From contig NZ_FOAN01000016.1 in NCBI RefSeq assembly GCF_900109525.1, positions 1 through 64,000 of the forward strand: a DNA stretch of 64,000 bases. The letters are read 5' to 3'. The DNA comes from Allobosea lupini. GTDB taxonomy: Bacteria; Pseudomonadota; Alphaproteobacteria; Rhizobiales; Beijerinckiaceae. Below the pieces are notes generated by a model. The model saw only the letters and a program-made list of their open reading frames with translations, was not told the DNA's origin and did no database searches. The position numbers and the translations under genes are program-made. Positions 1 to 64,000 of the stretch are shown here, piece by piece (the first letter of the stretch is position 1; each line of letters starts with the position of its first letter).

Positions 1-80
1 TCCCACTTTCGAGCCGGGTTGAAGGCAGTGGGAAAAATCAGGCGAAAAAGCGCAATGAAATCAATAGGAGACTAGGAAAG

Positions 81-156
81 TGGTGGGCCGGGCCGGACTC
101 GAACCGGCACCGGCGCTGTTATGAGCAGCGAGCTCTAACCATTGAGCTACCGGCCC
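81..156 (-). tRNA. tRNA with CAT anticodon (Met or Ile2)
   Basis: Read on the minus strand, the sequence folds as a complete 76-nt cloverleaf. The acceptor stem is GGGCCGG/CCGGCCC, the D stem GCTC/GAGC, the anticodon stem CGCTG/CAGCG with loop CTCATAA, and the T arm GCCGG-TTCGAGT-CCGGC, followed by discriminator A and an encoded CCA. The anticodon is CAT. The acceptor stem begins with a G-C pair, unlike initiator tRNA. Whether it is elongator Met or the lysidine-modified Ile2 species cannot be settled by eye. Confidence 0.93.
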
Positions 157-271
157 GCAGCACGCCTAGCATCCGGGTAGCGAGACGTGCAACGGCTTTG
201 CCGGGCACCGGATCGGTCCGCACGCTGATTTCGAAGCTCTGTGTCCGGCAGGCGCAGGGACCCGTCCCAGC

Positions 272-910
272 TCACGCACCTTGCAGGGCCCGCCGACGAC
301 GCAGCGGGCCGAGGATATTGATCTCGACGGCCCCGAAGCTCGTAGTCGCCAATGCCGCAAGGCAGATGGCGAGCTTCGAGATCTCCTCCATCGCGCCCTC
401 GATCAGCACGGCATGGACCGCGGTCGCGCTCACGATCGCCACCGCCAGCACGCTGTGCGAGATCCGCCAGCGGCGATGGCCGAGGCGCAGCCGGCGCCGG
501 GCCGCGGCGAGCACGCCGGTCAGAATCACGCACCAGAGGCCGATCACGCCGTAGAGCGAGAACGGCGTCGGCGCGACCAGGAGCAGCGCATCCATCACGT
601 CCTCGGGGCTATAGGCGTAGAGCGCCCCGACATGCAGGGCGACCATGGCGATGATCGCGACGCCGCCCCAGCGGTGCCAGCGTATGCCCTCGCGCGCTGC
701 CGTCAGTACCGGCGCCGTCGCGGTGAAGAGCGGCTGGACGAAGAGCAGGCTGAGCGCAACGACGCCGGCCATGCCGCCGATGATCCACAAGGTTTCTCGG
801 CCGCGCTGCAATGGGCTGAGCGCCGCGGCGATGACTGGCACCGCGGCGATGGCGGCGACGATCAGCCAGACGCCGAGCCGGCCGCTTCCCTCAGCCCTGC
901 CGCGCGCCAT
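272..910 (-). CDS. Ferric-reductase-like / cytochrome b-type membrane protein
   Basis: A protein of about 212 residues with five to six hydrophobic segments. Histidines lie inside or beside predicted helices (WHRWGG, ALHVGALY, GHRRWRISHS, AVHAVL), the pattern of haem-binding ferric-reductase-like transmembrane domains. It probably passes electrons through b-type haem in the inner membrane; the partner is unknown. The first codons overlap the 3' end of the intradiol-dioxygenase-like gene upstream by about 20 nt, so the two are likely cotranscribed. An in-frame ATG at 958 would give a 68-nt overlap; the inner ATG at 910 was preferred. Neither has a clear ribosome binding site. Confidence 0.7.
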   Translation of the reverse strand: MARGRAEGSGRLGVWLIVAAIAAVPVIAAALSPLQRGRETLWIIGGMAGVVALSLLFVQPLFTATAPVLTAAREGIRWHRWGGVAIIAMVALHVGALYAYSPEDVMDALLLVAPTPFSLYGVIGLWCVILTGVLAAARRRLRLGHRRWRISHSVLAVAIVSATAVHAVLIEGAMEEISKLAICLAALATTSFGAVEINILGPLRRRRALQGA

Positions 911-1415
911 TCGCGGCGGCGGGAGCGAGGACGAAATCGGTGACCATGCTCTTGTCATGGCGGCTGTTCAGCACCGGGCGCAGGAACAGCGTCGCGAAGC
1001 CCGGATCGTCATAGGCGATATGGATGTGCGGCTGGCCGAATTGCGGCACGATCGGCGAGATGTCGAGCCTATAGCGGCCATTGGCGTCGGTGACGACGCT
1101 GCCGCGATTGCTCGGCTCGCGCTCGCCGCCGCGCTCGGTCGCCGCCCAGATCTGGATGCGCAGATTGCGCAGAGGCTTGCCGCTGCCGGCCTCGCGCACG
1201 ATGCCGGAGGCGGTGAAGCCGGTCCCGAGATTGTCGACCATGGGCGCGCCCGGGATGTAGTTGTTGGCGCCGCCGCGCATCGTCTCCGTCGCGGCAAGAG
1301 CGCCGCTCTGCGCGTTCGCGGGCAAAAGATAGCGCGGCAGCAGGCCGACGACGCCGGCAGCCGCTACACCGAGCAGAAGAATCCTGCGGTTGGGCTGGAT
1401 GATCGTCACGGTCAT
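891..1415 (-). CDS. Secreted intradiol ring-cleavage dioxygenase-like protein
   Basis: About 174 residues. The N-terminus carries a twin-arginine-like stretch (NRRILLLG) and a hydrophobic segment, so export is likely. The rest resembles the beta-sandwich of intradiol dioxygenases: TASGIVREAGSGKPLRNLRI, a VTDANGRYRLDISP turn, and GQPHIHIAY with its two histidines. Catechol and protocatechuate dioxygenases bind Fe(III) with two Tyr and two His; the histidines are visible but the tyrosine pair is not obvious, so catalysis is not assured. The ATG at 1415 has GAGGATC upstream; a longer frame begins at 1517 without support. It is coupled to the ferric-reductase-like gene downstream. Confidence 0.7.
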   Translation of the reverse strand: MTVTIIQPNRRILLLGVAAAGVVGLLPRYLLPANAQSGALAATETMRGGANNYIPGAPMVDNLGTGFTASGIVREAGSGKPLRNLRIQIWAATERGGEREPSNRGSVVTDANGRYRLDISPIVPQFGQPHIHIAYDDPGFATLFLRPVLNSRHDKSMVTDFVLAPAAANGARQG

Positions 1416-1715
1416 GATCTGATCCTCACCATTACATCTGACGTCGGGAAAGATTTTGGGCGGCATCGCCCGGAGGCAGCCGCAGGCCCGCTCGACGCAT
1501 CGCCTTGTCTTCCCCATCTAAGGAGCGACGGCCGGCGAAGTCCATCGGGCGGGCCATCACCTTCCCGTCATGCCGGCGTGAGGCGATGGCCGACAGCACA
1601 TGGAACGCCGCCGCTCGATCAGAGCGGGGCTGTTATCGGCACCGAGCTCTGATAGTCGAGGGACCGGCCCGCCGCAGCCCTGCGCCCGTCCGGCTCCGTG
1701 GGCACGGATTCGCCC
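1416..1715. other. Intergenic region without a convincing gene
   Basis: About 300 nt lie between the start of the dioxygenase-like gene and the 3' end of mbfA. Reading frames here on both strands are arginine/proline-rich compositional shadows without family signatures. The region should contain the promoter of the dioxygenase-like gene; no clear -35/-10 pair or hairpin was recognised. Confidence 0.4.
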
Positions 1716-2708
1716 TCACGCTCCCCCGATCAGGATGCCAGCCGCCAGCACCAGCGCCCCGCCGAGCACGACCTGGAAGGTCGCGCGGGCGAAGGGCGTT
1801 TCCATATAGCGATTCTGGATCCAGACGATCGCCCAGAGCTCGATGAAGACGACCACCAGCGCGATCGCCGTTGCCGTCCAGAAGGACGGGATCAGATAGG
1901 GCAAGGCATGGCCGAGGCCGCCGAGCGCGGTCATGACGCCCGACGCCAGCCCACGCTTCCAGGGCGAGCCACGGCCGGACAGCTTGCCGTCGTCATGCGC
2001 CGCCTCGGTGAAGCCCATCGAGATGCCCGCACCGATCGAGGCGGACAGGCCGACCAGGAAGGTCGTCCACGGATTCTGGGTGGCGAAGGCGGTGGCGAAG
2101 ATCGGTGCCAGCGTCGAGACCGAGCCGTCCATTAGCCCGGCAAGCCCGGGCTGCACCCAGGTCAGCAGGAACTGCCGGTGCGCCGCGGCGTCCTCCGTCG
2201 AGCCGGCCTCGCCCTTGAGATGATCCTCGGCGAGTTCCTCCGCCTTGCTCTCGTGGCCGGCCTCGGCTCGCGCGAGGTCGCCGAGCAGGCTGCGCGTCTG
2301 CGCATCCGTGCTGCGCCCGGCGGCGGCGACATAGAAGTCGCGCGCCTGGCGCTCCATCGCCGCCGCCTCCTCGCGGATACGCTCGAGCCCGAGCGTCTCG
2401 ACCAGCCAGACCGGGCGGCGCTGGTAGAAATCGGCGACGTGCTCACGCCGGATCGGCACCACCACCTCGCCGAAACGGCGCCGATAATCGTCGAGCAGGC
2501 GGCGGCGATGCTCGTCCTCCTCCGCCGCCATGCCGTCGAACACCGCCGCCGAGGCCGGATAGTCCTTGCGCAGCTTCTCGGCATAGACGGCGTAGATGCG
2601 GCCATCCTCCTCTTCCGAGGCGATCGCCAGTGCCAGGATCTCGCGCTCGCTCAGGCTGTCGAAGCGGCGCCGGCCACTCAGGCCGGCGGGCAGGAACCGG
2701 GATAGCAT
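1716..2708 (-). CDS. mbfA: MbfA: ferritin-like domain fused to a VIT1/CCC1-type iron exporter
   Basis: 330 residues. The N-terminal half (about 15-165) is a rubrerythrin/ferritin-like helical domain with carboxylate and histidine ligands in SEEEDG, AAEEDEHRRR, EEAAAME and ARAEAGHE. The C-terminal half (about 185-330) is a VIT1/CCC1 membrane domain with helices around LAGLMDGSVST, TTFLVGLSASIGAG and the last 70 residues. Members of this family export iron and protect against peroxide in rhizobia, Brucella and Agrobacterium. AAGGAG lies directly before the ATG, and a 17-bp perfect palindrome abuts it, consistent with Irr repression when iron is scarce. The length is typical. Confidence 0.93.
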   Translation of the reverse strand: MLSRFLPAGLSGRRRFDSLSEREILALAIASEEEDGRIYAVYAEKLRKDYPASAAVFDGMAAEEDEHRRRLLDDYRRRFGEVVVPIRREHVADFYQRRPVWLVETLGLERIREEAAAMERQARDFYVAAAGRSTDAQTRSLLGDLARAEAGHESKAEELAEDHLKGEAGSTEDAAAHRQFLLTWVQPGLAGLMDGSVSTLAPIFATAFATQNPWTTFLVGLSASIGAGISMGFTEAAHDDGKLSGRGSPWKRGLASGVMTALGGLGHALPYLIPSFWTATAIALVVVFIELWAIVWIQNRYMETPFARATFQVVLGGALVLAAGILIGGA

Positions 2709-2718
2709 CGCAGTCTCC

Positions 2719-2735
2719 TTTAGAATAATTCTAAA
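2719..2735. promoter_or_regulatory. Irr box (iron control element) upstream of mbfA
   Basis: TTTAGAATAATTCTAAA is a perfect 17-bp palindrome with 8-bp arms around one A. It matches the known rhizobial Irr/ICE type (TTTAGAA...TTCTAAA). It begins 11 bp upstream of the mbfA start and touches the Shine-Dalgarno sequence, a position suited to repression. Confidence 0.8.
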
Positions 2736-2776
2736 ATAGAGAACGCGCTATGGCCCCGCAAGCCGCTTCAAACGCA

Positions 2777-2804
2777 ACGCCCCCCGCCTTGCGGCGGAGG
2801 GCGT
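2777..2804 (-). terminator. Hairpin downstream of the chemoreceptor gene
   Basis: ACGCCCCCCGCC pairs with GGCGGAGGGCGT (one C/A mismatch) around the loop TTGC. On the minus strand it is followed by TGCGTTTGAAG, a weak T-rich tail. It lies about 40 nt past the stop codon of the methyl-accepting protein and before mbfA. Confidence 0.5.
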
Positions 2805-2840
2805 CGTGATGTCCGGCGATATCGTGCGCGTTTCGCGCGG

Positions 2841-5240
2841 TCAGGCTGCCTGTGCCTGCTCCTGGTCGTGCTCGGCTGCCCCGCTTTCGCGGAAGCTGAA
2901 GCGCGAGATGTGCTCGGTGAGCGAGCGGGTCTGCTCGTCGGTCAGGGCGAGCGCGGCATTGGTCTCCTCGACCAGCGCCGCGTTCTGGTGCGCCATGGTG
3001 CCGATGCCGTCGATCTCCTTGTTGATCGTCGAGACATCGGTGGCCTGGCCACGGGCCGTCTGTGAGATCCCGTTCATCAGCGCCGAGAGATCGTTGACCG
3101 AAGTCAGGATGCTGCCGAACACCGCCGAGCTCTGCTCGACCAGGCCGACGCCGACCTTGACGTCGCCATGGGCGGCCTCGACCAGCTTCTTGACGTCGTT
3201 CGAGGCGTCGGCCGAGCGCTTGGCAAGGCTGCGCACCTCGCTGGCGACTACCGCGAAGCCCTTGCCGGCATCGCCGGCGCGAGCCGCTTCCACCGCCGCA
3301 TTCAGCGCCAGGAGGTTGGTCTGGAAGGCGATCTCGTCGATCATCGAGATCACCTCCGAGATCTTGCTGGAGGAGGTGCGGATGCGCTGCATCGCCTCCA
3401 AGGCCGAGGCGACGACCTGCTCGCCCTGCTGGGCGCGTTCCTCGGCGCTCTGGGCCATGCCCACGGCGGCGGCCGCATCCTTGGCGGTTTTCTGGACGTT
3501 GCTGGCGAAGGCACCGAGCTGGTTGGTCGCTACCGAGACGGCGTTGCTCTCCTCGCTGGTGCGCTCGGCGAGGTCGGTGACGCCGTCGAGGATCTCGCTT
3601 GTCGCGCTGCGAACCGCAGAGACGGTCTCCGAGAGGCGTGCCAGCGTGCTCTCGAACTCGCCGGCAAGACTGTTGGTGCCGTTCTTGAGTTCGGCGAAGG
3701 CGCCCTGGTAGCGGCCCTCGACGCGGGCGACCAGATGACCGTCCGAGAGGTGGCCGAGGACCTCGCAGGTCTCGGACAGGCCGGTCTGGACTGTCTCGAG
3801 CAGTTCGTTGACTGAAGCTGCCAGCGCATTGAGCTCGGCATCGGCGAAGGTGGCGTCGACCCGGCGGCTGAAATCGCCCTGCGCCGCGGCTGCGACGACG
3901 ACGCCGAAGGCTTCGCCGAGCTCGGCCATCATCTGGCGGCGCTGCTCCTGGGCGCGCTCCTCATCCTCGACCTTGGCGAGTTCGGCGGCGCGCAGCGCCA
4001 CCGCATTGTCGCGGAAGAGCAGCACGCTCTTCGAGATGTCGGCGATCTCGTCATTGCCTTTCGTGTCGACGACCGTCTCGAGCTGGCCGTCGGCGATCGC
4101 CTTGGTCGCGGCCCAGAGCTTGTTGAGGCGACCGACGATCTGGCGCCGGACATAGAACAGCGACAGCGCCAGCGCGACGAGAAGCGAACCGAGGCCGATC
4201 ATGCCGAGCCAGAGCTTGCTGGTCTCGATCAGCTCTTTCGTCGAGCCGACGGCGGCCTGCGCCTCTCCACGCGCGCCCTGCACGAGGGCATCGACCTCGC
4301 GGCGCAGCTGCGCCGCAGCCTGGTCGACCTCCTTGAGGCCGCGGTTGATACCATCGCGGGTGGTGATGTCGCGGTTGCGGATGTCGACCAGCCCGTCGCT
4401 GCCTTCGCCGATCGCGATCAGGTCCTCGACCGTCTTGGCCCGGGCCTTGTTGGCGGTGATCTTCTCGGCGTCGGCGAGCAGCGTCCGCAGCCGATAGGCA
4501 ATGCCGTTGAAGCGCTCGCGGGCGAGGCTCAGCTTCTCCTTGTCGTTGATCTGCGCGATCTCGCGGAGAACGCCGACCATCTCGTTGACATTGGCCTGCA
4601 GGGTACGGGCCAGGTCGAAGATCGCGAAATCGCGGTCCATCAGCGTCTTGACCGCGCCGGTCAGCGCGTCTCCCGAGAGCGCGGCGAGATCGTCGAGGCC
4701 GAAGGTCACCGCGAACTTGGCCTGCTCGGCCTCGCCGCTGGCAGCCTTGACGAAGGCCTCATAGGCCGTGCCGAGCTTCTCCAGCGCAGCAGCGCTTTCG
4801 GAGGCGTTGCGCAGGCGCTCGCCGGTCAGGTCGTTGATGTCGTTGATCTGGCGCGACAGGTTGTCGAGCGCGGCCTGCGCCTTCTTGTTGTCGACATTGC
4901 CCTCGCCGATCTTGCGGACGAGATCGAACTGCCGGGCCTCGACCTTGTCGAACTCGCCGGTCAGAGCCGCGCGCTCGCGCACGGTCTGCACTTCCATGAA
5001 GCGCGGAGCCAGCGCGGTCGAGGCGGTCGCGGCCTGCGACAGTTCGAGCGCCAGCTCGACCACCGGCATCTTGCGCTCGACCATGTCGGCGACCGTGCTG
5101 CCGACCCTGCCATAGGAGAACCAGGCGACCAGCGAGGCCGCGATCGTCAACACCGTCAGGACGCCGAGCGCGGCATAGATCCGCGCCGCGATCCCGATGC
5201 GCGAGCCCTTCTGGCGCGCAGGCTTTCCAGTCTTCGACAT
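2841..5240 (-). CDS. Methyl-accepting chemotaxis protein with long periplasmic sensor and two HAMP regions
   Basis: 799 residues. Transmembrane helix 1 is at about 20-42 and helix 2 at about 340-362, enclosing a roughly 300-residue, mainly helical periplasmic domain. A HAMP domain follows helix 2 and a second HAMP-like segment lies around 470-520. The cytoplasmic signalling domain has the conserved hairpin tip near 632-673 ([20 protein letters not shown]). It passes ligand binding to CheA/CheW; the ligand is unknown. The ATG at 5240 has AGGAG ten bases upstream; a longer frame starts at 5417 but adds only arginine-rich sequence. No other che genes are in the window. No CheR-binding pentapeptide is seen at the C-terminus. 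Confidence 0.93.
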
Positions 5241-5598
5241 TGACGCGGTACTCCTGAAGGCATTCCCGGCAGCGCGGCGCTGGCCGGGGTCGGACGCGGA
5301 CATGGGGGCAGGCAGCCGACGACGGTCAGCCGCGGAACGGAAATGAGCTTGTTGACGGGCGACGGCGGCTCGTCGGCGCGGCGCCATGCTGCGGCGACGG
5401 CGCGAGCCAAGCTTCATGCGCCGGCGGATGACGGCGGCCGATCATGCAGGACCTCCCAGCCCCTGGCAGAGCGATCCCGATGGACCGATCTATGGCAGAA
5501 TTGCGGAGGTCCGCTTAAAGAACGCTTAAGTTGCCGGATTCTTCTGAATCACTCGGCGTTGGGGCGGGTTCACGTCTCGTTAGGATTTTTCGCCGGCT
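5241..5598. other. Intergenic region between chemoreceptor and thioesterase genes
   Basis: About 360 nt with no convincing gene. Overlapping frames are arginine/alanine-rich shadows. The stretch 5490-5560 is relatively AT-rich (TTAAAGAACGCTTAAG contains a CTTAA repeat) and may hold the chemoreceptor promoter. Confidence 0.35.
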
Positions 5599-6009
5599 TC
5601 ACGCGGACGGCAGCGGCGGCACCGGGCGCGGCCTGCCATCGTCGTCGATCGCGACGAAGGTGAAGGTCGCATCGGTGACCTTCTCGTGCAGGGTGGTGCG
5701 GAAGCGCCGGGCCCAGGCCTCCACCTGGATCTTCATCGAGGTCCGACCAATCGACTTCACCGAGGTGTAAACGCTGAGCACGTCGCCGACCTTGACCGGG
5801 CGGATGAAGGTCATCGCCTCGACTGCGACCGTGACCACGCGACCTTGTGCCCGGTCGACCCCGGCGATGCCGCCGGCCTGGTCCATGCGCGACATCACCC
5901 AGCCACCGAAGATGTCACCGTTGGCGTTGGTGTCCGCCGGCATGGCGATGGTGCGCACGGTCAAGGTGCCGCAGGGTTCCTCGGCGGGTTTCACACCAGG
6001 CTCAGTCAT
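5599..6009 (-). CDS. Acyl-CoA thioesterase, hotdog fold (YciA-like)
   Basis: 136 residues, typical for the family. It carries the YciA/BACH signatures: TIAMPADTNANGDIFGGWVM, with the Asn-Ala-Asn-Gly-Asp active-site loop, and GRTSMKIQVEAW. The enzyme hydrolyses acyl-CoA to free acid and CoA in the cytosol. Its ATG overlaps the 3' end of the preceding membrane-protein gene by 8 nt, so translational coupling is likely. The N-terminal extension rich in Glu and Pro is short and unremarkable. Confidence 0.9.
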   Translation of the reverse strand: MTEPGVKPAEEPCGTLTVRTIAMPADTNANGDIFGGWVMSRMDQAGGIAGVDRAQGRVVTVAVEAMTFIRPVKVGDVLSVYTSVKSIGRTSMKIQVEAWARRFRTTLHEKVTDATFTFVAIDDDGRPRPVPPLPSA

Positions 6010-6373
6010 CGTTGGCCGTCCCCTCTTCGATATGGAAGGAGTGGAGCACACGATGCAGGATCGGCGCCAGCACGAAGCCCGTGGCGACCACCACGAACAG
6101 GCCCGAGAAGATCGCATAGAAGCCGGCGAAGAGCTTGCCGCCCGTGGTCTTGAGCTCGGCCACCGGCCCCATGCCGGAGAGGATCATCGCCGCGTTGACG
6201 AAGGCGTCGACCGCGCTCATGCCCTCGCTGGCGGCGTAGCCGATCATGCCGATCGCGAGCCCGACGATGGTGAGCCCCAGCCAAAGCAGCATCGCCCGCC
6301 CCATGCGCAGGGCGAACTGTCTTGGCGGCAGGAGTGCCTCGCGGCGGTGCTCGAAGCGGGTCAGGTGGCGCAT
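6002..6373 (-). CDS. Small two-helix membrane protein, function unknown
   Basis: 123 residues. A basic N-terminus (about 1-25) is followed by a hydrophobic helix (MLLWLGLTIVGLAIGMIGY). The segment MSAVDAFVNAAMILSGMGP then leads into a second helix (YAIFSGLFVVVATGFVLAPI). The helix-loop-helix layout with a Ser-Gly-Met-Gly-Pro turn loosely recalls the pore module of two-helix potassium channels, but the canonical Thr-Val-Gly-Tyr-Gly filter is absent. It starts 5 nt after the methionine-synthase stop and overlaps the thioesterase start, so it belongs to that operon. No function is assigned. Confidence 0.75.
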   Translation of the reverse strand: MRHLTRFEHRREALLPPRQFALRMGRAMLLWLGLTIVGLAIGMIGYAASEGMSAVDAFVNAAMILSGMGPVAELKTTGGKLFAGFYAIFSGLFVVVATGFVLAPILHRVLHSFHIEEGTANDD

Positions 6374-6378
6374 CGGCG

Positions 6379-7404
6379 CTAGGCTTTGCCGAGTTCCTTG
6401 CGCACCAGCGCGGCTCCGGCTGAAAGCGCCGCGAGCTTGCCGTAGGCGACCGCGAACGGCATCGGCGCCAGGCCGCAATTGGTGCAGGGGTAGAGCTTTT
6501 CCGGCGCGACATAGTCGAGCACCGCCCGGATCGTCGCGGCCACCTCCTCCGGCGTTTCGACGGCGTTGGTGGCGACATCGATGCAGCCGGCCATGACGTC
6601 CTTGCCGTCGAGCAGCCTGATCAGCTCGAGCGGCACCTTCGAATTGCGGCACTCGAGCGAGACCTGGTCGATCGCGCTCCTGGCGATCACGGGGAAGGTT
6701 TCCTCGTAATGGCGCCACTGTTCGCCGAGCGTCGCCTTCCAGTCGATATTGGCCTTGATGCCGTAGCCATAGCAGATGTGAACGGCGGTGGTGACCGCGA
6801 GCCCCTGCGCCGCGCGCTCGAGGCAGGCGATGCCCCAGTCGGCAACGGCGCCCATATAGACGTTGAAGGCCGGCTCATCGAACTGGATCACATCGACCCC
6901 GATGGCCTGCAGTTCCTTCGCCTCCTCGTTCAGCACGGCGGCGAAGGCCATGGCGAGGTCCTCGCGCCGACCGTAATGTTCGTCGGCGATGGTGTCGACG
7001 ATCGTCATCGGACCCGGCAGGGTGAATTTCAGCTTGCGCTTCGTATGCGCCCGCGCCGCTTCCGCCTCCATCCTGTGCACAGCGCCCCTGCGCCGGATCG
7101 GGCCGGTCACGGTCGGCACCTCCGCGTCGTAACGGTTGTTGCGGATGCCCATGATCGTCTTCTTGTCGAAGTCGATGCCGTCGAGATTGGCCAGGAAGCC
7201 GTGGACGAAATGGACGCGCGCCTGCTCGCCGTCACCGACGATGTCGAGCCCGGCATCCTCCTGCAGCTTGACCGAGAGAATGGTGGCGTCGCGCTTGCCC
7301 GCCTCCAGCGCCTCCCCCGAAAGCATCCAGGGTGCCCAAAGTCGCTCCTCTTCCGCGAGCCAGCGCGGCTTCGGCAGGCTGCCGGCAAGGGTGGTCTGGA
7401 GCAT
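6379..7404 (-). CDS. Core-type cobalamin-independent methionine synthase (MetE C-terminal domain only)
   Basis: 341 residues, about half of canonical MetE, corresponding to its C-terminal TIM barrel. The zinc/homocysteine ligands are visible: HICYGYG near residue 208 and CTNCG near residue 308, with QFDEPAF in between. Family members transfer a methyl group to homocysteine; short forms lack the N-terminal triglutamyl-folate half and often use other methyl donors. GGGGAA precedes the ATG. It is first in an operon with the membrane protein and the thioesterase. No MesX-like partner is visible nearby, so the methyl donor is uncertain. Confidence 0.85.
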   Translation of the reverse strand: MLQTTLAGSLPKPRWLAEEERLWAPWMLSGEALEAGKRDATILSVKLQEDAGLDIVGDGEQARVHFVHGFLANLDGIDFDKKTIMGIRNNRYDAEVPTVTGPIRRRGAVHRMEAEAARAHTKRKLKFTLPGPMTIVDTIADEHYGRREDLAMAFAAVLNEEAKELQAIGVDVIQFDEPAFNVYMGAVADWGIACLERAAQGLAVTTAVHICYGYGIKANIDWKATLGEQWRHYEETFPVIARSAIDQVSLECRNSKVPLELIRLLDGKDVMAGCIDVATNAVETPEEVAATIRAVLDYVAPEKLYPCTNCGLAPMPFAVAYGKLAALSAGAALVRKELGKA

Positions 7405-7483
7405 GGCGTTCCCCTTTCATCATTGAGCTGAGATTGCCGCGCGCGCATGCTGCGTCAAGTCGGGCTCGTCGAAGGAGAAGGCG

Positions 7484-7906
7484 ATGGCCAGTCCGCCGCC
7501 GATGATCTGCATCTCGCTGCGCTATGCCGACGCGCCGCGCATCTATGACTGGCTGATCGCGGCCTTCGGCTTCGAGAAGCACGCCGCCTACTATTCGCAG
7601 GACGGCAAGACGTTGCTGCACGGCGAGCTGCGTATGGGCGACAGCTTCGTCATGCTCGGTTCAGCCGAGAACAACGAATTCGGCAAGCTGGTCTCGCGTC
7701 CGGCCGAGCTCGGCGGCACCACCGCCTCGCCCTATGTCGCGACGACGGATATCGACGCGCTCTGCGAGCGAGCCCGCAAGGCCGGCGCCGAGATCTGCAT
7801 GGAGCCGACCGACCAGCCCTATAGCAGCCGCGACTTCATCTGCAAGGACCCGGAGGGCCATGTCTGGTGCTTCGGAACCTACCGTCCGGGTGCTGTCTTG
7901 GCTTGA
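7484..7906 (+). CDS. VOC-family (glyoxalase/bleomycin-resistance fold) protein
   Basis: 140 residues with the two beta-alpha-beta-beta-beta repeats of the vicinal oxygen chelate fold: ISLRYADAPRIYDWLIAAFG at the start of the first and VATTDIDALCERARKAGA in the second. The C-terminal SRDFICKDPEGHVWCFGTY is the usual ending. Possible metal ligands include His46 and the late Glu/His. The substrate is unknown. GAAGGAGAAGGCG precedes the ATG. It is transcribed divergently from the methionine-synthase operon and converges on the MFS gene. Confidence 0.85.
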   Translation: MASPPPMICISLRYADAPRIYDWLIAAFGFEKHAAYYSQDGKTLLHGELRMGDSFVMLGSAENNEFGKLVSRPAELGGTTASPYVATTDIDALCERARKAGAEICMEPTDQPYSSRDFICKDPEGHVWCFGTYRPGAVLA

Positions 7907-9130
7907 TCACGCCGCCGCCAGCTTCGGGCGCGCCTTCAGCATCAGCCAGCAGACGATCGAAAGGTTGATCAGATTCCAGGCGAGGCCGTTGAGGAAGGCG
8001 AGCCGGTAGGACGAGGTCGCGTCGAAGATGAGGCCGGAAACCCAGCCGCCGAAGGCCATGCCGAAGATCGTAGCCGACATCACCACGCCGATGCGCACGC
8101 CCGCCTCGCGCGGCGGCATGTAGTCGCGGATGATCACCGCATACATCGGCACGATCCCGCCCTGGAACAGGCCGAAGATGCCGGTGACGATGAAGAGCGA
8201 GCTCAGCCCGTCGAACCAGAGATAGAGGAAGAGCGCCATGCCCTGCATCAGGGAGGACAGAGCGAGCGTCGCCGTGCCGCCGATCTTGTCGGCGACGAAG
8301 CCGGATGAGATCCGGCTGACGATGCCGAGCGCCATCATCACGCTCAGCATCTCGGCGCCGCGAGCGACGCCGTAGCCGAGATCGCTGCAATAGGCGACGA
8401 TATGGACCTGCGGCATCGACATCGCGACGCAGCAGCAGAAGCCGGCCACGACCAGCAGCAGCTGCAGCTGGTTGGGCGACAGCCCGAGGCTGCCGCGCGC
8501 GCCGGCGCTCGTCGCCTCTGCCGCCGCGATGCTTGCAGCGTTCGGCCGGCGCCGGAACAACGGCGCCAGCGGCAGCATCACCACCAGGCAGGCGATGCCC
8601 AGCCAAAGATGCGTCGTGCGCAGGCCATGGGTCTGGACGCCCCAGTTGATCAGCTGCGGCCAGAACATGCCGGCGAGATAGCTGCCCGACGCGCCGAAGA
8701 CGACGGCAAGGCCGCGATAGCGCCGGAACCAGTGCGAGAGATCGGCGATGAGCGGCGAGAACCCGGTCGCGGCGCCGAGCCCGATCAGGAAGCCGTGCGC
8801 CAGCGCGAACTGCCAGAGCGAGCCGGCGACCGAGGCGAGCGCATAGCCGCTGCACAGCAACAGTGCGCCCAGCACGATCGGCCAGACGATCCCGAAACGA
8901 TCGGCCAGCCGGCCCATGGCGATATTGCCGACGCCGAAGCCGATCATCGCAAAGGTATAGGGCAGCGAGGCATCGGCGCGCATGACGCCGAATTCCTGCT
9001 GAACTGCCGTCACCACCACGACCGCCGACCAGGAACCGACGCAGGCGATCGTCCCGACCAGCAGGGCGAGCGCGAGCCTCATCCAGGCATAAGACGAATC
9101 CGGCGCGTAGCGCGCATCCTGGGCGTTCAT
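7907..9130 (-). CDS. MFS transporter (oxalate/formate antiporter-like)
   Basis: 407 residues with twelve predicted helices. The loop between helices 2 and 3 carries the MFS motif in GRLADRFG. Helix 1 is ALALLVGTIACVGSWSAVVV, and the central loop contains basic residues (FRRRPN). The architecture resembles the monocarboxylate/oxalate-formate branch, but the substrate cannot be told. The ATG at 9130 has GAGGAAAC upstream; a longer frame to 9271 has a cysteine/arginine-rich extension that looks non-coding. The stop is adjacent to the convergent VOC gene. Confidence 0.87.
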   Translation of the reverse strand: MNAQDARYAPDSSYAWMRLALALLVGTIACVGSWSAVVVVTAVQQEFGVMRADASLPYTFAMIGFGVGNIAMGRLADRFGIVWPIVLGALLLCSGYALASVAGSLWQFALAHGFLIGLGAATGFSPLIADLSHWFRRYRGLAVVFGASGSYLAGMFWPQLINWGVQTHGLRTTHLWLGIACLVVMLPLAPLFRRRPNAASIAAAEATSAGARGSLGLSPNQLQLLLVVAGFCCCVAMSMPQVHIVAYCSDLGYGVARGAEMLSVMMALGIVSRISSGFVADKIGGTATLALSSLMQGMALFLYLWFDGLSSLFIVTGIFGLFQGGIVPMYAVIIRDYMPPREAGVRIGVVMSATIFGMAFGGWVSGLIFDATSSYRLAFLNGLAWNLINLSIVCWLMLKARPKLAAA

Positions 9131-9313
9131 GTTTCCTCGCCGGATCAGCGGAGAACGATTTTCTCTCTGCCCGAGCATTAGGCAGCACGATCGTTCGCCA
9201 CAAGCGCATCGGCGGCGGGCCGATGCGGCGCGGATGTGGGGGCGGCCTGCGTTCTTTTCGACCGCTTGCATCGTGGGCCGACAGCGGCATGCTCGGCCCG
9301 AGGCGGAGGAGCG

Positions 9314-10369
9314 ATGGCCAGGATCTCAATCTACGGCGCCGGCGCGATCGGCTGCTATCTCGGCGGGCGGCTCGCCGCCGGCGGCGCGAACGTCGCTTTC
9401 ATCGGCCGCCGGGGCGTTGGCGAGCAACTCCGGCAGCACGGCCTGACGCTGACGCATTATGACGGCCGCAAGTGGCACGTTCCGCCGGAGACGGTCGCCT
9501 TCTCGACCGAGCCGGATGCCGCCGCGGCGGCCGAGCTCATCCTGGTCACCGTGAAGTCGGGCTCGACCGCGCAGGCCGCAGCCGAGCTTGCCGCCATGGC
9601 TGCACCGAACGCCGTCGTGATCAGTTTCCAGAATGGTATCAGCAATGCGGATGTGCTGCGCTCTGCACTGCCCGGCCGCAGCGTGCTCGCCGGCATGGTG
9701 CCGTTCAATGTCATCAGGCGCGATCCCGGCGGCTTCCATCAGGCCTCGGAAGGCGAGCCCGAAGTCGAGGACGCAGCCGCACTCGCACCTTTCCTCGCCG
9801 ATTTCACCAGCGCCGGCTTCGCGCTGCGCCGGCATCGCGACATGCTGCCGGTGCAATGGGCCAAGCTGCTCCTCAACCTCAACAACGCCGTCAACGCGCT
9901 CTCCGCCCTTCCCTTGCATCAGGAACTGGCGCAGCGCGCCTATCGCCGCTGCCTGGCGCTGGCGCAGGCCGAAGCGCTCGCCTTGCTCAAGCAGGCAGGC
10001 ATACAGCCGGCGCGGCTGACACCACTGCCGGCGGCCTGGATCCCGGCGCTGCTACGCCTGCCCGATGCGCTCTTTGCCCGGCTCGCCCGCAAGATGCTGG
10101 CGATCGATCCGTCGGCGCGTTCGTCCATGGCGGACGATCTCGCCGCCGGGCGCAGGACAGAGGTCGACTGGATCAATGGCGAAGTGGTCAGGCTGGCGCA
10201 GCGGCTCGATGGGAGCGCGGCGGTGAACGAGCGCCTTACGGCTCTCGTCCACCAGGCCGAGCACTCGCCGCGGCGCTGGAGCGGCGACGCCTTGTTCGCG
10301 GAACTCGGCGACGCGAACTCCTCTCTCCGGGGGATCAGGCGGCGCGACGATCGTGCCGGCCCTCATTGA
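9314..10369 (+). CDS. 2-dehydropantoate 2-reductase family protein
   Basis: 351 residues. The N-terminus is the Rossmann signature GAGAIGCYLGGRLAAGG (residues about 8-24). Later come VTVKSGSTAQ, SFQNGISNADVL and a C-terminal helical domain with WAKLLLNLNNAVNAL, which includes the conserved lysine and asparagine. Family enzymes reduce ketopantoate with NADPH for pantothenate synthesis; paralogs with other 2-oxoacid substrates are common, so panE identity is not certain. CGGAGGAGCG precedes the ATG. The last 35 nt overlap the 3' end of the convergent DJ-1/PfpI gene. Confidence 0.85.
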   Translation: MARISIYGAGAIGCYLGGRLAAGGANVAFIGRRGVGEQLRQHGLTLTHYDGRKWHVPPETVAFSTEPDAAAAAELILVTVKSGSTAQAAAELAAMAAPNAVVISFQNGISNADVLRSALPGRSVLAGMVPFNVIRRDPGGFHQASEGEPEVEDAAALAPFLADFTSAGFALRRHRDMLPVQWAKLLLNLNNAVNALSALPLHQELAQRAYRRCLALAQAEALALLKQAGIQPARLTPLPAAWIPALLRLPDALFARLARKMLAIDPSARSSMADDLAAGRRTEVDWINGEVVRLAQRLDGSAAVNERLTALVHQAEHSPRRWSGDALFAELGDANSSLRGIRRRDDRAGPH

Positions 10370-10895
10370 CCTCCTCGATGATCTTGGCGACGAAAGCCGG
10401 CAGGTCGCCGGGATTGCGCGAGGTGACGACACCCTTGTCGGTGACGACCTCGCTGTCCTCCCATTGCGCCCCGGCGTTGACCAGGTCCTGCTTGATCGTC
10501 TTGTACGAGGTCAGCCGCCGCCCCTTGGCGATGCCGCTGTCGACCAGCAGCCAGGGCGCGTGACAGACGGCCGCGACGACCTTGCCTTGCGCGAAGAAGT
10601 CCTTGATCAGCGCGATCGCCTTGTCGTTGCCGCGCAGTGTATCGGGGTTCATCTGGCCGCCGGGCAGCACGATCGCGTCGTAGGCGTCGGCCCGTGTCTC
10701 ATCGAGGCTCTTGTCGACCTTGACCGCCTTTCCCCAATCCTTCTTGTCCCAGCCCTTGATCTCGCCGCTCTCAGGCGATGCGACATGCACGGTGGCGCCG
10801 GCTTCCTTGAGCTTTGCGAGCGGTACCTCGAGCTCGGACTGCTCAAAGCCGTGCGTGGCGAGGATGAGGATCGATTTTCCGTTCAGCGAGGCCAT
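10335..10895 (-). CDS. DJ-1/PfpI-family type 1 glutamine amidotransferase-like protein
   Basis: 186 residues. The nucleophile elbow is AAVCHAPW with Cys111-His112, and the acid is in HGFEQSELEVP near residue 18. PGGQMNPDTLR and the KTIKQDLVNAGA region fit the PfpI/YhbO stress-protein branch, whose members have been described as proteases, chaperones or deglycases. Cytosolic. The ATG at 10895 is preceded by GGGAGAAGG. The C-terminus ends in EVNEGRHDRRAA, coded within the overlap with the convergent reductase gene. Confidence 0.9.
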   Translation of the reverse strand: MASLNGKSILILATHGFEQSELEVPLAKLKEAGATVHVASPESGEIKGWDKKDWGKAVKVDKSLDETRADAYDAIVLPGGQMNPDTLRGNDKAIALIKDFFAQGKVVAAVCHAPWLLVDSGIAKGRRLTSYKTIKQDLVNAGAQWEDSEVVTDKGVVTSRNPGDLPAFVAKIIEEVNEGRHDRRAA

Positions 10896-11023
10896 GGCCT
10901 TCTCCCTGGTTGCTGCTTCAATCAAGGCAACCTTCGGGAGGGCGATCCGTTTCCGCGTCGGAACGACGCGGTGGGGGCGACAACGGCCCAGAGACATGCC
11001 GCGATCTGGAGGAGTGCTCCAGC

Positions 11024-12238
11024 TCAGCTCTTGCGGCCGGTCAGGTCGGCATATTGCTCGGCCGGCAGCGGGCGGCCGAGCATATAGCCCTGCATGTAGT
11101 TGCAGCCTTCGTCGATCAGGAAGTCGAGTTGCTCGCGCGTCTCGACACCCTCGGCCACCACCTCGATGTCGAGCGCATGGCCAAGCGCGATGACCGCGCG
11201 CGTGATCGCCGCGGCCTCCGAGGCGACGCCGAGATTGGCAACGAAGCTGCGGTCGATCTTCAGCGTCGAGAGCGGGAACATGTGCAGATAGGAGAGCGAG
11301 GAATAGCCCGTGCCGAAATCGTCGAGCGCGATGCGCACGCCGAGCGCCTTGATCCGGTGCAGCACCAGCATGGTGCGGTCGAAATCGGTGATCATCACCC
11401 CTTCGGTGATCTCGAGCTCGAGCCGCTCCGGCTCCAGCCCGGTCTCGACCAACACCTCATCGATCAGCGTCGGGAGGTCACCATGGCGGAACTGCAGGGG
11501 CGAGACGTTGACGGCGATGCGCAGCGGCCTTGCCCAGCTTGCCGCCTCGGCGCAGGCCTGGAGCAGCAGCTCGCGCGCCAGAGGCAGGATCAGCCCGCTC
11601 TCCTCCGCCGCCGGGATGAACTCGGATGGCGGAATCACGCCACGCTCGGGGTGGACCCAGCGCGCCAGCGCCTCGAAGCCCGACAGATTGCCGGCGGCCG
11701 AGAAGACCGGCTGATAGTGCAGATGCAGCTGCTTCTGCGCGATCGCGGCTGCAAGGTCGTCGGCAAGGTGATGAGCGGCCGCCGCCGCATCGCTCCCGGT
11801 TTGCGGGCCGCTGCTGACGTCGACCATCACGTTGACTGCGCCGGTGAGCTTGCCTTGCGCATCGTAGAGCGGCGTCGGCAGCGGCATGAAGCGCACGCGG
11901 CTGCCATCGGGCCGCTCGGCCAGCGCCTCGATGCCGCGGACCGCGCGCTTCTCGCGCAGCGCCACGGCCAGCGGGCAATCCTCATGCGCCAGAGGCGAAC
12001 CGTCGACCTGAAAAAGACGATGGGCGATGCACCAGCGATCCTGCCCGATCTCAGGTTGCCGCCCGACGAGCCGGGCAGCCGCCTGATTGAAATAGGTCAC
12101 GTTCCCGTCGGCATCCGTCGCGTAGAGCGCGAGCGGCAATTGCGCCACGACCTCCCGGAACCAGCTGTCGTCGGCCGCGTCGGCCTGCGCACCCGGAGGC
12201 TCGTCCGGCTTCTGACCGCCGGGGGGATTGGGAGGCAT
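11024..12238 (-). CDS. PAS-EAL cyclic-di-GMP phosphodiesterase
   Basis: 404 residues. A PAS domain (about 25-145) holds LPLALYATDADGNVTYFNQA. The EAL domain (about 165-395) keeps the catalytic signatures: FEALARW, NVSPLQFR, ELEITEG, ALDDFGTGYSSLSYL, LKIDRSFV and VAEGVET. These metal and general-base residues indicate an active phosphodiesterase that linearises c-di-GMP to pGpG. No membrane segment is predicted, so sensing is cytosolic. It stands alone. The N-terminus is proline-rich (MPPNPPGG) and the ribosome binding site is not obvious. Confidence 0.93.
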   Translation of the reverse strand: MPPNPPGGQKPDEPPGAQADAADDSWFREVVAQLPLALYATDADGNVTYFNQAAARLVGRQPEIGQDRWCIAHRLFQVDGSPLAHEDCPLAVALREKRAVRGIEALAERPDGSRVRFMPLPTPLYDAQGKLTGAVNVMVDVSSGPQTGSDAAAAAHHLADDLAAAIAQKQLHLHYQPVFSAAGNLSGFEALARWVHPERGVIPPSEFIPAAEESGLILPLARELLLQACAEAASWARPLRIAVNVSPLQFRHGDLPTLIDEVLVETGLEPERLELEITEGVMITDFDRTMLVLHRIKALGVRIALDDFGTGYSSLSYLHMFPLSTLKIDRSFVANLGVASEAAAITRAVIALGHALDIEVVAEGVETREQLDFLIDEGCNYMQGYMLGRPLPAEQYADLTGRKS

Positions 12239-12508
12239 GCTGGTGATCTCGACGCGAACAACGTGGTGGCATCAAAGCCGGAAAAACCGAATAAAGTTTT
12301 AAATGGCGAAGGCGAATCCAATGCCGCTGCGCAATAGCCACTCCCGCCGGCGTCGGAAAGCAGCGGAAATCTTCGTATAAATTGACTCAAATTTGCGCAA
12401 TGCCCCAAGGACAACACAATGGATGCGCAGTTTTAAAATTTTAAACCGATACTGATCCAATGAATTGTGAAACACTTTCGATAACTAAAACAGGGATTAC
12501 GTGAAATC
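12239..12508. other. AT-rich intergenic region upstream of the EAL gene
   Basis: About 270 nt, markedly more AT-rich than its surroundings. It contains a perfect 14-bp palindrome TTTAAAATTTTAAA at 12432-12445 and other A/T runs (AATAAAGTTTTAAA). It should hold the EAL gene promoter. No open frame here looks real. Confidence 0.4.
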
Positions 12509-12796
12509 CTATTTGAACAGGCGTTCGCCCTGTTCGTCGATCAGCTGCCGGGCCTTGACGATCGCGAAATCGGCCGCCTCATCGGCGCCCGGGAAGCGGT
12601 CAGCCCGGATGAAGCGATGGCTCTTCACCTCGCCGTCGATCTCCTTCTCGATCAACCCGGACAATTGCTGCTGCCCCCCCTCCGGGAACGGCGTGGCGTG
12701 GATGGTGAAGCCCTTGTACTCGATGGTCTTCAGCGGCCCGGCAGGCGTAGCCGGCTTGGCATCCTTGCGGCCGAACAGGGATTTGAGAAAGGACAT
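12509..12796 (-). CDS. HlyU-family protein
   Basis: 95 residues. It begins MSFLKSLFGRK, followed by EYKGFTIHATPFPEGGQ and KSHRFIRADRFPGADEAADF, the hallmarks of the short HlyU family. In Vibrio, HlyU is an activator of virulence genes; in alphaproteobacteria the role is not established and the protein is often a lone gene. GGAG lies before the ATG at 12796. It is divergent from the membrane protein-tetR pair, so their promoters share a 120-nt region. Confidence 0.85.
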   Translation of the reverse strand: MSFLKSLFGRKDAKPATPAGPLKTIEYKGFTIHATPFPEGGQQQLSGLIEKEIDGEVKSHRFIRADRFPGADEAADFAIVKARQLIDEQGERLFK

Positions 12797-12875
12797 GACG
12801 CGCTCCGTGTGACCGGCGCTGTATAGCGCAGATGCGGCCTGATTGGCCAAGCTCGCCTTGTGGGCTTGTCTTCTC

Positions 12876-12910
12876 CCATAATAATACCATACGGTATTGT
12901 ATTATTATGG
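12876..12910. promoter_or_regulatory. 12-bp inverted repeat, candidate TetR operator
   Basis: CCATAATAATAC and GTATTATTATGG are perfect inverted repeats around an 11-nt spacer that itself sits on a smaller palindrome (AATACC-ATAC-GGTATT). The element ends 8 bp before the ATG of the membrane protein gene whose downstream neighbour is a TetR regulator, and it contains the GGAG ribosome binding site edge. Autoregulation by that TetR protein is the natural reading. Confidence 0.6.
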
Positions 12911-12918
12911 AGACTGAC

Positions 12919-13290
12919 ATGAATTTCTGGCTCGCCCTTGCCGCCGCGCTTGCGGCCATCACCACCCTGGTTCACGCCATTCTCGGCGGCCGGGAGATCG
13001 CAGCGCCGCTGCTGGCTGCCGAGCGGCTGCATGCGGTGCCGAAATTCACCTTGTACTACTGCTGGCATCTGGTGACGATCGTGCTCGCCGCACTCGCCCT
13101 GGCCTTCGGCCTCGTCGCGACCGGCCAGGGCAGCCGCGACCTCGCGCTCTTCGCCACCGCCGGCGCTGCGCTGTTCTGCCTCTGGGGCCTCGGTATGGTC
13201 GGGCTGTTCCGCCTGCGCATTGTGCATTTCCCGCAATGGGCACTGTTCGCGGCGATCACGGCGAGCGGCGCGATCGGCTTGTGGCAGTGA
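12919..13290 (+). CDS. Small four-helix membrane protein, function unknown
   Basis: 123 residues with four hydrophobic segments (about 2-22, 44-66, 74-92, 101-121). Polar residues are scarce; VHAILGGREIAAPLL and FTLYYCWHLVTIVL are the most distinctive stretches, with histidines at helix ends. The ATG at 12919 has GGAG seven bases upstream; a second ATG at 12907 lies within the operator. The tetR gene overlaps its stop codon, so the two form an operon, and the protein is the likely target of the regulator. No family was recognised with confidence. Confidence 0.8.
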   Translation: MNFWLALAAALAAITTLVHAILGGREIAAPLLAAERLHAVPKFTLYYCWHLVTIVLAALALAFGLVATGQGSRDLALFATAGAALFCLWGLGMVGLFRLRIVHFPQWALFAAITASGAIGLWQ

Positions 13291-13850
13291 CTGGTCTTCC
13301 CCCGCGCCGCTTCCGCCTGGGCGACTGGCTCGCGCTCGGGCTCACTGCCCTCGCCGAACAAGGGCCTTCCGGGCTGACCATCGAGGCGCTCTGCCGCCGG
13401 GCCGGCAAGACCAAGGGCTCGTTCTACGCTCATTTTCCGGCAATCGAAGCCTACCTCGCCGCCCTCGCCGGGCATTGGCGCGAGACCCATACCCTTCGCC
13501 TGATGCAGGAGGTCGACACGGGCGGGCCGGCGCAGGAGCGGCTGATCGCGCTCGACCGCATGGCGCTCGCCCTCGACGTGCGCGTCGAGCAGGGCATGCG
13601 CCGACTCGCCCAGCTCGATCCCGGCGTTGCCGCGACCTGTGCCGAGGTCGATCGCGAGCGTATCGCCTATCTGGAGACTCTTCATGGCGAGAGCGGGCGC
13701 TTAGCGCCGGAAGAGGCTCTCGCGCTCGCCCGCATCGAATATGCCGCCTATATCGGCTTCCAGCAGCTCGACCTCGGCCTTTCGCCGCAGGAGCTGCATG
13801 ACTGCTACGGCATCCTGATGCGGCTTTTGCACCGCCCCGCCAGCGGCTGA
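13281..13850 (+). CDS. TetR-family transcriptional regulator
   Basis: 189 residues from a GTG start that overlaps the preceding stop by 10 nt. The helix-turn-helix is typical of TetR: GLTALAEQGPSGLTIEALCRRAGKTKGS is split across residues about 18-47, followed by FYAHFPAIEAYLAAL. The C-terminal ligand-binding half is variable, so the inducer is unknown. It probably represses its own operon through the inverted repeat upstream of the membrane protein gene. A longer frame from 13236 reads through the membrane-protein 3' end and was rejected as start. Confidence 0.88.
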   Translation: MAVTGLPPRRFRLGDWLALGLTALAEQGPSGLTIEALCRRAGKTKGSFYAHFPAIEAYLAALAGHWRETHTLRLMQEVDTGGPAQERLIALDRMALALDVRVEQGMRRLAQLDPGVAATCAEVDRERIAYLETLHGESGRLAPEEALALARIEYAAYIGFQQLDLGLSPQELHDCYGILMRLLHRPASG

Positions 13851-13854
13851 CGGC

Positions 13855-14280
13855 TCAGGCGAGATGCAGCACGACCGCGCGCCGGTGCGGGCTGGTCCGG
13901 TGCTCGAACAGGTAGATGCCTTGCCAGGTGCCGAGCACGAGCCGGCCACTGCTGACCGGGATCGACAGCGAAACCGGCAGCACCGCCGCCTTGATATGAG
14001 CCGGCATGTCGTCCGGCCCCTCCGCGCGATGGGTAAGATAGGCCATGGCCGCATCGTCCGCCGGTGGCACGAGCCGGGCGAAGAAGGCGGACAAATCACG
14101 CTGCACATCCGGATCGGCATTCTCCTGGATCAGGAGCGAGCAGGAGGTATGGCGCACGAACAGCGTCAGCAGGCCGACATCGACCGCCGCCTCGCGTACG
14201 AAGCGGGCGACCGCGTCGGTGAACTCGTAGAGCCCCGCCCCGCGTGTCTCGATCGCGAGACGGGTCTGCTTGCCAGACAT
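13855..14280 (-). CDS. YjbQ-family protein (UPF0047, secondary thiamine-phosphate synthase-like)
   Basis: 141 residues, the family's usual length. Signature stretches are VGLLTLFVRHTSCSLLIQE, ENADPDV, YLTHRAEGPDDMPAHIK and GTWQGIYLFEHR, with conserved histidines likely to bind metal. Some family members show weak thiamine phosphate synthase activity, but the physiological role is open. The ATG shares one base with the LysE-type gene's stop (TGATG), so the two are translationally coupled. Confidence 0.92.
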   Translation of the reverse strand: MSGKQTRLAIETRGAGLYEFTDAVARFVREAAVDVGLLTLFVRHTSCSLLIQENADPDVQRDLSAFFARLVPPADDAAMAYLTHRAEGPDDMPAHIKAAVLPVSLSIPVSSGRLVLGTWQGIYLFEHRTSPHRRAVVLHLA

Positions 14281-14891
14281 CACCGCTCGGTCAGCGCGAG
14301 CTTGGCGCCGAGCGCGACGAAGGCCGCCGCGAAGGTGCGCCGCAGCCAGGCCATCACCGCCGGCCGGCTCACCACCTTGTCGCGCATCGCCGCCGCGAAC
14401 AGGCCGTAGAGCGCGAAGACGACGAAGGTCATCGCCATGAACACGCCCGAGAGCTCGAGCATGCGCGCCATCGGGCTGGCCTCGTTCGCGGCGATGAACT
14501 GCGGCAGGAAGGCGACGAAGAAGATCGAGAGCTTCGGATTGAGCACGTTGAGCGCAAGGCCGTCGACCAGCACGCGCCAGGCCGAGCGCTCGTCGGCCGC
14601 AGCCTCGACGCTGAGGGCGCCCTGCTCCTTCAGCGTCTGCCAGGCCATCCAGAGCAGATAGGCGACGCCGGCATATTTGACGATCGAGAAGGCGAGCGCG
14701 CTGGCATGCAGCAGTGCCGCAAGACCCATCATCGCGGCGATCAGGTGCGGCACGATGCCGAGCGTGCATGCGAAGGAGGCGAGCAGGCTGGCCTTGGCCC
14801 CGCGCGTCAGCCCGGCGGCGATGGTGTAGATCGCGCCCGTCCCGGGCGAAGCGACGATGATCAGCGAGGTCAGCAGGAATTCGAGGGACAT
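14280..14891 (-). CDS. LysE-family translocator (amino-acid exporter-like)
   Basis: 203 residues with six hydrophobic segments. The N-terminal SLIIVASPGTGAIYTIAAG is the RhtB/LysE signature, and LNVLNPKLSIFFVAFLPQF is the second conserved motif (Asn-Pro-Lys). Family members export amino acids or homoserine lactones; the substrate is not predictable. The ATG at 14891 has GGAG six bases upstream, preferred over the GTG at 14903. It leads a two-gene unit with the YjbQ-type gene. Confidence 0.92.
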   Translation of the reverse strand: MSLEFLLTSLIIVASPGTGAIYTIAAGLTRGAKASLLASFACTLGIVPHLIAAMMGLAALLHASALAFSIVKYAGVAYLLWMAWQTLKEQGALSVEAAADERSAWRVLVDGLALNVLNPKLSIFFVAFLPQFIAANEASPMARMLELSGVFMAMTFVVFALYGLFAAAMRDKVVSRPAVMAWLRRTFAAAFVALGAKLALTER

Positions 14892-14954
14892 GCGTTGCTC
14901 CACTTCCTGCGACGAGGTCGGTGGCGCATCGATATCCCGGTCGCGGGCGCCTTG

Positions 14955-15230
14955 CTAGCCCAGCCCCTCGAAGATGCCGCCGATGACGCTGACCACCGCC
15001 TCACCGGTAGCAACCACAGCGGCCCCGGCGCCCTCGACGACGGTCCCGACCACCTCGACCGCGACGCCGACCGCATCGATGGTGACGTTGCTGGCGACAT
15101 CGAGCACGCCGCTGACGACGTCCCCGGCCGTCGAGCCTTCCTCTTCCTGCTTCTTCGCCTGGGGCGGAAGATTTGCCTGCAGCGCCGCCTTGGCGGCCTC
15201 GATCTCGTCGGCGCTCGGAATTCCGGTCAT
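14955..15230 (-). CDS. Small hypothetical protein with Val/Gly/Ala-rich C-terminus
   Basis: 91 residues. The N-terminal 35 are helical and charged (ADEIEAAKAALQANLPPQ, KKQEEEG). The rest is a low-complexity run of Val, Gly and Ala with acidic residues about every five to ten positions, resembling an amphipathic or weakly membrane-interacting segment. GGAGGAG seven bases before the ATG is a strong ribosome binding site, which argues that it is translated. No family recognised. Confidence 0.65.
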   Translation of the reverse strand: MTGIPSADEIEAAKAALQANLPPQAKKQEEEGSTAGDVVSGVLDVASNVTIDAVGVAVEVVGTVVEGAGAAVVATGEAVVSVIGGIFEGLG

Positions 15231-15470
15231 CTGCGCTCCTCCAGGGGAAGCCCCGCAAGGTCACCTCGATTGTCGAGGCGACCTTAGCAGAACTGTGGCG
15301 GACTGGACCGATTCTGCTTGCCCCCTGTGCCTGTCGATCGTAAAGGCAGCGCCGCGTCCCCAGGGACAGCCGTAAGCGTCTCACGTCAGGCAACGCATCC
15401 ACGAAGGCTCAGCGCCGCCGGGATGCAACAAGGCCATGACGGCGCGGCCTGTCCTTGCAGGATGTCTCCC

Positions 15471-15716
15471 ATGAACTCCGTCCGCAAATTGCCGGCGCGC
15501 TATGGTGCGTTCGTCACCCCCTTGATCCTGTCCGGCCTGATGACCCTGATCGTCTCAGGGATTTCGACCCTGCGCGTGCTCGGCCCGACGCCGGCCTTCC
15601 GGCAGGGCTGGCCCGGCGCCTGGGGCCTGTCCTGGCTGATCGCCTTCCCGGTGCTGCTGCTGGCGCTGCCTGTGGCGCGCCGGCTCACGGCGATGCTGGT
15701 CGCGCCGGCGGGGTGA
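15471..15716 (+). CDS. DUF2798-family small membrane protein
   Basis: 81 residues with two transmembrane helices. LPARYGAFVTPLILSGLMT and a second segment WLIAFPVLLLALPVARRLT match the DUF2798 layout: a short basic N-terminus, helix, loop with Gly-Trp-Pro, helix, Arg-Arg-Leu end. The function is unknown. The start at 15471 has AGGATG eight bases upstream. It converges with the aminotransferase gene. Confidence 0.8.
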   Translation: MNSVRKLPARYGAFVTPLILSGLMTLIVSGISTLRVLGPTPAFRQGWPGAWGLSWLIAFPVLLLALPVARRLTAMLVAPAG

Positions 15717-15731
15717 GCCCGGGCGACGCGC

Positions 15732-16919
15732 TCAACACGTCCGCGCGATGTCGTGGACCGCGGCGAGCAGGCGCTCGATGTCCTGCTCGCTCGTGAGATA
15801 GCTGACGGAGGCACGCACGATGCCGGCGAGCCCGCGTGCCTCCATGTCGAACGGTGTATAGGCGGGCCCGTTCGCTCCCACCGAAATCCCGGCACTCGCA
15901 AGCCGGTTCTTGACCGCGTTGACGTCGAGATCGCCGACGGTGAAGGACACCAGCCCGGACCGTTGCTGCCCGAGATCATGGATCGTGACGCCGTCGATGG
16001 TCGCAAGCTCGGCCCGCAACCGCCTGGCCGTCAGGTCGATCTGGTCCCGGATCGCAGGCACGCCGAGCGCCAGCGCCTCATGCAGCGCGACGCCGAGTCC
16101 CAGCAGCAGCGCGACCGCGTGCTCGCTCGTCTCGAAGATCCGCGCATCGCCGCGCGGCACTGGCCCTTGCGCCGTCCAAGGCGCGGACAGGACATCCGAG
16201 AACACCGGGTCGAGCCGCTGCCGGAGTGAAGCCCGGGCGTAGAGGATCGCGGTTCCGCGCGGGCCGCGCAAATGCTTGCGTCCGGCACCCTTGAGCACGT
16301 CGCAGCCGATCGCCTCGACATCGACGGGAATCTGCCCGAGCGCCTGCCCGGCATCGACGAAATAGGGGATGCCGGCCGCACGCGTCACCCGGCCGACTGC
16401 CGCGGCGTCGTTGATCAGGCCGCCATTGGCCGGCAGCCAGGTCAGGGCGACGAGACGGACGCGCTCGTCGATCATGCCTGCGAGCGCCTCCGGATCGACC
16501 GAGCCGTCCTCGCGGCAGGGGATCATCTCGATCCGCGCTCCAGAGCGCGCTGCCGCGCGCTGCATCGTCGCGAGATTGCCGCCCCATTCCTGGCGCCCGA
16601 CCAGAATGCGGTCGCCAGCGCGCAGCGGCGGCAGGGCGGCGAAGGCGAGCCCCCAGCCGGCGGAGCCGCTTGGGGTGAAGGCGATCTCCGCGGGCGTGGC
16701 GTTGAGAAGGCGGGCGGCATCCGCCCGTGCCTGATCCAGCCGGCCCTGGACCGCGACACTGGCCTCATGCGGGCCGTAAAGCGCCTCGCGTTGGAGCTGC
16801 TCGGTCACCGCAGCGAGCGTGCCGGCGGACATCAGCGAAGCGCCGGCGTGATTGAAGTGGATGCTGGTCGCGCAGCCCGGCGTTTCGGCGCGGAGCGCTT
16901 TGATATCGAGGCGGCTCAT
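15732..16919 (-). CDS. Class V PLP-dependent aminotransferase-fold enzyme
   Basis: 395 residues. It begins with substrate-loop sequence FNHAGASLMS. The core holds AFTPSGSAGWGLAF, LTWLPANGGLIND and the aspartate of YFVDAGQALGQIPVD. The Schiff-base lysine is in GAGRKHLRGPRG near residue 214. The family includes cysteine desulfurases, isopenicillin N epimerases and EgtE-type C-S lyases; there are no ergothioneine or Isc/Suf neighbours, so the substrate is not assigned. A divergent LysR gene 208 nt away may regulate it. Confidence 0.88.
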   Translation of the reverse strand: MSRLDIKALRAETPGCATSIHFNHAGASLMSAGTLAAVTEQLQREALYGPHEASVAVQGRLDQARADAARLLNATPAEIAFTPSGSAGWGLAFAALPPLRAGDRILVGRQEWGGNLATMQRAAARSGARIEMIPCREDGSVDPEALAGMIDERVRLVALTWLPANGGLINDAAAVGRVTRAAGIPYFVDAGQALGQIPVDVEAIGCDVLKGAGRKHLRGPRGTAILYARASLRQRLDPVFSDVLSAPWTAQGPVPRGDARIFETSEHAVALLLGLGVALHEALALGVPAIRDQIDLTARRLRAELATIDGVTIHDLGQQRSGLVSFTVGDLDVNAVKNRLASAGISVGANGPAYTPFDMEARGLAGIVRASVSYLTSEQDIERLLAAVHDIARTC

Positions 16920-17127
16920 TGCCGAACCTGCACAAGGCGGGCTGCGTCCGTAGCCCGGGCGAGCATCAGCGAGGGGTCAGTCATCATCATCGTCGAAATC
17001 CCTTCGATCCCGACGATGGCAGCGCCGTCCGCGGCTGACCAATTCGAAACGTCCGGCGCTGCGATCGATCTGGCTCATGGGTGGAACCCGGCCTATAGCT
17101 CGATATCGATGATCGGGACTCCATCGC

Positions 17128-18057
17128 ATGCGCTCCTCGCCCGTCCTGCCACCGCTGCATGCACTGCGCGCGTTCGAAGCCGTCGGCCGCCTCCTCAGCT
17201 TCCGTCGCGCTGGCGAGGAATTGCTGATCACGCAGAGCGCCGTCAGCCATCATGTCCGGACGCTGGAAGAGGCGCTGGGAACCATGCTGTTCGAGCGCAA
17301 GGGGCGCAGCATCGCCTTGACCGCGGCAGGCGCACGCTATCTCGACAGTATCTCGCAGGCCTTCGCTCTCGTCGCCGACGGAACCCGCGAAATCCGCTCT
17401 TACGCTACGCACCAGGTCCTGACGGTGAGCCTGCTGCCATCCTTCGCTGCCAACTGGCTGGTGTCGCGTCTCGCCGGTTTCCGGGCCGCCTATCCGCAGA
17501 TCGAACTCGTCCTCGACCCGACGCTGAACCAGGCCAACCTCGCCGCCGGGGAGGCGGATATCGCGATTCGGTACGGCGTCGGCGAATGGCCGGGCCTGCG
17601 CTGCGAGCTGCTTGCTGCCGAACGCCTGCTTCCGGTCCTGAGCCCGGAGCTGGCGGCACGTCAGCCACTGGCGAAACCTGACGACATCCTCTCGCACACC
17701 CTGCTGACCAGCCATCGTCCCACCGAATGGGAGGCCTGGTCGCGGCATACCGCCCTCGACCTGACCTCAGCCAGCCGGCTGCAGTTGACGGACTACAACA
17801 TCGTCCTGCAGGCCGCGCTCAATGGTCAGGGTGTCGCCATAGGCCGCAGCCTTCTCGTCGCGGATCATCTCCGCCGTGGCGCATTGCTCGCGCCATTGTC
17901 GGATTTCGCGACCGCGCCGGGGCTTGGCTACTGGGCGGTCCTGCCGGGCAGCGGCGCAGGCAAGCCGGCCGCGGCGATGTTCGTGACCTGGCTCAGGCGC
18001 GAAATCGCCGAGGCCGGATCCGCGGGAATGGCCCGCCAAAATGAAACGGGGCGCTGA
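17128..18057 (+). CDS. LysR-family transcriptional regulator (GcvA-like)
   Basis: 309 residues. The winged helix-turn-helix (about 8-67) contains [40 protein letters not shown] and [15 protein letters not shown], the GcvA/AmpR branch pattern. The effector domain (about 95-300) ends with a typical LysR C-terminus. It is divergent from the class V aminotransferase gene, its most likely target. The intergenic region contains CTCGATATCGATGATCG, centred on a CGATATCG palindrome. The last codons overlap a terminator hairpin shared with rpoD. Confidence 0.92.
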
Positions 18058-18068
18058 AGCGCCCCGTT
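18045..18068. terminator. Bidirectional hairpin terminator between lysR and rpoD
   Basis: AACGGGGCGC and GCGCCCCGTT form a perfect 10-bp stem with loop TGAA, overlapping the LysR stop. On the minus strand the hairpin is followed by TCATTTTGG, a T-rich tail, so it best terminates rpoD; it can also serve the convergent LysR gene. Confidence 0.75.
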
Positions 18069-18079
18069 CGAACTTCGCG

Positions 18080-20092
<2,013 letters not shown>

Positions 20093-20282
20093 CAATCAGC
20101 GCTCCACCATCTTGCGCGCCGGTGCTCTGGCCCCGACGCATAAAAGGGCGCCGCGGCAGACGTCACTGCCGCGCACCCACCCAACTCATCCGCCATAGAT
20201 AGCACCGACCATCGTTGATGAATCGTGCACCATCCTCAAAGCCGTCCTCGATTCTGCCGACGAAAGCAACGGGCCGGCCTGG

Positions 20283-22178
20283 TCATTTCTCGGGGTTCGC
20301 CTCGGTCCCCTCGATCGTCTCGAGGCGAGCCTTGACGTCCTTCATCCAGGCGAAATTGGCTTCCGTTGGTTCGTCAGCCAATGCGCGTTCGGCTGCCTTC
20401 AGCTCGCTATGTAGCGTGCGTGCGCGATGATGCAAGACGAGAGCCTGACGAATCGAATCAAAAACAGATTCAGGATCAGCCGTTTGCGCGAGTTTCAGCC
20501 GTTCGGCCGGCTGGGTGACGGCGAGCAGCGCCGCCCTCGCCTCCGCCACGCGGGTCTGCTCCAGCCTGCGCCCGAACGCCTCCTGGTCGAAGCTCCCATC
20601 GAAGGCCGCTTCGACGAGCGCCTGGCGGAAGCGCTCGGCCGCGGTCCCGTCGAGCGCAAGCTCGGCGATCTCGTCGACGCAGCGCATGACGAGGTCCGGA
20701 TGGCTCGCAAGGGCCAGCAGGATGAACGCCTCGCGCGTGTTCTCGCCGTGCCGGCGCTGCATCATCTGCGAACCGGCAAGTTGCGGGCTCGGCCGCACCA
20801 GCGACAGCGGCGGCCGTTCGGAGCCACGCGGAAAGCCGCGCCCGCCGCCGCGCGCAGTGCCGCCGCCGAACCCGCTCTGGCGCCGGCCCTCGAACCGCTC
20901 CTGCCGCGCCGGCGCGAAGAGCTGGCCAAGCCGCTCGTCGATCTCGCGGCGGTAGTGCCGGCGGGTGACCTCGTCGCGAATCAGGCCGAGCGGCTCCTTC
21001 AGCCGGCGCTCGAAGGCGGCGCGCCGCTCGGGCGTGTCGAGCTGGCTCGCCTCGAATTCACGGGCCCAGAGCATGTCGACGAGCGGCTTGGCCGAACCGA
21101 TCACCTCGGCGACGGCAGGCTTGCCACCGGAACGGGCGAGATCATCGGGATCCTGCCCTTCCGGCAAAAGCGCGAAGGAGAGCGAGCGCCCCGGCTCCAG
21201 CAGCGGCAGCGCAAGGTCGATCGCCCGGCCCGCCGCCTTGCGGCCGGCCTTGTCGCCATCGAGGCAGATCACCGGTTCGCCCGCCATGCGCCAGAGCAGC
21301 GAAAGCTGGTCCTCGGTCAGCGCCGTGCCGAGCGGTGCCACCACCTGCGGGAAGCCGGCCATCGTCATGGCGATGACGTCGACATAGCCCTCGACCACGA
21401 TGACCTGGCCGGTGTCGTGCGCGGCTTTGCGGGCATTGTGGTGGTTGAACAGCAGCGCGCCCTTGTGGAAGAGCGGCGTCTCAGGCGAGTTCAGATACTT
21501 GGCCGGGACATCGGCGCTCATCGCCCGGCCGCCGAAGGCGACGACGCGACCGCGCGCATCGTGGATCGGGAACATGATCCGGTCGCGGAAGCGGTCATAG
21601 GGCACGGCGATCTCCTCGCCATGCACCAGCAGCCCCGTCTCCATCATCGCATCGGCGCCGACGCCCTTAGCCGCGAGATGGTCGCGCAGCGCGAAGCGGT
21701 CCGGCGGGGCATAGCCGATGCGGAAGAGCTGGCGCGCCTGTCCTTCCAGCCCGCGCCCCGAGAGATAGCGCCGCGCCAGCCCGCCGCGCTCCGATTGCAG
21801 CTCGGCCTCGAAGAAGCGCGCCGCCAGCTCGACGACCTCGTGCAGCCCCTTGCGCTTCTCCTCCTGGACCTGCGCCTCGAAGGAGACCTTCGGCAGGGTG
21901 ACGCCGGCTTCCGAGGCGAGCTTTTCGACCGCCTCCGGGAAGGACAGCCCTTCGGTCTCCATCACGAACTTGAAGATGTCGCCGTTCTTGCCGGAGGAGA
22001 AATCGAAGAAGGAGCCCTTCTGGTCGTTGACGAAGAAGGACGGCGTCTTCTCGGCATTGAAGGGCGAGAGCCCCTTCCATTCGCGGCCGGCCTTGGCGAG
22101 GCGCACGCGCTTGCCCACGACCGCCGAAACAGGCAGCCGCGCCTTGATCTCCTCGAGCACGGAGGGCGGGAACTTCAT
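20283..22178 (-). CDS. dnaG: DNA primase DnaG, lacking zinc-finger ligands
   Basis: 631 residues. The N-terminal domain aligns with CHC2 zinc-binding domains, but the expected Cys/His positions read GLSPFNAEKTPSF (about 37-49) and FDFSSGKNGD (about 58-67), with no Cys or His ligands. The TOPRIM core is intact: VVEGYVDVIAMTMAGF near 262 and CLDGDKAGRKA near 307. The C-terminal helicase-binding region is present (about 470-631). It makes RNA primers at the replication fork. Loss of the zinc ligands is, to my knowledge, shared by Hyphomicrobiales primases, so it is probably functional. It sits upstream of rpoD. Confidence 0.97.
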   Translation of the reverse strand: MKFPPSVLEEIKARLPVSAVVGKRVRLAKAGREWKGLSPFNAEKTPSFFVNDQKGSFFDFSSGKNGDIFKFVMETEGLSFPEAVEKLASEAGVTLPKVSFEAQVQEEKRKGLHEVVELAARFFEAELQSERGGLARRYLSGRGLEGQARQLFRIGYAPPDRFALRDHLAAKGVGADAMMETGLLVHGEEIAVPYDRFRDRIMFPIHDARGRVVAFGGRAMSADVPAKYLNSPETPLFHKGALLFNHHNARKAAHDTGQVIVVEGYVDVIAMTMAGFPQVVAPLGTALTEDQLSLLWRMAGEPVICLDGDKAGRKAAGRAIDLALPLLEPGRSLSFALLPEGQDPDDLARSGGKPAVAEVIGSAKPLVDMLWAREFEASQLDTPERRAAFERRLKEPLGLIRDEVTRRHYRREIDERLGQLFAPARQERFEGRRQSGFGGGTARGGGRGFPRGSERPPLSLVRPSPQLAGSQMMQRRHGENTREAFILLALASHPDLVMRCVDEIAELALDGTAAERFRQALVEAAFDGSFDQEAFGRRLEQTRVAEARAALLAVTQPAERLKLAQTADPESVFDSIRQALVLHHRARTLHSELKAAERALADEPTEANFAWMKDVKARLETIEGTEANPEK

Positions 22179-22301
22179 GGCTCCCTATCTGGCCGCTGCG
22201 AGCCCGCTTGCCAACTCCTGAAGGCGCCCTTGTCGGGCTTATGGTCCATATCCACAGCAAGCCCCATATGATAAAGAAAATCGCGAAAAAGGAAGAAAGC
22301 C

Positions 22302-22580
22302 GTGGCGCTCAACATCAAGGACCCGGAGACGGAGAAAGCGGTGCGCCAGCTGGCGCGCCGGCGCGGCCTCAGCCTGACAGAGGCCGTGCGCATGGCCGTC
22401 AGGAGCGAGCTCGACAAGGACGAATTGTCCGAGGAGGAGAAGGCGCGGCGGGTGGCGGCGGCGCATGCCTGGATGAACGAGTTCTACAAGAAGTACGGCA
22501 TCAAGCCGGCCGAGCGTTCCATGACCAAGGAGGAGATGGACGATATCGTCGGCTATGACGAGAACGGAATGTGGGGATGA
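22302..22580 (+). CDS. vapB: VapB-type antitoxin (PSK_trans_fac family)
   Basis: 92 residues from a GTG start with AGGAAG seven bases upstream. The N-terminus MALNIKDPETEKAVRQLAR, then GLSLTEAVRMAVRSEL, is the ribbon-helix-helix DNA-binding pattern of Rv0623/PSK-family antitoxins. The C-terminus (EEMDDIVGYDENGMWG) is the toxin-wrapping tail. It should neutralise VapC and repress the operon. The stop overlaps the vapC start by 4 nt (ATGA). Confidence 0.93.
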   Translation: MALNIKDPETEKAVRQLARRRGLSLTEAVRMAVRSELDKDELSEEEKARRVAAAHAWMNEFYKKYGIKPAERSMTKEEMDDIVGYDENGMWG

Positions 22581-22963
22581 TCGTCATCGACGCCTCGGCA
22601 GTCGTCGCGATCATAACCGGTGAGCACGACGCTCAGGCCCTGCTCGAACGCATCGCCCTCGCACCACATCGCTGCATTTCGGCCACCAACTTGTTGGAAG
22701 CACGGCTCGTCCTCGAACTCGGCCGTGGTCTCGAATCGATTCTGTTGAACAATCTCCTGTCCCGGTGGCAGATCGAGATCGTGCCGTTCGATAAGGAAGA
22801 CATCGAATTCGCCTTCGACGCCTATCGCCGCTACGGCAAGGGCCGCCATCCCGCCAAGCTGAACATGGGTGACTGCGCGGCCTACGCTTTGGCCAGGTCG
22901 CGCGGCTGGCCGCTGCTCTACAAGGGCGAGGATTTCACGCAGACCGACATCGAGCGGGCCTAA
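22577..22963 (+). CDS. vapC: VapC-type PIN-domain ribonuclease toxin
   Basis: 128 residues. The acidic PIN catalytic residues are visible: Asp5 in VIDASAVVAI, Glu41 in NLLEARLVLE, Asp98 in NMGDCAAYALA and an acid in YKGEDF near 118. Such toxins are Mg2+-dependent RNases, often cutting tRNA or rRNA. The ATG at 22577 overlaps the antitoxin stop; an in-frame ATG at 22571 is less likely. The last base of its TAA is the first of the ATG of the lysR gene, which couples a regulator to the toxin. Confidence 0.94.
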   Translation: MIVIDASAVVAIITGEHDAQALLERIALAPHRCISATNLLEARLVLELGRGLESILLNNLLSRWQIEIVPFDKEDIEFAFDAYRRYGKGRHPAKLNMGDCAAYALARSRGWPLLYKGEDFTQTDIERA

Positions 22964-23889
22964 TGCCGCCAGCGGTCGAGACACGGCTGCTGCGCCAGTT
23001 CATCGCCGTCGCCGAGGAATTGAACTTCCACCGGGCGGCCGAACGGCTGCACATGGCGCAGCCGCCGCTGAGCCAGGCCATCCGCAAGCTTGAGGATGCG
23101 CTCGGCTTATCTCTGTTCGAGCGCAGCAATCGCAGCGTCGCGCTGACGCCCGCCGGCGCGGCCTTCCTCATCAGCGCCCGGCGCATCCTCGCCCAGCTCG
23201 ATGAGGGCGTCCGCGAAGCGCAGGCCGTCGCCGCCGGCCAGGCCGGCCGGCTCGCGATCAGCTTCGTCGGCACGGCCCATGACCTGCTGCCTCTGGCGCT
23301 GCGCCGCTTCCGCGCGCAATTCCCCGGCATCGAGCTCGTCCTGCGCGAGGCGACCACGGGCGAGCAGCTCGCAGCGATCACCGCGGGCGAGGCCGATATC
23401 GGCCTGATGCGCCAGCCCGGCATCATGGTGGCTCAGCTCGCCAGCGAAACCCTGCTGCGCGAGCCGATTCTCGCCGCACTGCCGGATGACCACCCCCTCG
23501 CCGGAGAGGAGAGCATCCCTCTCGCCGCCCTCGCCGGCACCGAGTTCATCGGCACGCCGCGCCAGCTCGGCATCGGCTTCCACGACCAGATCATCGGGCT
23601 CTGCCGCCTCGCCGGCTTCTCGCCGCGCATCGTCCAGGAAGCACGCCAGATGCAGACCATCGCCAGCCTGGTCGCGAGCGGCCTCGGCGTCTCGCTGATC
23701 CCGGCGTCACTGGCGCTGATGCCGCGCGCCGGTGTCGCCTTCCGGCCGATCGCCGTCGAGGCGCCGCCGGAGATGACCAATATCGAGTTGATCGCGGCGT
23801 GGGATGCGACGCGCCATTCTCTGGCCCGCGACAACTTCCTGGCCGTGCTCAGGCACGTGGCCCGCGATATGCAGTTCATATCAAACTAG
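22963..23889 (+). CDS. LysR-family transcriptional regulator (CatR/BenM-like)
   Basis: 308 residues. The helix-turn-helix reads FIAVAEELNFHRAAERLHMA, then QPPLSQAIRKLEDALG, the branch that includes aromatic-catabolism regulators. The effector domain has GRLAISFVGTAHDLLPLALR and MQTIASLVASGLGVSLIPAS. It overlaps vapC by one base (TAATG) and has no ribosome binding site of its own beyond vapC codons, so it is probably translated by reinitiation. The inducer is unknown. The NIPSNAP gene 76 nt downstream may be cotranscribed. Confidence 0.93.
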   Translation: MPPAVETRLLRQFIAVAEELNFHRAAERLHMAQPPLSQAIRKLEDALGLSLFERSNRSVALTPAGAAFLISARRILAQLDEGVREAQAVAAGQAGRLAISFVGTAHDLLPLALRRFRAQFPGIELVLREATTGEQLAAITAGEADIGLMRQPGIMVAQLASETLLREPILAALPDDHPLAGEESIPLAALAGTEFIGTPRQLGIGFHDQIIGLCRLAGFSPRIVQEARQMQTIASLVASGLGVSLIPASLALMPRAGVAFRPIAVEAPPEMTNIELIAAWDATRHSLARDNFLAVLRHVARDMQFISN

Positions 23890-23965
23890 AACAAACAATA
23901 TATTTTACCGCAGAAGCGTCTGCTGGCAGCCTTTCCTCGACAGCAACAACGAGGGAGCATTCGCT

Positions 23966-24382
23966 ATGCCAAACCGCTTGCGACGATGGGGCCTGATCGG
24001 CGCGGCCCTGGCCGCGGCCGCCCTTTTCACCACCCCGACCTCGGCAACCGAACGAGTGACCATGATCGAGCAATTGCGCATCTACGAGATATTCGAGAGC
24101 AACAAGGAGGCGTTTCACGCCCGCTTCCGCGACCACGCCGCCCGCATCATGAAGACCTATGGTTTTGACATCGCCGCGATGTGGGAGGCCAGGACCAAGG
24201 ATCGCACGGAATTCATCTACGTCCTGCGCTGGCCCGACGAGGCGACCATGCGCCAGAGCTGGGCCAGCTTCATGCAGGACGCGGAATGGTCTGCGATCAA
24301 GGAGCGCACCTCGGCCGAGCACGGCCGCCTGGTCGGCGGAATCGAGGAGCGCGTGATGCAGCGCACGAGCTATTCGCCCTGA
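23966..24382 (+). CDS. NIPSNAP-family protein with an apparent signal peptide
   Basis: 138 residues. From residue 33 on it matches NIPSNAP proteins, a ferredoxin-like alpha/beta fold: MIEQLRIYEIFESNKEAFHA, DIAAMWEART, FIYVLRWPDEATM. Ahead of this is RLRRWGLIGAALAAAALFTT with a Thr-Ser-Ala cleavage-like site, so the protein may be exported, which is unusual for the family. The upstream ATG has GAGGGAG, a good ribosome binding site; an internal ATG at 24062 would give the ordinary cytosolic form. It lies downstream of vapBC-lysR. Confidence 0.82.
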   Translation: MPNRLRRWGLIGAALAAAALFTTPTSATERVTMIEQLRIYEIFESNKEAFHARFRDHAARIMKTYGFDIAAMWEARTKDRTEFIYVLRWPDEATMRQSWASFMQDAEWSAIKERTSAEHGRLVGGIEERVMQRTSYSP

Positions 24383-24394
24383 GCAGACGCCTCT

Positions 24395-24892
24395 CTAAGG
24401 ACACTGCAGCGGGTCGTCCGCCAGGGCTTTCGCCACGCCCTCGATCGGCAGCAGGACGGCGGCGTCGCCGGCCCGCAATTCGATGCGCGTCGCATCGCGC
24501 AAGGCTGCCACGACCGGCTTCATCTGCGCAGCGCCGAAACTGCCGTCGGGTTTCCAGGTCAGTTCGACCTCGTCGATGCCCGCCTGCGCCGTGACCGGCA
24601 CCCGCGTCGCCTTGCCGTCGGCCACGATCTCGATCGCCGACGGCAGGGCGTCCTTGAGCTGCGTCTTGGGCAGGACGGCGATCAGATAGGGGCCGCCCGC
24701 AATCGCCGGATTGGCGCGGGCCGCCGCCGCAGCGCCGCAATAGAAGGTGAGCCGCGTCCCGTCGGCACCGTTCACCCCGGCATAGGAGGTGCCCATCTGG
24801 TAGCCGGTACCCCAGCCTTCGGATTGAGCCAGAGCAGCCGAGCCATGCAGGGTCAGACCGAGCGTCAGGATAGCGATCGATCGTTTCGACAT
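24395..24892 (-). CDS. Secreted hypothetical protein
   Basis: 165 residues with a clear signal peptide (KRSIAILTLGLTLHGSAALA, cleavage after Ala-Leu-Ala). The mature part contains GADGTRLTFYCGA, VELTWKPDGSFGAAQ and two cysteines (near 52 and the penultimate residue) that could form a disulfide. The body looks like beta-sandwich, but no family was recognised. AAGGAGG precedes the ATG. Its 3' end faces the NIPSNAP gene with a gap of 12 nt. Confidence 0.8.
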   Translation of the reverse strand: MSKRSIAILTLGLTLHGSAALAQSEGWGTGYQMGTSYAGVNGADGTRLTFYCGAAAAARANPAIAGGPYLIAVLPKTQLKDALPSAIEIVADGKATRVPVTAQAGIDEVELTWKPDGSFGAAQMKPVVAALRDATRIELRAGDAAVLLPIEGVAKALADDPLQCP

Positions 24893-24950
24893 CGGAAGCC
24901 TCCTTTGCCGAAACGCTGTCCGTCGATCTGGCGAAAATGCCGCCCGCGGA

Positions 24951-25412
24951 TCAGCCGCCCAGCAACTGCTTCACCATAGGCGAGACCTTGGCGAAGTCCA
25001 TCTGGCCGGCGTAAGCCGCGCGCAGCGCACCGATGACCTTGCCCATGTCCTTGACGGCGGATGCGCCGGTCTCGGCGATGACCTCCTCGATCGCCGCCTT
25101 GATCTCCTCGTCGCTCATCTGCTTGGGCAGGTAGGACGAGATCACCGCGACCTCGGCGCGCTCGCCCTCGGCGAGCTCGGGCCGGCCATTGGCGTCGTAG
25201 ATCGCGATCGACTCCTGGCGCTGCTTGATCATCTTCTGCAGCAAGGCGAGGATTTCGTCCGGCGTCGCCTCGCCCTTGCCGGCGCCGCGCGCCTCGATGT
25301 CCTTGTCCTTCAGCGCCGACTGGATCAGGCGGATGGCGGCGACCTTGCCCTTCTCGCCGGCCTTCATCGCGGTCTTGAGGTCGGCAGTGAACTGCTCGCG
25401 CAGAGTGGACAT
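24951..25412 (-). CDS. GatB/YqeY domain protein
   Basis: 153 residues, the family's standard size. MSTLREQFTADLKTAMKAGE, AIRLIQSALKDKDIEARG, EVAVISSYLPKQMSDEEI and a C-terminal MDFAKVSPMVKQLLGG are characteristic. The domain is the tRNA-binding tail module of the GatB amidotransferase subunit; the free-standing form has no settled role. It is divergent from carA. In related genomes it often lies directly before dnaG; here about 2.7 kb of accessory genes separate them. Confidence 0.95.
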   Translation of the reverse strand: MSTLREQFTADLKTAMKAGEKGKVAAIRLIQSALKDKDIEARGAGKGEATPDEILALLQKMIKQRQESIAIYDANGRPELAEGERAEVAVISSYLPKQMSDEEIKAAIEEVIAETGASAVKDMGKVIGALRAAYAGQMDFAKVSPMVKQLLGG

Positions 25413-25545
25413 GATGGTACGAACCTTCTTCATTCATTGACGGGGCGCGGCCGCCTGATTAAGGCTCGCGCTCCAGACCGGCAGCGCCATTTCGCGCAGC
25501 CTTCACGCTTGCCGCAGCTTCCAGCGGCCTGGACGAGACATAGAC

Positions 25546-26766
25546 ATGACCGCTCACGAAGGAAACCCCGCCGCGCAAGGCGGGCAAGAGGGCTGGGTGG
25601 AGCCGCGCGCGACTGCCGTGCTGGTGCTGGCCGACGGCACGGTGCTCGAAGGCTTCGGCCTCGGCGCGATCGCGCAGGCGCCCGGCGAGGTCTGCTTCAA
25701 CACGGCGATGACCGGCTATCAGGAAATCCTGACCGACCCGTCCTATGCCGGGCAGATCATCACCTTCACCTTCCCGCATATCGGCAATGTCGGCGTCAAC
25801 GAGGAGGACACCGAGACGGTCAACGCCGCCGCCTCCTCCGGCGTGCGCGGCATCGTGCTGCATGCCGAGGTCACCCAGCCCTCGAACTGGCGCGCGGCCA
25901 AGCATCTCGACGCCTGGCTCAAGGCCCGCAACATCGTCGGCATCAGCGGCGTCGACACCCGCGCCCTGACCGCGCTGATCCGCGAGAACGGTATGCCCAA
26001 CGCCGTCATCGCCCATGACCCGGCCGGCGATTTCGACATCGAGGCCCTGAAGAAGGAGGCCGCCGCTCTCCCCGACATGGCCGGGCTCGACCTCGTGCCG
26101 CTCGTCGCCGCGACCCAGCGCTATGACTGGGACGAGACGCCCTGGCTCTGGCCGCGCGGCTACGGCAAGCGCGAGAGCGCGGCGCATCGCGTCGTCGCCA
26201 TCGACTACGGCGTCAAGCGCAACATCCTGCGCCTGCTGGCCAAGGCCGGCTGCGAGGTCGAGGTCGTGCCCTCGACCGCATCGGCCAAGGACATCCTCGC
26301 GCTCAACCCCGACGGCGTCTTCCTGTCGAACGGCCCCGGCGATCCGGCCGCGACCGGCGAATATGCCGTGCCGGTGATCAGGGAACTGCTCGACCGCAAG
26401 ATCCCGACCTTCGGCATCTGCCTCGGCCACCAGATGCTGGCGCTCGCCATCGGCGGCCAGACCATGAAGATGAAGCAGGGCCATCACGGCGCCAATCATC
26501 CGGTCCAGGACAAGACCACTGGCAAGGTCGAGATCGTCTCGATGAACCACGGTTTCGCCGTCGATCCGGCGACGCTGCCGGCCAACGCGACCGAGACCCA
26601 TGTCTCGCTCTTCGACGGTTCGAACTGCGGCCTCGCCCTGACCGACCGCCCGGCCTTCAGCGTCCAGCACCATCCGGAAGCCTCACCCGGCCCGCAGGAC
26701 AGCCACTATCTCTTCACCCGCTTCGTCGAGCTGATGGAGACGGAGAAGGCGAAGAAGGCCGCCTGA
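25546..26766 (+). CDS. carA: Carbamoyl-phosphate synthase small subunit
   Basis: 406 residues. The N-terminal half has ARATAVLVLADG-like sequence and GEVCFNTAMTGYQEILTDPS. The glutaminase half has PTFGICLGHQMLALAIGGQT with the nucleophilic cysteine, GHHGANHPV and VQHHPEASPGPQD with the catalytic His-Glu pair. It supplies ammonia from glutamine to CarB for arginine and pyrimidine synthesis. carB lies 20 kb away rather than adjacent. The N-terminus carries about 15 extra Gly/Gln/Glu residues before the conserved core. Confidence 0.98.
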   Translation: MTAHEGNPAAQGGQEGWVEPRATAVLVLADGTVLEGFGLGAIAQAPGEVCFNTAMTGYQEILTDPSYAGQIITFTFPHIGNVGVNEEDTETVNAAASSGVRGIVLHAEVTQPSNWRAAKHLDAWLKARNIVGISGVDTRALTALIRENGMPNAVIAHDPAGDFDIEALKKEAAALPDMAGLDLVPLVAATQRYDWDETPWLWPRGYGKRESAAHRVVAIDYGVKRNILRLLAKAGCEVEVVPSTASAKDILALNPDGVFLSNGPGDPAATGEYAVPVIRELLDRKIPTFGICLGHQMLALAIGGQTMKMKQGHHGANHPVQDKTTGKVEIVSMNHGFAVDPATLPANATETHVSLFDGSNCGLALTDRPAFSVQHHPEASPGPQDSHYLFTRFVELMETEKAKKAA

Positions 26767-26775
26767 ACCCGGCCA

Positions 26776-26804
26776 TTGACAGCAAGCATGGCGCGCGCTC
26801 TAAG
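26776..26804 (+). promoter_or_regulatory. Candidate promoter of the tyrosine leader transcript
   Basis: A perfect -35 box TTGACA (26776-26781) is followed 17 nt later by TCTAAG (26799-26804), four of six matches to TATAAT. Seven bases after that is A26811, the first base of the leader-peptide ATG. The transcript would therefore be leaderless or nearly so. It begins 10 nt after the carA stop. Confidence 0.6.
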
Positions 26805-26810
26805 CGCGTC

Positions 26811-26861
26811 ATGACCTTTGCCTGCCTGCTCGCCCGCAACTATTACGCCCCGTCCTCATAG
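26811..26861 (+). CDS. Leader peptide with tandem tyrosine codons
   Basis: A 16-residue frame, MTFACLLARNYYAPSS, ends in TAG and lies 90 nt before the prephenate dehydrogenase gene. TAT-TAC at 26841-26846 are the tandem Tyr codons, the end-product amino acid of the pathway. There is no Shine-Dalgarno sequence, but the predicted transcription start falls on the ATG, as known for the leaderless trpL peptide of Sinorhizobium. Stalling at the Tyr codons would cover hairpin strand 1. The peptide is inferred from position, composition and the hairpins, not from homology. Confidence 0.6.
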   Translation: MTFACLLARNYYAPSS

Positions 26862-26904
26862 AGGCGGTGGCATTTTCATGTCTCAACCGCCGCGCTGGCG
26901 GTTG
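26847..26904 (+). promoter_or_regulatory. Attenuator hairpins upstream of prephenate dehydrogenase
   Basis: Four pairing strands are seen. Strand 1 is GCCCCGTCCTC (26847-26857) and strand 2 GAGGCGGTGGC (26861-26871), pairing at 8 of 11 positions around ATA. Strand 2 can instead pair by GGCGGT with ACCGCC in strand 3 (26886-26891). Strand 3, CAACCGCC (26884-26891), forms a perfect 8-bp hairpin with strand 4, GGCGGTTG (26897-26904). This is the classic 1:2, 2:3, 3:4 attenuation layout. No T run follows strand 4 (AAATCAGG), so termination could be Rho-dependent or control could act on stability or translation. Confidence 0.6.
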
Positions 26905-26951
26905 AAATCAGGCAGTCACCCGGCATCGCGGCCCCTCCAGAGGACCACGCG

Positions 26952-27761
26952 ATGCTTTTCCCGAATATCACCACTCCCTCCGTCGGCCTGATGGGCTTTG
27001 GCGCCTTCGGCCGCCTGATCGCCCGCCATCTCCGCCCGCATTGCCATCTGATCGCATTCGATCCAGCGCTGCCGGCCGATGCGGCCGCCGGTGGCATCAT
27101 CGCCGCAGATCCCGCCGAGATCGCCGCCTGCGACATCGTCATCCTCGCCGTGCCAGTCTCGGCCCTCTCGCAGGCGATCGCGACCTTGCGGCCGCATCTG
27201 CGCGCCGGCGCGATCGTCGTCGATGTCGGCTCGGTCAAGATCGGCCCGGCCATGACCATGCTCGCCGAGCTGCCCGAGCACGTCGGGATCGTCGGTACCC
27301 ATCCGCTCTTCGGCCCGCAGAGCGGCCGCAGCGGCATTGCCGGCCTCAAGATCGCGATCTGCCCGATCCGCGGCCGCAGTGCCTGGCGCATCGCCGCCTT
27401 CCTGCGCCGTGTGCTTGGTCTCAAGGTGATCATGACGACGCCGGAGGCGCATGACCGCGAGGCCGCCATGGCCCAGGGCCTGACCCATCTCATCGCCAAA
27501 ATCCTGGTCGCGATGGAGCCGCTGCCGCGGCGCATGACAACCGCGAGCTTCGACCTTTTGATGCGCGCGACCGAGATGGTCCGCCATGACAGCCCGGCCG
27601 TATTCCTCGCCATCGAGCAGGCCAACCCGCATGCACGGCCGGTGCGCGACCGCTTCTTCGCGCTCGCCGAGGAGATGCGGGCGCATCTCGATCGGGATGC
27701 CGCTTCGTCCTTCGACCAGCGGGACGCGGGAGCCCTCTCTTGGAAGGAGAGGGTTGGGTGA
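26952..27761 (+). CDS. Prephenate/arogenate dehydrogenase (TyrA family)
   Basis: 269 residues. The Rossmann motif is GLMGFGAFGRLIARHL (about 12-27). VPVSALSQAI, GAIVVDVGSVK and the conserved GTHPLFGPQSG (near 116) identify the TyrA family; THPLFGP carries the catalytic histidine. It makes 4-hydroxyphenylpyruvate or tyrosine from prephenate or arogenate. AGAGGA precedes the ATG. A Tyr-codon leader and hairpins upstream suggest attenuation by tyrosine supply. The last dozen codons (ALSWKERVG end) are formed by a palindromic repeat, so the original C-terminus may have been replaced. Confidence 0.9.
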   Translation: MLFPNITTPSVGLMGFGAFGRLIARHLRPHCHLIAFDPALPADAAAGGIIAADPAEIAACDIVILAVPVSALSQAIATLRPHLRAGAIVVDVGSVKIGPAMTMLAELPEHVGIVGTHPLFGPQSGRSGIAGLKIAICPIRGRSAWRIAAFLRRVLGLKVIMTTPEAHDREAAMAQGLTHLIAKILVAMEPLPRRMTTASFDLLMRATEMVRHDSPAVFLAIEQANPHARPVRDRFFALAEEMRAHLDRDAASSFDQRDAGALSWKERVG

Positions 27762-27867
27762 GGTGTTCGGACTGAAAACGTTGGCTTGAACCTGACCGCG
27801 CGTTGAGCGCTCGTGTCACTGGTCCAACAGCCTGCACTTCACCCTGCCCTCTCCTTCCAGGAGAGGG
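27733..27867. repeat. Inverted pair of palindromic repeats at the dehydrogenase 3' end
   Basis: A hairpin CCCTCTC/GAGAGGG (27733-27753), followed by TTGGGTGAGG, lies inside the 3' end of the dehydrogenase gene. A second copy in the opposite orientation, CCCTCTCC/GGAGAGGG (27847-27867) preceded by TTCACCCTG, lies about 90 nt further. Similar hairpins occur at 29853-30006, so this is a small dispersed repeat family. The reverse-facing pair could also act as a terminator for the convergent genes. Confidence 0.7.
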
Positions 27868-27896
27868 TTCCCCGCGCTCTTTCCTGCCGACGATGG

Positions 27897-28829
27897 CTAG
27901 GCCGCTTTCGCCTCGGTCCTCAGGAAGCCCGCGAGCTTGCCTGCCGACAGCCCGGCCTGATGCGCGATCCTTGTCGCCAGCGCGACCGCCGCCGGCCGTG
28001 GCTGCCCCATGGGCCGGTCGAGCCAGTAGGAGACCGGGTTGAGCGCCGTGCGCTGATCGACCCTGGCGATCCGCCCGGCATCGACCTGCGCCTGCGCCAG
28101 AGGCGGGCGCGACAAGGCGACGCCGAGCCCGCTGGCAGCGGCGTCGAGCACGAGATTGTAGTCCTCGAAGCGCCGGTCCTGCTGGCGCGGCCGGAAATCG
28201 AGCCCATGGGCATTGAACCAGGCGCGCCAGCCGGCAGCATCCGAATCGTGGATCAGCGGCTGGTCGAGGAAGCGCTCCGGCCTCCCCTCGCCGATCGCCC
28301 TGGCCAGCTCCGGCGAGGCGACGGGGTAGCACCACTCCTCGAAGAGCTGCACCGAGACCCGTCCTGGCGTGCCGCCGCGGCCGCAGCGAATGGCGAGGTC
28401 GATGCCCTCCTCCTCGAGGTCGACCTTGCGATGATCGACCTGCAGCATGATCCGCACGGCGGGATCGCCGCTCTCCAGAAGCTGCCAGCGCGGCATCAGC
28501 CAGAGCGAGCAGACGGAAGGCGTCGCGCTGAAGCGCACCACCGCCGTCCCGCGCGGTTCGCTCCAACGGTCGGATGAGTCGGCGAAGACCGAGAATGCCT
28601 CCTGCGTGCGCTGGAACAGCCGCTGCCCCTCCGGCGTCAGCGCGACGCCGCGCGCCTGGCGCTCGAACACGCGCAGGCCGAGCCAATGCTCGAGCTTGGC
28701 GACCTGCCGGGAGATCGCGCCATGGGTGAGGTTCAGCGCCTCGGCCGCAGCCGAGAAGCTGCCCGAGCGGGCGGCGGCTTCGAAGGCGCGTAGCGTGTCC
28801 AGCGGCGGGAGTGGCGAGCTGTGATCCAT
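27897..28829 (-). CDS. LysR-family transcriptional regulator (GcvA-like)
   Basis: 310 residues. The DNA-binding domain reads [40 protein letters not shown] and [17 protein letters not shown]. The effector domain contains [20 protein letters not shown] and a C-terminal Ala-rich tail. The ATG at 28829 is the best start; a longer frame to 28928 enters the shared promoter region. It is divergent from an EamA transporter, 92 nt away, its likely target. Confidence 0.92.
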
Positions 28830-28921
28830 GTTCACAGCTCGCCATCGAATTACTCGTTTGTCAATCAGCTCGCCGAGGCGCTTATCCGAAGGCGAACCGT
28901 CACCAGCCTTTGAGGCCTGCC

Positions 28922-29821
28922 ATGACAACCGTCCCCTCCGCCGCGTCTTCCCGGCCCGGCTCCACCCTCGACGCCATGCTGCTCTTCACCATCCCCTTCA
29001 CCGTGATCGCCTGGGCCTCCTCCTTCCCCGCGATCCGGGCCGGCCTTTCCGGCTTCGGCGCACTCGAGCTGGCGGCGCTGCGCTTCGCCATCGCCGGCGT
29101 GTTCGCCGCGCTCTTCCTGATCGTGACGCGGCCGAAGCTGCCCGAGCGCGCCGATATCTGGCGCTTCCTCACCGGCGGCATCGTCTTCATCGCGCTCTAT
29201 GCGATCTTCCTCAATCTCGGCCAGCGCGTCGTTCCGGCGGGCGCGGCGAGCTTCATCATCAACACCAACCCGATCATGACGGCGGCGCTCGCCATGCTCG
29301 TCCTGAACGAGCGCTTCAGCGCTCTCGCCTGGACCGGCACCGCGCTGGCGTTCGCCGGTATCGGCGTCATCGCGATTGGCAACGGGCTCGACCTCAATAT
29401 CGGCGTCAGCGTCCTGCTGATCCTCGGCGCCGCTTTGTGCAACTCGGTCTCGACCGTGGTGCAGAAGCCGCTCTTTGCCCGCCATAAGCCGCTCACCGTC
29501 GCAGCGTGGAACATGGCGATCGGCGGCCTTGCGCTGACGCCGTTCCTGCCCGGCGCCCTGGAGCAGTTGCCGGCGGCCCCGGCGCAGGCGATCTGGTCGG
29601 TAATCTGGCTCGCTCTGGTCTCCAGCGTCGTCGCCTACGGCACCTGGGCGATCACCCTGTCGCGCCTGCCGGCCGCCCGCGCCGCCAACTTCCAGTACTG
29701 CGTGCCGCCGGCGGCGATGCTGATCAGCTTCCTCTGGCTAGGCGAGGTCCCGACCGCGCTCGGCCTGATCGGCGGCGCCATGGCGCTGGCTGGAGTGGTC
29801 CTCGTCAACCTGAAGCGCTGA
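28922..29821 (+). CDS. EamA-family (DMT superfamily) transporter
   Basis: 299 residues with ten hydrophobic segments in two EamA repeats. The first repeat starts near residue 20 ([19 protein letters not shown]), with [20 protein letters not shown]; the second near 160, with [20 protein letters not shown]. The paired Pro-containing motifs at the end of each repeat are family hallmarks. It is probably a drug/metabolite exporter; the substrate is unknown. It is divergent from a GcvA-like regulator. Confidence 0.93.
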
Positions 29822-29852
29822 ACCTCATCGTCATTCTCGGGCGGCGCACAGC

Positions 29853-29897
29853 GCTCACGCTAACCCTCTCCCCTTGCGGGAGAGGGTTAGCGTGAGC
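29853..29897. repeat. Perfect 20-bp inverted repeat, 5-nt loop
   Basis: GCTCACGCTAACCCTCTCCC and GGGAGAGGGTTAGCGTGAGC are exact reverse complements around CTTGC. It lies 32 nt past the EamA stop and may terminate it, but has no T run. Core sequence and loop resemble the repeats at 27733-27867 and a weaker copy at 29984-30006 (CCTTCTCC/GGAGAAGG). It belongs to the same mobile palindrome family. Confidence 0.8.
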
Positions 29898-30160
29898 GGT
29901 CGCGCGACGCTGATCGCAAGTCCGGCGTCGTATTTCGTTGGCTGTCAGGACCTGCGCGACCTCTCATCCGACCTTGCGGGCCACCTTCTCCTGCAAGGGG
30001 AGAAGGATACGCGGCTCGTCCAGCGCTCGACCGGACAGCCGTAGGTCAAGCTCGGGCACGACCTGCCTTCAATGATCGCCTGCGCTATCGCTCGACTCGC
30101 GTCGATCCCAGGATCATTGCCGGCGCAGGCGGTCGCCCCCCTCCCAGCGCCCCTGCGCCA
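29898..30160. other. Intergenic region with repeat remnant, no gene
   Basis: About 260 nt between the large inverted repeat and the operator cluster. It holds the CCTTCTCC/GGAGAAGG hairpin at 29984-30006. It also has CAATGATCGCCTGCGCTATC and GATCCCAGGATCATTGCCG, which look like partly complementary ends. No frame resembles a real protein; in particular no MarR-type regulator is found here on either strand. Confidence 0.45.
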
Positions 30161-30163
30161 AGA

Positions 30164-30232
30164 TATCTTGACGCCAAGATAATTATCTTGACAGGAAGAT
30201 ATCTCTCGGTTAGATATCTTTTCGTCAAGATA
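30164..30232 (+). promoter_or_regulatory. Three tandem MarR-like operators upstream of the cupin gene
   Basis: Three related 18-bp palindromes occur. Site A (30164-30181) is TATCTTGACGCCAAGATA with perfect 7-bp arms. Site B (30184-30201) is TATCTTGACAGGAAGATA. Site C (30215-30232) is TATCTTTTCGTCAAGATA. Their starts are 20 and 31 bp apart, about two and three helical turns, so all lie on one DNA face. The consensus TATCTTGAnnTCAAGATA is of the type bound by MarR-family dimers. They end 32 bp before the cupin ATG. Confidence 0.72.
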
Positions 30233-30264
30233 ATTCAATCCGCAGTCAGCCCTGGGAGGCAGCT

Positions 30265-30600
30265 ATGTTCAACGTCCTTCGGTCCGAAGATCAGCAGCGC
30301 GGCGCCAACCGCACCGTGCGCTTCGAGGGTGAGAAGCTCGGCGGCCCGGTCTCGTTCTTCATCGTCGACGCCGAGCCGGGCCAGGGCTCGATGCTGCACG
30401 TCCACCCCTATTCAGAGACCTGGATCGTCCGCAAGGGCGAGGCCGAGTTCACTGTCGGCGGCGAAACGACGCGTGGCTATCCCGGCGACGTCGTCGTCGC
30501 TGCGGCCGACATCCCGCATCGCTTCGAGAATGTCGGCGACGGCCGGCTCGAGCTGATCTGCGTCCACCCGAACGGGCGAATCCTGCAGCAGAACCTGTGA
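30265..30600 (+). CDS. Cupin-domain protein
   Basis: 111 residues, a single small beta-barrel. The two cupin motifs are visible: MLHVHPYSETWIVRKGEAEF (His-X-His and Glu) and PGDVVVAAADIPHRFENVG (distal His). With three His and a Glu it probably binds a divalent metal; small cupins of this type include dioxygenases, isomerases and quercetinase-like enzymes. GGGAGGCAGCT precedes the ATG. It is followed by a VOC protein 24 nt downstream, and both lie behind the MarR-like operators, suggesting an inducible response to a small molecule. Confidence 0.9.
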   Translation: MFNVLRSEDQQRGANRTVRFEGEKLGGPVSFFIVDAEPGQGSMLHVHPYSETWIVRKGEAEFTVGGETTRGYPGDVVVAAADIPHRFENVGDGRLELICVHPNGRILQQNL

Positions 30601-30624
30601 AATCGCTCAGCAAGGAGACTGACC

Positions 30625-31035
30625 ATGTCCAAGATGATCTTCGTCAACCTGCCCGTCGCCGACATCGGCGCCGCGACGCGCGTCTACGAGGCGATCGGCT
30701 GCAGGCAGAACCCGGATTTCAGCGATCATCAGTCGTCGAGCATGGTCTGGTCCGAGACGATCACCTTCCAGCTGCTGACCCGCGACTATTTCGCGACGTT
30801 CGTCAGCAAGCCCGTCGCCGACGCCCAAGCCGGGGCGCAGGTGCTGCTGGCGCTCACGCTGGCGAGCCGCGCCGAGGTCGACGCCACGGTCGCGGCGGCA
30901 GCGGCAGCCGGCGGCAAGGCCGATCCGCGGCCGGCGACCGATTTGGGCTGGCTCTACAACCGCGCCTTCGAGGACGCCGACGGCCACACCTTCGAAGCCG
31001 TCTTCGCCGACATGACGGCGATGCCAGCGGTTTAG
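30625..31035 (+). CDS. VOC-family (glyoxalase-like) protein
   Basis: 136 residues. KMIFVNLPVADIGAATRVYE starts the first VOC module, ETITFQLLTRDYFATFV is the central strand pair, and FEDADGHTFEAVFADMTAMP the usual end with a metal-type Glu. This PhnB/glyoxalase-like subgroup is often found in small detoxification operons. AAGGAG lies nine bases before the ATG. It shares the operator-controlled promoter of the cupin gene. Confidence 0.88.
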   Translation: MSKMIFVNLPVADIGAATRVYEAIGCRQNPDFSDHQSSSMVWSETITFQLLTRDYFATFVSKPVADAQAGAQVLLALTLASRAEVDATVAAAAAAGGKADPRPATDLGWLYNRAFEDADGHTFEAVFADMTAMPAV

Positions 31036-31560
31036 CCGCGCCGCCGAGCACTGCATGGGCCGAGTTGGCCCGAGCGATGTCGCGGGCGTCGAAAGCGCCC
31101 TGCCCCGTCCGTCACGCCCGGCCTGGACAAGCCGGCAGACAGCCTGTCGCAAACAGCGACCGTGCGACGGTGAAGAGCATAGCGCGCGCCCAAGGACAAT
31201 TCCGGGGAAGTTCTTGCTCTTTGCGGCTGGACTGAACGGGCGAGTGGCTGCAGCCGCGGAGCGTCATCTGCAGCCACTCGAGTTTGCCCGGTCAGCTGAC
31301 CGATGACGACGCATCTCGGGCTTGGTCGGGTGGTGATCACGCATCAGCCTGATGGAAGTCACCGCTGGGCGAGGCGGCCGCCAAATCGACGCGCCTCGAC
31401 ACGCGCCAACGGCTGCACCTCACGGCGTTCCACACGAAAAAGCCGACAGAAAAAGCAGTAGATTTTCACCGAAACTGATCCGTAAAGCAGGTTTCTCTTC
31501 AACAAAATCCAAAAAAACGCTCGAAACTTTTACATTCGAAATAAAAATAAACGAACAAAT
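31036..31560. other. Long intergenic region with a strong hairpin and AT-rich stretch
   Basis: About 525 nt without a credible gene. At 31241-31253 and 31268-31280 a perfect 13-bp inverted repeat (CGAGTGGCTGCAG / CTGCAGCCACTCG) encloses 14 nt. From 31440 to 31560 the sequence becomes strikingly AT-rich (AAAATCCAAAAAAACG, GAAATAAAAATAAACG), unlike the GC-rich surroundings, and runs up to the cold-shock promoter. A 71-codon frame at 31352-31567 crosses this border and has no ribosome binding site; it was not called. Confidence 0.5.
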
Positions 31561-31563
31561 GAA

Positions 31564-31592
31564 TTGACATGCACCTCATAAAATCCTAGAAG
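31564..31592 (+). promoter_or_regulatory. Promoter of the cold-shock gene with long 5' leader
   Basis: TTGACA (31564-31569), a 17-nt spacer and TAGAAG (31587-31592) predict a start near 31599, giving a leader of about 138 nt. The AT-rich DNA just upstream could act as an UP element. The leader contains a stable CGCGC-TTCG-GCGCG tetraloop hairpin. Long structured leaders are typical of temperature-responsive cspA mRNAs. Confidence 0.6.
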
Positions 31593-31736
31593 TATTTTCG
31601 TCGATATTTGCTCGGACGGTTAGTTTTATTTTCGCGCTTCGGCGCGTTTCTGACGAACTCCCCTTTCAAAATCGTTCTGAATCCGCCGAGCATTCGCATG
31701 GCGGACGACAGGTCTTGCCAACAGGAGGGTTCTTCA

Positions 31737-31946
31737 ATGACCACCGGCACAGTGAAATGGTTCAATTCCACCAAAGGCTTCGGCTTTATTCAGCCTGACG
31801 ATGGCAGCCAGGACGTCTTCGTGCATATCTCCGCCGTCGAGCGCGCTGGCATGCGCGATCTTCAGGAAGGCCAGAAGATCGGTTTTGAGGTCGCTCGCGA
31901 CAATCGGTCTGGCAAGATGGCTGCCGAGCAGCTTCAGGCTGCGTGA
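31737..31946 (+). CDS. Cold-shock-domain protein (CspA family)
   Basis: 69 residues. [20 protein letters not shown] contains RNP1 (KGFGFI) and [12 protein letters not shown] contains RNP2 (VFVHIS), the nucleic-acid-binding strands of the five-stranded OB fold. The protein acts as an RNA chaperone in the cytoplasm. AGGAGGG precedes the ATG. It has a dedicated promoter, a long leader and a clear terminator, so it is mainly monocistronic. Confidence 0.98.
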
Positions 31947-32012
31947 TCCGCTCATCATTCGTCGCGGTGACCATGGATGTACCGGCACCACTGACTGGAA
32001 TGATTTCCGAGG

Positions 32013-32041
32013 AAAGGCCAAGCGAATGCTTGGCCTTTTTT
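32013..32041 (+). terminator. Rho-independent terminator of the cold-shock gene
   Basis: AAAGGCCAAGC and GCTTGGCCTTT form an 11-bp stem around GAAT, and the 3' side continues into a run of T (TTTTTT). It is one of the clearest terminators in the window, 66 nt after the stop. Confidence 0.93.
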
Positions 32042-32080
32042 ATGGCCTGACCGGGCAATCAAAACCAAACGGAGGGCAAT

Positions 32081-32314
32081 TTGGCTGAACATTCAAGGCA
32101 ACGCACCGATGCCGACAACAATTTCCTGAAGGTGCAGACACAGGCGCTGGCCCGCAATCGGATCATCTCCGAGGCAGACAGCATCGCTCAGGCCCGAGAC
32201 GCGAATACTGCGAAGCTGAGGCAGCTGCGGTTGCATAAGGAAGCGCTCGACCGCGAGTCCCAGGCTCTCTCCCCGGCCAAGTCCAAGACACGCCGCAAGA
32301 TCGTCCCGGCCTGA
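32081..32314 (+). CDS. Small basic coiled-coil-like hypothetical protein
   Basis: 77 residues from a TTG start, with GGAGGGC six bases upstream. The middle (about 14-60) is helical and charged: LKVQTQALARNRIISEADSI, AQARDANTAKLRQLRLHKEA. The C-terminus is basic (KSKTRRKIVPA). No enzyme motif is present. It lies 40 nt beyond the cold-shock terminator and probably depends on read-through, since no separate promoter is obvious. Similar small proteins following cold-shock genes are, to my recollection, common in Hyphomicrobiales. Confidence 0.72.
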   Translation: MAEHSRQRTDADNNFLKVQTQALARNRIISEADSIAQARDANTAKLRQLRLHKEALDRESQALSPAKSKTRRKIVPA

Positions 32315-32497
32315 TCGCCTATCGGCGGCGGGCATTCCTGCCCTGGATGGGCAGTGGCCCATCGCGCTGCCTTGGCATGGCTAGGTAGCTGTAGGATGCA
32401 ATACAGCCCGGCCCCGTTCCCCTTCTCGAATGACGGTTTCAAAGGTCTGCGGTGACAAGCCGCCGGAACGATTGTGCTTGCCGAGAGCCGGCTCGCC

Positions 32498-33304
32498 TCA
32501 ATCAGCCAACAGCCGCCGCTGCAATTCGTCCCAGAGGGCCGGCGTCTGCGCCGCCAGGATGCCGAAGCCCGGCTCGGCCGGCCTGTAGGGGCGCCCGTCG
32601 AAGCGCGCCGCCCGGCCGCCGGCCTCTTCGAGGAAAAGCGTGCCCGGCGCATGGTCCCAGGGCAGGCCGCGCCAGAACATCACGAAATGCTGCTCGCCGC
32701 GCACGATCGCCGGATAGTCCTCGCCGGCGCAATGCATGCCCGGCAGGATGGCGGCAAGGTCCCGGCCATTGGCCTGCACCCGCGCCGTCATCTCCGCCGG
32801 CAGGAAGCGGGTGAGCACGCCGCCGCGCAGCCCGGTCCATTGCGGCGGCTGTCCCACCCGGACGCGTTTCCCATCGACCCAGGCGCCGCCGCCGCGCTCG
32901 GCGACATGGATGGTACCGGTCGCCGGGCTGAGCATCCACGAGGCGACCGGCTCGCCCTCGCGCAGCAGCGCCACCATCATCGAGAAGCACGGGCTGCCCT
33001 TGACGAAGTTCGAGGTCCCATCGACCGGATCGACGACGAAGACAGTGCCCTCGCCCAGCTCCTGCAACAGCTCCGGCTGTGCCGAGACCGCCTCTTCCCC
33101 GATCACCCGGGAGCCGGGCAGCAGCGCCGGCAGCCGGAGAGTGAGCAGACGCTCGGCCTCCTCGTCGGCGATCGTGACCTCCTCGCCCGGCGATTTCACC
33201 CGGACCTCGGCCTCCGCCAGCTTGCGGAAGCGCGGCATCACCACCTCGGCCGCGACCTCGTGCAGCAGGTCGCAGACCGGCTGGATCAGCTCCTGCCTCG
33301 CCAT
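32498..33304 (-). CDS. Inositol monophosphatase-family phosphatase
   Basis: 268 residues. Metal-binding motifs of the family are all present: GEEAV (near 69), DPVDGTSNFVKG (92-103) and the late WDHAPGTLFLEEAGG (216-230). Substrates in the family include inositol phosphate, fructose-1,6-bisphosphate, PAP and histidinol phosphate; the sequence alone does not decide. It starts 2 nt after the cyclopropane synthase stop, so both are in one operon, with the synthase first. Confidence 0.9.
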   Translation of the reverse strand: MARQELIQPVCDLLHEVAAEVVMPRFRKLAEAEVRVKSPGEEVTIADEEAERLLTLRLPALLPGSRVIGEEAVSAQPELLQELGEGTVFVVDPVDGTSNFVKGSPCFSMMVALLREGEPVASWMLSPATGTIHVAERGGGAWVDGKRVRVGQPPQWTGLRGGVLTRFLPAEMTARVQANGRDLAAILPGMHCAGEDYPAIVRGEQHFVMFWRGLPWDHAPGTLFLEEAGGRAARFDGRPYRPAEPGFGILAAQTPALWDELQRRLLAD

Positions 33305-33306
33305 CG

Positions 33307-34563
33307 TCAGAAGCCCCGCTGTTCCAGCTCGGCTTCTGCCTCGGTGATGTAGTCCCGGATCACCGGCACGGCGCTCTTGTGCGGGCCGAGCAGCAGCTGG
33401 AACACCATGTCGCCGCCGATGTCGAAGGAGATCGAGCAGGCGGAGAGGTAGAACTCCCACATCCGCGCGAAGCGCTCGCCCAGCATAGTCACCACCTCGG
33501 GCCGGTGCGCGATGAAGCGCTCGCGCCAGGCTTCCAGCGTCCAGTGGTAATGGCGGCGCCAGAACTCGCAGTCGGAATGCCAGAGGCCGGTCTGCTCGAC
33601 GGCGGCAAACACCTCCGACAGCGCCGGGGCATAGCCGCCGGGGAAGATGTACTTGTCGAAGAACGGGCCGGTGAAACCGGGCGGACCGACGCGGCCGATG
33701 CAATGGACCAGCGCGATCCCATCCGGGGTGAGCAGGTCGCGGATCTTCTCGAAATATTCGAGGTAATGCGCGACGCCGACATGCTCCATCATGCCGACCG
33801 AGACGACGCGGTCGAAAGTGCCGGTCAGCTCGCGATAATCCTTGTTGATGAAGCTCACGGCATCGCCGACGCCGGCGGCTTCCGCCCGCTTCTGTGCCGC
33901 CGCCATCTGGTCGGGCGAGACGTTGAGGCCGGTCACCTTCGCGCCGCAGGCCTTGGCGAGATAGATCGAGAGCTCGCCCCAGCCCGAGCCGATATCGAGC
34001 ACGCGCATGCCCGGTTCGATCTTCAGCTTGGCGGCGATGTGGCGGAGCTTGGCCTTCTGCGCGTTCTCCAGGCCGACGTCCGGAGAATGCCAGTAAGCGC
34101 AGGAATAGGTCATCGTCTCGTCGAGCCAGAGCCGGTAGAACTCGGTCGGGATGTCGTAGTGGTGCTTCACTTTCTTGCCGGCGACGCCGAGCGGATTGTG
34201 CATCCGCCAGCGCCGGATCTTGAAGCGGACCTTGCGGATCGCCGCCTGCACCGGATGCTTGCGCAATTCGCTGCGCTGGATCCAGAACAGCGTCAGCAGG
34301 TCGTGGATGGTCGAGCCGTCCTCGAACTCGATCCGCTGGTCCATATAGCCTTCGGCCAGCGCCAGCTCCGGGTTCAGGAAGAGCTCGCGCTCGATCTTGG
34401 TATCCTTGAAGCGCACCGTCACCTCGCCGGCGACGACCGGCTTGCCGGCGAAGGTGAACTCAGTCCGCCCCGGCCCGAAGACGTGCCGCTGGCCGTCCGG
34501 CGCGATCACGGTCAACCGGCCCTTGCGGATCGAGCGCTTCAAGAGTTTCGGCAACAGCAGCAT
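33307..34563 (-). CDS. Cyclopropane-fatty-acyl-phospholipid synthase family protein
   Basis: 418 residues. The N-terminal lipid-binding part (1-125) has GRLTVIAPDGQRHVFGPG and ELALAEGYMDQRIEFEDGST. The SAM-binding part has HHYDIPTEFYRLWLDETMTY, SCAYW, VLDIGSGWGELSIYLA and VSVGMMEHVG, classic CFA-synthase signatures. It adds a methylene group from SAM to unsaturated acyl chains in membrane phospholipids, or is one of the related CfaS paralogs. The ATG at 34563 fits the family N-terminus. Confidence 0.94.
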   Translation of the reverse strand: MLLLPKLLKRSIRKGRLTVIAPDGQRHVFGPGRTEFTFAGKPVVAGEVTVRFKDTKIERELFLNPELALAEGYMDQRIEFEDGSTIHDLLTLFWIQRSELRKHPVQAAIRKVRFKIRRWRMHNPLGVAGKKVKHHYDIPTEFYRLWLDETMTYSCAYWHSPDVGLENAQKAKLRHIAAKLKIEPGMRVLDIGSGWGELSIYLAKACGAKVTGLNVSPDQMAAAQKRAEAAGVGDAVSFINKDYRELTGTFDRVVSVGMMEHVGVAHYLEYFEKIRDLLTPDGIALVHCIGRVGPPGFTGPFFDKYIFPGGYAPALSEVFAAVEQTGLWHSDCEFWRRHYHWTLEAWRERFIAHRPEVVTMLGERFARMWEFYLSACSISFDIGGDMVFQLLLGPHKSAVPVIRDYITEAEAELEQRGF

Positions 34564-34708
34564 GGTCGGGCAGGCTCCGGTCGGTCGCGCGCAAGCTATT
34601 GGCTCAGCAGCCGTGCCGTAAACCCAGCAGGCAATCAACCTGCTCTGCACGCGCGGCGCAGCCATGCTAAGGGCTAGCAGCGAAGGCGACCCTCGAAACG
34701 GAGACCCG

Positions 34709-35422
34709 ATGTCCTGGCGTGATTTCTGGAATGGCGAGCATGCGATCTACGTTTCGGATCGTCACAAGGCCCTGCATTACCGCCGCATCGCGCAGGATAT
34801 CGCCGCCGCAGTGCCCTCAAAGGACGCAAGCGTGCTCGATGTCGGCTGCGGCGAGGCGCTCTCGGCCGATCTCGTCGCCGCGGCGAGCGGCAGGCTGATC
34901 CTGTGCGAAGCTGCTCCGACCGTCCGCGAGAAACTGAGAGCCCGCTTCGGCAGGCTCGCCAATCTCTCGGTGGTCTCGCCGGAAGAGGTCGAGGCCCTGC
35001 CGGATGATTCGCTCGACCTCGTCGTCGCCAATTCGCTCATCCAGTATCTAAGCGAAGACGAACTGAAGCGGGCACTGTCGACCTGGCTCGCCAAGCTGAA
35101 GCCCGGCGGCGAGCTCATCCTCGCCGACGTGATCCCGCCCGACCTCTCGGCCTTGACCGATGCGACCGAGCTGCTCGGCTTCGCCTGGCGCGGCGGCTTT
35201 CTCGTCGCGGCGCTCGGCGGCCTCGTCCGCACCGTCTTCTCGGACTACCGCAAGCTGCGAGCGCAATACGGGCTCTCGACCTACGGCGCCGTCGGCATCA
35301 CCGCGCTCATCGAGGCCGCGGGCTTCACCGGCGTCACGCGCATTACGAATTTCGGCCATAACCCGCACCGCATGGCGTTCGCGGCCAGGAAGCCGCTGGC
35401 GGCGGAAGTTCCGACGCGATGA
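34709..35422 (+). CDS. Class I SAM-dependent methyltransferase
   Basis: 237 residues. Motif I is SVLDVGCGEALSADLVAAAS (near 43-62), followed by LDLVVANSLIQYLSEDEL and LKPGGELILADVIPPDLSAL. The C-terminal third has a hydrophobic stretch around the WRGGFLVAALGGL segment. The substrate is unknown. GAAACGGAGACCCG precedes the ATG. Its stop overlaps the start of the DUF1772 gene (ATGA), giving an operon of at least three genes with the racemase-like gene. Confidence 0.9.
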   Translation: MSWRDFWNGEHAIYVSDRHKALHYRRIAQDIAAAVPSKDASVLDVGCGEALSADLVAAASGRLILCEAAPTVREKLRARFGRLANLSVVSPEEVEALPDDSLDLVVANSLIQYLSEDELKRALSTWLAKLKPGGELILADVIPPDLSALTDATELLGFAWRGGFLVAALGGLVRTVFSDYRKLRAQYGLSTYGAVGITALIEAAGFTGVTRITNFGHNPHRMAFAARKPLAAEVPTR

Positions 35423-35916
35423 CCTCGCTCGCGCTCGCACTCACCATCGTCACCTTGGCTCTGGCCGGTGCCATGGCCGGCTTCTTCTACGCCTATTCGA
35501 TGTCGGTGATGTGGGCTCTGGATGCGGTCGATCCGAAAGCCGCGATCGCCGCGATGCAGAGCATCAACATCGTCGTCCGCAACGCCATCTTCTTCCCGGC
35601 CTTCTTCGGCACGCCGGTGGTGGCGCTGGTCGCGGCTGGCCTATGGTGGAAGCAGGGCGCCGGACAGGTCGCACTGCTGCTCGCGCTCGCCGCCATCGTC
35701 TATCTGGCCGGTACCTTCCTCGTCACCATCGTCGCCAACGTGCCGATGAACGAGGTGCTCGCCATCGCCACGATCCCGGCCGATCCCGAGCAGGCGCGGA
35801 CGCTGTGGCAGGACTATTCCCCTCCTTGGACGCTGTGGAACCATGTCCGCACCGTCGCGAGCTTTGCGAGCCTGCTGCTGGTCGGCTGGGCGCTCTACGC
35901 CGCCGGCCAGGCCTGA
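35419..35916 (+). CDS. DUF1772-family integral membrane protein
   Basis: 165 residues with four transmembrane segments (about 5-25, 52-75, 83-105, 142-162). GAMAGFFYAYSMSVMWALD, then VPMNEVLA and WNHVRTVASFASLLLV, are DUF1772 signatures. Some fungal members are anthrone oxygenases; the bacterial role is unknown. The conserved Asn-Glu after helix 3 and the Trp-Asn-X-X-Arg motif are present. It is translationally coupled to the methyltransferase upstream. Confidence 0.9.
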   Translation: MTSLALALTIVTLALAGAMAGFFYAYSMSVMWALDAVDPKAAIAAMQSINIVVRNAIFFPAFFGTPVVALVAAGLWWKQGAGQVALLLALAAIVYLAGTFLVTIVANVPMNEVLAIATIPADPEQARTLWQDYSPPWTLWNHVRTVASFASLLLVGWALYAAGQA

Positions 35917-35934
35917 TCACGGAGAACGAGATCA

Positions 35935-36624
35935 ATGCATATCGGCCTCATCGGCGGCATCGGCGTCGCGGCGACGATGGTCTATTACCAGCGCCTGACC
36001 GCGGCCGCGGCGGCACGCGGCGTGCCCAGGCTCGACCTGACGATCGTCCATGGCGAGATTCACGAGCTGATCCGCAACAACCTGGCCGACCGCAAGGCCG
36101 AGCAGGCGCAGGCCTTTCTTCCGCTGGTCACGCGCCTGAAGGATGCAGGTTGCGATTGCGCCGCCCTATCCTCACTCGGCGCGCATTTCTGCTTCGAGGA
36201 GCTCGCGGCGCTGTCGCCCTTGCCATTGGTCTCCGCCGTCACGCCGCTCGACGCCTATTTCGTCGAGCAGGGCATCAAGCGCGTCGGGCTGCTCGGCACG
36301 CGGGTGGTGATGCGTACCCGCCTTTACGGCCAGCTCGCCCATACCGAGGCCTTGGCGCTGGACGACGAGATCGAGACCCTCGGCCAAACCTACCAGGAGG
36401 TTGCCGTGGCCGGCACCTGCTCGGCCTCGCAGCAGGATCTGTTCCTCGATGCCGGGCGTCGCATGATCGCGGCCGGAGCCGACGCCATCGTCCTTGCCGG
36501 AACCGATCTCAACCTGGCTTTTGACGGGCAGGATCCGGGATATCGGGTCGTCGACGCACTGGATGTCCATGTCGCGCTGCTCGCCGATCTGGCGGCGGGG
36601 CGCAAGACACTGAGTGATCTCTAG
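35935..36624 (+). CDS. Aspartate/glutamate racemase-superfamily protein without the usual cysteine pair
   Basis: 229 residues. IGLIGGIGVAATMVYYQRLT is the N-terminal signature and GIKRVGLLGTRVVM the central one. The expected Cys-Asn-Thr and Gly-Cys-Thr motifs read ALSSLGAHF and LAGTDLNL, so the two catalytic cysteines seem replaced by Ser and Gly. It may be a lyase, isomerase or binding protein rather than a two-base racemase. GGAGAACGAGATCA precedes the ATG. It closes the operon with the methyltransferase and DUF1772 genes. Confidence 0.8.
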   Translation: MHIGLIGGIGVAATMVYYQRLTAAAAARGVPRLDLTIVHGEIHELIRNNLADRKAEQAQAFLPLVTRLKDAGCDCAALSSLGAHFCFEELAALSPLPLVSAVTPLDAYFVEQGIKRVGLLGTRVVMRTRLYGQLAHTEALALDDEIETLGQTYQEVAVAGTCSASQQDLFLDAGRRMIAAGADAIVLAGTDLNLAFDGQDPGYRVVDALDVHVALLADLAAGRKTLSDL

Positions 36625-36640
36625 ACCCTGGAGCCGCCGT

Positions 36641-37042
36641 TCACTGCGCCCGATCGGCGAAGGAGAAGAACTTGTGCCCGGCGAAGGTGAAGACCATCAC
36701 GATCAGCGTGGTGACCACCTGCATCGGCAGATAGGGCAGACCGGCAACCTTGACGAAGAAGTGCATCAGCACGCCGGTGAGCAGGAAGCCGCCGAAGGCG
36801 ATCAGGCCGAAGCGCCAGCTCGCCTCGCCATGGCTGCGGGTCGCCTCGAAGGTCAGCCAGCGGTTCAGCGCGTAGGAGACGACGCCGCCGAGCACGAAGC
36901 CGGCGAGTGAGGCGGCAACCGGATCGGCCCGGCCGAGCTCGACCAGGCCGATCAGCAATCCGTAATGCGCGACCGCCGCCATCACGCCCGAAAAGGCATA
37001 GGCGATGACCTGGCGCGTTTGGCGGGGAAGACGGTGCAGCAT
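36641..37042 (-). CDS. GtrA-family membrane protein
   Basis: 133 residues with four transmembrane helices. YAFSGVMAAVAHYGLLIGLV, AGFVLGGVVSYALNRWLTFE and TFAGHKFFSF are diagnostic. GtrA proteins are thought to move undecaprenyl-linked sugars across the inner membrane for O-antigen or cell-wall modification. No glycosyltransferase gene accompanies it here. It lies upstream of nothing on its strand within the window up to the convergent racemase-like gene. Confidence 0.94.
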   Translation of the reverse strand: MLHRLPRQTRQVIAYAFSGVMAAVAHYGLLIGLVELGRADPVAASLAGFVLGGVVSYALNRWLTFEATRSHGEASWRFGLIAFGGFLLTGVLMHFFVKVAGLPYLPMQVVTTLIVMVFTFAGHKFFSFADRAQ

Positions 37043-37088
37043 CCGGAAATGCCTATACCCCGGATGCTGAACGGAAGCCTACGGCCAA

Positions 37089-38387
37089 TCAGCCCGCATC
37101 GCTGCCGGCGAGAGTGGCCGGCATGCCTTCGACCGGCAGGTCGAGCGCCTGCTTCAGCGTCTCGAGATTGTATTCGCGAATGCGGCCGTTGGTGGGGTCG
37201 CTGACATAGGCGCTGCCGCCGACCACCGCGAGCGAGGGCGTCGGCGTCTTGGCGCCGTACTGGCAGTCGAAGGCCGGCACCGCGTCGAAGCTGGCGAGTT
37301 CCTTCCAGGCGGCGACATCATAGACCCTGAGCTTGCCATCCGGCGTCAGATTGGCGAGCCGCCGGCCATTGGCGGAGAGCTCGAACTGGCAGGCCGACTG
37401 GCCGCCTGGCACCGGCAGGACATCCGCTGTCGTCAGCGACTTGGCGGTCGGGTCGACCCTGAGCAGGCCGTCATAGGGCGAGGTCTTGCCGTAATTGGCG
37501 ACCATGAACCTGGCGCCCGCCTTCGCCTTGATCGCGCTGATCCGGCGCTCATCGGGGTAGGCGAGCTTGTGCGCGCTGAATTTCGCCCCGGCCTGCGACA
37601 GCACCAGCATGCCGCCGCCCTCGCCCTCGGCACAGCCGAAGACATGGCGGCCATCGGCGGCGGCATGGCCGTGATAGAGCTTGCAGGAGGCGTCGGGCTT
37701 GGCCGGATCGTTGAAGCTGGCGAGCCTGGTCCAGCCACCCTTCGTCCGATCGAGAATCTCGAACCCGTCGGGCCGTGACGAAGCGCTGCGATCCTCGCCC
37801 TTCACATAGACCGGGTTCGGCACCGACATCAGCCAGCGTCCCTCGCCGAGCGGCACGACGATGCCGTGCTGCGGCCCCGGGCTCGGCCATTCCGTCAGCG
37901 CCGGCTTGTCCTTGGAAAGGTCGTTGATCGCGACCAGCACCGCTTTGGCCGTGCTTTGCCCGTCCCAGGGGCGGATGCCGTCATAGAACAGCGCGAGCTG
38001 GCCATGGCCCGAGATGACATGGGCCGGCTTCTGGCCGGTCAGCACGAGGTCGATGAGCTTCACCGGCCCCTTCTCGATGTCGTTGTGGTCGCCATGCGAT
38101 TCGATCGTCAGGCCGGTGTCGAGGAAGCGGAGCGTGCCGGCATCGTCGCCGGTCTTGATCACCACGAAGCGGCCGCCCTGCGCGGTGGCGAAGCCGGGAT
38201 TGGCCTTGGGCACGTCGAAGCTGTGGGTGACTTCGCCGCTGTCGAGATCGAGCACGCGCACGACAGGTTTCTCGTAGTCGGCGAAGACCAGACGGCCGCG
38301 CAGCACGGCATGGTCATGGGCGAGCGCCGGCAGGCTCGACAGCAAGGCCGACATGGCGAGCGTGGACAACAGGGAAAGCGGACGCAT
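37089..38387 (-). CDS. aztD: AztD-like periplasmic zinc metallochaperone
   Basis: 432 residues with a signal peptide (LSTLAMSALLSSLPALA, cleavage before HDH). The mature protein is a beta-propeller with regularly spaced strands. Likely zinc ligands include HDHAVLRGR at the mature N-terminus, ESHGDHNDIEKG, ISGHGQLALF and LYHGHAAADG. AztD proteins deliver zinc to the AztC binding protein of AztABC transporters. The transporter itself is not here. It lies 38 nt downstream of a CobW-type GTPase behind a Zur-like box, which supports a zinc-starvation role. Confidence 0.88.
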   Translation of the reverse strand: MRPLSLLSTLAMSALLSSLPALAHDHAVLRGRLVFADYEKPVVRVLDLDSGEVTHSFDVPKANPGFATAQGGRFVVIKTGDDAGTLRFLDTGLTIESHGDHNDIEKGPVKLIDLVLTGQKPAHVISGHGQLALFYDGIRPWDGQSTAKAVLVAINDLSKDKPALTEWPSPGPQHGIVVPLGEGRWLMSVPNPVYVKGEDRSASSRPDGFEILDRTKGGWTRLASFNDPAKPDASCKLYHGHAAADGRHVFGCAEGEGGGMLVLSQAGAKFSAHKLAYPDERRISAIKAKAGARFMVANYGKTSPYDGLLRVDPTAKSLTTADVLPVPGGQSACQFELSANGRRLANLTPDGKLRVYDVAAWKELASFDAVPAFDCQYGAKTPTPSLAVVGGSAYVSDPTNGRIREYNLETLKQALDLPVEGMPATLAGSDAG

Positions 38388-38425
38388 TCTGGGCTCCAAA
38401 GCGAACGACGGAAAAGGGCGAGGTC

Positions 38426-39652
38426 TCAAGCGGCATCGGCCCGGCGCCAGGCCGGGAACGGATCGGGCAGGTCGCGATAGCGCTCGGGCTTGAAGGCGAT
38501 AGTCGGGGTCTCGCCGAGCAGGCAGGCGTCGAGCCCGGTGCGGATGGCCTGTTCGTCCATCCCCGCGCCGATGAAGACCAGCTCCTGCCGGCGATCGCCC
38601 CAGACCGAGTGCCAGTGCCGGTTCAGGATCGCCTTCCATTCCGGATGGTCAGGCCAGCGCGGGCGCGGCACCGCAGCCCACCAGAAGCCCATCGCCTCGG
38701 TCCGGCAGATCGCGCCGGCAAGCGACATCTCGCCGACCCATTCGGGCCGCGTCGCCAGCCAGAAATGGCCCTTGGCCCGGATCAGCCCCGGCCAGCTCTG
38801 CTCCAGGAAGGCGTTGAATTTCTCGGGGTGGAAGGGCCGGCGCGCCCGGTAGACGAAGGAGGAAATGCCGTATTCCTCGGTCTCCGGCACATGGTCCTTG
38901 AAGCCGTAGAGTTCCTTGTGCCAGAGCGGGTGCTCCTGCGCCTTCTCATGGTCGAACAGGCCGGTATCGAGGATCGCGTCCAACGGCGCGCGGCCGAAAT
39001 CGGCCTCGATCAATCGCGCATCCGGATTAAGCGCCCGGATCACCAATTTCGCCTGCGCCACCGCCTCCGGCCCGGCATCGCCGACCTTGTTGAGCACGAC
39101 GACATCGGCGAACTCGATCTGCTCGACCAGGAGATCGACCAGCGTGCGCTCGTCGCCCTCGCCGGCCGTCTCGCCGCGCTCGCGCAGGAAATCGCGCGAG
39201 CCGTAATCCCTAAGCAGGTTCACCGCATCGACCACCGTGACCATGGTGTCGAGCCGGGCGAGGTCGGAGAGCGAGAAGCCCTCCTCGTCGCGGAACTCGA
39301 AGGTCGCAGCGATCGGCAGCGGCTCGGCGATGCCAGTGCCCTCGATCAGGAGGTAGTCGAAGCGCCCGTCGCGGGCGAGGCGGCCGACCTCAGCGAGGAG
39401 GTCGTCGCGCAAGGTGCAGCAGATGCAGCCATTGCTCATCTCGACCAGTTTCTCGTCGGTGCGCGAGAGATCGCCGCCGCCGGCTCGGACCAGGTCGGCG
39501 TCGATGTTCACCTCGCTCATGTCGTTGACGATGACCGCGACCTTGCGGCCTTCGCGGTTGTTGAGGACGTGATTGAGCACCGTCGTCTTGCCGGCGCCGA
39601 GAAAGCCGGACAGCACGGTGACGGGAAGGCGGCCATCCATCGCGAAGCTCAT
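38426..39652 (-). CDS. CobW/COG0523-family GTP-binding protein (ZigA-like)
   Basis: 408 residues. Walker A is GFLGAGKTT (16-24), the metal-binding CICC motif is at 76-79 ([11 protein letters not shown]), Walker B-like sequence is [11 protein letters not shown], and VVLNKVGD gives the Asn-Lys-X-Asp-type guanine motif. The C-terminal domain has [18 protein letters not shown]. Members are zinc-starvation GTPase chaperones, often Zur-regulated. Two ATGs (39652, 39640) lack ribosome binding sites. The operator starts 5 bp upstream of the first, so a leaderless message is possible. aztD follows in the same operon. Confidence 0.93.
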
Positions 39653-39656
39653 GTTT

Positions 39657-39671
39657 TGTTACGTTGTAACA
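39657..39671. promoter_or_regulatory. Zur-like operator upstream of the CobW gene
   Basis: Read on the coding strand it is TGTTACAACGTAACA, a perfect palindrome with 6-bp arms, inside GAAATGTTACAACGTAACA. The left half matches the alphaproteobacterial Zur half-site GAAATGTTA exactly and the right half is partly degenerate. It lies directly before the start codon, suited to zinc-dependent repression. Confidence 0.72.
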
Positions 39672-39783
39672 TTTCATAGCGAGGGAGAATTGCTGACGCA
39701 AGGCTGCCGTGCAGGCGCGTCGCTGGCCTTCCACAGCACGCGCCCTAAGCTCACCCTCCCGCGCTGTTGGAGGAGCCCGCGCC

Positions 39784-41166
39784 ATGATCGAGATCGACCT
39801 CCTGGTGCGCGCCGAATTCCTCTATCCGGTCAGCCCCGGCCTGCCGGTCATCCCCAACGGCGAGGTCGCGATCGCCGGCGGGCGCATCCTCCATGCCGGC
39901 CCGCGTCAACCCGAGGGACATTGGGCACCGGCTCGCACGATCAATGGCTCCGGCCGCGCGGTGCTACCCGGCTTCGTCAACTGCCATTCGCATGCGGCAT
40001 CATTGGTGTTCCGCAGCCAGACCGACGACCACGCCGCCAAGGCGGCGCTGCTCGAAGTCGCCTTCCGGATGGAAAAGGACATCACGGAAGATGAGTGGGC
40101 GCTGCTGGCGGAGGCTGGCTGCGCCGACATGCTCCAGTCCGGGATCACCACGATCAACGACATCTGGTACGCGCCGCACCGGCTCGCCGACACCGTCGAG
40201 GCCTGCGGCCTGCGCGCCCAGATCGCCCACAAAGTGTTCGATGTCCGCCTGCACGAGCTCTGGCGCGGCGACTACACTCACCATCCCGACATCGGCGAGG
40301 AACGCCTAAGCGATGGCATCGCCTTCGCCGAACGCTGGCACGGCGCCGCCGACGGCCGCATTACGGCGCGCATCGGCACGCACGCCACCGACACCTGCTC
40401 GGCCGAGTTGCTGCGGACGGCCCGCGCCGAGGCGGACCGGCTCGGCATCGGCATGCATATCCACGCCGCCCAGAGTGTCGCCGAAGTCGAGCAGATCAGG
40501 GCGGCCCATGGCTGCGGCCCGCTCGAGTTCCTCAGGGATGTCGGCATGCTCGGTCCGGATGTCGTGCTCGCCCATCTCGTCTTCGCCGGCACCGGCGATC
40601 TCGACGCGGTGGAGGAGAGCGGTGCGGCCTACGCGCATTGCCCGACGATCTATCCGCGCCGCGGCCGCTATCCGCCACTCGAAGACATCATGGCGCGGGG
40701 CATCCCGACCGGCTTCGCCACCGACTGGATGCTGAACGACCCGTTCGAGGGCATGCGCAACGCCCTCAACGCCATGCGCTTGCGCCTGGGAAGCCCGACC
40801 GCCCTCTCCTGCGCGAAGGCGCTGGAACTACACACGATCGGCGCCGCGCGCGTCATGGGACTTCAGGACGAGATCGGCTCGCTGGAACAGGGCAAGAAGG
40901 CCGACCTGATCATGGTCGACATCGACCGGCCGCACCTACAGCCCTATTACGGCGACTATGCCGCACTGGTCTACTATGCGAGGGCGAGCGACGTGGTGAC
41001 CAGCATCGTCGACGGGGCTGTCGTGGTCGAGAATGGCCGCCCGACCCGCCTCGACCGCGAACAGACGATGGCGCGGATCAGGGAGAAAGTACCCGGCTGG
41101 CGCGGCAAGCTGGCGGCGCTCGGCAGCCGGGCGGTGTTCGGGCCGGGATGCCCCTGCTGCGGCTGA
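39784..41166 (+). CDS. Amidohydrolase-family deaminase/hydrolase (TrzA/SAH-deaminase-like)
   Basis: 460 residues. The metal site begins with GFVNCHSHAAS (His-X-His near 67-69); further ligands are in GMHIHAAQS (near 227), LAHLVFAG and the aspartate of GFATDWMLN (near 315). ELHTIGAARVMGLQDEIGSL and GKKADLIMVDID are the usual C-terminal signatures. Members deaminate or hydrolyse purines, triazines or adenosyl compounds; the substrate is open. The last residues GPGCPCCG are unusually cysteine-rich. The convergent LysR gene ends 2 nt away. Confidence 0.88.
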   Translation: MIEIDLLVRAEFLYPVSPGLPVIPNGEVAIAGGRILHAGPRQPEGHWAPARTINGSGRAVLPGFVNCHSHAASLVFRSQTDDHAAKAALLEVAFRMEKDITEDEWALLAEAGCADMLQSGITTINDIWYAPHRLADTVEACGLRAQIAHKVFDVRLHELWRGDYTHHPDIGEERLSDGIAFAERWHGAADGRITARIGTHATDTCSAELLRTARAEADRLGIGMHIHAAQSVAEVEQIRAAHGCGPLEFLRDVGMLGPDVVLAHLVFAGTGDLDAVEESGAAYAHCPTIYPRRGRYPPLEDIMARGIPTGFATDWMLNDPFEGMRNALNAMRLRLGSPTALSCAKALELHTIGAARVMGLQDEIGSLEQGKKADLIMVDIDRPHLQPYYGDYAALVYYARASDVVTSIVDGAVVVENGRPTRLDREQTMARIREKVPGWRGKLAALGSRAVFGPGCPCCG

Positions 41167-41167
41167 T

Positions 41168-42052
41168 CTAGCCGGCGGCAGCCGCCGGTTCGGCGATCAG
41201 CCTGCGAACAACGTCCGTCGCGATGTCGAGCAGAGCCCCGGCCGCCGGCGTCCGCGCTCCCGATGCCAGCAGGCGCACCTCGATCGGCGGCAGGTCCGGC
41301 AGATCATGCTCGACCCCGACATCGCGAACAGTGTCCGGCAGGCGGTGGCGGCTCCGGACCGAGACGCCATGTCCCGCCCCCAGAGCCGCCCACAGACCCG
41401 GCAGGCTCGGCGTCGTCAGCGCCAGCCGCCAGCGCAGGCGCTGCCGGTCGAGGGTCTGGAGCGCGGTCTGCCGGAACAGGCAGGGATGGTCGAACAGCAC
41501 GAGCGGCAGTTCGGCAGCGCCTGGCCGCCGCATGGTCTCGGCGGCAAGCCAGACCAGTGGCAGCGTCGCGACATGCGTGCCGGCCGTCGATGACCCCGCC
41601 TTGAAGAAGGCAAGCGCGACGTCGAGCCGGCCGGCCTGGACCTCCTCCTCCAGCGCGTAGTTGCGGCCGGCTCTCACTTCGAGATGGGAGTTCGGACGTT
41701 GCTGCGAGAACAGCCCCAGCACCTCCGGCATCACATCCTCGAAGAAGTCCTGCGGCAGGCCGAGACGCACGGTCGCAGCCCCTGCGCTGTTGCCGACAGC
41801 CGCGGCGGCCTCGTCGTTCAGCGCGATGATCTGGCGGGCGTAGCTCAGCAGCGCCTCGCCGGCCTCGGTCGGCACCAGACCGCGCCCGTCCCGCCGGAAC
41901 AGCGGACGCCGCGCCTGCTCCTCCAGCTTCTTGAGCTGCATGCTGATCGCCGATTGCGATCGGCCGAGTTGCGTGGCGGCGCGGGCGAAGCTGCCGAGTT
42001 CGACCCCGACCACCATCGCCCGCAGTGCGTCCATATCGAAATTCGCCGACAT
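41168..42052 (-). CDS. LysR-family transcriptional regulator
   Basis: 294 residues. The DNA-binding domain holds MDALRAMVVGVELGSFARAA, TQLGRSQSAISMQLKKLEEQ and LFRRDGRGLVPTEAG. The effector domain is diverged but has PQDFFEDVMPEVLGLFSQQR and LVLFDHPCLFRQTAL. It is divergent from an RraA-like gene, with an interrupted palindrome between them, and probably regulates the RraA/quinone-reductase pair. Confidence 0.92.
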   Translation of the reverse strand: MSANFDMDALRAMVVGVELGSFARAATQLGRSQSAISMQLKKLEEQARRPLFRRDGRGLVPTEAGEALLSYARQIIALNDEAAAAVGNSAGAATVRLGLPQDFFEDVMPEVLGLFSQQRPNSHLEVRAGRNYALEEEVQAGRLDVALAFFKAGSSTAGTHVATLPLVWLAAETMRRPGAAELPLVLFDHPCLFRQTALQTLDRQRLRWRLALTTPSLPGLWAALGAGHGVSVRSRHRLPDTVRDVGVEHDLPDLPPIEVRLLASGARTPAAGALLDIATDVVRRLIAEPAAAAG

Positions 42053-42080
42053 CGACCCGAATTCCTGAAGTCAGACTTAC

Positions 42081-42105
42081 GATCATTTCGTTATTCGGAA
42101 TGATC
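42081..42105. promoter_or_regulatory. LysR-type operator between lysR and the RraA-like gene
   Basis: GATCATTTCG and CGGAATGATC are inverted repeats with one mismatch, separated by TTATT. T87 and A99 (positions 42087 and 42099) are the ends of a T-N11-A LysR box inside the palindrome. It lies 29 bp from the regulator start and about 60 bp from the RraA-like start. Confidence 0.6.
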
Positions 42106-42166
42106 TAGCATTGCTAGCGTCCTGTCCAGCGGCCTTGCGGCCGGACCAGACCATGGAGGACAGCGC

Positions 42167-42871
42167 ATGAATCCCGATCTGATCGCGCAACTGAAGACGC
42201 TCACGACCCCGCATCTGGCGGATGGCTGCCTGCGCTGCGGCGTGCCGATCCGTTTCGCGCCCGCCGGTTTGCGACCGCTCGCGCCGGACATGGAGGTACG
42301 CGGCCGCGCCCGCCCCGTGCGCCATGTCGGCAGCATCGACGTCTTCTTCGAGCTGCTCGAGCATGCCGCGCCGGGCGAGGTGATCGTCATCGACAATGGC
42401 GGCCGCCTCGACGAGGCCTGCATCGGCGACATCGTCGCGATCGAGGCCAAAGCCGCCGGCATCGCCGGCTTCGTGATCTGGGGCCTGCATCGCGACAACC
42501 GCGAGCTTGCCGAGCTCGGTCTGCCCGTCTTCAGCCTCGGCGCGCTGCCGACCGGGCCGCAGCGCCTGCATCCGCGTCCACACGACCTCTTCCGTCAGGC
42601 GCTGGTCGGCCAGCACGGCATCGCCGAGACCGACTACGTCGCCGCCGACAGCAATGGCGTGCTGTTCCTGCCCGAAAGCCGGATCGAGGACATCGTCGCG
42701 GCAGCGATCGGCTATCGCGAGACCGAGGCGCGCCAGCTCGCGGCGATGCGCAATGGCCGCAGCTATCGCAGCCAGACCCGTTTCGACCAGTACCTGGCGA
42801 CGCGGGCGCAGAACCCGGCCTACGGCTTCCGCCAGCATCTCAAGGACATCGAGGCCGCCGGCGAGGTCTGA
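42167..42871 (+). CDS. RraA-family protein (HMG/CHA aldolase-like)
   Basis: 234 residues. TTPHLADGCLRCGVPIRFAP, RGRARPVRHV, GEVIVIDNGGRLDEACIGDI and GFVIWGLHRDNRELAEL are the RraA/MenG-type signatures; the Gly-Gly-X-X-X-X-Ala substrate loop and Asp are present. Catabolic members are class II pyruvate aldolases acting on 4-hydroxy-4-methyl-2-oxoglutarate-type acids; others modulate RNase E. A LysR neighbour and a following oxidoreductase favour a catabolic role. GGAGGACAGCGC precedes the ATG. Confidence 0.88.
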   Translation: MNPDLIAQLKTLTTPHLADGCLRCGVPIRFAPAGLRPLAPDMEVRGRARPVRHVGSIDVFFELLEHAAPGEVIVIDNGGRLDEACIGDIVAIEAKAAGIAGFVIWGLHRDNRELAELGLPVFSLGALPTGPQRLHPRPHDLFRQALVGQHGIAETDYVAADSNGVLFLPESRIEDIVAAAIGYRETEARQLAAMRNGRSYRSQTRFDQYLATRAQNPAYGFRQHLKDIEAAGEV

Positions 42872-42935
42872 CCGCGCCACCGCCCACTTCAGCAAACCAG
42901 CGGCATGTCAGCCGCCTCCATCACGAGACATCGCA

Positions 42936-43910
42936 ATGACCAAGCAGATCCGCATCCACGAGACTGGCGGCCCCGACGTGCTGCGCTATGAGGACGCCAC
43001 GCTCGGCGCCCCCGGCCCAGGCCAGGTCCGCCTGCGCCAGACGGCCGTCGGCCTCAACTTTATCGACGTCTACCAGCGCAGCGGGCTCTATCCGCTGCCG
43101 CTGCCCAGCGGCATCGGGCTGGAGGCGGCGGGCATCGTCGAGGCGGTCGGCGACGGTGTCGCCGATCTGCGGCCGGGCGACCGCATCGCCTATGCCGGCG
43201 GCCCGCTCGGCGCCTATGCAGACGCGCGCGTCATGCCGGCCGGCCCGCTGGTCAAGCTGCCGGACGCGATCAAGGACGAGCAGGCCGCGGCGATGATGCT
43301 GCAGGGCCTCACCGCCCATTACCTGATCCATCGGACCTGTCGCGCCAAGCTCGGCGACACCGTGCTCCTGCACGCCGCAGCGGGGGGCGTCGGGCTGATC
43401 GCCTGCCAATGGCTCAGCGCGCTCGGCGTCACCGTGATCGGCACCGTCGGCAGCGAGGAGAAGGCGGCGCTGGCGCGCGCCCATGGCTGCGCCCATACGA
43501 TCCTTTATCGCGACGAGAACATCGCCGAGCGGGTCCGCGACATCACGAATGGTGCCGGCGTTCCGGTCGTGTTCGATTCGGTCGGCAAGGACACCTGGGC
43601 GGCATCGCTCGACAGCCTGAGCCCGCTCGGCCTGATGGTCAGCTATGGCAACGCCTCGGGAGCCGTGCCGCCCTTCGCCGTCGGCCAGCTTGCCAGCAAG
43701 GGCTCGCTGTTCGTGACGCGGCCGACGCTCGCGACCTATATGGCCAGGCGCGAGGACCTCGAAGCCGCTGCCAACGCATTGTTCGCCGTCGTCGCCGATG
43801 GCACGGTCAAGATCGCGGCGCTGCAATCCTATCCACTCGCCGATGCTGCGCAGGCGCATCGCGACCTCGAGGCCCGCAGAACCTCCGGCTCGACGATCCT
43901 CATCCCATAA
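42936..43910 (+). CDS. Quinone oxidoreductase-like zinc-independent alcohol dehydrogenase (QOR family)
   Basis: 324 residues. The catalytic GroES-like domain has VRLRQTAVGLNFIDVYQRSG and GIGLEAAGIVEAVGDGVADL. The Rossmann domain has VLLHAAAGGVGLIACQWLSA with the NADPH fingerprint, plus SVGKDTWAASLDSLSPLG. No structural-zinc cysteines are seen, as in QOR enzymes, which reduce quinones or enones by one or two electrons with NADPH. It lies 64 nt after the RraA-like gene, likely one transcription unit. Confidence 0.94.
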   Translation: MTKQIRIHETGGPDVLRYEDATLGAPGPGQVRLRQTAVGLNFIDVYQRSGLYPLPLPSGIGLEAAGIVEAVGDGVADLRPGDRIAYAGGPLGAYADARVMPAGPLVKLPDAIKDEQAAAMMLQGLTAHYLIHRTCRAKLGDTVLLHAAAGGVGLIACQWLSALGVTVIGTVGSEEKAALARAHGCAHTILYRDENIAERVRDITNGAGVPVVFDSVGKDTWAASLDSLSPLGLMVSYGNASGAVPPFAVGQLASKGSLFVTRPTLATYMARREDLEAAANALFAVVADGTVKIAALQSYPLADAAQAHRDLEARRTSGSTILIP

Positions 43911-43935
43911 CGCCGCCCCTCGGGCGGGCCGCGGA

Positions 43936-44283
43936 TCAGACGTCGATCTTGATCCGCGGCACCGACGGGTCGCGCCGCGCCGTCTCGATCACGCTGTCGA
44001 GCAGGCCGGGGAAGCGCCGGTTGAACTCCTCGCGGCGGATGCTGAGGAAGCGCACCGTCCCCTCCGCCCGCGAGCGGGTGATCCCCGCCTCGCGCAATTT
44101 GGCGAAATGGTAGGAGAGCAGCGAGGGCGAGGCGAGCTCGGTGAAGGCGCCGCAGCGCGCCTTGTCGACCTCGTCGCAATCGGCGAGCGAGACCAGGATG
44201 CCGAGCCGGATCGGGTCGCCGAGCGCTGCGAACACGTCGGCCGGCACGACGTCCTCGATCTCTGGGTGGAAGAGCTGCTTCAT
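43936..44283 (-). CDS. ArsR-family transcriptional regulator
   Basis: 115 residues from the ATG at 44283. The winged helix reads VFAALGDPIRLGILVSLADC, then ASPSLLSYHFAKLREAGITR and EGTVRFLSIRREEF. The recognition helix lacks the ELCVC-type arsenic motif, though two cysteines (ADCDEVDKARC) could bind a ligand. The extended N-terminus from a TTG at 44319 is also open; GGAGG lies unusually close to the ATG, so the start is uncertain. It is divergent from an MFS exporter and flanked by paired operators. Confidence 0.85.
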   Translation of the reverse strand: MKQLFHPEIEDVVPADVFAALGDPIRLGILVSLADCDEVDKARCGAFTELASPSLLSYHFAKLREAGITRSRAEGTVRFLSIRREEFNRRFPGLLDSVIETARRDPSVPRIKIDV

Positions 44284-44321
44284 CACCTCCGGCTTAATTG
44301 CATCGGCCGCTCCTGACAAGT

Positions 44322-44388
44322 TTCAATGATCCTTGAATTTAGGATTGACTCATGGTCGGCTGACGCCCATGATTCAACGATCATTGAA
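44322..44388. promoter_or_regulatory. Two ArsR-type operators in the arsR/MFS divergent promoter
   Basis: TTCAATGATCCTTGAA (44322-44337) and TTCAACGATCATTGAA (44373-44388) are both 16-bp palindromes with TTCAA/TTGAA arms around GATC. The second, reverse-complemented, differs from the first at one base. Centres are 51 bp apart, near five helical turns. One flanks the regulator start and the other the exporter start, so both genes are probably repressed by the same protein. Confidence 0.72.
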
Positions 44389-44420
44389 ATAGTCGGCAAC
44401 TCCCCACGGAGCGCTCTGCC

Positions 44421-45632
44421 ATGGACATCCGTCTCCTTCTGCTGGCCGGCGGCGCCTTCGCCATCGGCACGGGCAGCCTCGTCATCACCGGCATCCTGCC
44501 GAACCTCGCCGCCGCCTTCGGCGTCAGCGTCGACACCGCCGGCCTGCTGATCTCGATCTTCGCCATCGCCTACGCCATCGGCTCGCCGGTGCTCTCGACC
44601 CTGTTCGGCAATCTCGACCGCAAGCTCGTGCTGGTCGGCTCGCTGACGGTCTTCACCCTCGCCAATCTCCTCGCCGCCTTCACCAGCGACTTCGCCTGGC
44701 TGATGCTGGCGCGCATCGTCATGGCGCTCGGTTCGGGCGTGTTCATGCCGGCGGCGAACGCCGTCGCGGTGGCGCTCGTCCCGCCGGAGCGCCGGGCGCG
44801 CGCCATCGCGCTCGTCACCGGCGGCATGACCGTCTCGCTGATCCTCGGCGTGCCGCTCGGCACCGCCGTCGCCACGCTCGGCTGGCACTTCGCCTTCCTG
44901 GTCGTGGCGCTGTTCGGCGCGCTCGCCCTCGCCGGCCTCGTGGTCAAGATGCCGGCCGGCCTGCCGCGCGGTGCCAACACGCTCGCCGAGCGGCTGCAGG
45001 TCGCGCGCCGCGGCGACGTGCTGCTCGCACTCGGCACCACCGCGCTTTGGACCACCGGCGCCTTCACGCTCTACACCTATGTCGCGCCCTTCCTCTCGGC
45101 CCATGCCGGCATCTCCGGCCATTGGCTGAGCGCGACCCTGGTGCTGACCGGCATCGGCTCGGCACTGGGCAACCAGCTCGGCGGCCAGGCCAGCGACCGC
45201 TTCGGCCCGGTGCCGACGCTGACCTTGGTCCTGACCCTGCTCGCAGCCTCGCTCGCGGCCGCCTCGCTCGTCGCAGTGACGCTGCCGCCGGCGATGGCGA
45301 TCTTTGTCCTGCCGGTGATCCTGATGATCTGGAGCGGCGCCGGCTGGGCCGGGCATCCCTCGCAGATGTCGCGGCTCGCCTCGATGGCGCCCGATGCGGT
45401 CGTCGTCGCGCTCTCGCTCAACGCCTCGGCGCTCTATATCGGCATCGCCGCCGGCGCGGCGCTCGGCCAGCAGGTGCTGCGCCACGGCGCCTCCTGGGAG
45501 CTCGGCTTCGTCGGGGCGGCCTGCGAGCTCGGCGCACTCGGCCTGCTGCTGATCGCGACGCAGCGGCGCAAGGCGGCGGCGCGCGAGGCCGCCCGCGTCA
45601 GCGAGGTCGCGGTCGCGCCCTCCGTGCGCTGA
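44421..45632 (+). CDS. MFS exporter (DHA1-type)
   Basis: 403 residues with twelve predicted helices. GSLVITGILPNLAAAFGVSV opens the first helix pair, STLFGNLDRKLVLVGSL carries the loop 2-3 motif, and MTVSLILGVPLGTAVATLGW is the DHA1 motif C in helix 5, typical of antiporters. LASMAPDAVVVALSLNASAL is characteristic of arabinose-efflux/purine-exporter-like members. Its promoter overlaps an ArsR-type operator, so expression is likely induced by the regulator's ligand. The substrate is unknown. Confidence 0.93.
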   Translation: MDIRLLLLAGGAFAIGTGSLVITGILPNLAAAFGVSVDTAGLLISIFAIAYAIGSPVLSTLFGNLDRKLVLVGSLTVFTLANLLAAFTSDFAWLMLARIVMALGSGVFMPAANAVAVALVPPERRARAIALVTGGMTVSLILGVPLGTAVATLGWHFAFLVVALFGALALAGLVVKMPAGLPRGANTLAERLQVARRGDVLLALGTTALWTTGAFTLYTYVAPFLSAHAGISGHWLSATLVLTGIGSALGNQLGGQASDRFGPVPTLTLVLTLLAASLAAASLVAVTLPPAMAIFVLPVILMIWSGAGWAGHPSQMSRLASMAPDAVVVALSLNASALYIGIAAGAALGQQVLRHGASWELGFVGAACELGALGLLLIATQRRKAAAREAARVSEVAVAPSVR

Positions 45633-45658
45633 TGAGCACTGGCTGACCGACCACTCAG

Positions 45659-45683
45659 CCCGCTCGCCGTCACGGCGGGCGGG
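45659..45683. terminator. Hairpin between convergent MFS and methyltransferase genes
   Basis: CCCGCTCGCCG pairs with CGGCGGGCGGG (one T/G wobble) around TCA, followed by TTCTGCT. An outer 8-bp repeat GATGAGCA (45631-45638) and TGCTCATC (45687-45694) could extend it. It lies between two convergent stops and probably serves both. Confidence 0.6.
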
Positions 45684-45708
45684 TTCTGCTCATCCGTCGG
45701 AGCCAGTC

Positions 45709-46770
45709 TCAGGCCCTGACCTCGAACACCATGTTGAACGGCGTCTCGGTGGCGCGGCGGAACCGGGTGAAGCCGGCGTCGAGCGCCACCTTGCGCAAGC
45801 GCATCTCGCCGGCCTGCGCGCCGAGCCCGAGCCCGACCTCCTGCGACAGTGAAGCCGGCGTGCAGATCATCGTCGAGGCCCCGTAGAAGATCCGGCCCAC
45901 GGGATTGAGGTTCTGCTTGAGATTGTCGTGGGCAAAGGGCTCGACGATCATCCAGGTACCACCCTGCGCCAGCGTCTCCCTGACATGGCGGCCGGCCCCG
46001 ACCGGATCGCCCATGTCGTGCAGGCAGTCGAACATCGCGACGAGGTCGTAGCTCGCCGCCGGGAAGTCCTTGGCGCTGGCCCGCTCGAAAACGATGCGGT
46101 CGCCGACGCCGGCCTTGTCAGCCGCTTCCCTGCCCGTCTCGATCGAGGGGCCGTGATAGTCGAAGGCGTAAAAGCGCGATTTCGGATAGGCCTGCGCCAT
46201 CAGGATGGTCGAGGCGCCATGGCCGCAGCCGACATCGGCGACGACGGCGCCCGCCTCGAGCTTGGCCTTGACGCCGTCCAGCGCCGGAATCCAGCTGCTG
46301 ACCAGATTGGTGTTGTAGCCCGGCCGGAAGAAGCGCTCGGTGCCGCGGAACAGGCAGTTGCTGTGCTCGTGCCAGCCCAGTCCGGCGCCGGACCGGAAAG
46401 CCTCTTCGACCTTGGGCTCGTCGACCCACATCGACTGGACCACCTCGAAGGCCCCGGCGAAGAAGGCCGGGCTGCTCTCCTCGGCAAAGGCCATGGCCTG
46501 CTCCGGCGACAGGCTGAAGCTGTCGCTGCCCTCGTCATAGTCGATGTACTCGGCCGCCGCCTGGGCCGAGAGCCATTCGCGGACATAGCGTTCCTTCAGC
46601 CCAGTCCGGCTGGCGAGTTCCGCCGCCGTCACCGCTTTGCCGTCGGCCATCGCCTTGTAGAGCCCGAGCTGGTCGCCGAGGACGATGAGCGAGCCGGTGA
46701 CGCAGGCTCCGACGTCCCCGACGAGACGTCCCACCAAGGCATCCAGCTTTTGCGGGTCGGATTCACGCAT
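45709..46770 (-). CDS. SAM-dependent methyltransferase with N-terminal dimerisation/winged-helix domain
   Basis: 353 residues. The N-terminal part (1-90) resembles the winged-helix domain of plant-type O-methyltransferases (LYKAMADGKAVTAAELASRT, LKERYVREWLSAQAAA). The catalytic domain has AVVADVGCGHGASTILMAQA (motif I), YDLVAMFDCLHDMGDPVGAG and GGTWMIVEPFAHDNL. GAGGAG precedes the ATG at 46770. The substrate is unknown. It is divergent from carB. Confidence 0.9.
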   Translation of the reverse strand: MRESDPQKLDALVGRLVGDVGACVTGSLIVLGDQLGLYKAMADGKAVTAAELASRTGLKERYVREWLSAQAAAEYIDYDEGSDSFSLSPEQAMAFAEESSPAFFAGAFEVVQSMWVDEPKVEEAFRSGAGLGWHEHSNCLFRGTERFFRPGYNTNLVSSWIPALDGVKAKLEAGAVVADVGCGHGASTILMAQAYPKSRFYAFDYHGPSIETGREAADKAGVGDRIVFERASAKDFPAASYDLVAMFDCLHDMGDPVGAGRHVRETLAQGGTWMIVEPFAHDNLKQNLNPVGRIFYGASTMICTPASLSQEVGLGLGAQAGEMRLRKVALDAGFTRFRRATETPFNMVFEVRA

Positions 46771-46971
46771 GGCCAAGCTCCTCTGGTTGGGGAGGGCGTG
46801 GCCGGGCCTCACGCGAACCGGCTCGACGCCATCGCGGAAGCCGATGCTATACCCCGCCGGTCACCACTCAACTGCGCAGAGGGAGAAACGCGCCACATCT
46901 GCGCGCATGACCTGTGTGCGCATGACAGGAAGTAGCGCTTTCCGCTTCCCCCCGCCGCCTCCCCCGTCTAT

Positions 46972-47006
46972 AGCGAGCGCCTAGCATTCATCTTCAGGCG
47001 CTCGCT
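46972..47006. promoter_or_regulatory. 11-bp perfect inverted repeat upstream of carB
   Basis: AGCGAGCGCCT and AGGCGCTCGCT pair perfectly around a 13-nt loop, 60 nt before the carB start. A possible -10 box TATAGC (46969-46974) overlaps its left arm, so it could be an operator or a leader hairpin of the carB message. No leader peptide with pyrimidine-type slippage sequence was seen. Confidence 0.5.
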
Positions 47007-47065
47007 GGCCCCCGCTCCTTTCGATCGGACGGGTCATGCGCGCCCGCACGGAACCGGTCGAGACC

Positions 47066-50398
<3,333 letters not shown>

Positions 50399-50500
50399 CC
50401 GGCCGCGCGGCGAAGTAGTTTTTCGACGATCGGGAGCGGTGCGGGCGCGTTGGCAAAAGCTGGCGCGGTCGTCATCGCTTTTCATAACTGGGACGGAACG

Positions 50501-50974
50501 ATGGACAAGGTTCCCATGACGGCCGGCGGTTTCGCCGCCCTCGAAGTCGAGTTGAAGCAGCGCCAGCAGGTCGAGCGCCCGCGCATCATCCAGGCGATCG
50601 CCGAGGCGCGCGCGCTGGGCGACCTGTCGGAGAATGCCGAATACCATGCTGCCAAGGAGGCCCAGTCGCTCAACGAGGGCCGGATCATGGAGCTGGAATC
50701 GCTGATCGGCCGCGCCGATATCATCGATATCAGCAAGCTCGGCGGCGACACGATCAAGTTCGGCGCCACCGTCACGCTGATCGATGACGATACCGAAGAG
50801 AAGAAGCTCTATCAGATCGTCGGCGAGCCGGAATCGGACGTGAAGTCCGGCAAGGTCTCGATCGGCTCGCCGATCGCGCGCGCTTTGATCGGCAAGAAGG
50901 TCGGCGATTCCGTCCATGTCAACACGCCGGGCGGCGGCAAGTCCTATGAGGTCGTCAGCGTCGCCTTCCGCTAG
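50501..50974 (+). CDS. greA: Transcription elongation factor GreA
   Basis: 157 residues, the standard length. The N-terminal coiled coil holds [20 protein letters not shown] and the acidic tip [14 protein letters not shown], whose acids help polymerase cleave backtracked RNA. The C-terminal FKBP-like domain ends with [12 protein letters not shown] 50501 is preceded by GGGACGGAA; a longer frame to 50450 is not supported. It lies downstream of carB, a frequent neighbourhood in alphaproteobacteria. Confidence 0.98.
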
Positions 50975-51091
50975 AGCCGGATCCGATCAGATCGACTCAA
51001 TCGGATCGGTGAATCCGTCTCTCACTTTGAATTGGAGACCGGGTTACCGATCGACTTGCGGTGCAAGTTGATCGGAACGGGCTCTGAGCGG
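50973..51091. repeat. Dispersed intergenic repeat with nested inverted repeats
   Basis: It begins at the greA stop with TAGAGCCGGATCCGATCAG and ends TGATCGGAACGGGCTCT, so its ends are inverted (AGAGCC/GGGCTCT and CCGATCA/TGATCGG). Inside are CGATCAGATCGACTCAATCG and ACTTGCGGTGCAAGT palindromes. The style matches short mosaic repeats in intergenic regions of Bosea- and Methylobacterium-like genomes; copies elsewhere cannot be checked here. Confidence 0.55.
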
Positions 51092-51157
51092 CGCTTGTGA
51101 CTTGGCCAGCCCGGCGGCAGCTCCTAGATTAGGGAACTGCCTGCCGGAGACCACGCC

Positions 51158-51646
51158 ATGACCACGCGTCGCGCATTTCTCACCGGGTCCGCCACGCTCG
51201 CCGCTAGCGGGCTCGTTTCGTTTTCGGCTTCCGCTCAGCCCGTCTCGATCGGCGCGATCAAGGTCGATGCCCGCAGCCTCGGCCCGCTCGGCTGGGGCGA
51301 GAACGCCCCGCGGATCGGCCGAGCCTTCGAAAGCCGGCTCGCCAGCGAACTTCTGCCGTTGCGTCGCCGTGGTGGCCCGACCTTGCACGTGACCGTGCGC
51401 TGGCTCTGGCTCGGCGCGGGTGTCGGCGGTGGTATGCCCGGCGACGGCGGCGGCGGCAGCGACGACAACATGGTGAGCATCATCGAGGTCGCCGATCGCG
51501 GCCGCCCGCTCGTCAGCCGCGAAATCCGTTCGATGCTGCCATCCAGCTCCGGCGGCGCCTGGTATCGCCCCGATGTTGACCAGCGCCGCATCGCCGCGCT
51601 GCTCGAAAACAACGCCCAATGGATTCGCCGATATCTCGGCGCCTGA
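51158..51646 (+). CDS. Tat-exported hypothetical protein, paralog of the next gene
   Basis: 162 residues. TTRRAFLTGSATLAASGLVS is a twin-arginine signal peptide with a Ser-Ala-Gln-like cleavage site near 27. The mature part has IGAIKVDARSLGPLGWGENA, THVTVRWLWL-like beta strands and a Gly/Asp-rich loop (GDGGGGSDDN). The C-terminus WYRPDVDQRRIAALLENNAQ is shared with the downstream lipoprotein. GCCGGAGACCACGCC precedes the ATG. The function is unknown. Confidence 0.82.
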   Translation: MTTRRAFLTGSATLAASGLVSFSASAQPVSIGAIKVDARSLGPLGWGENAPRIGRAFESRLASELLPLRRRGGPTLHVTVRWLWLGAGVGGGMPGDGGGGSDDNMVSIIEVADRGRPLVSREIRSMLPSSSGGAWYRPDVDQRRIAALLENNAQWIRRYLGA

Positions 51647-51650
51647 GGCT

Positions 51651-52124
51651 ATGCTCGCACGCCGCACCATCCTGACTGGTCTTGCCGCAGCCCTGCTGGC
51701 TGGCTGCCAGACGGCCGTGCAGACCGCCTCCCCCGTCGCGATCGGCGCGATCCGTGTCGATACCGGGCCACTTGCGGCAAAGGGAAAGAGCGCCACCGCG
51801 GCCGCAATCAGGCCGATGCTGGAGCGCGAGCTCGCCAGCCTGCGCAGCGCAGCAAGGCACAGCGCGACCCTGCACGTCACCGTCACCGGGCTTTACCTGA
51901 CGAGCTATGCCGGAGGGCAGTCCGCCACCCTCGGCAACGACACGCTCGAAAGCGAAGCGGTGCTGGTCGGCACCGGCGGCCGCGAGCTTGCCCGCTATCC
52001 CGTGATGTCCATCATGGCGCCGAGCTTCAGCGGCGCCTGGTATCTGCCGGACATCAACCAGCGGCGGATCGACGCCCTGGTCGCGAACAACGCGCAATGG
52101 ATCAGGCAGGCGCTCGGGCGTTGA
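51651..52124 (+). CDS. Lipoprotein paralogous to the upstream Tat protein
   Basis: 157 residues. RRTILTGLAAALLAGCQTAV is a lipoprotein signal with lipobox LAGC, and it also keeps twin arginines, so it may be a Tat lipoprotein. IGAIRVDTGPLAAKGKSATA, LHVTVTGLYL and WYLPDINQRRIDALVANNAQ match the upstream protein along the whole length. It starts 4 nt after that gene's stop. This is a tandem duplication in which one copy became membrane-anchored. The function is unknown. Confidence 0.83.
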   Translation: MLARRTILTGLAAALLAGCQTAVQTASPVAIGAIRVDTGPLAAKGKSATAAAIRPMLERELASLRSAARHSATLHVTVTGLYLTSYAGGQSATLGNDTLESEAVLVGTGGRELARYPVMSIMAPSFSGAWYLPDINQRRIDALVANNAQWIRQALGR

Positions 52125-52133
52125 GCGACCGCG

Positions 52134-52595
52134 CTAAAGCGGCGCGATCGGCGCGTCCTTGACCCGGTCTAGCGCCAGCGCCGTGCGGACATTGCGGACA
52201 TTCGGCAATGCCGTCAGGTCGGCGACGAAGTCCTGGAAGGCCTTGAGGTCGGTCGCGACGCATTTCAGGATGAAATCGATGTCACCCGACAGCGTCCAGC
52301 ACTCGCGCACCAGCGACCAGCTGCGGATGCGCTCCTGGAAGATGGCGAGATCGGCTTCGGCCTGGCTGGCGAGATGGACGAAGGCGAAGCAGACGACCTC
52401 GATGCCGAGCTTGCGCTCGTCGAGCAGTGCCCGATAGCCGGTAATCACCCCGGCTTCTTCGAGCGCGCGGACGCGCCTGAGGCAAGGCGGCGGCGATATG
52501 CCGACCCGGCTCGCGAGCTCGACATTGGTCATGCGCCCGTCACTCTGCAGTTCCGTAAGGATGCGGAGATCGATCTCGTCGAGTTTGGCGCGCAC
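52134..52595 (-). CDS. Lrp/AsnC-family transcriptional regulator
   Basis: 153 residues from a GTG with AGGAGG four bases upstream. The helix-turn-helix reads LDEIDLRILTELQSDGRMTN, VELASRVGISPPPCLRRVRA and LEEAGVITGYRALLD. The RAM ligand domain follows with VRECWTLSGDIDFILKCVAT and LPNVRNVRTALAL. It is a typical feast/famine regulator responding to an amino acid. The gene is divergent from the ELM1-like gene, and its stop is 9 nt from the convergent lipoprotein stop. Confidence 0.94.
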   Translation of the reverse strand: MRAKLDEIDLRILTELQSDGRMTNVELASRVGISPPPCLRRVRALEEAGVITGYRALLDERKLGIEVVCFAFVHLASQAEADLAIFQERIRSWSLVRECWTLSGDIDFILKCVATDLKAFQDFVADLTALPNVRNVRTALALDRVKDAPIAPL

Positions 52596-52700
52596 AAATC
52601 CTCCTGAAAAAGAGCCGCGCAGGTGTAGACGGGCCATCGAAGCGTTACAAGGCATCGACCCACGCCAATCCCGGGCCAAACCGCCGTGCCGACAGAAAAG

Positions 52701-54687
<1,987 letters not shown>

Positions 54688-54797
54688 CGGGAACCACAAC
54701 CCATCACTGGAATTGATCAGTTCCAGCACGATATTAAGGGCGAAAATCAACGGTCCCGGCAAAGGAGTCGTTGACCGGACACTGCTATCCCCCCATC

Positions 54798-54812
54798 ATG
54801 CGTTGAACGCAT
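54798..54812. promoter_or_regulatory. T-N11-A LysR box in front of lsrB
   Basis: ATGCGTTGAACGCAT is a perfect 15-bp palindrome that fits T-N11-A exactly. It lies 17 bp before the GTG start, next to a GGGGGGAA ribosome binding site, a place suited to autorepression. The extended sequence ends CGCATAAC, which recurs at 55841-55848 upstream of the sRNA gene. Confidence 0.68.
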
Positions 54813-54829
54813 AACACGGGGGGAACGCG

Positions 54830-55720
54830 GTGGATTGGGACCGCATCCGAATCTTCTACACGGTTGCTGAATCGGGAAGCTTCACCAAGGCCGGAGACGG
54901 GCTCGGCCTCAGCCAATCGGCTGTGAGCCGCCAGATCGGTGCGCTGGAGCGCGAATTGCGCGCGCCTTTGTTCCATCGGCATACGCGCGGCCTCATTCTC
55001 ACCGAGCAGGGCGAACTCCTCTGGCGCGCCGCGCGCGAGATGACGCAACGCCTGGAGCGGACACGCGCCCAGCTCTCGGAGACGCGCGAGCATCCCTCCG
55101 GCGAGCTCAAGGTCACCGCGACGCGCGGCCTCGGTGGGCATTGGCTGACACCACGTTTGGCCGAGTTCCTCGACCTCTATCCCGACATCAAGGTCGAGCT
55201 GATCCTCACCGACGAGGAGCTCGACCTCTCGATGCGCGAGGCCGACATCGCGATTCGCCTGCGCCAGCCGCAGCAGCCCGACCTGATTCAGCGCCGGCTC
55301 TTCACCGTGCACTTCCATGTCTACGGCTCGCCGGCCTATATCAAGCGCTTCGGCGAGCCGAAGACCTATGAAGAGCTCGACAACCACCGGCTGCTCTCCT
55401 TCGGCGCCTCCTCGCCGTCCTATCTGACGGCAGTGCACTGGCTCGGCACGCTTGGCCGCGACCAGCGCAATCCGCGTCCGATCCATCTCACCGTCAACAA
55501 CATCACGGCGATGAAGCGCGCGGTCGATTCGGGTGCCGGCATCGCGATCCTGCCCGACTACCTGATCGAGGCCGGCTCCCCGCTCGTGCAGTTGATGCGC
55601 GAGACCGAGATGCCGCAGCTCGAAAGCTATCTGGTCTATCCCGAGGAGATGAAATCGGTCGCCCGCGTGCAGGTCTTCCGCGATTTCCTGATCCAGAAGG
55701 CCCAGCGCTGGACCTATTGA
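54830..55720 (+). CDS. lsrB: LysR-family regulator LsrB/VtlR
   Basis: 296 residues from a GTG with a GGGGGGAA ribosome binding site. The DNA-binding domain has WDRIRIFYTVAESGSFTKAG and SQSAVSRQIGALERELRAPL. The effector domain has TRGLGGHWLTPRLAEFLDLY, ADIAIRLRQPQQPD and YLVYPEEMKSVARVQVFRDF. High conservation of this N-terminus and its place after trxB match LsrB of Sinorhizobium/Agrobacterium and VtlR of Brucella, which control redox, envelope and AbcR sRNA genes. A T-N11-A palindrome precedes it and an AbcR-like RNA follows. Confidence 0.9.
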   Translation: MDWDRIRIFYTVAESGSFTKAGDGLGLSQSAVSRQIGALERELRAPLFHRHTRGLILTEQGELLWRAAREMTQRLERTRAQLSETREHPSGELKVTATRGLGGHWLTPRLAEFLDLYPDIKVELILTDEELDLSMREADIAIRLRQPQQPDLIQRRLFTVHFHVYGSPAYIKRFGEPKTYEELDNHRLLSFGASSPSYLTAVHWLGTLGRDQRNPRPIHLTVNNITAMKRAVDSGAGIAILPDYLIEAGSPLVQLMRETEMPQLESYLVYPEEMKSVARVQVFRDFLIQKAQRWTY

Positions 55721-55729
55721 AAAACAGGC

Positions 55730-55758
55730 GGGCGCTGCCGCAAATCGCGGCAGCGCCC
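55730..55758 (+). terminator. Hairpin terminator after lsrB
   Basis: GGGCGCTGCCGC and GCGGCAGCGCCC form a perfect 12-bp GC-rich stem with loop AAATC, starting 9 nt after the lsrB stop. A T run is missing, so it may stabilise the 3' end or be a weak intrinsic terminator. Confidence 0.65.
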
Positions 55759-55830
55759 TGCCCTATGCCGGCTGCGCATGCGTACCACGCGCGGTCTCCT
55801 GGGAATTGTGACGAATTATAGCAATGAGTC

Positions 55831-55848
55831 ATGTCGCCAGCGCATAAC
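55831..55848. promoter_or_regulatory. Candidate LsrB box upstream of the AbcR-like sRNA
   Basis: ATGTCGCCAGCGCATAAC fits T-N11-A and shares ATG and CGCATAAC with the box before lsrB (12 of 18 positions match). Its centre lies about 65 bp before the predicted sRNA start, the classic site of LysR activation. Confidence 0.5.
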
Positions 55849-55902
55849 CGACCCGCCCAATGCTGCATTGCGAGAAGGCAGGGAGTGCCCGATATTCAGC
55901 CC

Positions 55903-56039
55903 ACGGTTGTTCGGAACGGGCTCCGCATCTCCTCCCGGCGTTGAGTTCGTTCCAGCCGTTCCCCTCTGAGATGTTTGGCGCTTTTGCGCTGGATGTTTCA
56001 AACTTTCAGGCCGGCTCCTTCGGGACGCCGGCCTTTTTT
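55903..56039 (+). ncRNA. AbcR-like (alpha-r15 family) trans-acting small RNA
   Basis: A promoter-like TTGCGA (55868-55873), 17-nt spacer and GATATT (55891-55896) predict a start near 55903. The RNA ends with a strong terminator: GGCCGGC/GCCGGCC stem and a T6 run at 56008-56039. Between are C/U-rich anti-Shine-Dalgarno-like stretches CTCCTCCC (about 55929-55936) and TTCCCCTCT, a long-range GGAACGG/CCGTTCC pairing and a GGCGC-TTTT-GCGCT hairpin. This three-hairpin layout, and its place after lsrB, match AbcR sRNAs, Hfq-dependent repressors of ABC-transporter mRNAs. No second copy was found. The 5' end is approximate. Confidence 0.68.
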
Positions 56040-56230
56040 CTTGCCCTCTTCGGCGCCATCTTTTCAGACTAGTCCACGCGCCGTCCCATGGTGATGAACC
56101 GCGCCGTCATTCGGGGCGGCCTGCAGCGCCGAGCCCCTATGCGCTACCTGTTCAAAAAAGAGCTCCGTCATCTCGGTCGCAGCGAAGCGGAGCGCCGGAA
56201 TGACGAGGGCGAAGGAATAGGTCCGAGCGC

Positions 56231-57331
56231 CTATTTCGCGGTCCTGACCTCGCTGCGAAACAGCGTGATCCAGTCGTCCGAGCCGATGCCGCGGCATTCG
56301 CCCATCATGCTGAACCCGGTCAGGGCGAAGCCGGTGCCGGTCCAGGCATAGCCGCCCAGGGCGCCGCAATCGCCGATGCCGCGCCCCTTGGCGAAATACT
56401 CGATGCGGCCGGTCTTCGGCTCGAACGCGCCATTGACCAGCGTGTTCTTCTCGCTGTCGTCGGTCCAGGGGAACTCGACGGGCCGGGCGCTCGCCACGGC
56501 ACCGTTCTCGACGATCCAGAAGGCGTTGGAGGCATTGTAGGCGCCGAGCGAGCAGGTCAGCGAGACCAGGCTGCGCCTGGCATCGAGCCGCCAGGCCATG
56601 TCCTGCTTCGTGGTCATCTCGCCATCTTCGCACTGGTCGGGATCGCGCTGCTTGATCTGCCTGCGCAAGGCCGCCGCGAGCGCCTTGGCATCCTTCTCCG
56701 AGAGGGCACCGCTGGCGGGCCTGGCCGTGATCACCGGCATCGCCGGAGCGGCCGGGGCAGTTCCGACGCTGCCCTTCCGGATCAGGGCCGTGGGCGTGCT
56801 GAGCCTGCCCTGCTGCTCGTCGATCCAGAGCAGCGCCGCGACGGCGCCGGAGAGCGAAACCTCGGCCGTAGCGCCGGGAACGGCGACCGACAGTTTCGTC
56901 GCCTTGCGCGCCGCATCGATGAATGCTGTCATCTCCGCCGGCTGGAAGGTCACCGTCGCCAGGTCGGCATCGGCCGCGACCGGCATGGATTTGCCGCCGG
57001 CCGGGAAAGCCGCGCCATCGAGCTTGAGCTCGACGGTGAGCGGCGGCTTCTGCCATTCGCCGCGCAGCCGCAGCACCAATTTGGCAGCCCCTTCCGGCCC
57101 AGCCGGGCGCTCCAGACGCAGATAGGCGATCGTGTCGGTGCCGTCGGAGGGCACGGACAGCGCCGTGCAGCTCTTGAGATTGTCGCAGCCGGCCATCCAG
57201 TCGCGGAAGCCCTTCGGCTGAGGCACAGCCGCCAAGGCCAGCGCCGGCAGCATGGCGAGCGCGCTCCCCGAAGCGAGCGCCCTCACCCGATCAGGAAACC
57301 TGTTCCCAGCGCTGTGCCGCATCGTCGTCAT
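56231..57331 (-). CDS. DUF1176-domain secreted protein
   Basis: 366 residues. A signal peptide (LASGSALAMLPALALA) is followed by a DUF1176-type domain: FRDWMAGCDNLKSCTALSVP near 42, LRLERPAGPEGAAKLVLRLR, and a C-terminal half with DMAWRLDARRSLVSLTCSLG and IGDCGALGGYAWTGTGFALT. Conserved cysteine pairs suggest disulfides in the periplasm. The function is unknown. It starts inside the 3' end of moaE (41 nt overlap; an ATG nine bases in would shorten this) and is the last gene of the uvrC-pgsA-moaD-moaE direction. Confidence 0.88.
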   Translation of the reverse strand: MTTMRHSAGNRFPDRVRALASGSALAMLPALALAAVPQPKGFRDWMAGCDNLKSCTALSVPSDGTDTIAYLRLERPAGPEGAAKLVLRLRGEWQKPPLTVELKLDGAAFPAGGKSMPVAADADLATVTFQPAEMTAFIDAARKATKLSVAVPGATAEVSLSGAVAALLWIDEQQGRLSTPTALIRKGSVGTAPAAPAMPVITARPASGALSEKDAKALAAALRRQIKQRDPDQCEDGEMTTKQDMAWRLDARRSLVSLTCSLGAYNASNAFWIVENGAVASARPVEFPWTDDSEKNTLVNGAFEPKTGRIEYFAKGRGIGDCGALGGYAWTGTGFALTGFSMMGECRGIGSDDWITLFRSEVRTAK

Positions 57332-57755
57332 CCGCCTTGGCTTCGACCCAGCCGCCGAGCGTGCCGTCGGCGAGATGCTCGCGCTTCCAGAACGGGGCGC
57401 GGGTCTTGAGATAATCCATCAGGAAATCGGCCGCCTCGAAGGCCTCGCGGCGATGGCTGGAGGCCGCGATGACCAGCACGATCTGCTCGCCCGGCCTGAT
57501 CAGCCCATAGCGATGGATGGCGACGAGACCCGAGAGCGGCCAGCGCTCGGCCGCCTCGGCGGCGACCCGGGCGATCTCGGCCTCGGCCATCCCCGGATAG
57601 TGTTCCAGCTCGAGCGCCGCGAGCCGGCCGCTCTCGTCGCGGCAGAGGCCGGCGAAGCTGACGACAGCGCCGATATTCGTATTGTCTGAGGTCAGCGCGG
57701 CCATCTCGGCGCCGATGTCGAAATCCTCGCGCTGGATGCGGACGAGCGGCGTCAT
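57291..57755 (-). CDS. moaE: Molybdopterin synthase catalytic subunit MoaE
   Basis: 154 residues. GAVVSFAGLCRDESGRLAAL, ELEHYPGMAEAEIARVAAEA, LVAIHRYGLIRPGEQIVLVI and LKTRAPFWKREHLADGTLGG are diagnostic; the last includes the catalytic lysines. With MoaD it converts cPMP to molybdopterin. It lies 16 nt after moaD in the uvrC-pgsA-moaD-moaE operon. The C-terminal acidic tail (EAKADDDDAAQRWEQVS) is a common minor extension. Confidence 0.97.
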   Translation of the reverse strand: MTPLVRIQREDFDIGAEMAALTSDNTNIGAVVSFAGLCRDESGRLAALELEHYPGMAEAEIARVAAEAAERWPLSGLVAIHRYGLIRPGEQIVLVIAASSHRREAFEAADFLMDYLKTRAPFWKREHLADGTLGGWVEAKADDDDAAQRWEQVS

Positions 57756-57771
57756 GTCCGGCCCTGCAAGG

Positions 57772-58053
57772 TCAGCCGCCGGTCATCGGCGGGAAGAAGG
57801 CGATCTCGCGGGCGCCGGCGATGGTCGTGGCCGGCTTGGCATGAGTCTGGTCGATCGCTGCACGCACGATCGATTCGTTCTCGAAGGCGAGCTCATAGCC
57901 CTCGCCGCGGCTCTTCAGCCAGCGCACAAGGTCGGCGATGGTCGCCGTGCCGGCGGGCGGCGTCACGGTTTCATCGGTGAGCCCGACGCGCTCGCGCACC
58001 CAGGCGAAATAGACCAGCTTCAGGCTGGCGGGTTCGGTGGTTGCCATGGTCAT
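57772..58053 (-). CDS. moaD: Molybdopterin synthase sulfur carrier subunit MoaD
   Basis: 93 residues with a ubiquitin-like fold. LKLVYFAWVRERVGLTDETV leads to the C-terminal Gly-Gly (FFPPMTGG) that is adenylated and thiocarboxylated. It donates sulfur to cPMP through MoaE. The ATG overlaps the pgsA stop by 4 nt (ATGA); a second ATG six bases in is possible. Slightly longer than the typical 81-85 residues because of the N-terminus. Confidence 0.96.
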   Translation of the reverse strand: MTMATTEPASLKLVYFAWVRERVGLTDETVTPPAGTATIADLVRWLKSRGEGYELAFENESIVRAAIDQTHAKPATTIAGAREIAFFPPMTGG

Positions 58054-58670
58054 GACGCGCGCTCGTCCTCCTCGACGAGATGGCGGATGCCGGAATTCAG
58101 GTAGTCCCAGCCGGTATAGATCGTCAGCAGCGCCGCGACCCACAGCATCACGATCCCGATCTGGGTGTTGTACGGCAGGACCTTGTCCCCGGCCGGGCCG
58201 GCGACGAGAAAGCCGAGCGCGAACAACTGCGCCGTGGTCTTGTATTTGGCGACCTTGCTGACGGGAACGCTGACCTTCAGCTCGGCCAGGAACTCGCGCA
58301 GGCCCGAAACCAGGATTTCACGGCAAAGGATGACGATCGCCGCCCAGATCGCCCAGCCCTTGATCGTCTCGGTGTGGACCAGCATCAGCAGCAGGGCGCA
58401 GACCAGAAGCTTGTCGGCGATCGGATCGAGCATGCGCCCGATCGCCGATTGCTGGCCCCAGCTTCGGGCGAGCCAGCCGTCGAGATAGTCGGTGACGGCG
58501 GCGACGACATAGATTCCCAGCGCCGTCCAGCGGGCCCAGTCGTCCCAGGGCCAGAACAGCAGCGCAACCAGCGCCGGAATCGCGACGATCCGGCCGTAGG
58601 TGAGAAGGTTCGGCAGGGACCATGGTCCCCGGCGGCGGATGGCTTCGTTGAGACTCGTCACGACGCTCAC
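58050..58670 (-). CDS. pgsA: CDP-diacylglycerol-glycerol-3-phosphate 3-phosphatidyltransferase
   Basis: 206 residues. The CDP-alcohol phosphotransferase motif is clear: DYLDGWLARSWGQQSAIGRM followed by LDPIADK. Four to five transmembrane helices follow, with LCREILVSGLREF. It makes phosphatidylglycerophosphate, the committed step to phosphatidylglycerol, in the inner membrane. GTG 58670 was chosen with AAGGGG upstream; a TTG at 58673 is also possible. It sits between uvrC and moaD. Confidence 0.96.
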   Translation of the reverse strand: MSVVTSLNEAIRRRGPWSLPNLLTYGRIVAIPALVALLFWPWDDWARWTALGIYVVAAVTDYLDGWLARSWGQQSAIGRMLDPIADKLLVCALLLMLVHTETIKGWAIWAAIVILCREILVSGLREFLAELKVSVPVSKVAKYKTTAQLFALGFLVAGPAGDKVLPYNTQIGIVMLWVAALLTIYTGWDYLNSGIRHLVEEDERAS

Positions 58671-58727
58671 CAAAGCAGCCCCTTCATGACAGCGTCAACA
58701 CGCAAGAGTGTGACCCCGCCATTCCGC

Positions 58728-60881
58728 TCAATGCTCATGGAAGTGGGCATGCACCGCCTTCGCCGTCGCGGCGTTGACGCCGGGGGTCCGCATCAGGTCG
58801 TCGAGCTTGGCGCGCTGGATCGCCTTCACCGTGCCGAAATGCAGCAGCAGTGCCCGTTTGCGCGACGGGCCGATGCCCGGAATCTCGTCGAGCGGGTTGG
58901 TCTTGATGTCGCGCTTGCGCTTGGCGCGATGCGTCCCGATGGCGAAGCGGTGGGCCTCGTCGCGCAGGCGCTGGATGAAGAACAGGGCCGGATCGCGCGG
59001 CGGCAGCTTGAACGGCTCCTTGCCGGCCATGAAGAAGGTCTCGCGCATGGCGTTGCGGTCTTCGCCCTTGGCGATGGCGACGAGCGCGATGTCAGTAACC
59101 CCGCATTCGGCCATGATCTTCCTGGCAGCCTCGAACTGCCCCTTGCCGCCGTCGACGATGACGAGGTCGGGGCGCGACGGGAAGGTTGAGTCGTCGGGCC
59201 CTGATACTGCCGAAAGAGGGGCTTCCTCTCCCTGCTTGTGGGGAAAAGCCAGAGAGGGAGGTATGCCACCCTCGACATCTGGTGGGCTGGGCTCAGGAGC
59301 GTTCGCGGGTGCGATCCCCCCCTCTGCCACAAGGGAAGAAGGCCCCCGCGCCTCGTCCGGCAAGGTCGAAGCCGTCCCGCTCTCCTTCGCCAGCCGTGTG
59401 AACCGCCGCTTCAGCACCTCGCGCATCATGCCGAAATCGTCGCCGGCGATGGTGTCGGACGAGATATTGAAGGTGCGGTAATGGCTCTTCATGAAGCCGT
59501 CCCGCCCGGCGACGACCATGCCGCCGACCGCGTTGGTGCCCATGATGTGCGAGTTGTCGTAGACCTCGACGCGGCGTGGTGCTCTCTCGAGGCCGAAGGC
59601 GGTGCCGAGCGCATTGAGCAGGCTCTGCTGGCCGGCGCTGTCGGCGAGCTTGCGGGCGAGCGCCTCATGCGCGTTCTTCTGGGCATGGGCGACGAGATCG
59701 CGCCGCTCGCCGCGCTTGGGCGTCGCCAGCTCGACCTTGCGGCCGGCGCGCTCACACAGGGCCTGCGCGATCAGGTCGGCCTCAGCCAAATCATGCGAGA
59801 GCAGCACCAGCTTCGGCGGCGGCTTGTCGTCGTAGAACTGGGTGACGACGGAAGCGAGCACCTCGGCCGGGGTCAGGCTCTTGTCGGCGCGCGGGAAGAG
59901 CGCGCGATTGCCCCAGTTCTGCTTGTTGCGGAAGAAGAAGATCTCGACGCAGAACTGCCCCGCCTGCTCGTCAATGGCGAAGACGTCGGCCTCCTCGACT
60001 CCTTGCGTGTTGATGTCCTGCCCGGCCTGCACGGCGGAGAGCGCCGCCAGCCGGTCGCGGTAGCGCGCCGCCTTCTCGAATTCGAGCTCCTCGGCCGCCG
60101 CCTGCATGCGCCTGGAGAGCAGTTCCTTCACCGCCGAGGAGCGGCCGGAGAGGAAGGCGCGCGCCTGGTCGGCGAGGCCCTGATAGTCGCCGTGCGAGAT
60201 CTCGCCGGTGCAGGGACCGGAGCAGCGCTTGATCTGGAAGAGCAGGCAGGGCCGCGTGCGGTTCTCGTAATAGCTGTCCGAGCAGGAGCGCAGCAGAAAC
60301 GCCTTCTGCAGGGCGTCGATCGTGCGCTCGACCGCCCAGACCGAGGCGAAGGGGCCGAAATAGTCGCCCTTGCGCTGGCGCGAGCCGCGATGCTTGGCGA
60401 TCTGCGGCGCCGGATGGTCGCCGGACAGGAAGATGTAGGGGAAGGATTTGTCGTCGCGCAGCAGCACGTTGTAGCGCGGCCGCAGCTGCTTGATCAGGTT
60501 CGATTCGAGCAGCAGCGCCTCGGTCTCGGTGCCGGTGGTGACGAACTCCATGTTCGCGGTCTCGGCGATCATGCGCGCCACGGCATTGGTGTGCGCCATG
60601 CCGCGGGCATAAGCCGTGACCCGGTTCTTCAGGCTCTTGGCCTTGCCGACATAGAGCACCTCGCCGGCGCGATCGAACATCCGGTAGACGCCGGGCCGGT
60701 TCGGCAGGTGCTTGGCGAAGTCGGCGATCACCTCAATGCCGGCCTTCAGCGCGCTGGGGGCGGCTTCGCCGAGGTCAAGCCCCGCTTCGGGCGGGGGAAG
60801 GATATCCTCCTCGTCCTTGAAGTCGTCGTCCGGCAGCTCTTGCTCCGGTGGCTCTTGGCGTTCGCGATTCATGACCTGCAT
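58728..60881 (-). CDS. uvrC: Excinuclease ABC subunit C, with an in-frame repeat-derived insert
   Basis: 717 residues. The GIY-YIG domain is near 60-145 ([32 protein letters not shown]). The UVR motif lies near 257-290 ([14 protein letters not shown]). The RNase H-like endonuclease has [20 protein letters not shown] and [17 protein letters not shown], and tandem helix-hairpin-helix motifs end it. It makes both incisions in nucleotide excision repair. Residues about 510-565 form a Pro/Gly/Ser-rich insert encoded by a palindromic repeat inside the endonuclease domain, in frame. It leads the pgsA-moaD-moaE operon. Confidence 0.97.
59205..59355. repeat. Palindromic repeat pair inserted in frame in uvrC
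   Basis: On the plus strand CTTCCTCTC (59222-59230) pairs with GAGAGGGAG (59252-59260). A second, inverted-looking unit follows with CCCCCCTCTGCCACAAGGGA. The style (CCTCTCCC-TGCTTGTGGGG) matches intergenic palindromes of GC-rich Hyphomicrobiales. It adds about 45-50 codons without a stop between the conserved [12 protein letters not shown] and [12 protein letters not shown] blocks of UvrC. Confidence 0.65.
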
Positions 60882-61021
60882 GTAGGATGCCGCAGCCGCT
60901 TCGTCATGTCAGGAGCGCGGCGGAATTCGGCAACGTCTCATTCGCCATTCCGAAGGGTTGCGCTTCGGGTGACCTGCAAGGTGCGGTAGAAGCAGGCCTT
61001 CGCTCGCTTCGAGATCACACC

Positions 61022-61588
61022 ATGGCTGTCGATTGGCTCGTAAAGGCTGCATTGTTCGTCCCGGCCTTCATGGCGATCACCGCGCTTTGCGTCTGTCTGC
61101 AGCGGCGGCGGGCGCGGCGGCATGGCGAATGGCGCTATCTGACGCCCGGCCCATATCTCTGGTTCGGCCTGTTCTCCGGCCTCCTTGTCACCGCCGTCGC
61201 GACGCTGGTGGTCTGGGGCGAGCGTGTCGATCGGACCTCCGGCCTGCTCTTCACCAGTGCCTCCGCCGGCCTCACCCTCTTCCTCGCCGCCAGCGCCCTG
61301 ATCGAGCAGGTGCGCTGGAACGGAGAGCGCGTCGAGCGCCGGACCGTCTCGGGGCGGACCGTGTCGATGAGCTGGCATGAGCTCGCCCGCGTCGGCGTGG
61401 AATGGACCGGCTATATCTGGATTTCTTCTTTCGAGGGGCCGCGCCTGCGCTTCTCGCCCTACGATAATGGCTTCGACGAACTGGTGATGACGATCAATCA
61501 CCATCTGCCGACGGACCTCCCGCCAGCCTCGCCGGAGCTGGACGGCGAGCCGTTGCTGGCGGAAGCACAAGTGCGCGGAGGGGGCTAA
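61022..61588 (+). CDS. Hypothetical membrane protein with C-terminal PH-like domain
   Basis: 188 residues. Two to three hydrophobic segments occur: about 5-24, 46-66 (LWFGLFSGLLVTAVATLVVW) and 74-93. A soluble part (about 96-165) has alternating strands, VRWNGERVERRTVSGRTVSM and GYIWISSFEGPRLRFSPYDN, which looks like a small PH-type (bPH) beta domain. No family is assigned with confidence. It is divergent from uvrC and upstream of lgt by 76 nt. Confidence 0.78.
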   Translation: MAVDWLVKAALFVPAFMAITALCVCLQRRRARRHGEWRYLTPGPYLWFGLFSGLLVTAVATLVVWGERVDRTSGLLFTSASAGLTLFLAASALIEQVRWNGERVERRTVSGRTVSMSWHELARVGVEWTGYIWISSFEGPRLRFSPYDNGFDELVMTINHHLPTDLPPASPELDGEPLLAEAQVRGGG

Positions 61589-61664
61589 GCGCGGCTCTCT
61601 GACCACTTGACCGGGATGCCGTGCCGCCTGCATCACCGCACCGCGCAACCCGGACCCCTCGCCC

Positions 61665-62489
61665 ATGCCCGTCTTCGCCCTCCCTTTTCCGGTGATCGAC
61701 CCGGTCGCGCTGCAGCTCGGCCCGCTCTCGATCAAATGGTATGGGCTCGCCTATGTCGTCGGCCTGCTCGGCGGCTGGTGGTATGCGCGCAAGCTCGCCG
61801 CGGCCGAGGCGCTCTGGGGAGGACGCAGGCGGCCCGAGGTCGATTCGCTCGACGATTTCCTGCTGTTCGCTGCGCTCGGCGTCGTGATCGGTGGCCGGCT
61901 CGGCTTCGTGCTGTTCTATAATCTCGGCGAGTACCTCGCCAATCCGCTGGAGATCTTCGCGGTCTGGAAGGGTGGCATGTCCTTCCATGGCGGGCTCGTC
62001 GGCGCTGCGGCCGGCCTGTGGGTCTTCGCCATCAGGCGCGGCTACCCGCCGCTCTCGGCGCTCGATCTGGGTGCTGCGGTGGCGCCGATCGGCCTGTTCC
62101 TCGGCCGCATCGCCAACTTCGTCAATGGCGAGCTCTGGGGCCGCCCGGCGCCGGACGTGCCCTGGGCGATCGTGTTTCCGCATGGCGGCCCGGTGCCGCG
62201 CCATCCGAGCCAGCTCTACGAGGCCTTCAGCGAAGGGCTGCTCCTGCTGGTGCTGTTGATGATCGTCGTCCGCGTGGGGGGCCTGAAGCGCCCCGGTCTT
62301 GTCGCCGGGCTGTTCGGCATCGGCTATGGCATCGCCCGCACGACCTGCGAGTTCTTCCGCGAGCCCGATCCGCAGCTTGGCTTCCTGTTCGGGACGAGCT
62401 GGCTGACAATGGGCATGGTGCTGTCGGCGCCGCTGTTCCTCGCCGGTCTTGTCCTCGTCCTGCGGCGCAAGGAGCCGGCTGAAGCGTGA
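61665..62489 (+). CDS. lgt: Phosphatidylglycerol-prolipoprotein diacylglyceryl transferase
   Basis: 274 residues with seven predicted helices. SIKWYGLAYVVGLLGGWWYA, GGMSFHGGLVGAA (catalytic His-Gly-Gly), the Lgt signature GRIANFVNGELWGRP and HPSQLYEAFSEGLLL are all present. It attaches diacylglycerol to the lipobox cysteine of preprolipoproteins in the inner membrane. The stop overlaps the GTG start of the MidA-like gene, and the three-gene lgt-midA-pgeF order is usual for the group. Confidence 0.98.
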   Translation: MPVFALPFPVIDPVALQLGPLSIKWYGLAYVVGLLGGWWYARKLAAAEALWGGRRRPEVDSLDDFLLFAALGVVIGGRLGFVLFYNLGEYLANPLEIFAVWKGGMSFHGGLVGAAAGLWVFAIRRGYPPLSALDLGAAVAPIGLFLGRIANFVNGELWGRPAPDVPWAIVFPHGGPVPRHPSQLYEAFSEGLLLLVLLMIVVRVGGLKRPGLVAGLFGIGYGIARTTCEFFREPDPQLGFLFGTSWLTMGMVLSAPLFLAGLVLVLRRKEPAEA

Positions 62490-63589
62490 GCCTCCTGGCG
62501 CAGGAACTCGCGGAGCTGATCCGCCAGGAGGGACCGCTAGGCGTGTCCCGCTATATGGCGCTCTGCCTCGGCCATCCCCGCCATGGCTACTATATGAAGC
62601 AGGACCCGTTCGGCGCCGACGGGGACTTCACCACCGCACCCGAGATCAGCCAGATCTTCGGCGAACTGATCGGTCTCTGGGCCGCGAGCGTCTGGCAGGC
62701 GATGGGTGCGCCGGCCTCGATCCGCTTTGTCGAGCTCGGGCCGGGGCGCGGCACGCTGATGCAGGACATGCTGCGGGCGGCGGGGGCGCTGCCGGCCTTT
62801 CGCGAAGCGCTCTCGGTTCATCTGGTCGAGACCAGCCCGGTGCTGCGCGAGCGGCAAAGAGAGGCGCTGGTTGCGAGCGTAGCGCAGCCGCACTGGCATG
62901 ATCGGATCGACCAGGCGCTGGACGGCCCAGCGATCGTCGTCGCCAACGAGTTCCTCGACGCATTGCCGCTCGACCAGTTCGTGCGCACGCCGGAGGGCTG
63001 GCGCGAGCGGCTGGTCGGGTTGGATGACGAAGGCGGGCTCGCATTCGGCTTGGCGGGAGAGACCGACAACTCGCTTTCGGGCGGTGCTCCGATCGGCTCG
63101 GTGCTGGAACAGCCCACCGCCGCATTGGAAGCGGTCGCGGCCATCGCCCGCCATGTCGCAACCGCAGGCGGTGCCGGGTTGTTCATCGATTACGGCCCGG
63201 CCCGCTCCGGCTTCGGCGATACGCTGCAGGCGCTGAAGCGCCATGCCTTCGTCGACGTGCTGGCCGAGCCGGGCGATGCCGACCTCACAGTCCATGTCGA
63301 CTTCGCCCGGATGGCGCAGACGGGGCTCGCGGCCGGAGCGGCGGCGCATGGCCCGGTCACGCAGCGCGACTTCCTGTTGGCGCTCGGGCTGCAGCAGCGC
63401 TTCGAGGCGCTGTCCCGCCGCGCGACGCCGGCACAGGTCGAGACCCTCGCCAGCGGAATCGAACGTCTGATCGAGACCGGGCCGGCGGCGATGGGCGAGC
63501 TCTTCAAGGTGCTGGCGGTGGCCGACCCGAAACTGCCGCTGCTGCCCGGATTTGACCTTCATAGCCTGCCAGAGCAGGGCCGCCCCTGA
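62486..63589 (+). CDS. MidA/NDUFAF7-family SAM-dependent protein arginine methyltransferase-like
   Basis: 367 residues from a GTG overlapping the lgt stop (GTGA). GPLGVSRYMALCLGHPRHGY, GDFTTAPEISQIFGELIGLW, FVELGPGRGTLMQDMLRAAG (SAM site, near 79) and IVVANEFLDALPLDQFV are characteristic. Mitochondrial NDUFAF7 dimethylates an arginine of a complex I subunit; the bacterial counterpart probably also helps respiratory complex I, but that is inference. It is translationally coupled to lgt. Confidence 0.95.
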   Translation: MSLLAQELAELIRQEGPLGVSRYMALCLGHPRHGYYMKQDPFGADGDFTTAPEISQIFGELIGLWAASVWQAMGAPASIRFVELGPGRGTLMQDMLRAAGALPAFREALSVHLVETSPVLRERQREALVASVAQPHWHDRIDQALDGPAIVVANEFLDALPLDQFVRTPEGWRERLVGLDDEGGLAFGLAGETDNSLSGGAPIGSVLEQPTAALEAVAAIARHVATAGGAGLFIDYGPARSGFGDTLQALKRHAFVDVLAEPGDADLTVHVDFARMAQTGLAAGAAAHGPVTQRDFLLALGLQQRFEALSRRATPAQVETLASGIERLIETGPAAMGELFKVLAVADPKLPLLPGFDLHSLPEQGRP

Positions 63590-63605
63590 GAATGGATGCA
63601 CCGCC

Positions 63606-64000
63606 ATGTTCATCACCTCGCCCGAACTCGCCCAACAACCCGGCATTCGCCACGCCTTCTTCACCCGGGAGGGCGGCGTCTCCGGCGGGATCTACGCTTC
63701 GCTGAATGGCGGGCTCGGCTCGAATGACGACCAGGCCCATATCGCCGAAAATCGCGCCCGCATGGCTAGGCAGATGGGCGTCGAGCGCGACCGGCTGGTC
63801 AGCGTCCACCAGGTGCATTCGCCGGATGTGGCCGTGGTCACCGGCCCCTGGCCAGGGGAGCGGCCCAAGGCCGATGCGATGGTCACGATCGCGCATGGCG
63901 TCGCGCTTGGCATCTCCACCGCCGATTGCGGCCCGATCCTGTTCGCCGACTCGGAGGCCGGCGTGATCGGCGCCGCCCATTCCGGCTGGAAGGGCGCCTT
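63606..64000 (+). CDS. pgeF: PgeF/YfiH laccase-domain protein, partial at the window edge
   Basis: The first 131 codons of a protein that usually has about 250-260 residues; the window ends inside it. HAFFTREGGVSGGIYASLNG, VHQVHSPDVAVV, GISTADCGPILFAD and GAAHSGWKGA are the signatures, with metal-binding His, Cys and His. PgeF removes misincorporated residues from UDP-MurNAc stem peptides ('peptidoglycan editing factor'); purine-nucleoside activity is also described in the family. It starts 16 nt after the midA stop and is third in the operon. Confidence 0.95.
   Translation, partial: MFITSPELAQQPGIRHAFFTREGGVSGGIYASLNGGLGSNDDQAHIAENRARMARQMGVERDRLVSVHQVHSPDVAVVTGPWPGERPKADAMVTIAHGVALGISTADCGPILFADSEAGVIGAAHSGWKGA

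Follow-up and report, generated by a model that had tools for sequence, protein, structure and literature searches.

The tyrA homologue examined here, which encodes a prephenate dehydrogenase, lies in a 64 000-nucleotide stretch of Allobosea lupini DNA (contig NZ_FOAN01000016.1, positions 1–64 000), hereafter called the window. Its closest matches among solved structures are listed under the name Prephenate dehydrogenase 1 (5t9f; E = 9e-21), and a second, distant tyrA homologue is found elsewhere in the same genome. Upstream of the gene lie a promoter, a short leader open reading frame (ORF) with two consecutive tyrosine codons and a series of complementary RNA strands that extends over the tyrA start codon (Table 1). 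In this study, we compared this region with its counterparts in a sample of 67 Bosea genomes, of which 53 contain a close tyrA orthologue, and with the leaders of other Alphaproteobacteria.

The promoter, leader ORF and RNA strands

Table 1. Features of the tyrA leader region (positions in the window)
Feature	Position	Strand	Sequence or product	Pairing or evidence
Promoter	26776–26804	+	TTGACA (26776–26781), 17-nt spacer, TCTAAG (26799–26804)	Read directly; conserved at 53/53 genus loci
Leader ORF, predicted leaderless	26811–26861	+	MTFACLLARNYYAPSS and stop, 16 codons	Direct read; conservation
Tandem control codons	26841–26846	+	TAT TAC (Tyr-Tyr)	Residues invariant in 28/28 distinct genus peptides
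Strand 1	26847–26857	+	GCCCCGTCCTC	Overlaps codons after YY; pairs with strand 2; folding, covariation
Strand 2	26861–26871	+	GAGGCGGTGGC	Core GGCGGT (26863–26868) pairs with strand 3
Strand 3	26883–26894	+	TCAACCGCC + GCG	TCAACCGCC with strand 4, ACCGCC with strand 2, GCCGCG with strand 5
Strand 4	26892–26905	+	GCGCTGGCGGTTGA	Proposed partner: strand 3 (OFF) or strand 5 (ON)
Strand 5	26916–26932	+	TCACCCGGCATCGCGGC	Proposed partner: strand 6 (OFF) or strand 4 (ON)
Strand 6	26940–26956	+	Shine–Dalgarno GAGGA (26940–26944); start codon region CGCGATGCT (26948–26956)	
tyrA homologue	26952–27761	+	Prephenate dehydrogenase, 269 aa	Pfam PDH_N, 1.3e-17

The promoter, the 16-codon frame and the tandem Tyr codons lie exactly where an initial annotation of the region had placed them. 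Six nucleotides (CGCGTC) separate TCTAAG from the leader ATG at 26811, and the transcript is predicted to start at the A of this ATG, 6 nt past the −10 element. At all 53 genus loci a −10-like hexamer ends 6–7 nt before the ATG, a spacing that fits transcription initiating at the A of that codon, and TTGAC is found at a nearly constant distance from the ATG. A promoter scan returned no site because TCTAAG differs from TATAAT at required positions; the support for the promoter comes from conservation instead. The leader ORF ends in TAG (26859–26861). Searches of the window and the leader region against the Rfam families, including the T-box and the Trp, Phe, His, Leu and Thr leaders, gave no match at the gathering threshold, and the sole match in the region was a chance hit to mir-214 (E = 0.98).

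The 160-nt RNA beginning at the leader ATG folds with −62.6 kcal/mol, compared with −47.1 ± 3.4 kcal/mol for dinucleotide shuffles (z = −4.6), and its minimum-energy fold holds pairings 1:2 and 3:4 and a third hairpin, 5:6. Pairings 1:2 (CCG-t-CCTC/GAGG-CGG), 2:3 (GGCGGT/ACCGCC) and 3:4 (TCAACCGCC/GGCGGTTGA) can each form and are mutually exclusive, with strand 1 overlapping the codons that follow the control codons. All three had been recognized in the initial annotation, which assigned 8 bp to 3:4; this helix is perfect and comprises 9 bp. The earlier list of strands 1–4 was likewise right, but it overlooked 5:6 and the complementarity of strands 4 and 5. In 5:6, GGCATCGCG (26922–26930) pairs with CGCGATGCT, so that the tyrA start codon is paired with CAT of strand 5 and buried. 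The 4:5 complementarity is present in the window and contains three mismatches in Bosea. The first leader codons (26811–26830) are also complementary to the segment that separates strands 4 and 5 (26908–26918), for example as CTGCCTG/CAGGCAG, and other clades have AGCCTGA/TCAGGCT at this place; such a pairing would form only while the leader is untranslated.

Conservation and distribution of the leader

The leader is present at all 53 close tyrA orthologues in the genus, and the genus genomes without a match to the leader model R1 likewise lack a close tyrA orthologue. It is linked to tyrA rather than to carA, since the upstream sequence differs in some genomes. Fourteen genus genomes, mostly small (G008, G009, G018, G031–G034, G036 and G040–G045), lack the tyrA homologue of the window and possess the distant homologue only, an absence which suggests that this tyrA encodes a dispensable, regulated isoenzyme. 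The leader peptide spans 15–17 codons at all 53 loci and contains YY at every one of them, both Tyr positions being retained in each of the 28 distinct peptides, in which each of the nine positions preceding YY accommodates between 3 and 11 different residues. Strand 1 encodes the final residues of the peptide (A-P-S-S or A-L-F-S), which covary with strand 2. Strands 2 and 3 read GGCGG/CCGCC at 48 loci and AGCGG/CCGCT at five. Further downstream, CATCGCGGC of strand 5 is invariant (53/53), and the pairing of the start codon with CAT is present in each of the 32 genus loci aligned. No Tyr leader was found before Bosea's own tyrosyl-tRNA synthetase gene (tyrS) in the 30 loci examined.

Outside Bosea, a covariance model of the leader gave matches in eight further genera of the same family; one match of the family search (L112) was rejected as false. 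A class-wide search with model R2 matched 23 genomes, of which about seven look real; most of the others are chance matches inside genes, and the distribution in the class was therefore judged from tyrA loci. Among 80 named alphaproteobacterial tyrA loci, 71 carry the leader, 61 with YY and ten with a single Tyr at the same place; the nine loci without it belong to Brevundimonas and Caulobacteraceae, Rhodoblastus and some MAGs. Predicted leaderless Tyr leaders precede tyrA homologues in Methylobacterium, Chelatococcus, Hyphomicrobium (peptide MRTNAHLASQYYAPST), Brucella (MIKALINTRSYYAPLI), Thalassospira (MKNVICLFADFYYGPAT), Ruegeria (MQQTRALISTVYYPPLP), Roseomonas (MIRTATLCRYYAPLS) and others. 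The same promoter elements also occur in most of the other genera, at 34–39 nt, and the starts of leader and gene lie 136–166 nt apart, a nearly constant spacing. The Tyr pair is written TATTAC in 67, TATTAT in 13 and TACTAC in five of the named and family loci; since synonymous codons are exchanged, it is the amino acid that is kept. In the one-Tyr leaders, found mainly in Methylobacterium and Methylorubrum (L094, L102, L107, L176, L178, L180, L185, L192, L198, L205 and L215), the residue after Tyr is Ser, Arg or Pro (YS, YR, YP). The first Tyr is the one retained, and one control codon may therefore suffice. A single tyrA leader of genus g32 (L104, genome G317; MTCNIVRHCAPLS) has kept its hairpins and has no Tyr codon; its control has either decayed or passed to other codons.

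The same type of Tyr leader, predicted to be leaderless, is located directly upstream of tyrS in six genomes of this genus, g32, which belongs to the same family (L097, L098, L106, L109, L110 and L111). The peptides are MITGRTSFTNYYTPSP and variants, with the pattern MI[TS]...YYTPSP before the stop codon. A T-rich stretch follows 3:4 in these leaders, and in most of them GGTCTCC is able to form a hairpin with the Shine–Dalgarno region GGAGACC. Three further loci (L227, L228 and L229; genus g100, family f58; approximately 1480–1640 in the match orientation) encode predicted leaderless peptides ending in NAWYFTPLT, a Trp-Tyr-Phe run, followed by a T-rich 3:4 hairpin and by CCTCCGG/CCGGAGG over the Shine–Dalgarno sequence. 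They precede a 151-residue protein resembling a GNAT acetyltransferase, an unexpected gene for an aromatic-amino-acid leader.

Covariation, proposed mechanism and probable regulatory output

The initial annotation had pointed to conserved Tyr codons and compensatory stem changes in relatives as a check on its reading, and both are found. Besides the invariant YY of Bosea, pairings 1:2 and 3:4 together show six pairs and 22 cells changed on both sides in 30 alphaproteobacterial sequences, against shuffle means of 1.9 pairs and 3.6 cells, and none of 500 shuffles was as good. Strand permutation over 34 loci gave z = −7.0 for 5:6 and z = −4.5 for 3:4 (0/20 000 each) and a weak signal for 1:2 (z = −1.9). 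In all these comparisons the loci are phylogenetically related and were counted as independent, so that the counts and p-values are optimistic. Pairing 2:3 gave no permutation signal in the 34 loci because its strands are nearly invariant; its best evidence is one coordinated event, in which five Bosea genomes (the OK403-type clade) combine AGCGG/CCGCT with a different strand 1. By whole-strand energy, 4:5 (z = −1.9) scores no better than the irrelevant combination 1:4 (z = −2.0), while a focused 10-nt test, designed after the pattern had been seen, gave z = 4.6 (0/20 000, 32 loci). Examples of 4:5 are GTCGGCGG/CCGCCGAC in Methylobacterium variabile, GCCAGCGG/CCGCTGGC in Roseococcus and CGCCAG/CTGGCG in Chelatococcus. 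The pairing extends into strand 3, and this extension likewise covaries: it reads GCCGCG/CGCGGC in Bosea and Ruegeria and GCTGCG/CGCAGC in Hyphomicrobium and two further genera, while Thalassospira and some Bosea have intermediates with G-U pairs. At L084, where the start codon is GTG, 5:6 is preserved through a G-U pair. Locus-by-locus shuffling of strand 5 is uninformative in sequence so rich in GC, and 4:5 was sometimes taken for 3:4 by the automatic hairpin finder.

Judged from the sequence comparisons, Tyr-dependent ribosome-mediated attenuation is near-certain. This core of the initial annotation, an attenuator with a predicted leaderless ORF before the prephenate dehydrogenase gene, is borne out by the Tyr codons, the promoter spacing, the covarying stems and the tyrS leader. 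We further infer ribosome stalling, a structural switch and a translational output, and consider it likely that the region is a Tyr-specific attenuator of a tyrA-type prephenate dehydrogenase in which a leaderless mRNA relays the position of the ribosome through hairpins to the ribosome-binding site. The OFF state would consist of 1:2, 3:4 and 5:6 and the ON state of 2:3 and 4:5. Transcription would begin at the leader ATG, and a ribosome would translate ten codons to reach the Tyr pair. With ample Tyr-tRNA it would proceed to the stop codon and cover strand 2, allowing 3:4 and 5:6 to form, joined by 1:2 after ribosome release; the tyrA start codon and Shine–Dalgarno sequence would then be buried and little enzyme made. 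When Tyr-tRNA is low, the ribosome would stall at the control codons and cover strand 1, strand 2 would capture strand 3, and the freed strand 4 would capture strand 5, either ahead of strand 6 or in its place. Formation of 4:5 would expose the tyrA ribosome-binding site and permit synthesis of the enzyme. As in classic attenuators, this relay would depend on folding during transcription.

The principal alternative is classic transcription attenuation, in which 3:4 (26883–26905) would stop the polymerase, alone or with Rho, stalling would lead through 2:3 to read-through, and 5:6 would be secondary. In favour of this reading, strands 1–4 are arranged as in a trp-type attenuator, 3:4 is followed by T6 in Thalassospira and Pseudoruegeria and by a T-rich stretch in the tyrS leaders, and the sequence is compatible with Rho-dependent or weak-U termination. 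In 52 of the 53 Bosea loci, however, the longest T run after 3:4 is at most 3 nt, and a terminator scan of the window found none; these observations lead us to reject an intrinsic terminator at 3:4 in Bosea and confirm the missing T run, which the initial annotation had itself named as a weakness. Termination would also leave the conserved strand 5 and the hairpin over the start codon or Shine–Dalgarno sequence unexplained. The earlier claim of termination as the output in the window is not supported, and termination as the general explanation appears unlikely, though it deserves some weight; in some relatives with T6 it may operate, or act as well. The TTTT that follows 5:6 in the window is not conserved and was set aside.

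Translational control is indicated by the position of 5:6. In leaders of the Bosea, Hyphomicrobium and Thalassospira type this hairpin lies over the start codon, and in those of the Methylobacterium, Chelatococcus and Brucella type over the Shine–Dalgarno sequence (GAGGTC or similar), a placement that is a signature of such control. Over 26 loci, freeing strand 4 changes the computed opening cost of the ribosome-binding site by a mean of −5.4 kcal/mol, versus −2.6 kcal/mol with shuffled strand 4 (Fisher p = 1e-6, the loci being related). In the window taken by itself, the cost drops by 2.6, versus 1.0 for shuffled strand 4, which is not significant (p = 0.21). At equilibrium the opening cost in Bosea is 10.9 kcal/mol with strand 4 free and 13.6 kcal/mol otherwise, the start codon is mostly paired, and adding a stalled ribosome to the equilibrium fold is not in itself enough to open it; therefore, the relay needs co-transcriptional folding, or its effect in Bosea is modest. 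On balance, a translational output of the leader is probable.

Two other readings carry far less weight. The leader peptide or a short RNA might act in trans, as has been suggested for peTrpL and rnTrpL of Sinorhizobium meliloti, with whose trpL the Tyr leader would share leaderless initiation (PMC7298713). Yet the first half of the peptide is free to vary, whereas YY and the stem-coding residues are fixed. This pattern points to constraints on codons and RNA, not to peptide function, and makes a purely trans-acting leader very improbable; an additional trans role could exist beside attenuation. Still harder to sustain is a ligand-binding riboswitch or T-box to which the small ORF is incidental. 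The RNA structure is indeed strong and conserved, but the region contains no Rfam family, and what is conserved is the ORF frame, the tandem Tyr codons with their synonymous exchanges and the predicted leaderless start. Returning to ribosome-mediated control by Tyr, we also favour, with more reserve than for the locus itself, an attenuator spread throughout the Alphaproteobacteria, with a leaderless peptide, a six-strand relay acting on tyrA initiation, a terminator in some lineages and a sister copy at tyrS.

Significance and relation to known systems

Amino-acid attenuators are textbook regulators, and the known examples are mainly transcriptional. The Tyr leader occurs in many alphaproteobacterial families, is predicted to be leaderless and seems to transmit the position of the ribosome to a start codon by way of three hairpins in succession. 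As a compact natural system, it lends itself to studies of co-transcriptional RNA folding, leaderless initiation and the exchange of transcriptional and translational outputs, and it predicts regulation of tyrA by tyrosine in Methylobacterium, Brucella, Ruegeria and others. A survey assigns tyrosine genes to T-boxes, not attenuators, and describes Shine–Dalgarno-sequestering hairpins in actinobacterial ileS T-boxes (PMC1262725). No description of a Tyr attenuator was found in the literature searched or in Rfam, although older comparative surveys may mention one, and a tyrosine-specific attenuator appears undescribed so far in that literature.

Among alphaproteobacterial systems, the uORFC-8-2 motif upstream of cysS in Rhodobacterales has been described as a ribosome-mediated attenuator with tandem Cys codons (PMC8632094). 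It resembles the Tyr leader as an upstream ORF with tandem codons for the amino acid of the downstream gene; it differs in its Cys/cysS specificity, its transcriptional read-through and its restriction to one order, and is not termed leaderless (PMC8632094). A leaderless trpL attenuator is known from S. meliloti (PMC7298713). As in this trpL-trpE(G) system, the Tyr ORF begins at the predicted first base of the transcript and has its end-product codons just before strand 1, and it shares with trp-type attenuators generally the mutually exclusive 1:2, 2:3 and 3:4, with the Tyr codons directly before strand 1 and the stop codon where strand 2 begins. Unlike trpL-trpE(G), it has Tyr rather than Trp codons, precedes tyrA (or tyrS) rather than trpE, lacks a U run after 3:4 in Bosea and possesses two extra strands over the ribosome-binding site.

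The pheA and pheST attenuators of Gammaproteobacteria have Phe codons, ordinary leaders with ribosome-binding sites and U-run terminators. They share aromatic codons in the leader with the present system, and pheST, an aminoacyl-tRNA synthetase target, is comparable to the tyrS leader. In the erm and cat translational attenuators, antibiotic-induced stalling in the leader rearranges hairpins and frees a buried ribosome-binding site, and a ribosome stalled on the Tyr leader would have the same consequence. In contrast to erm and cat, the signal here would be uncharged tRNA-Tyr for a biosynthetic gene rather than an antibiotic, the leader ORF is predicted to be leaderless, and the single swap of erm and cat would be replaced by three OFF hairpins and a relay through 2:3 and then 4:5.
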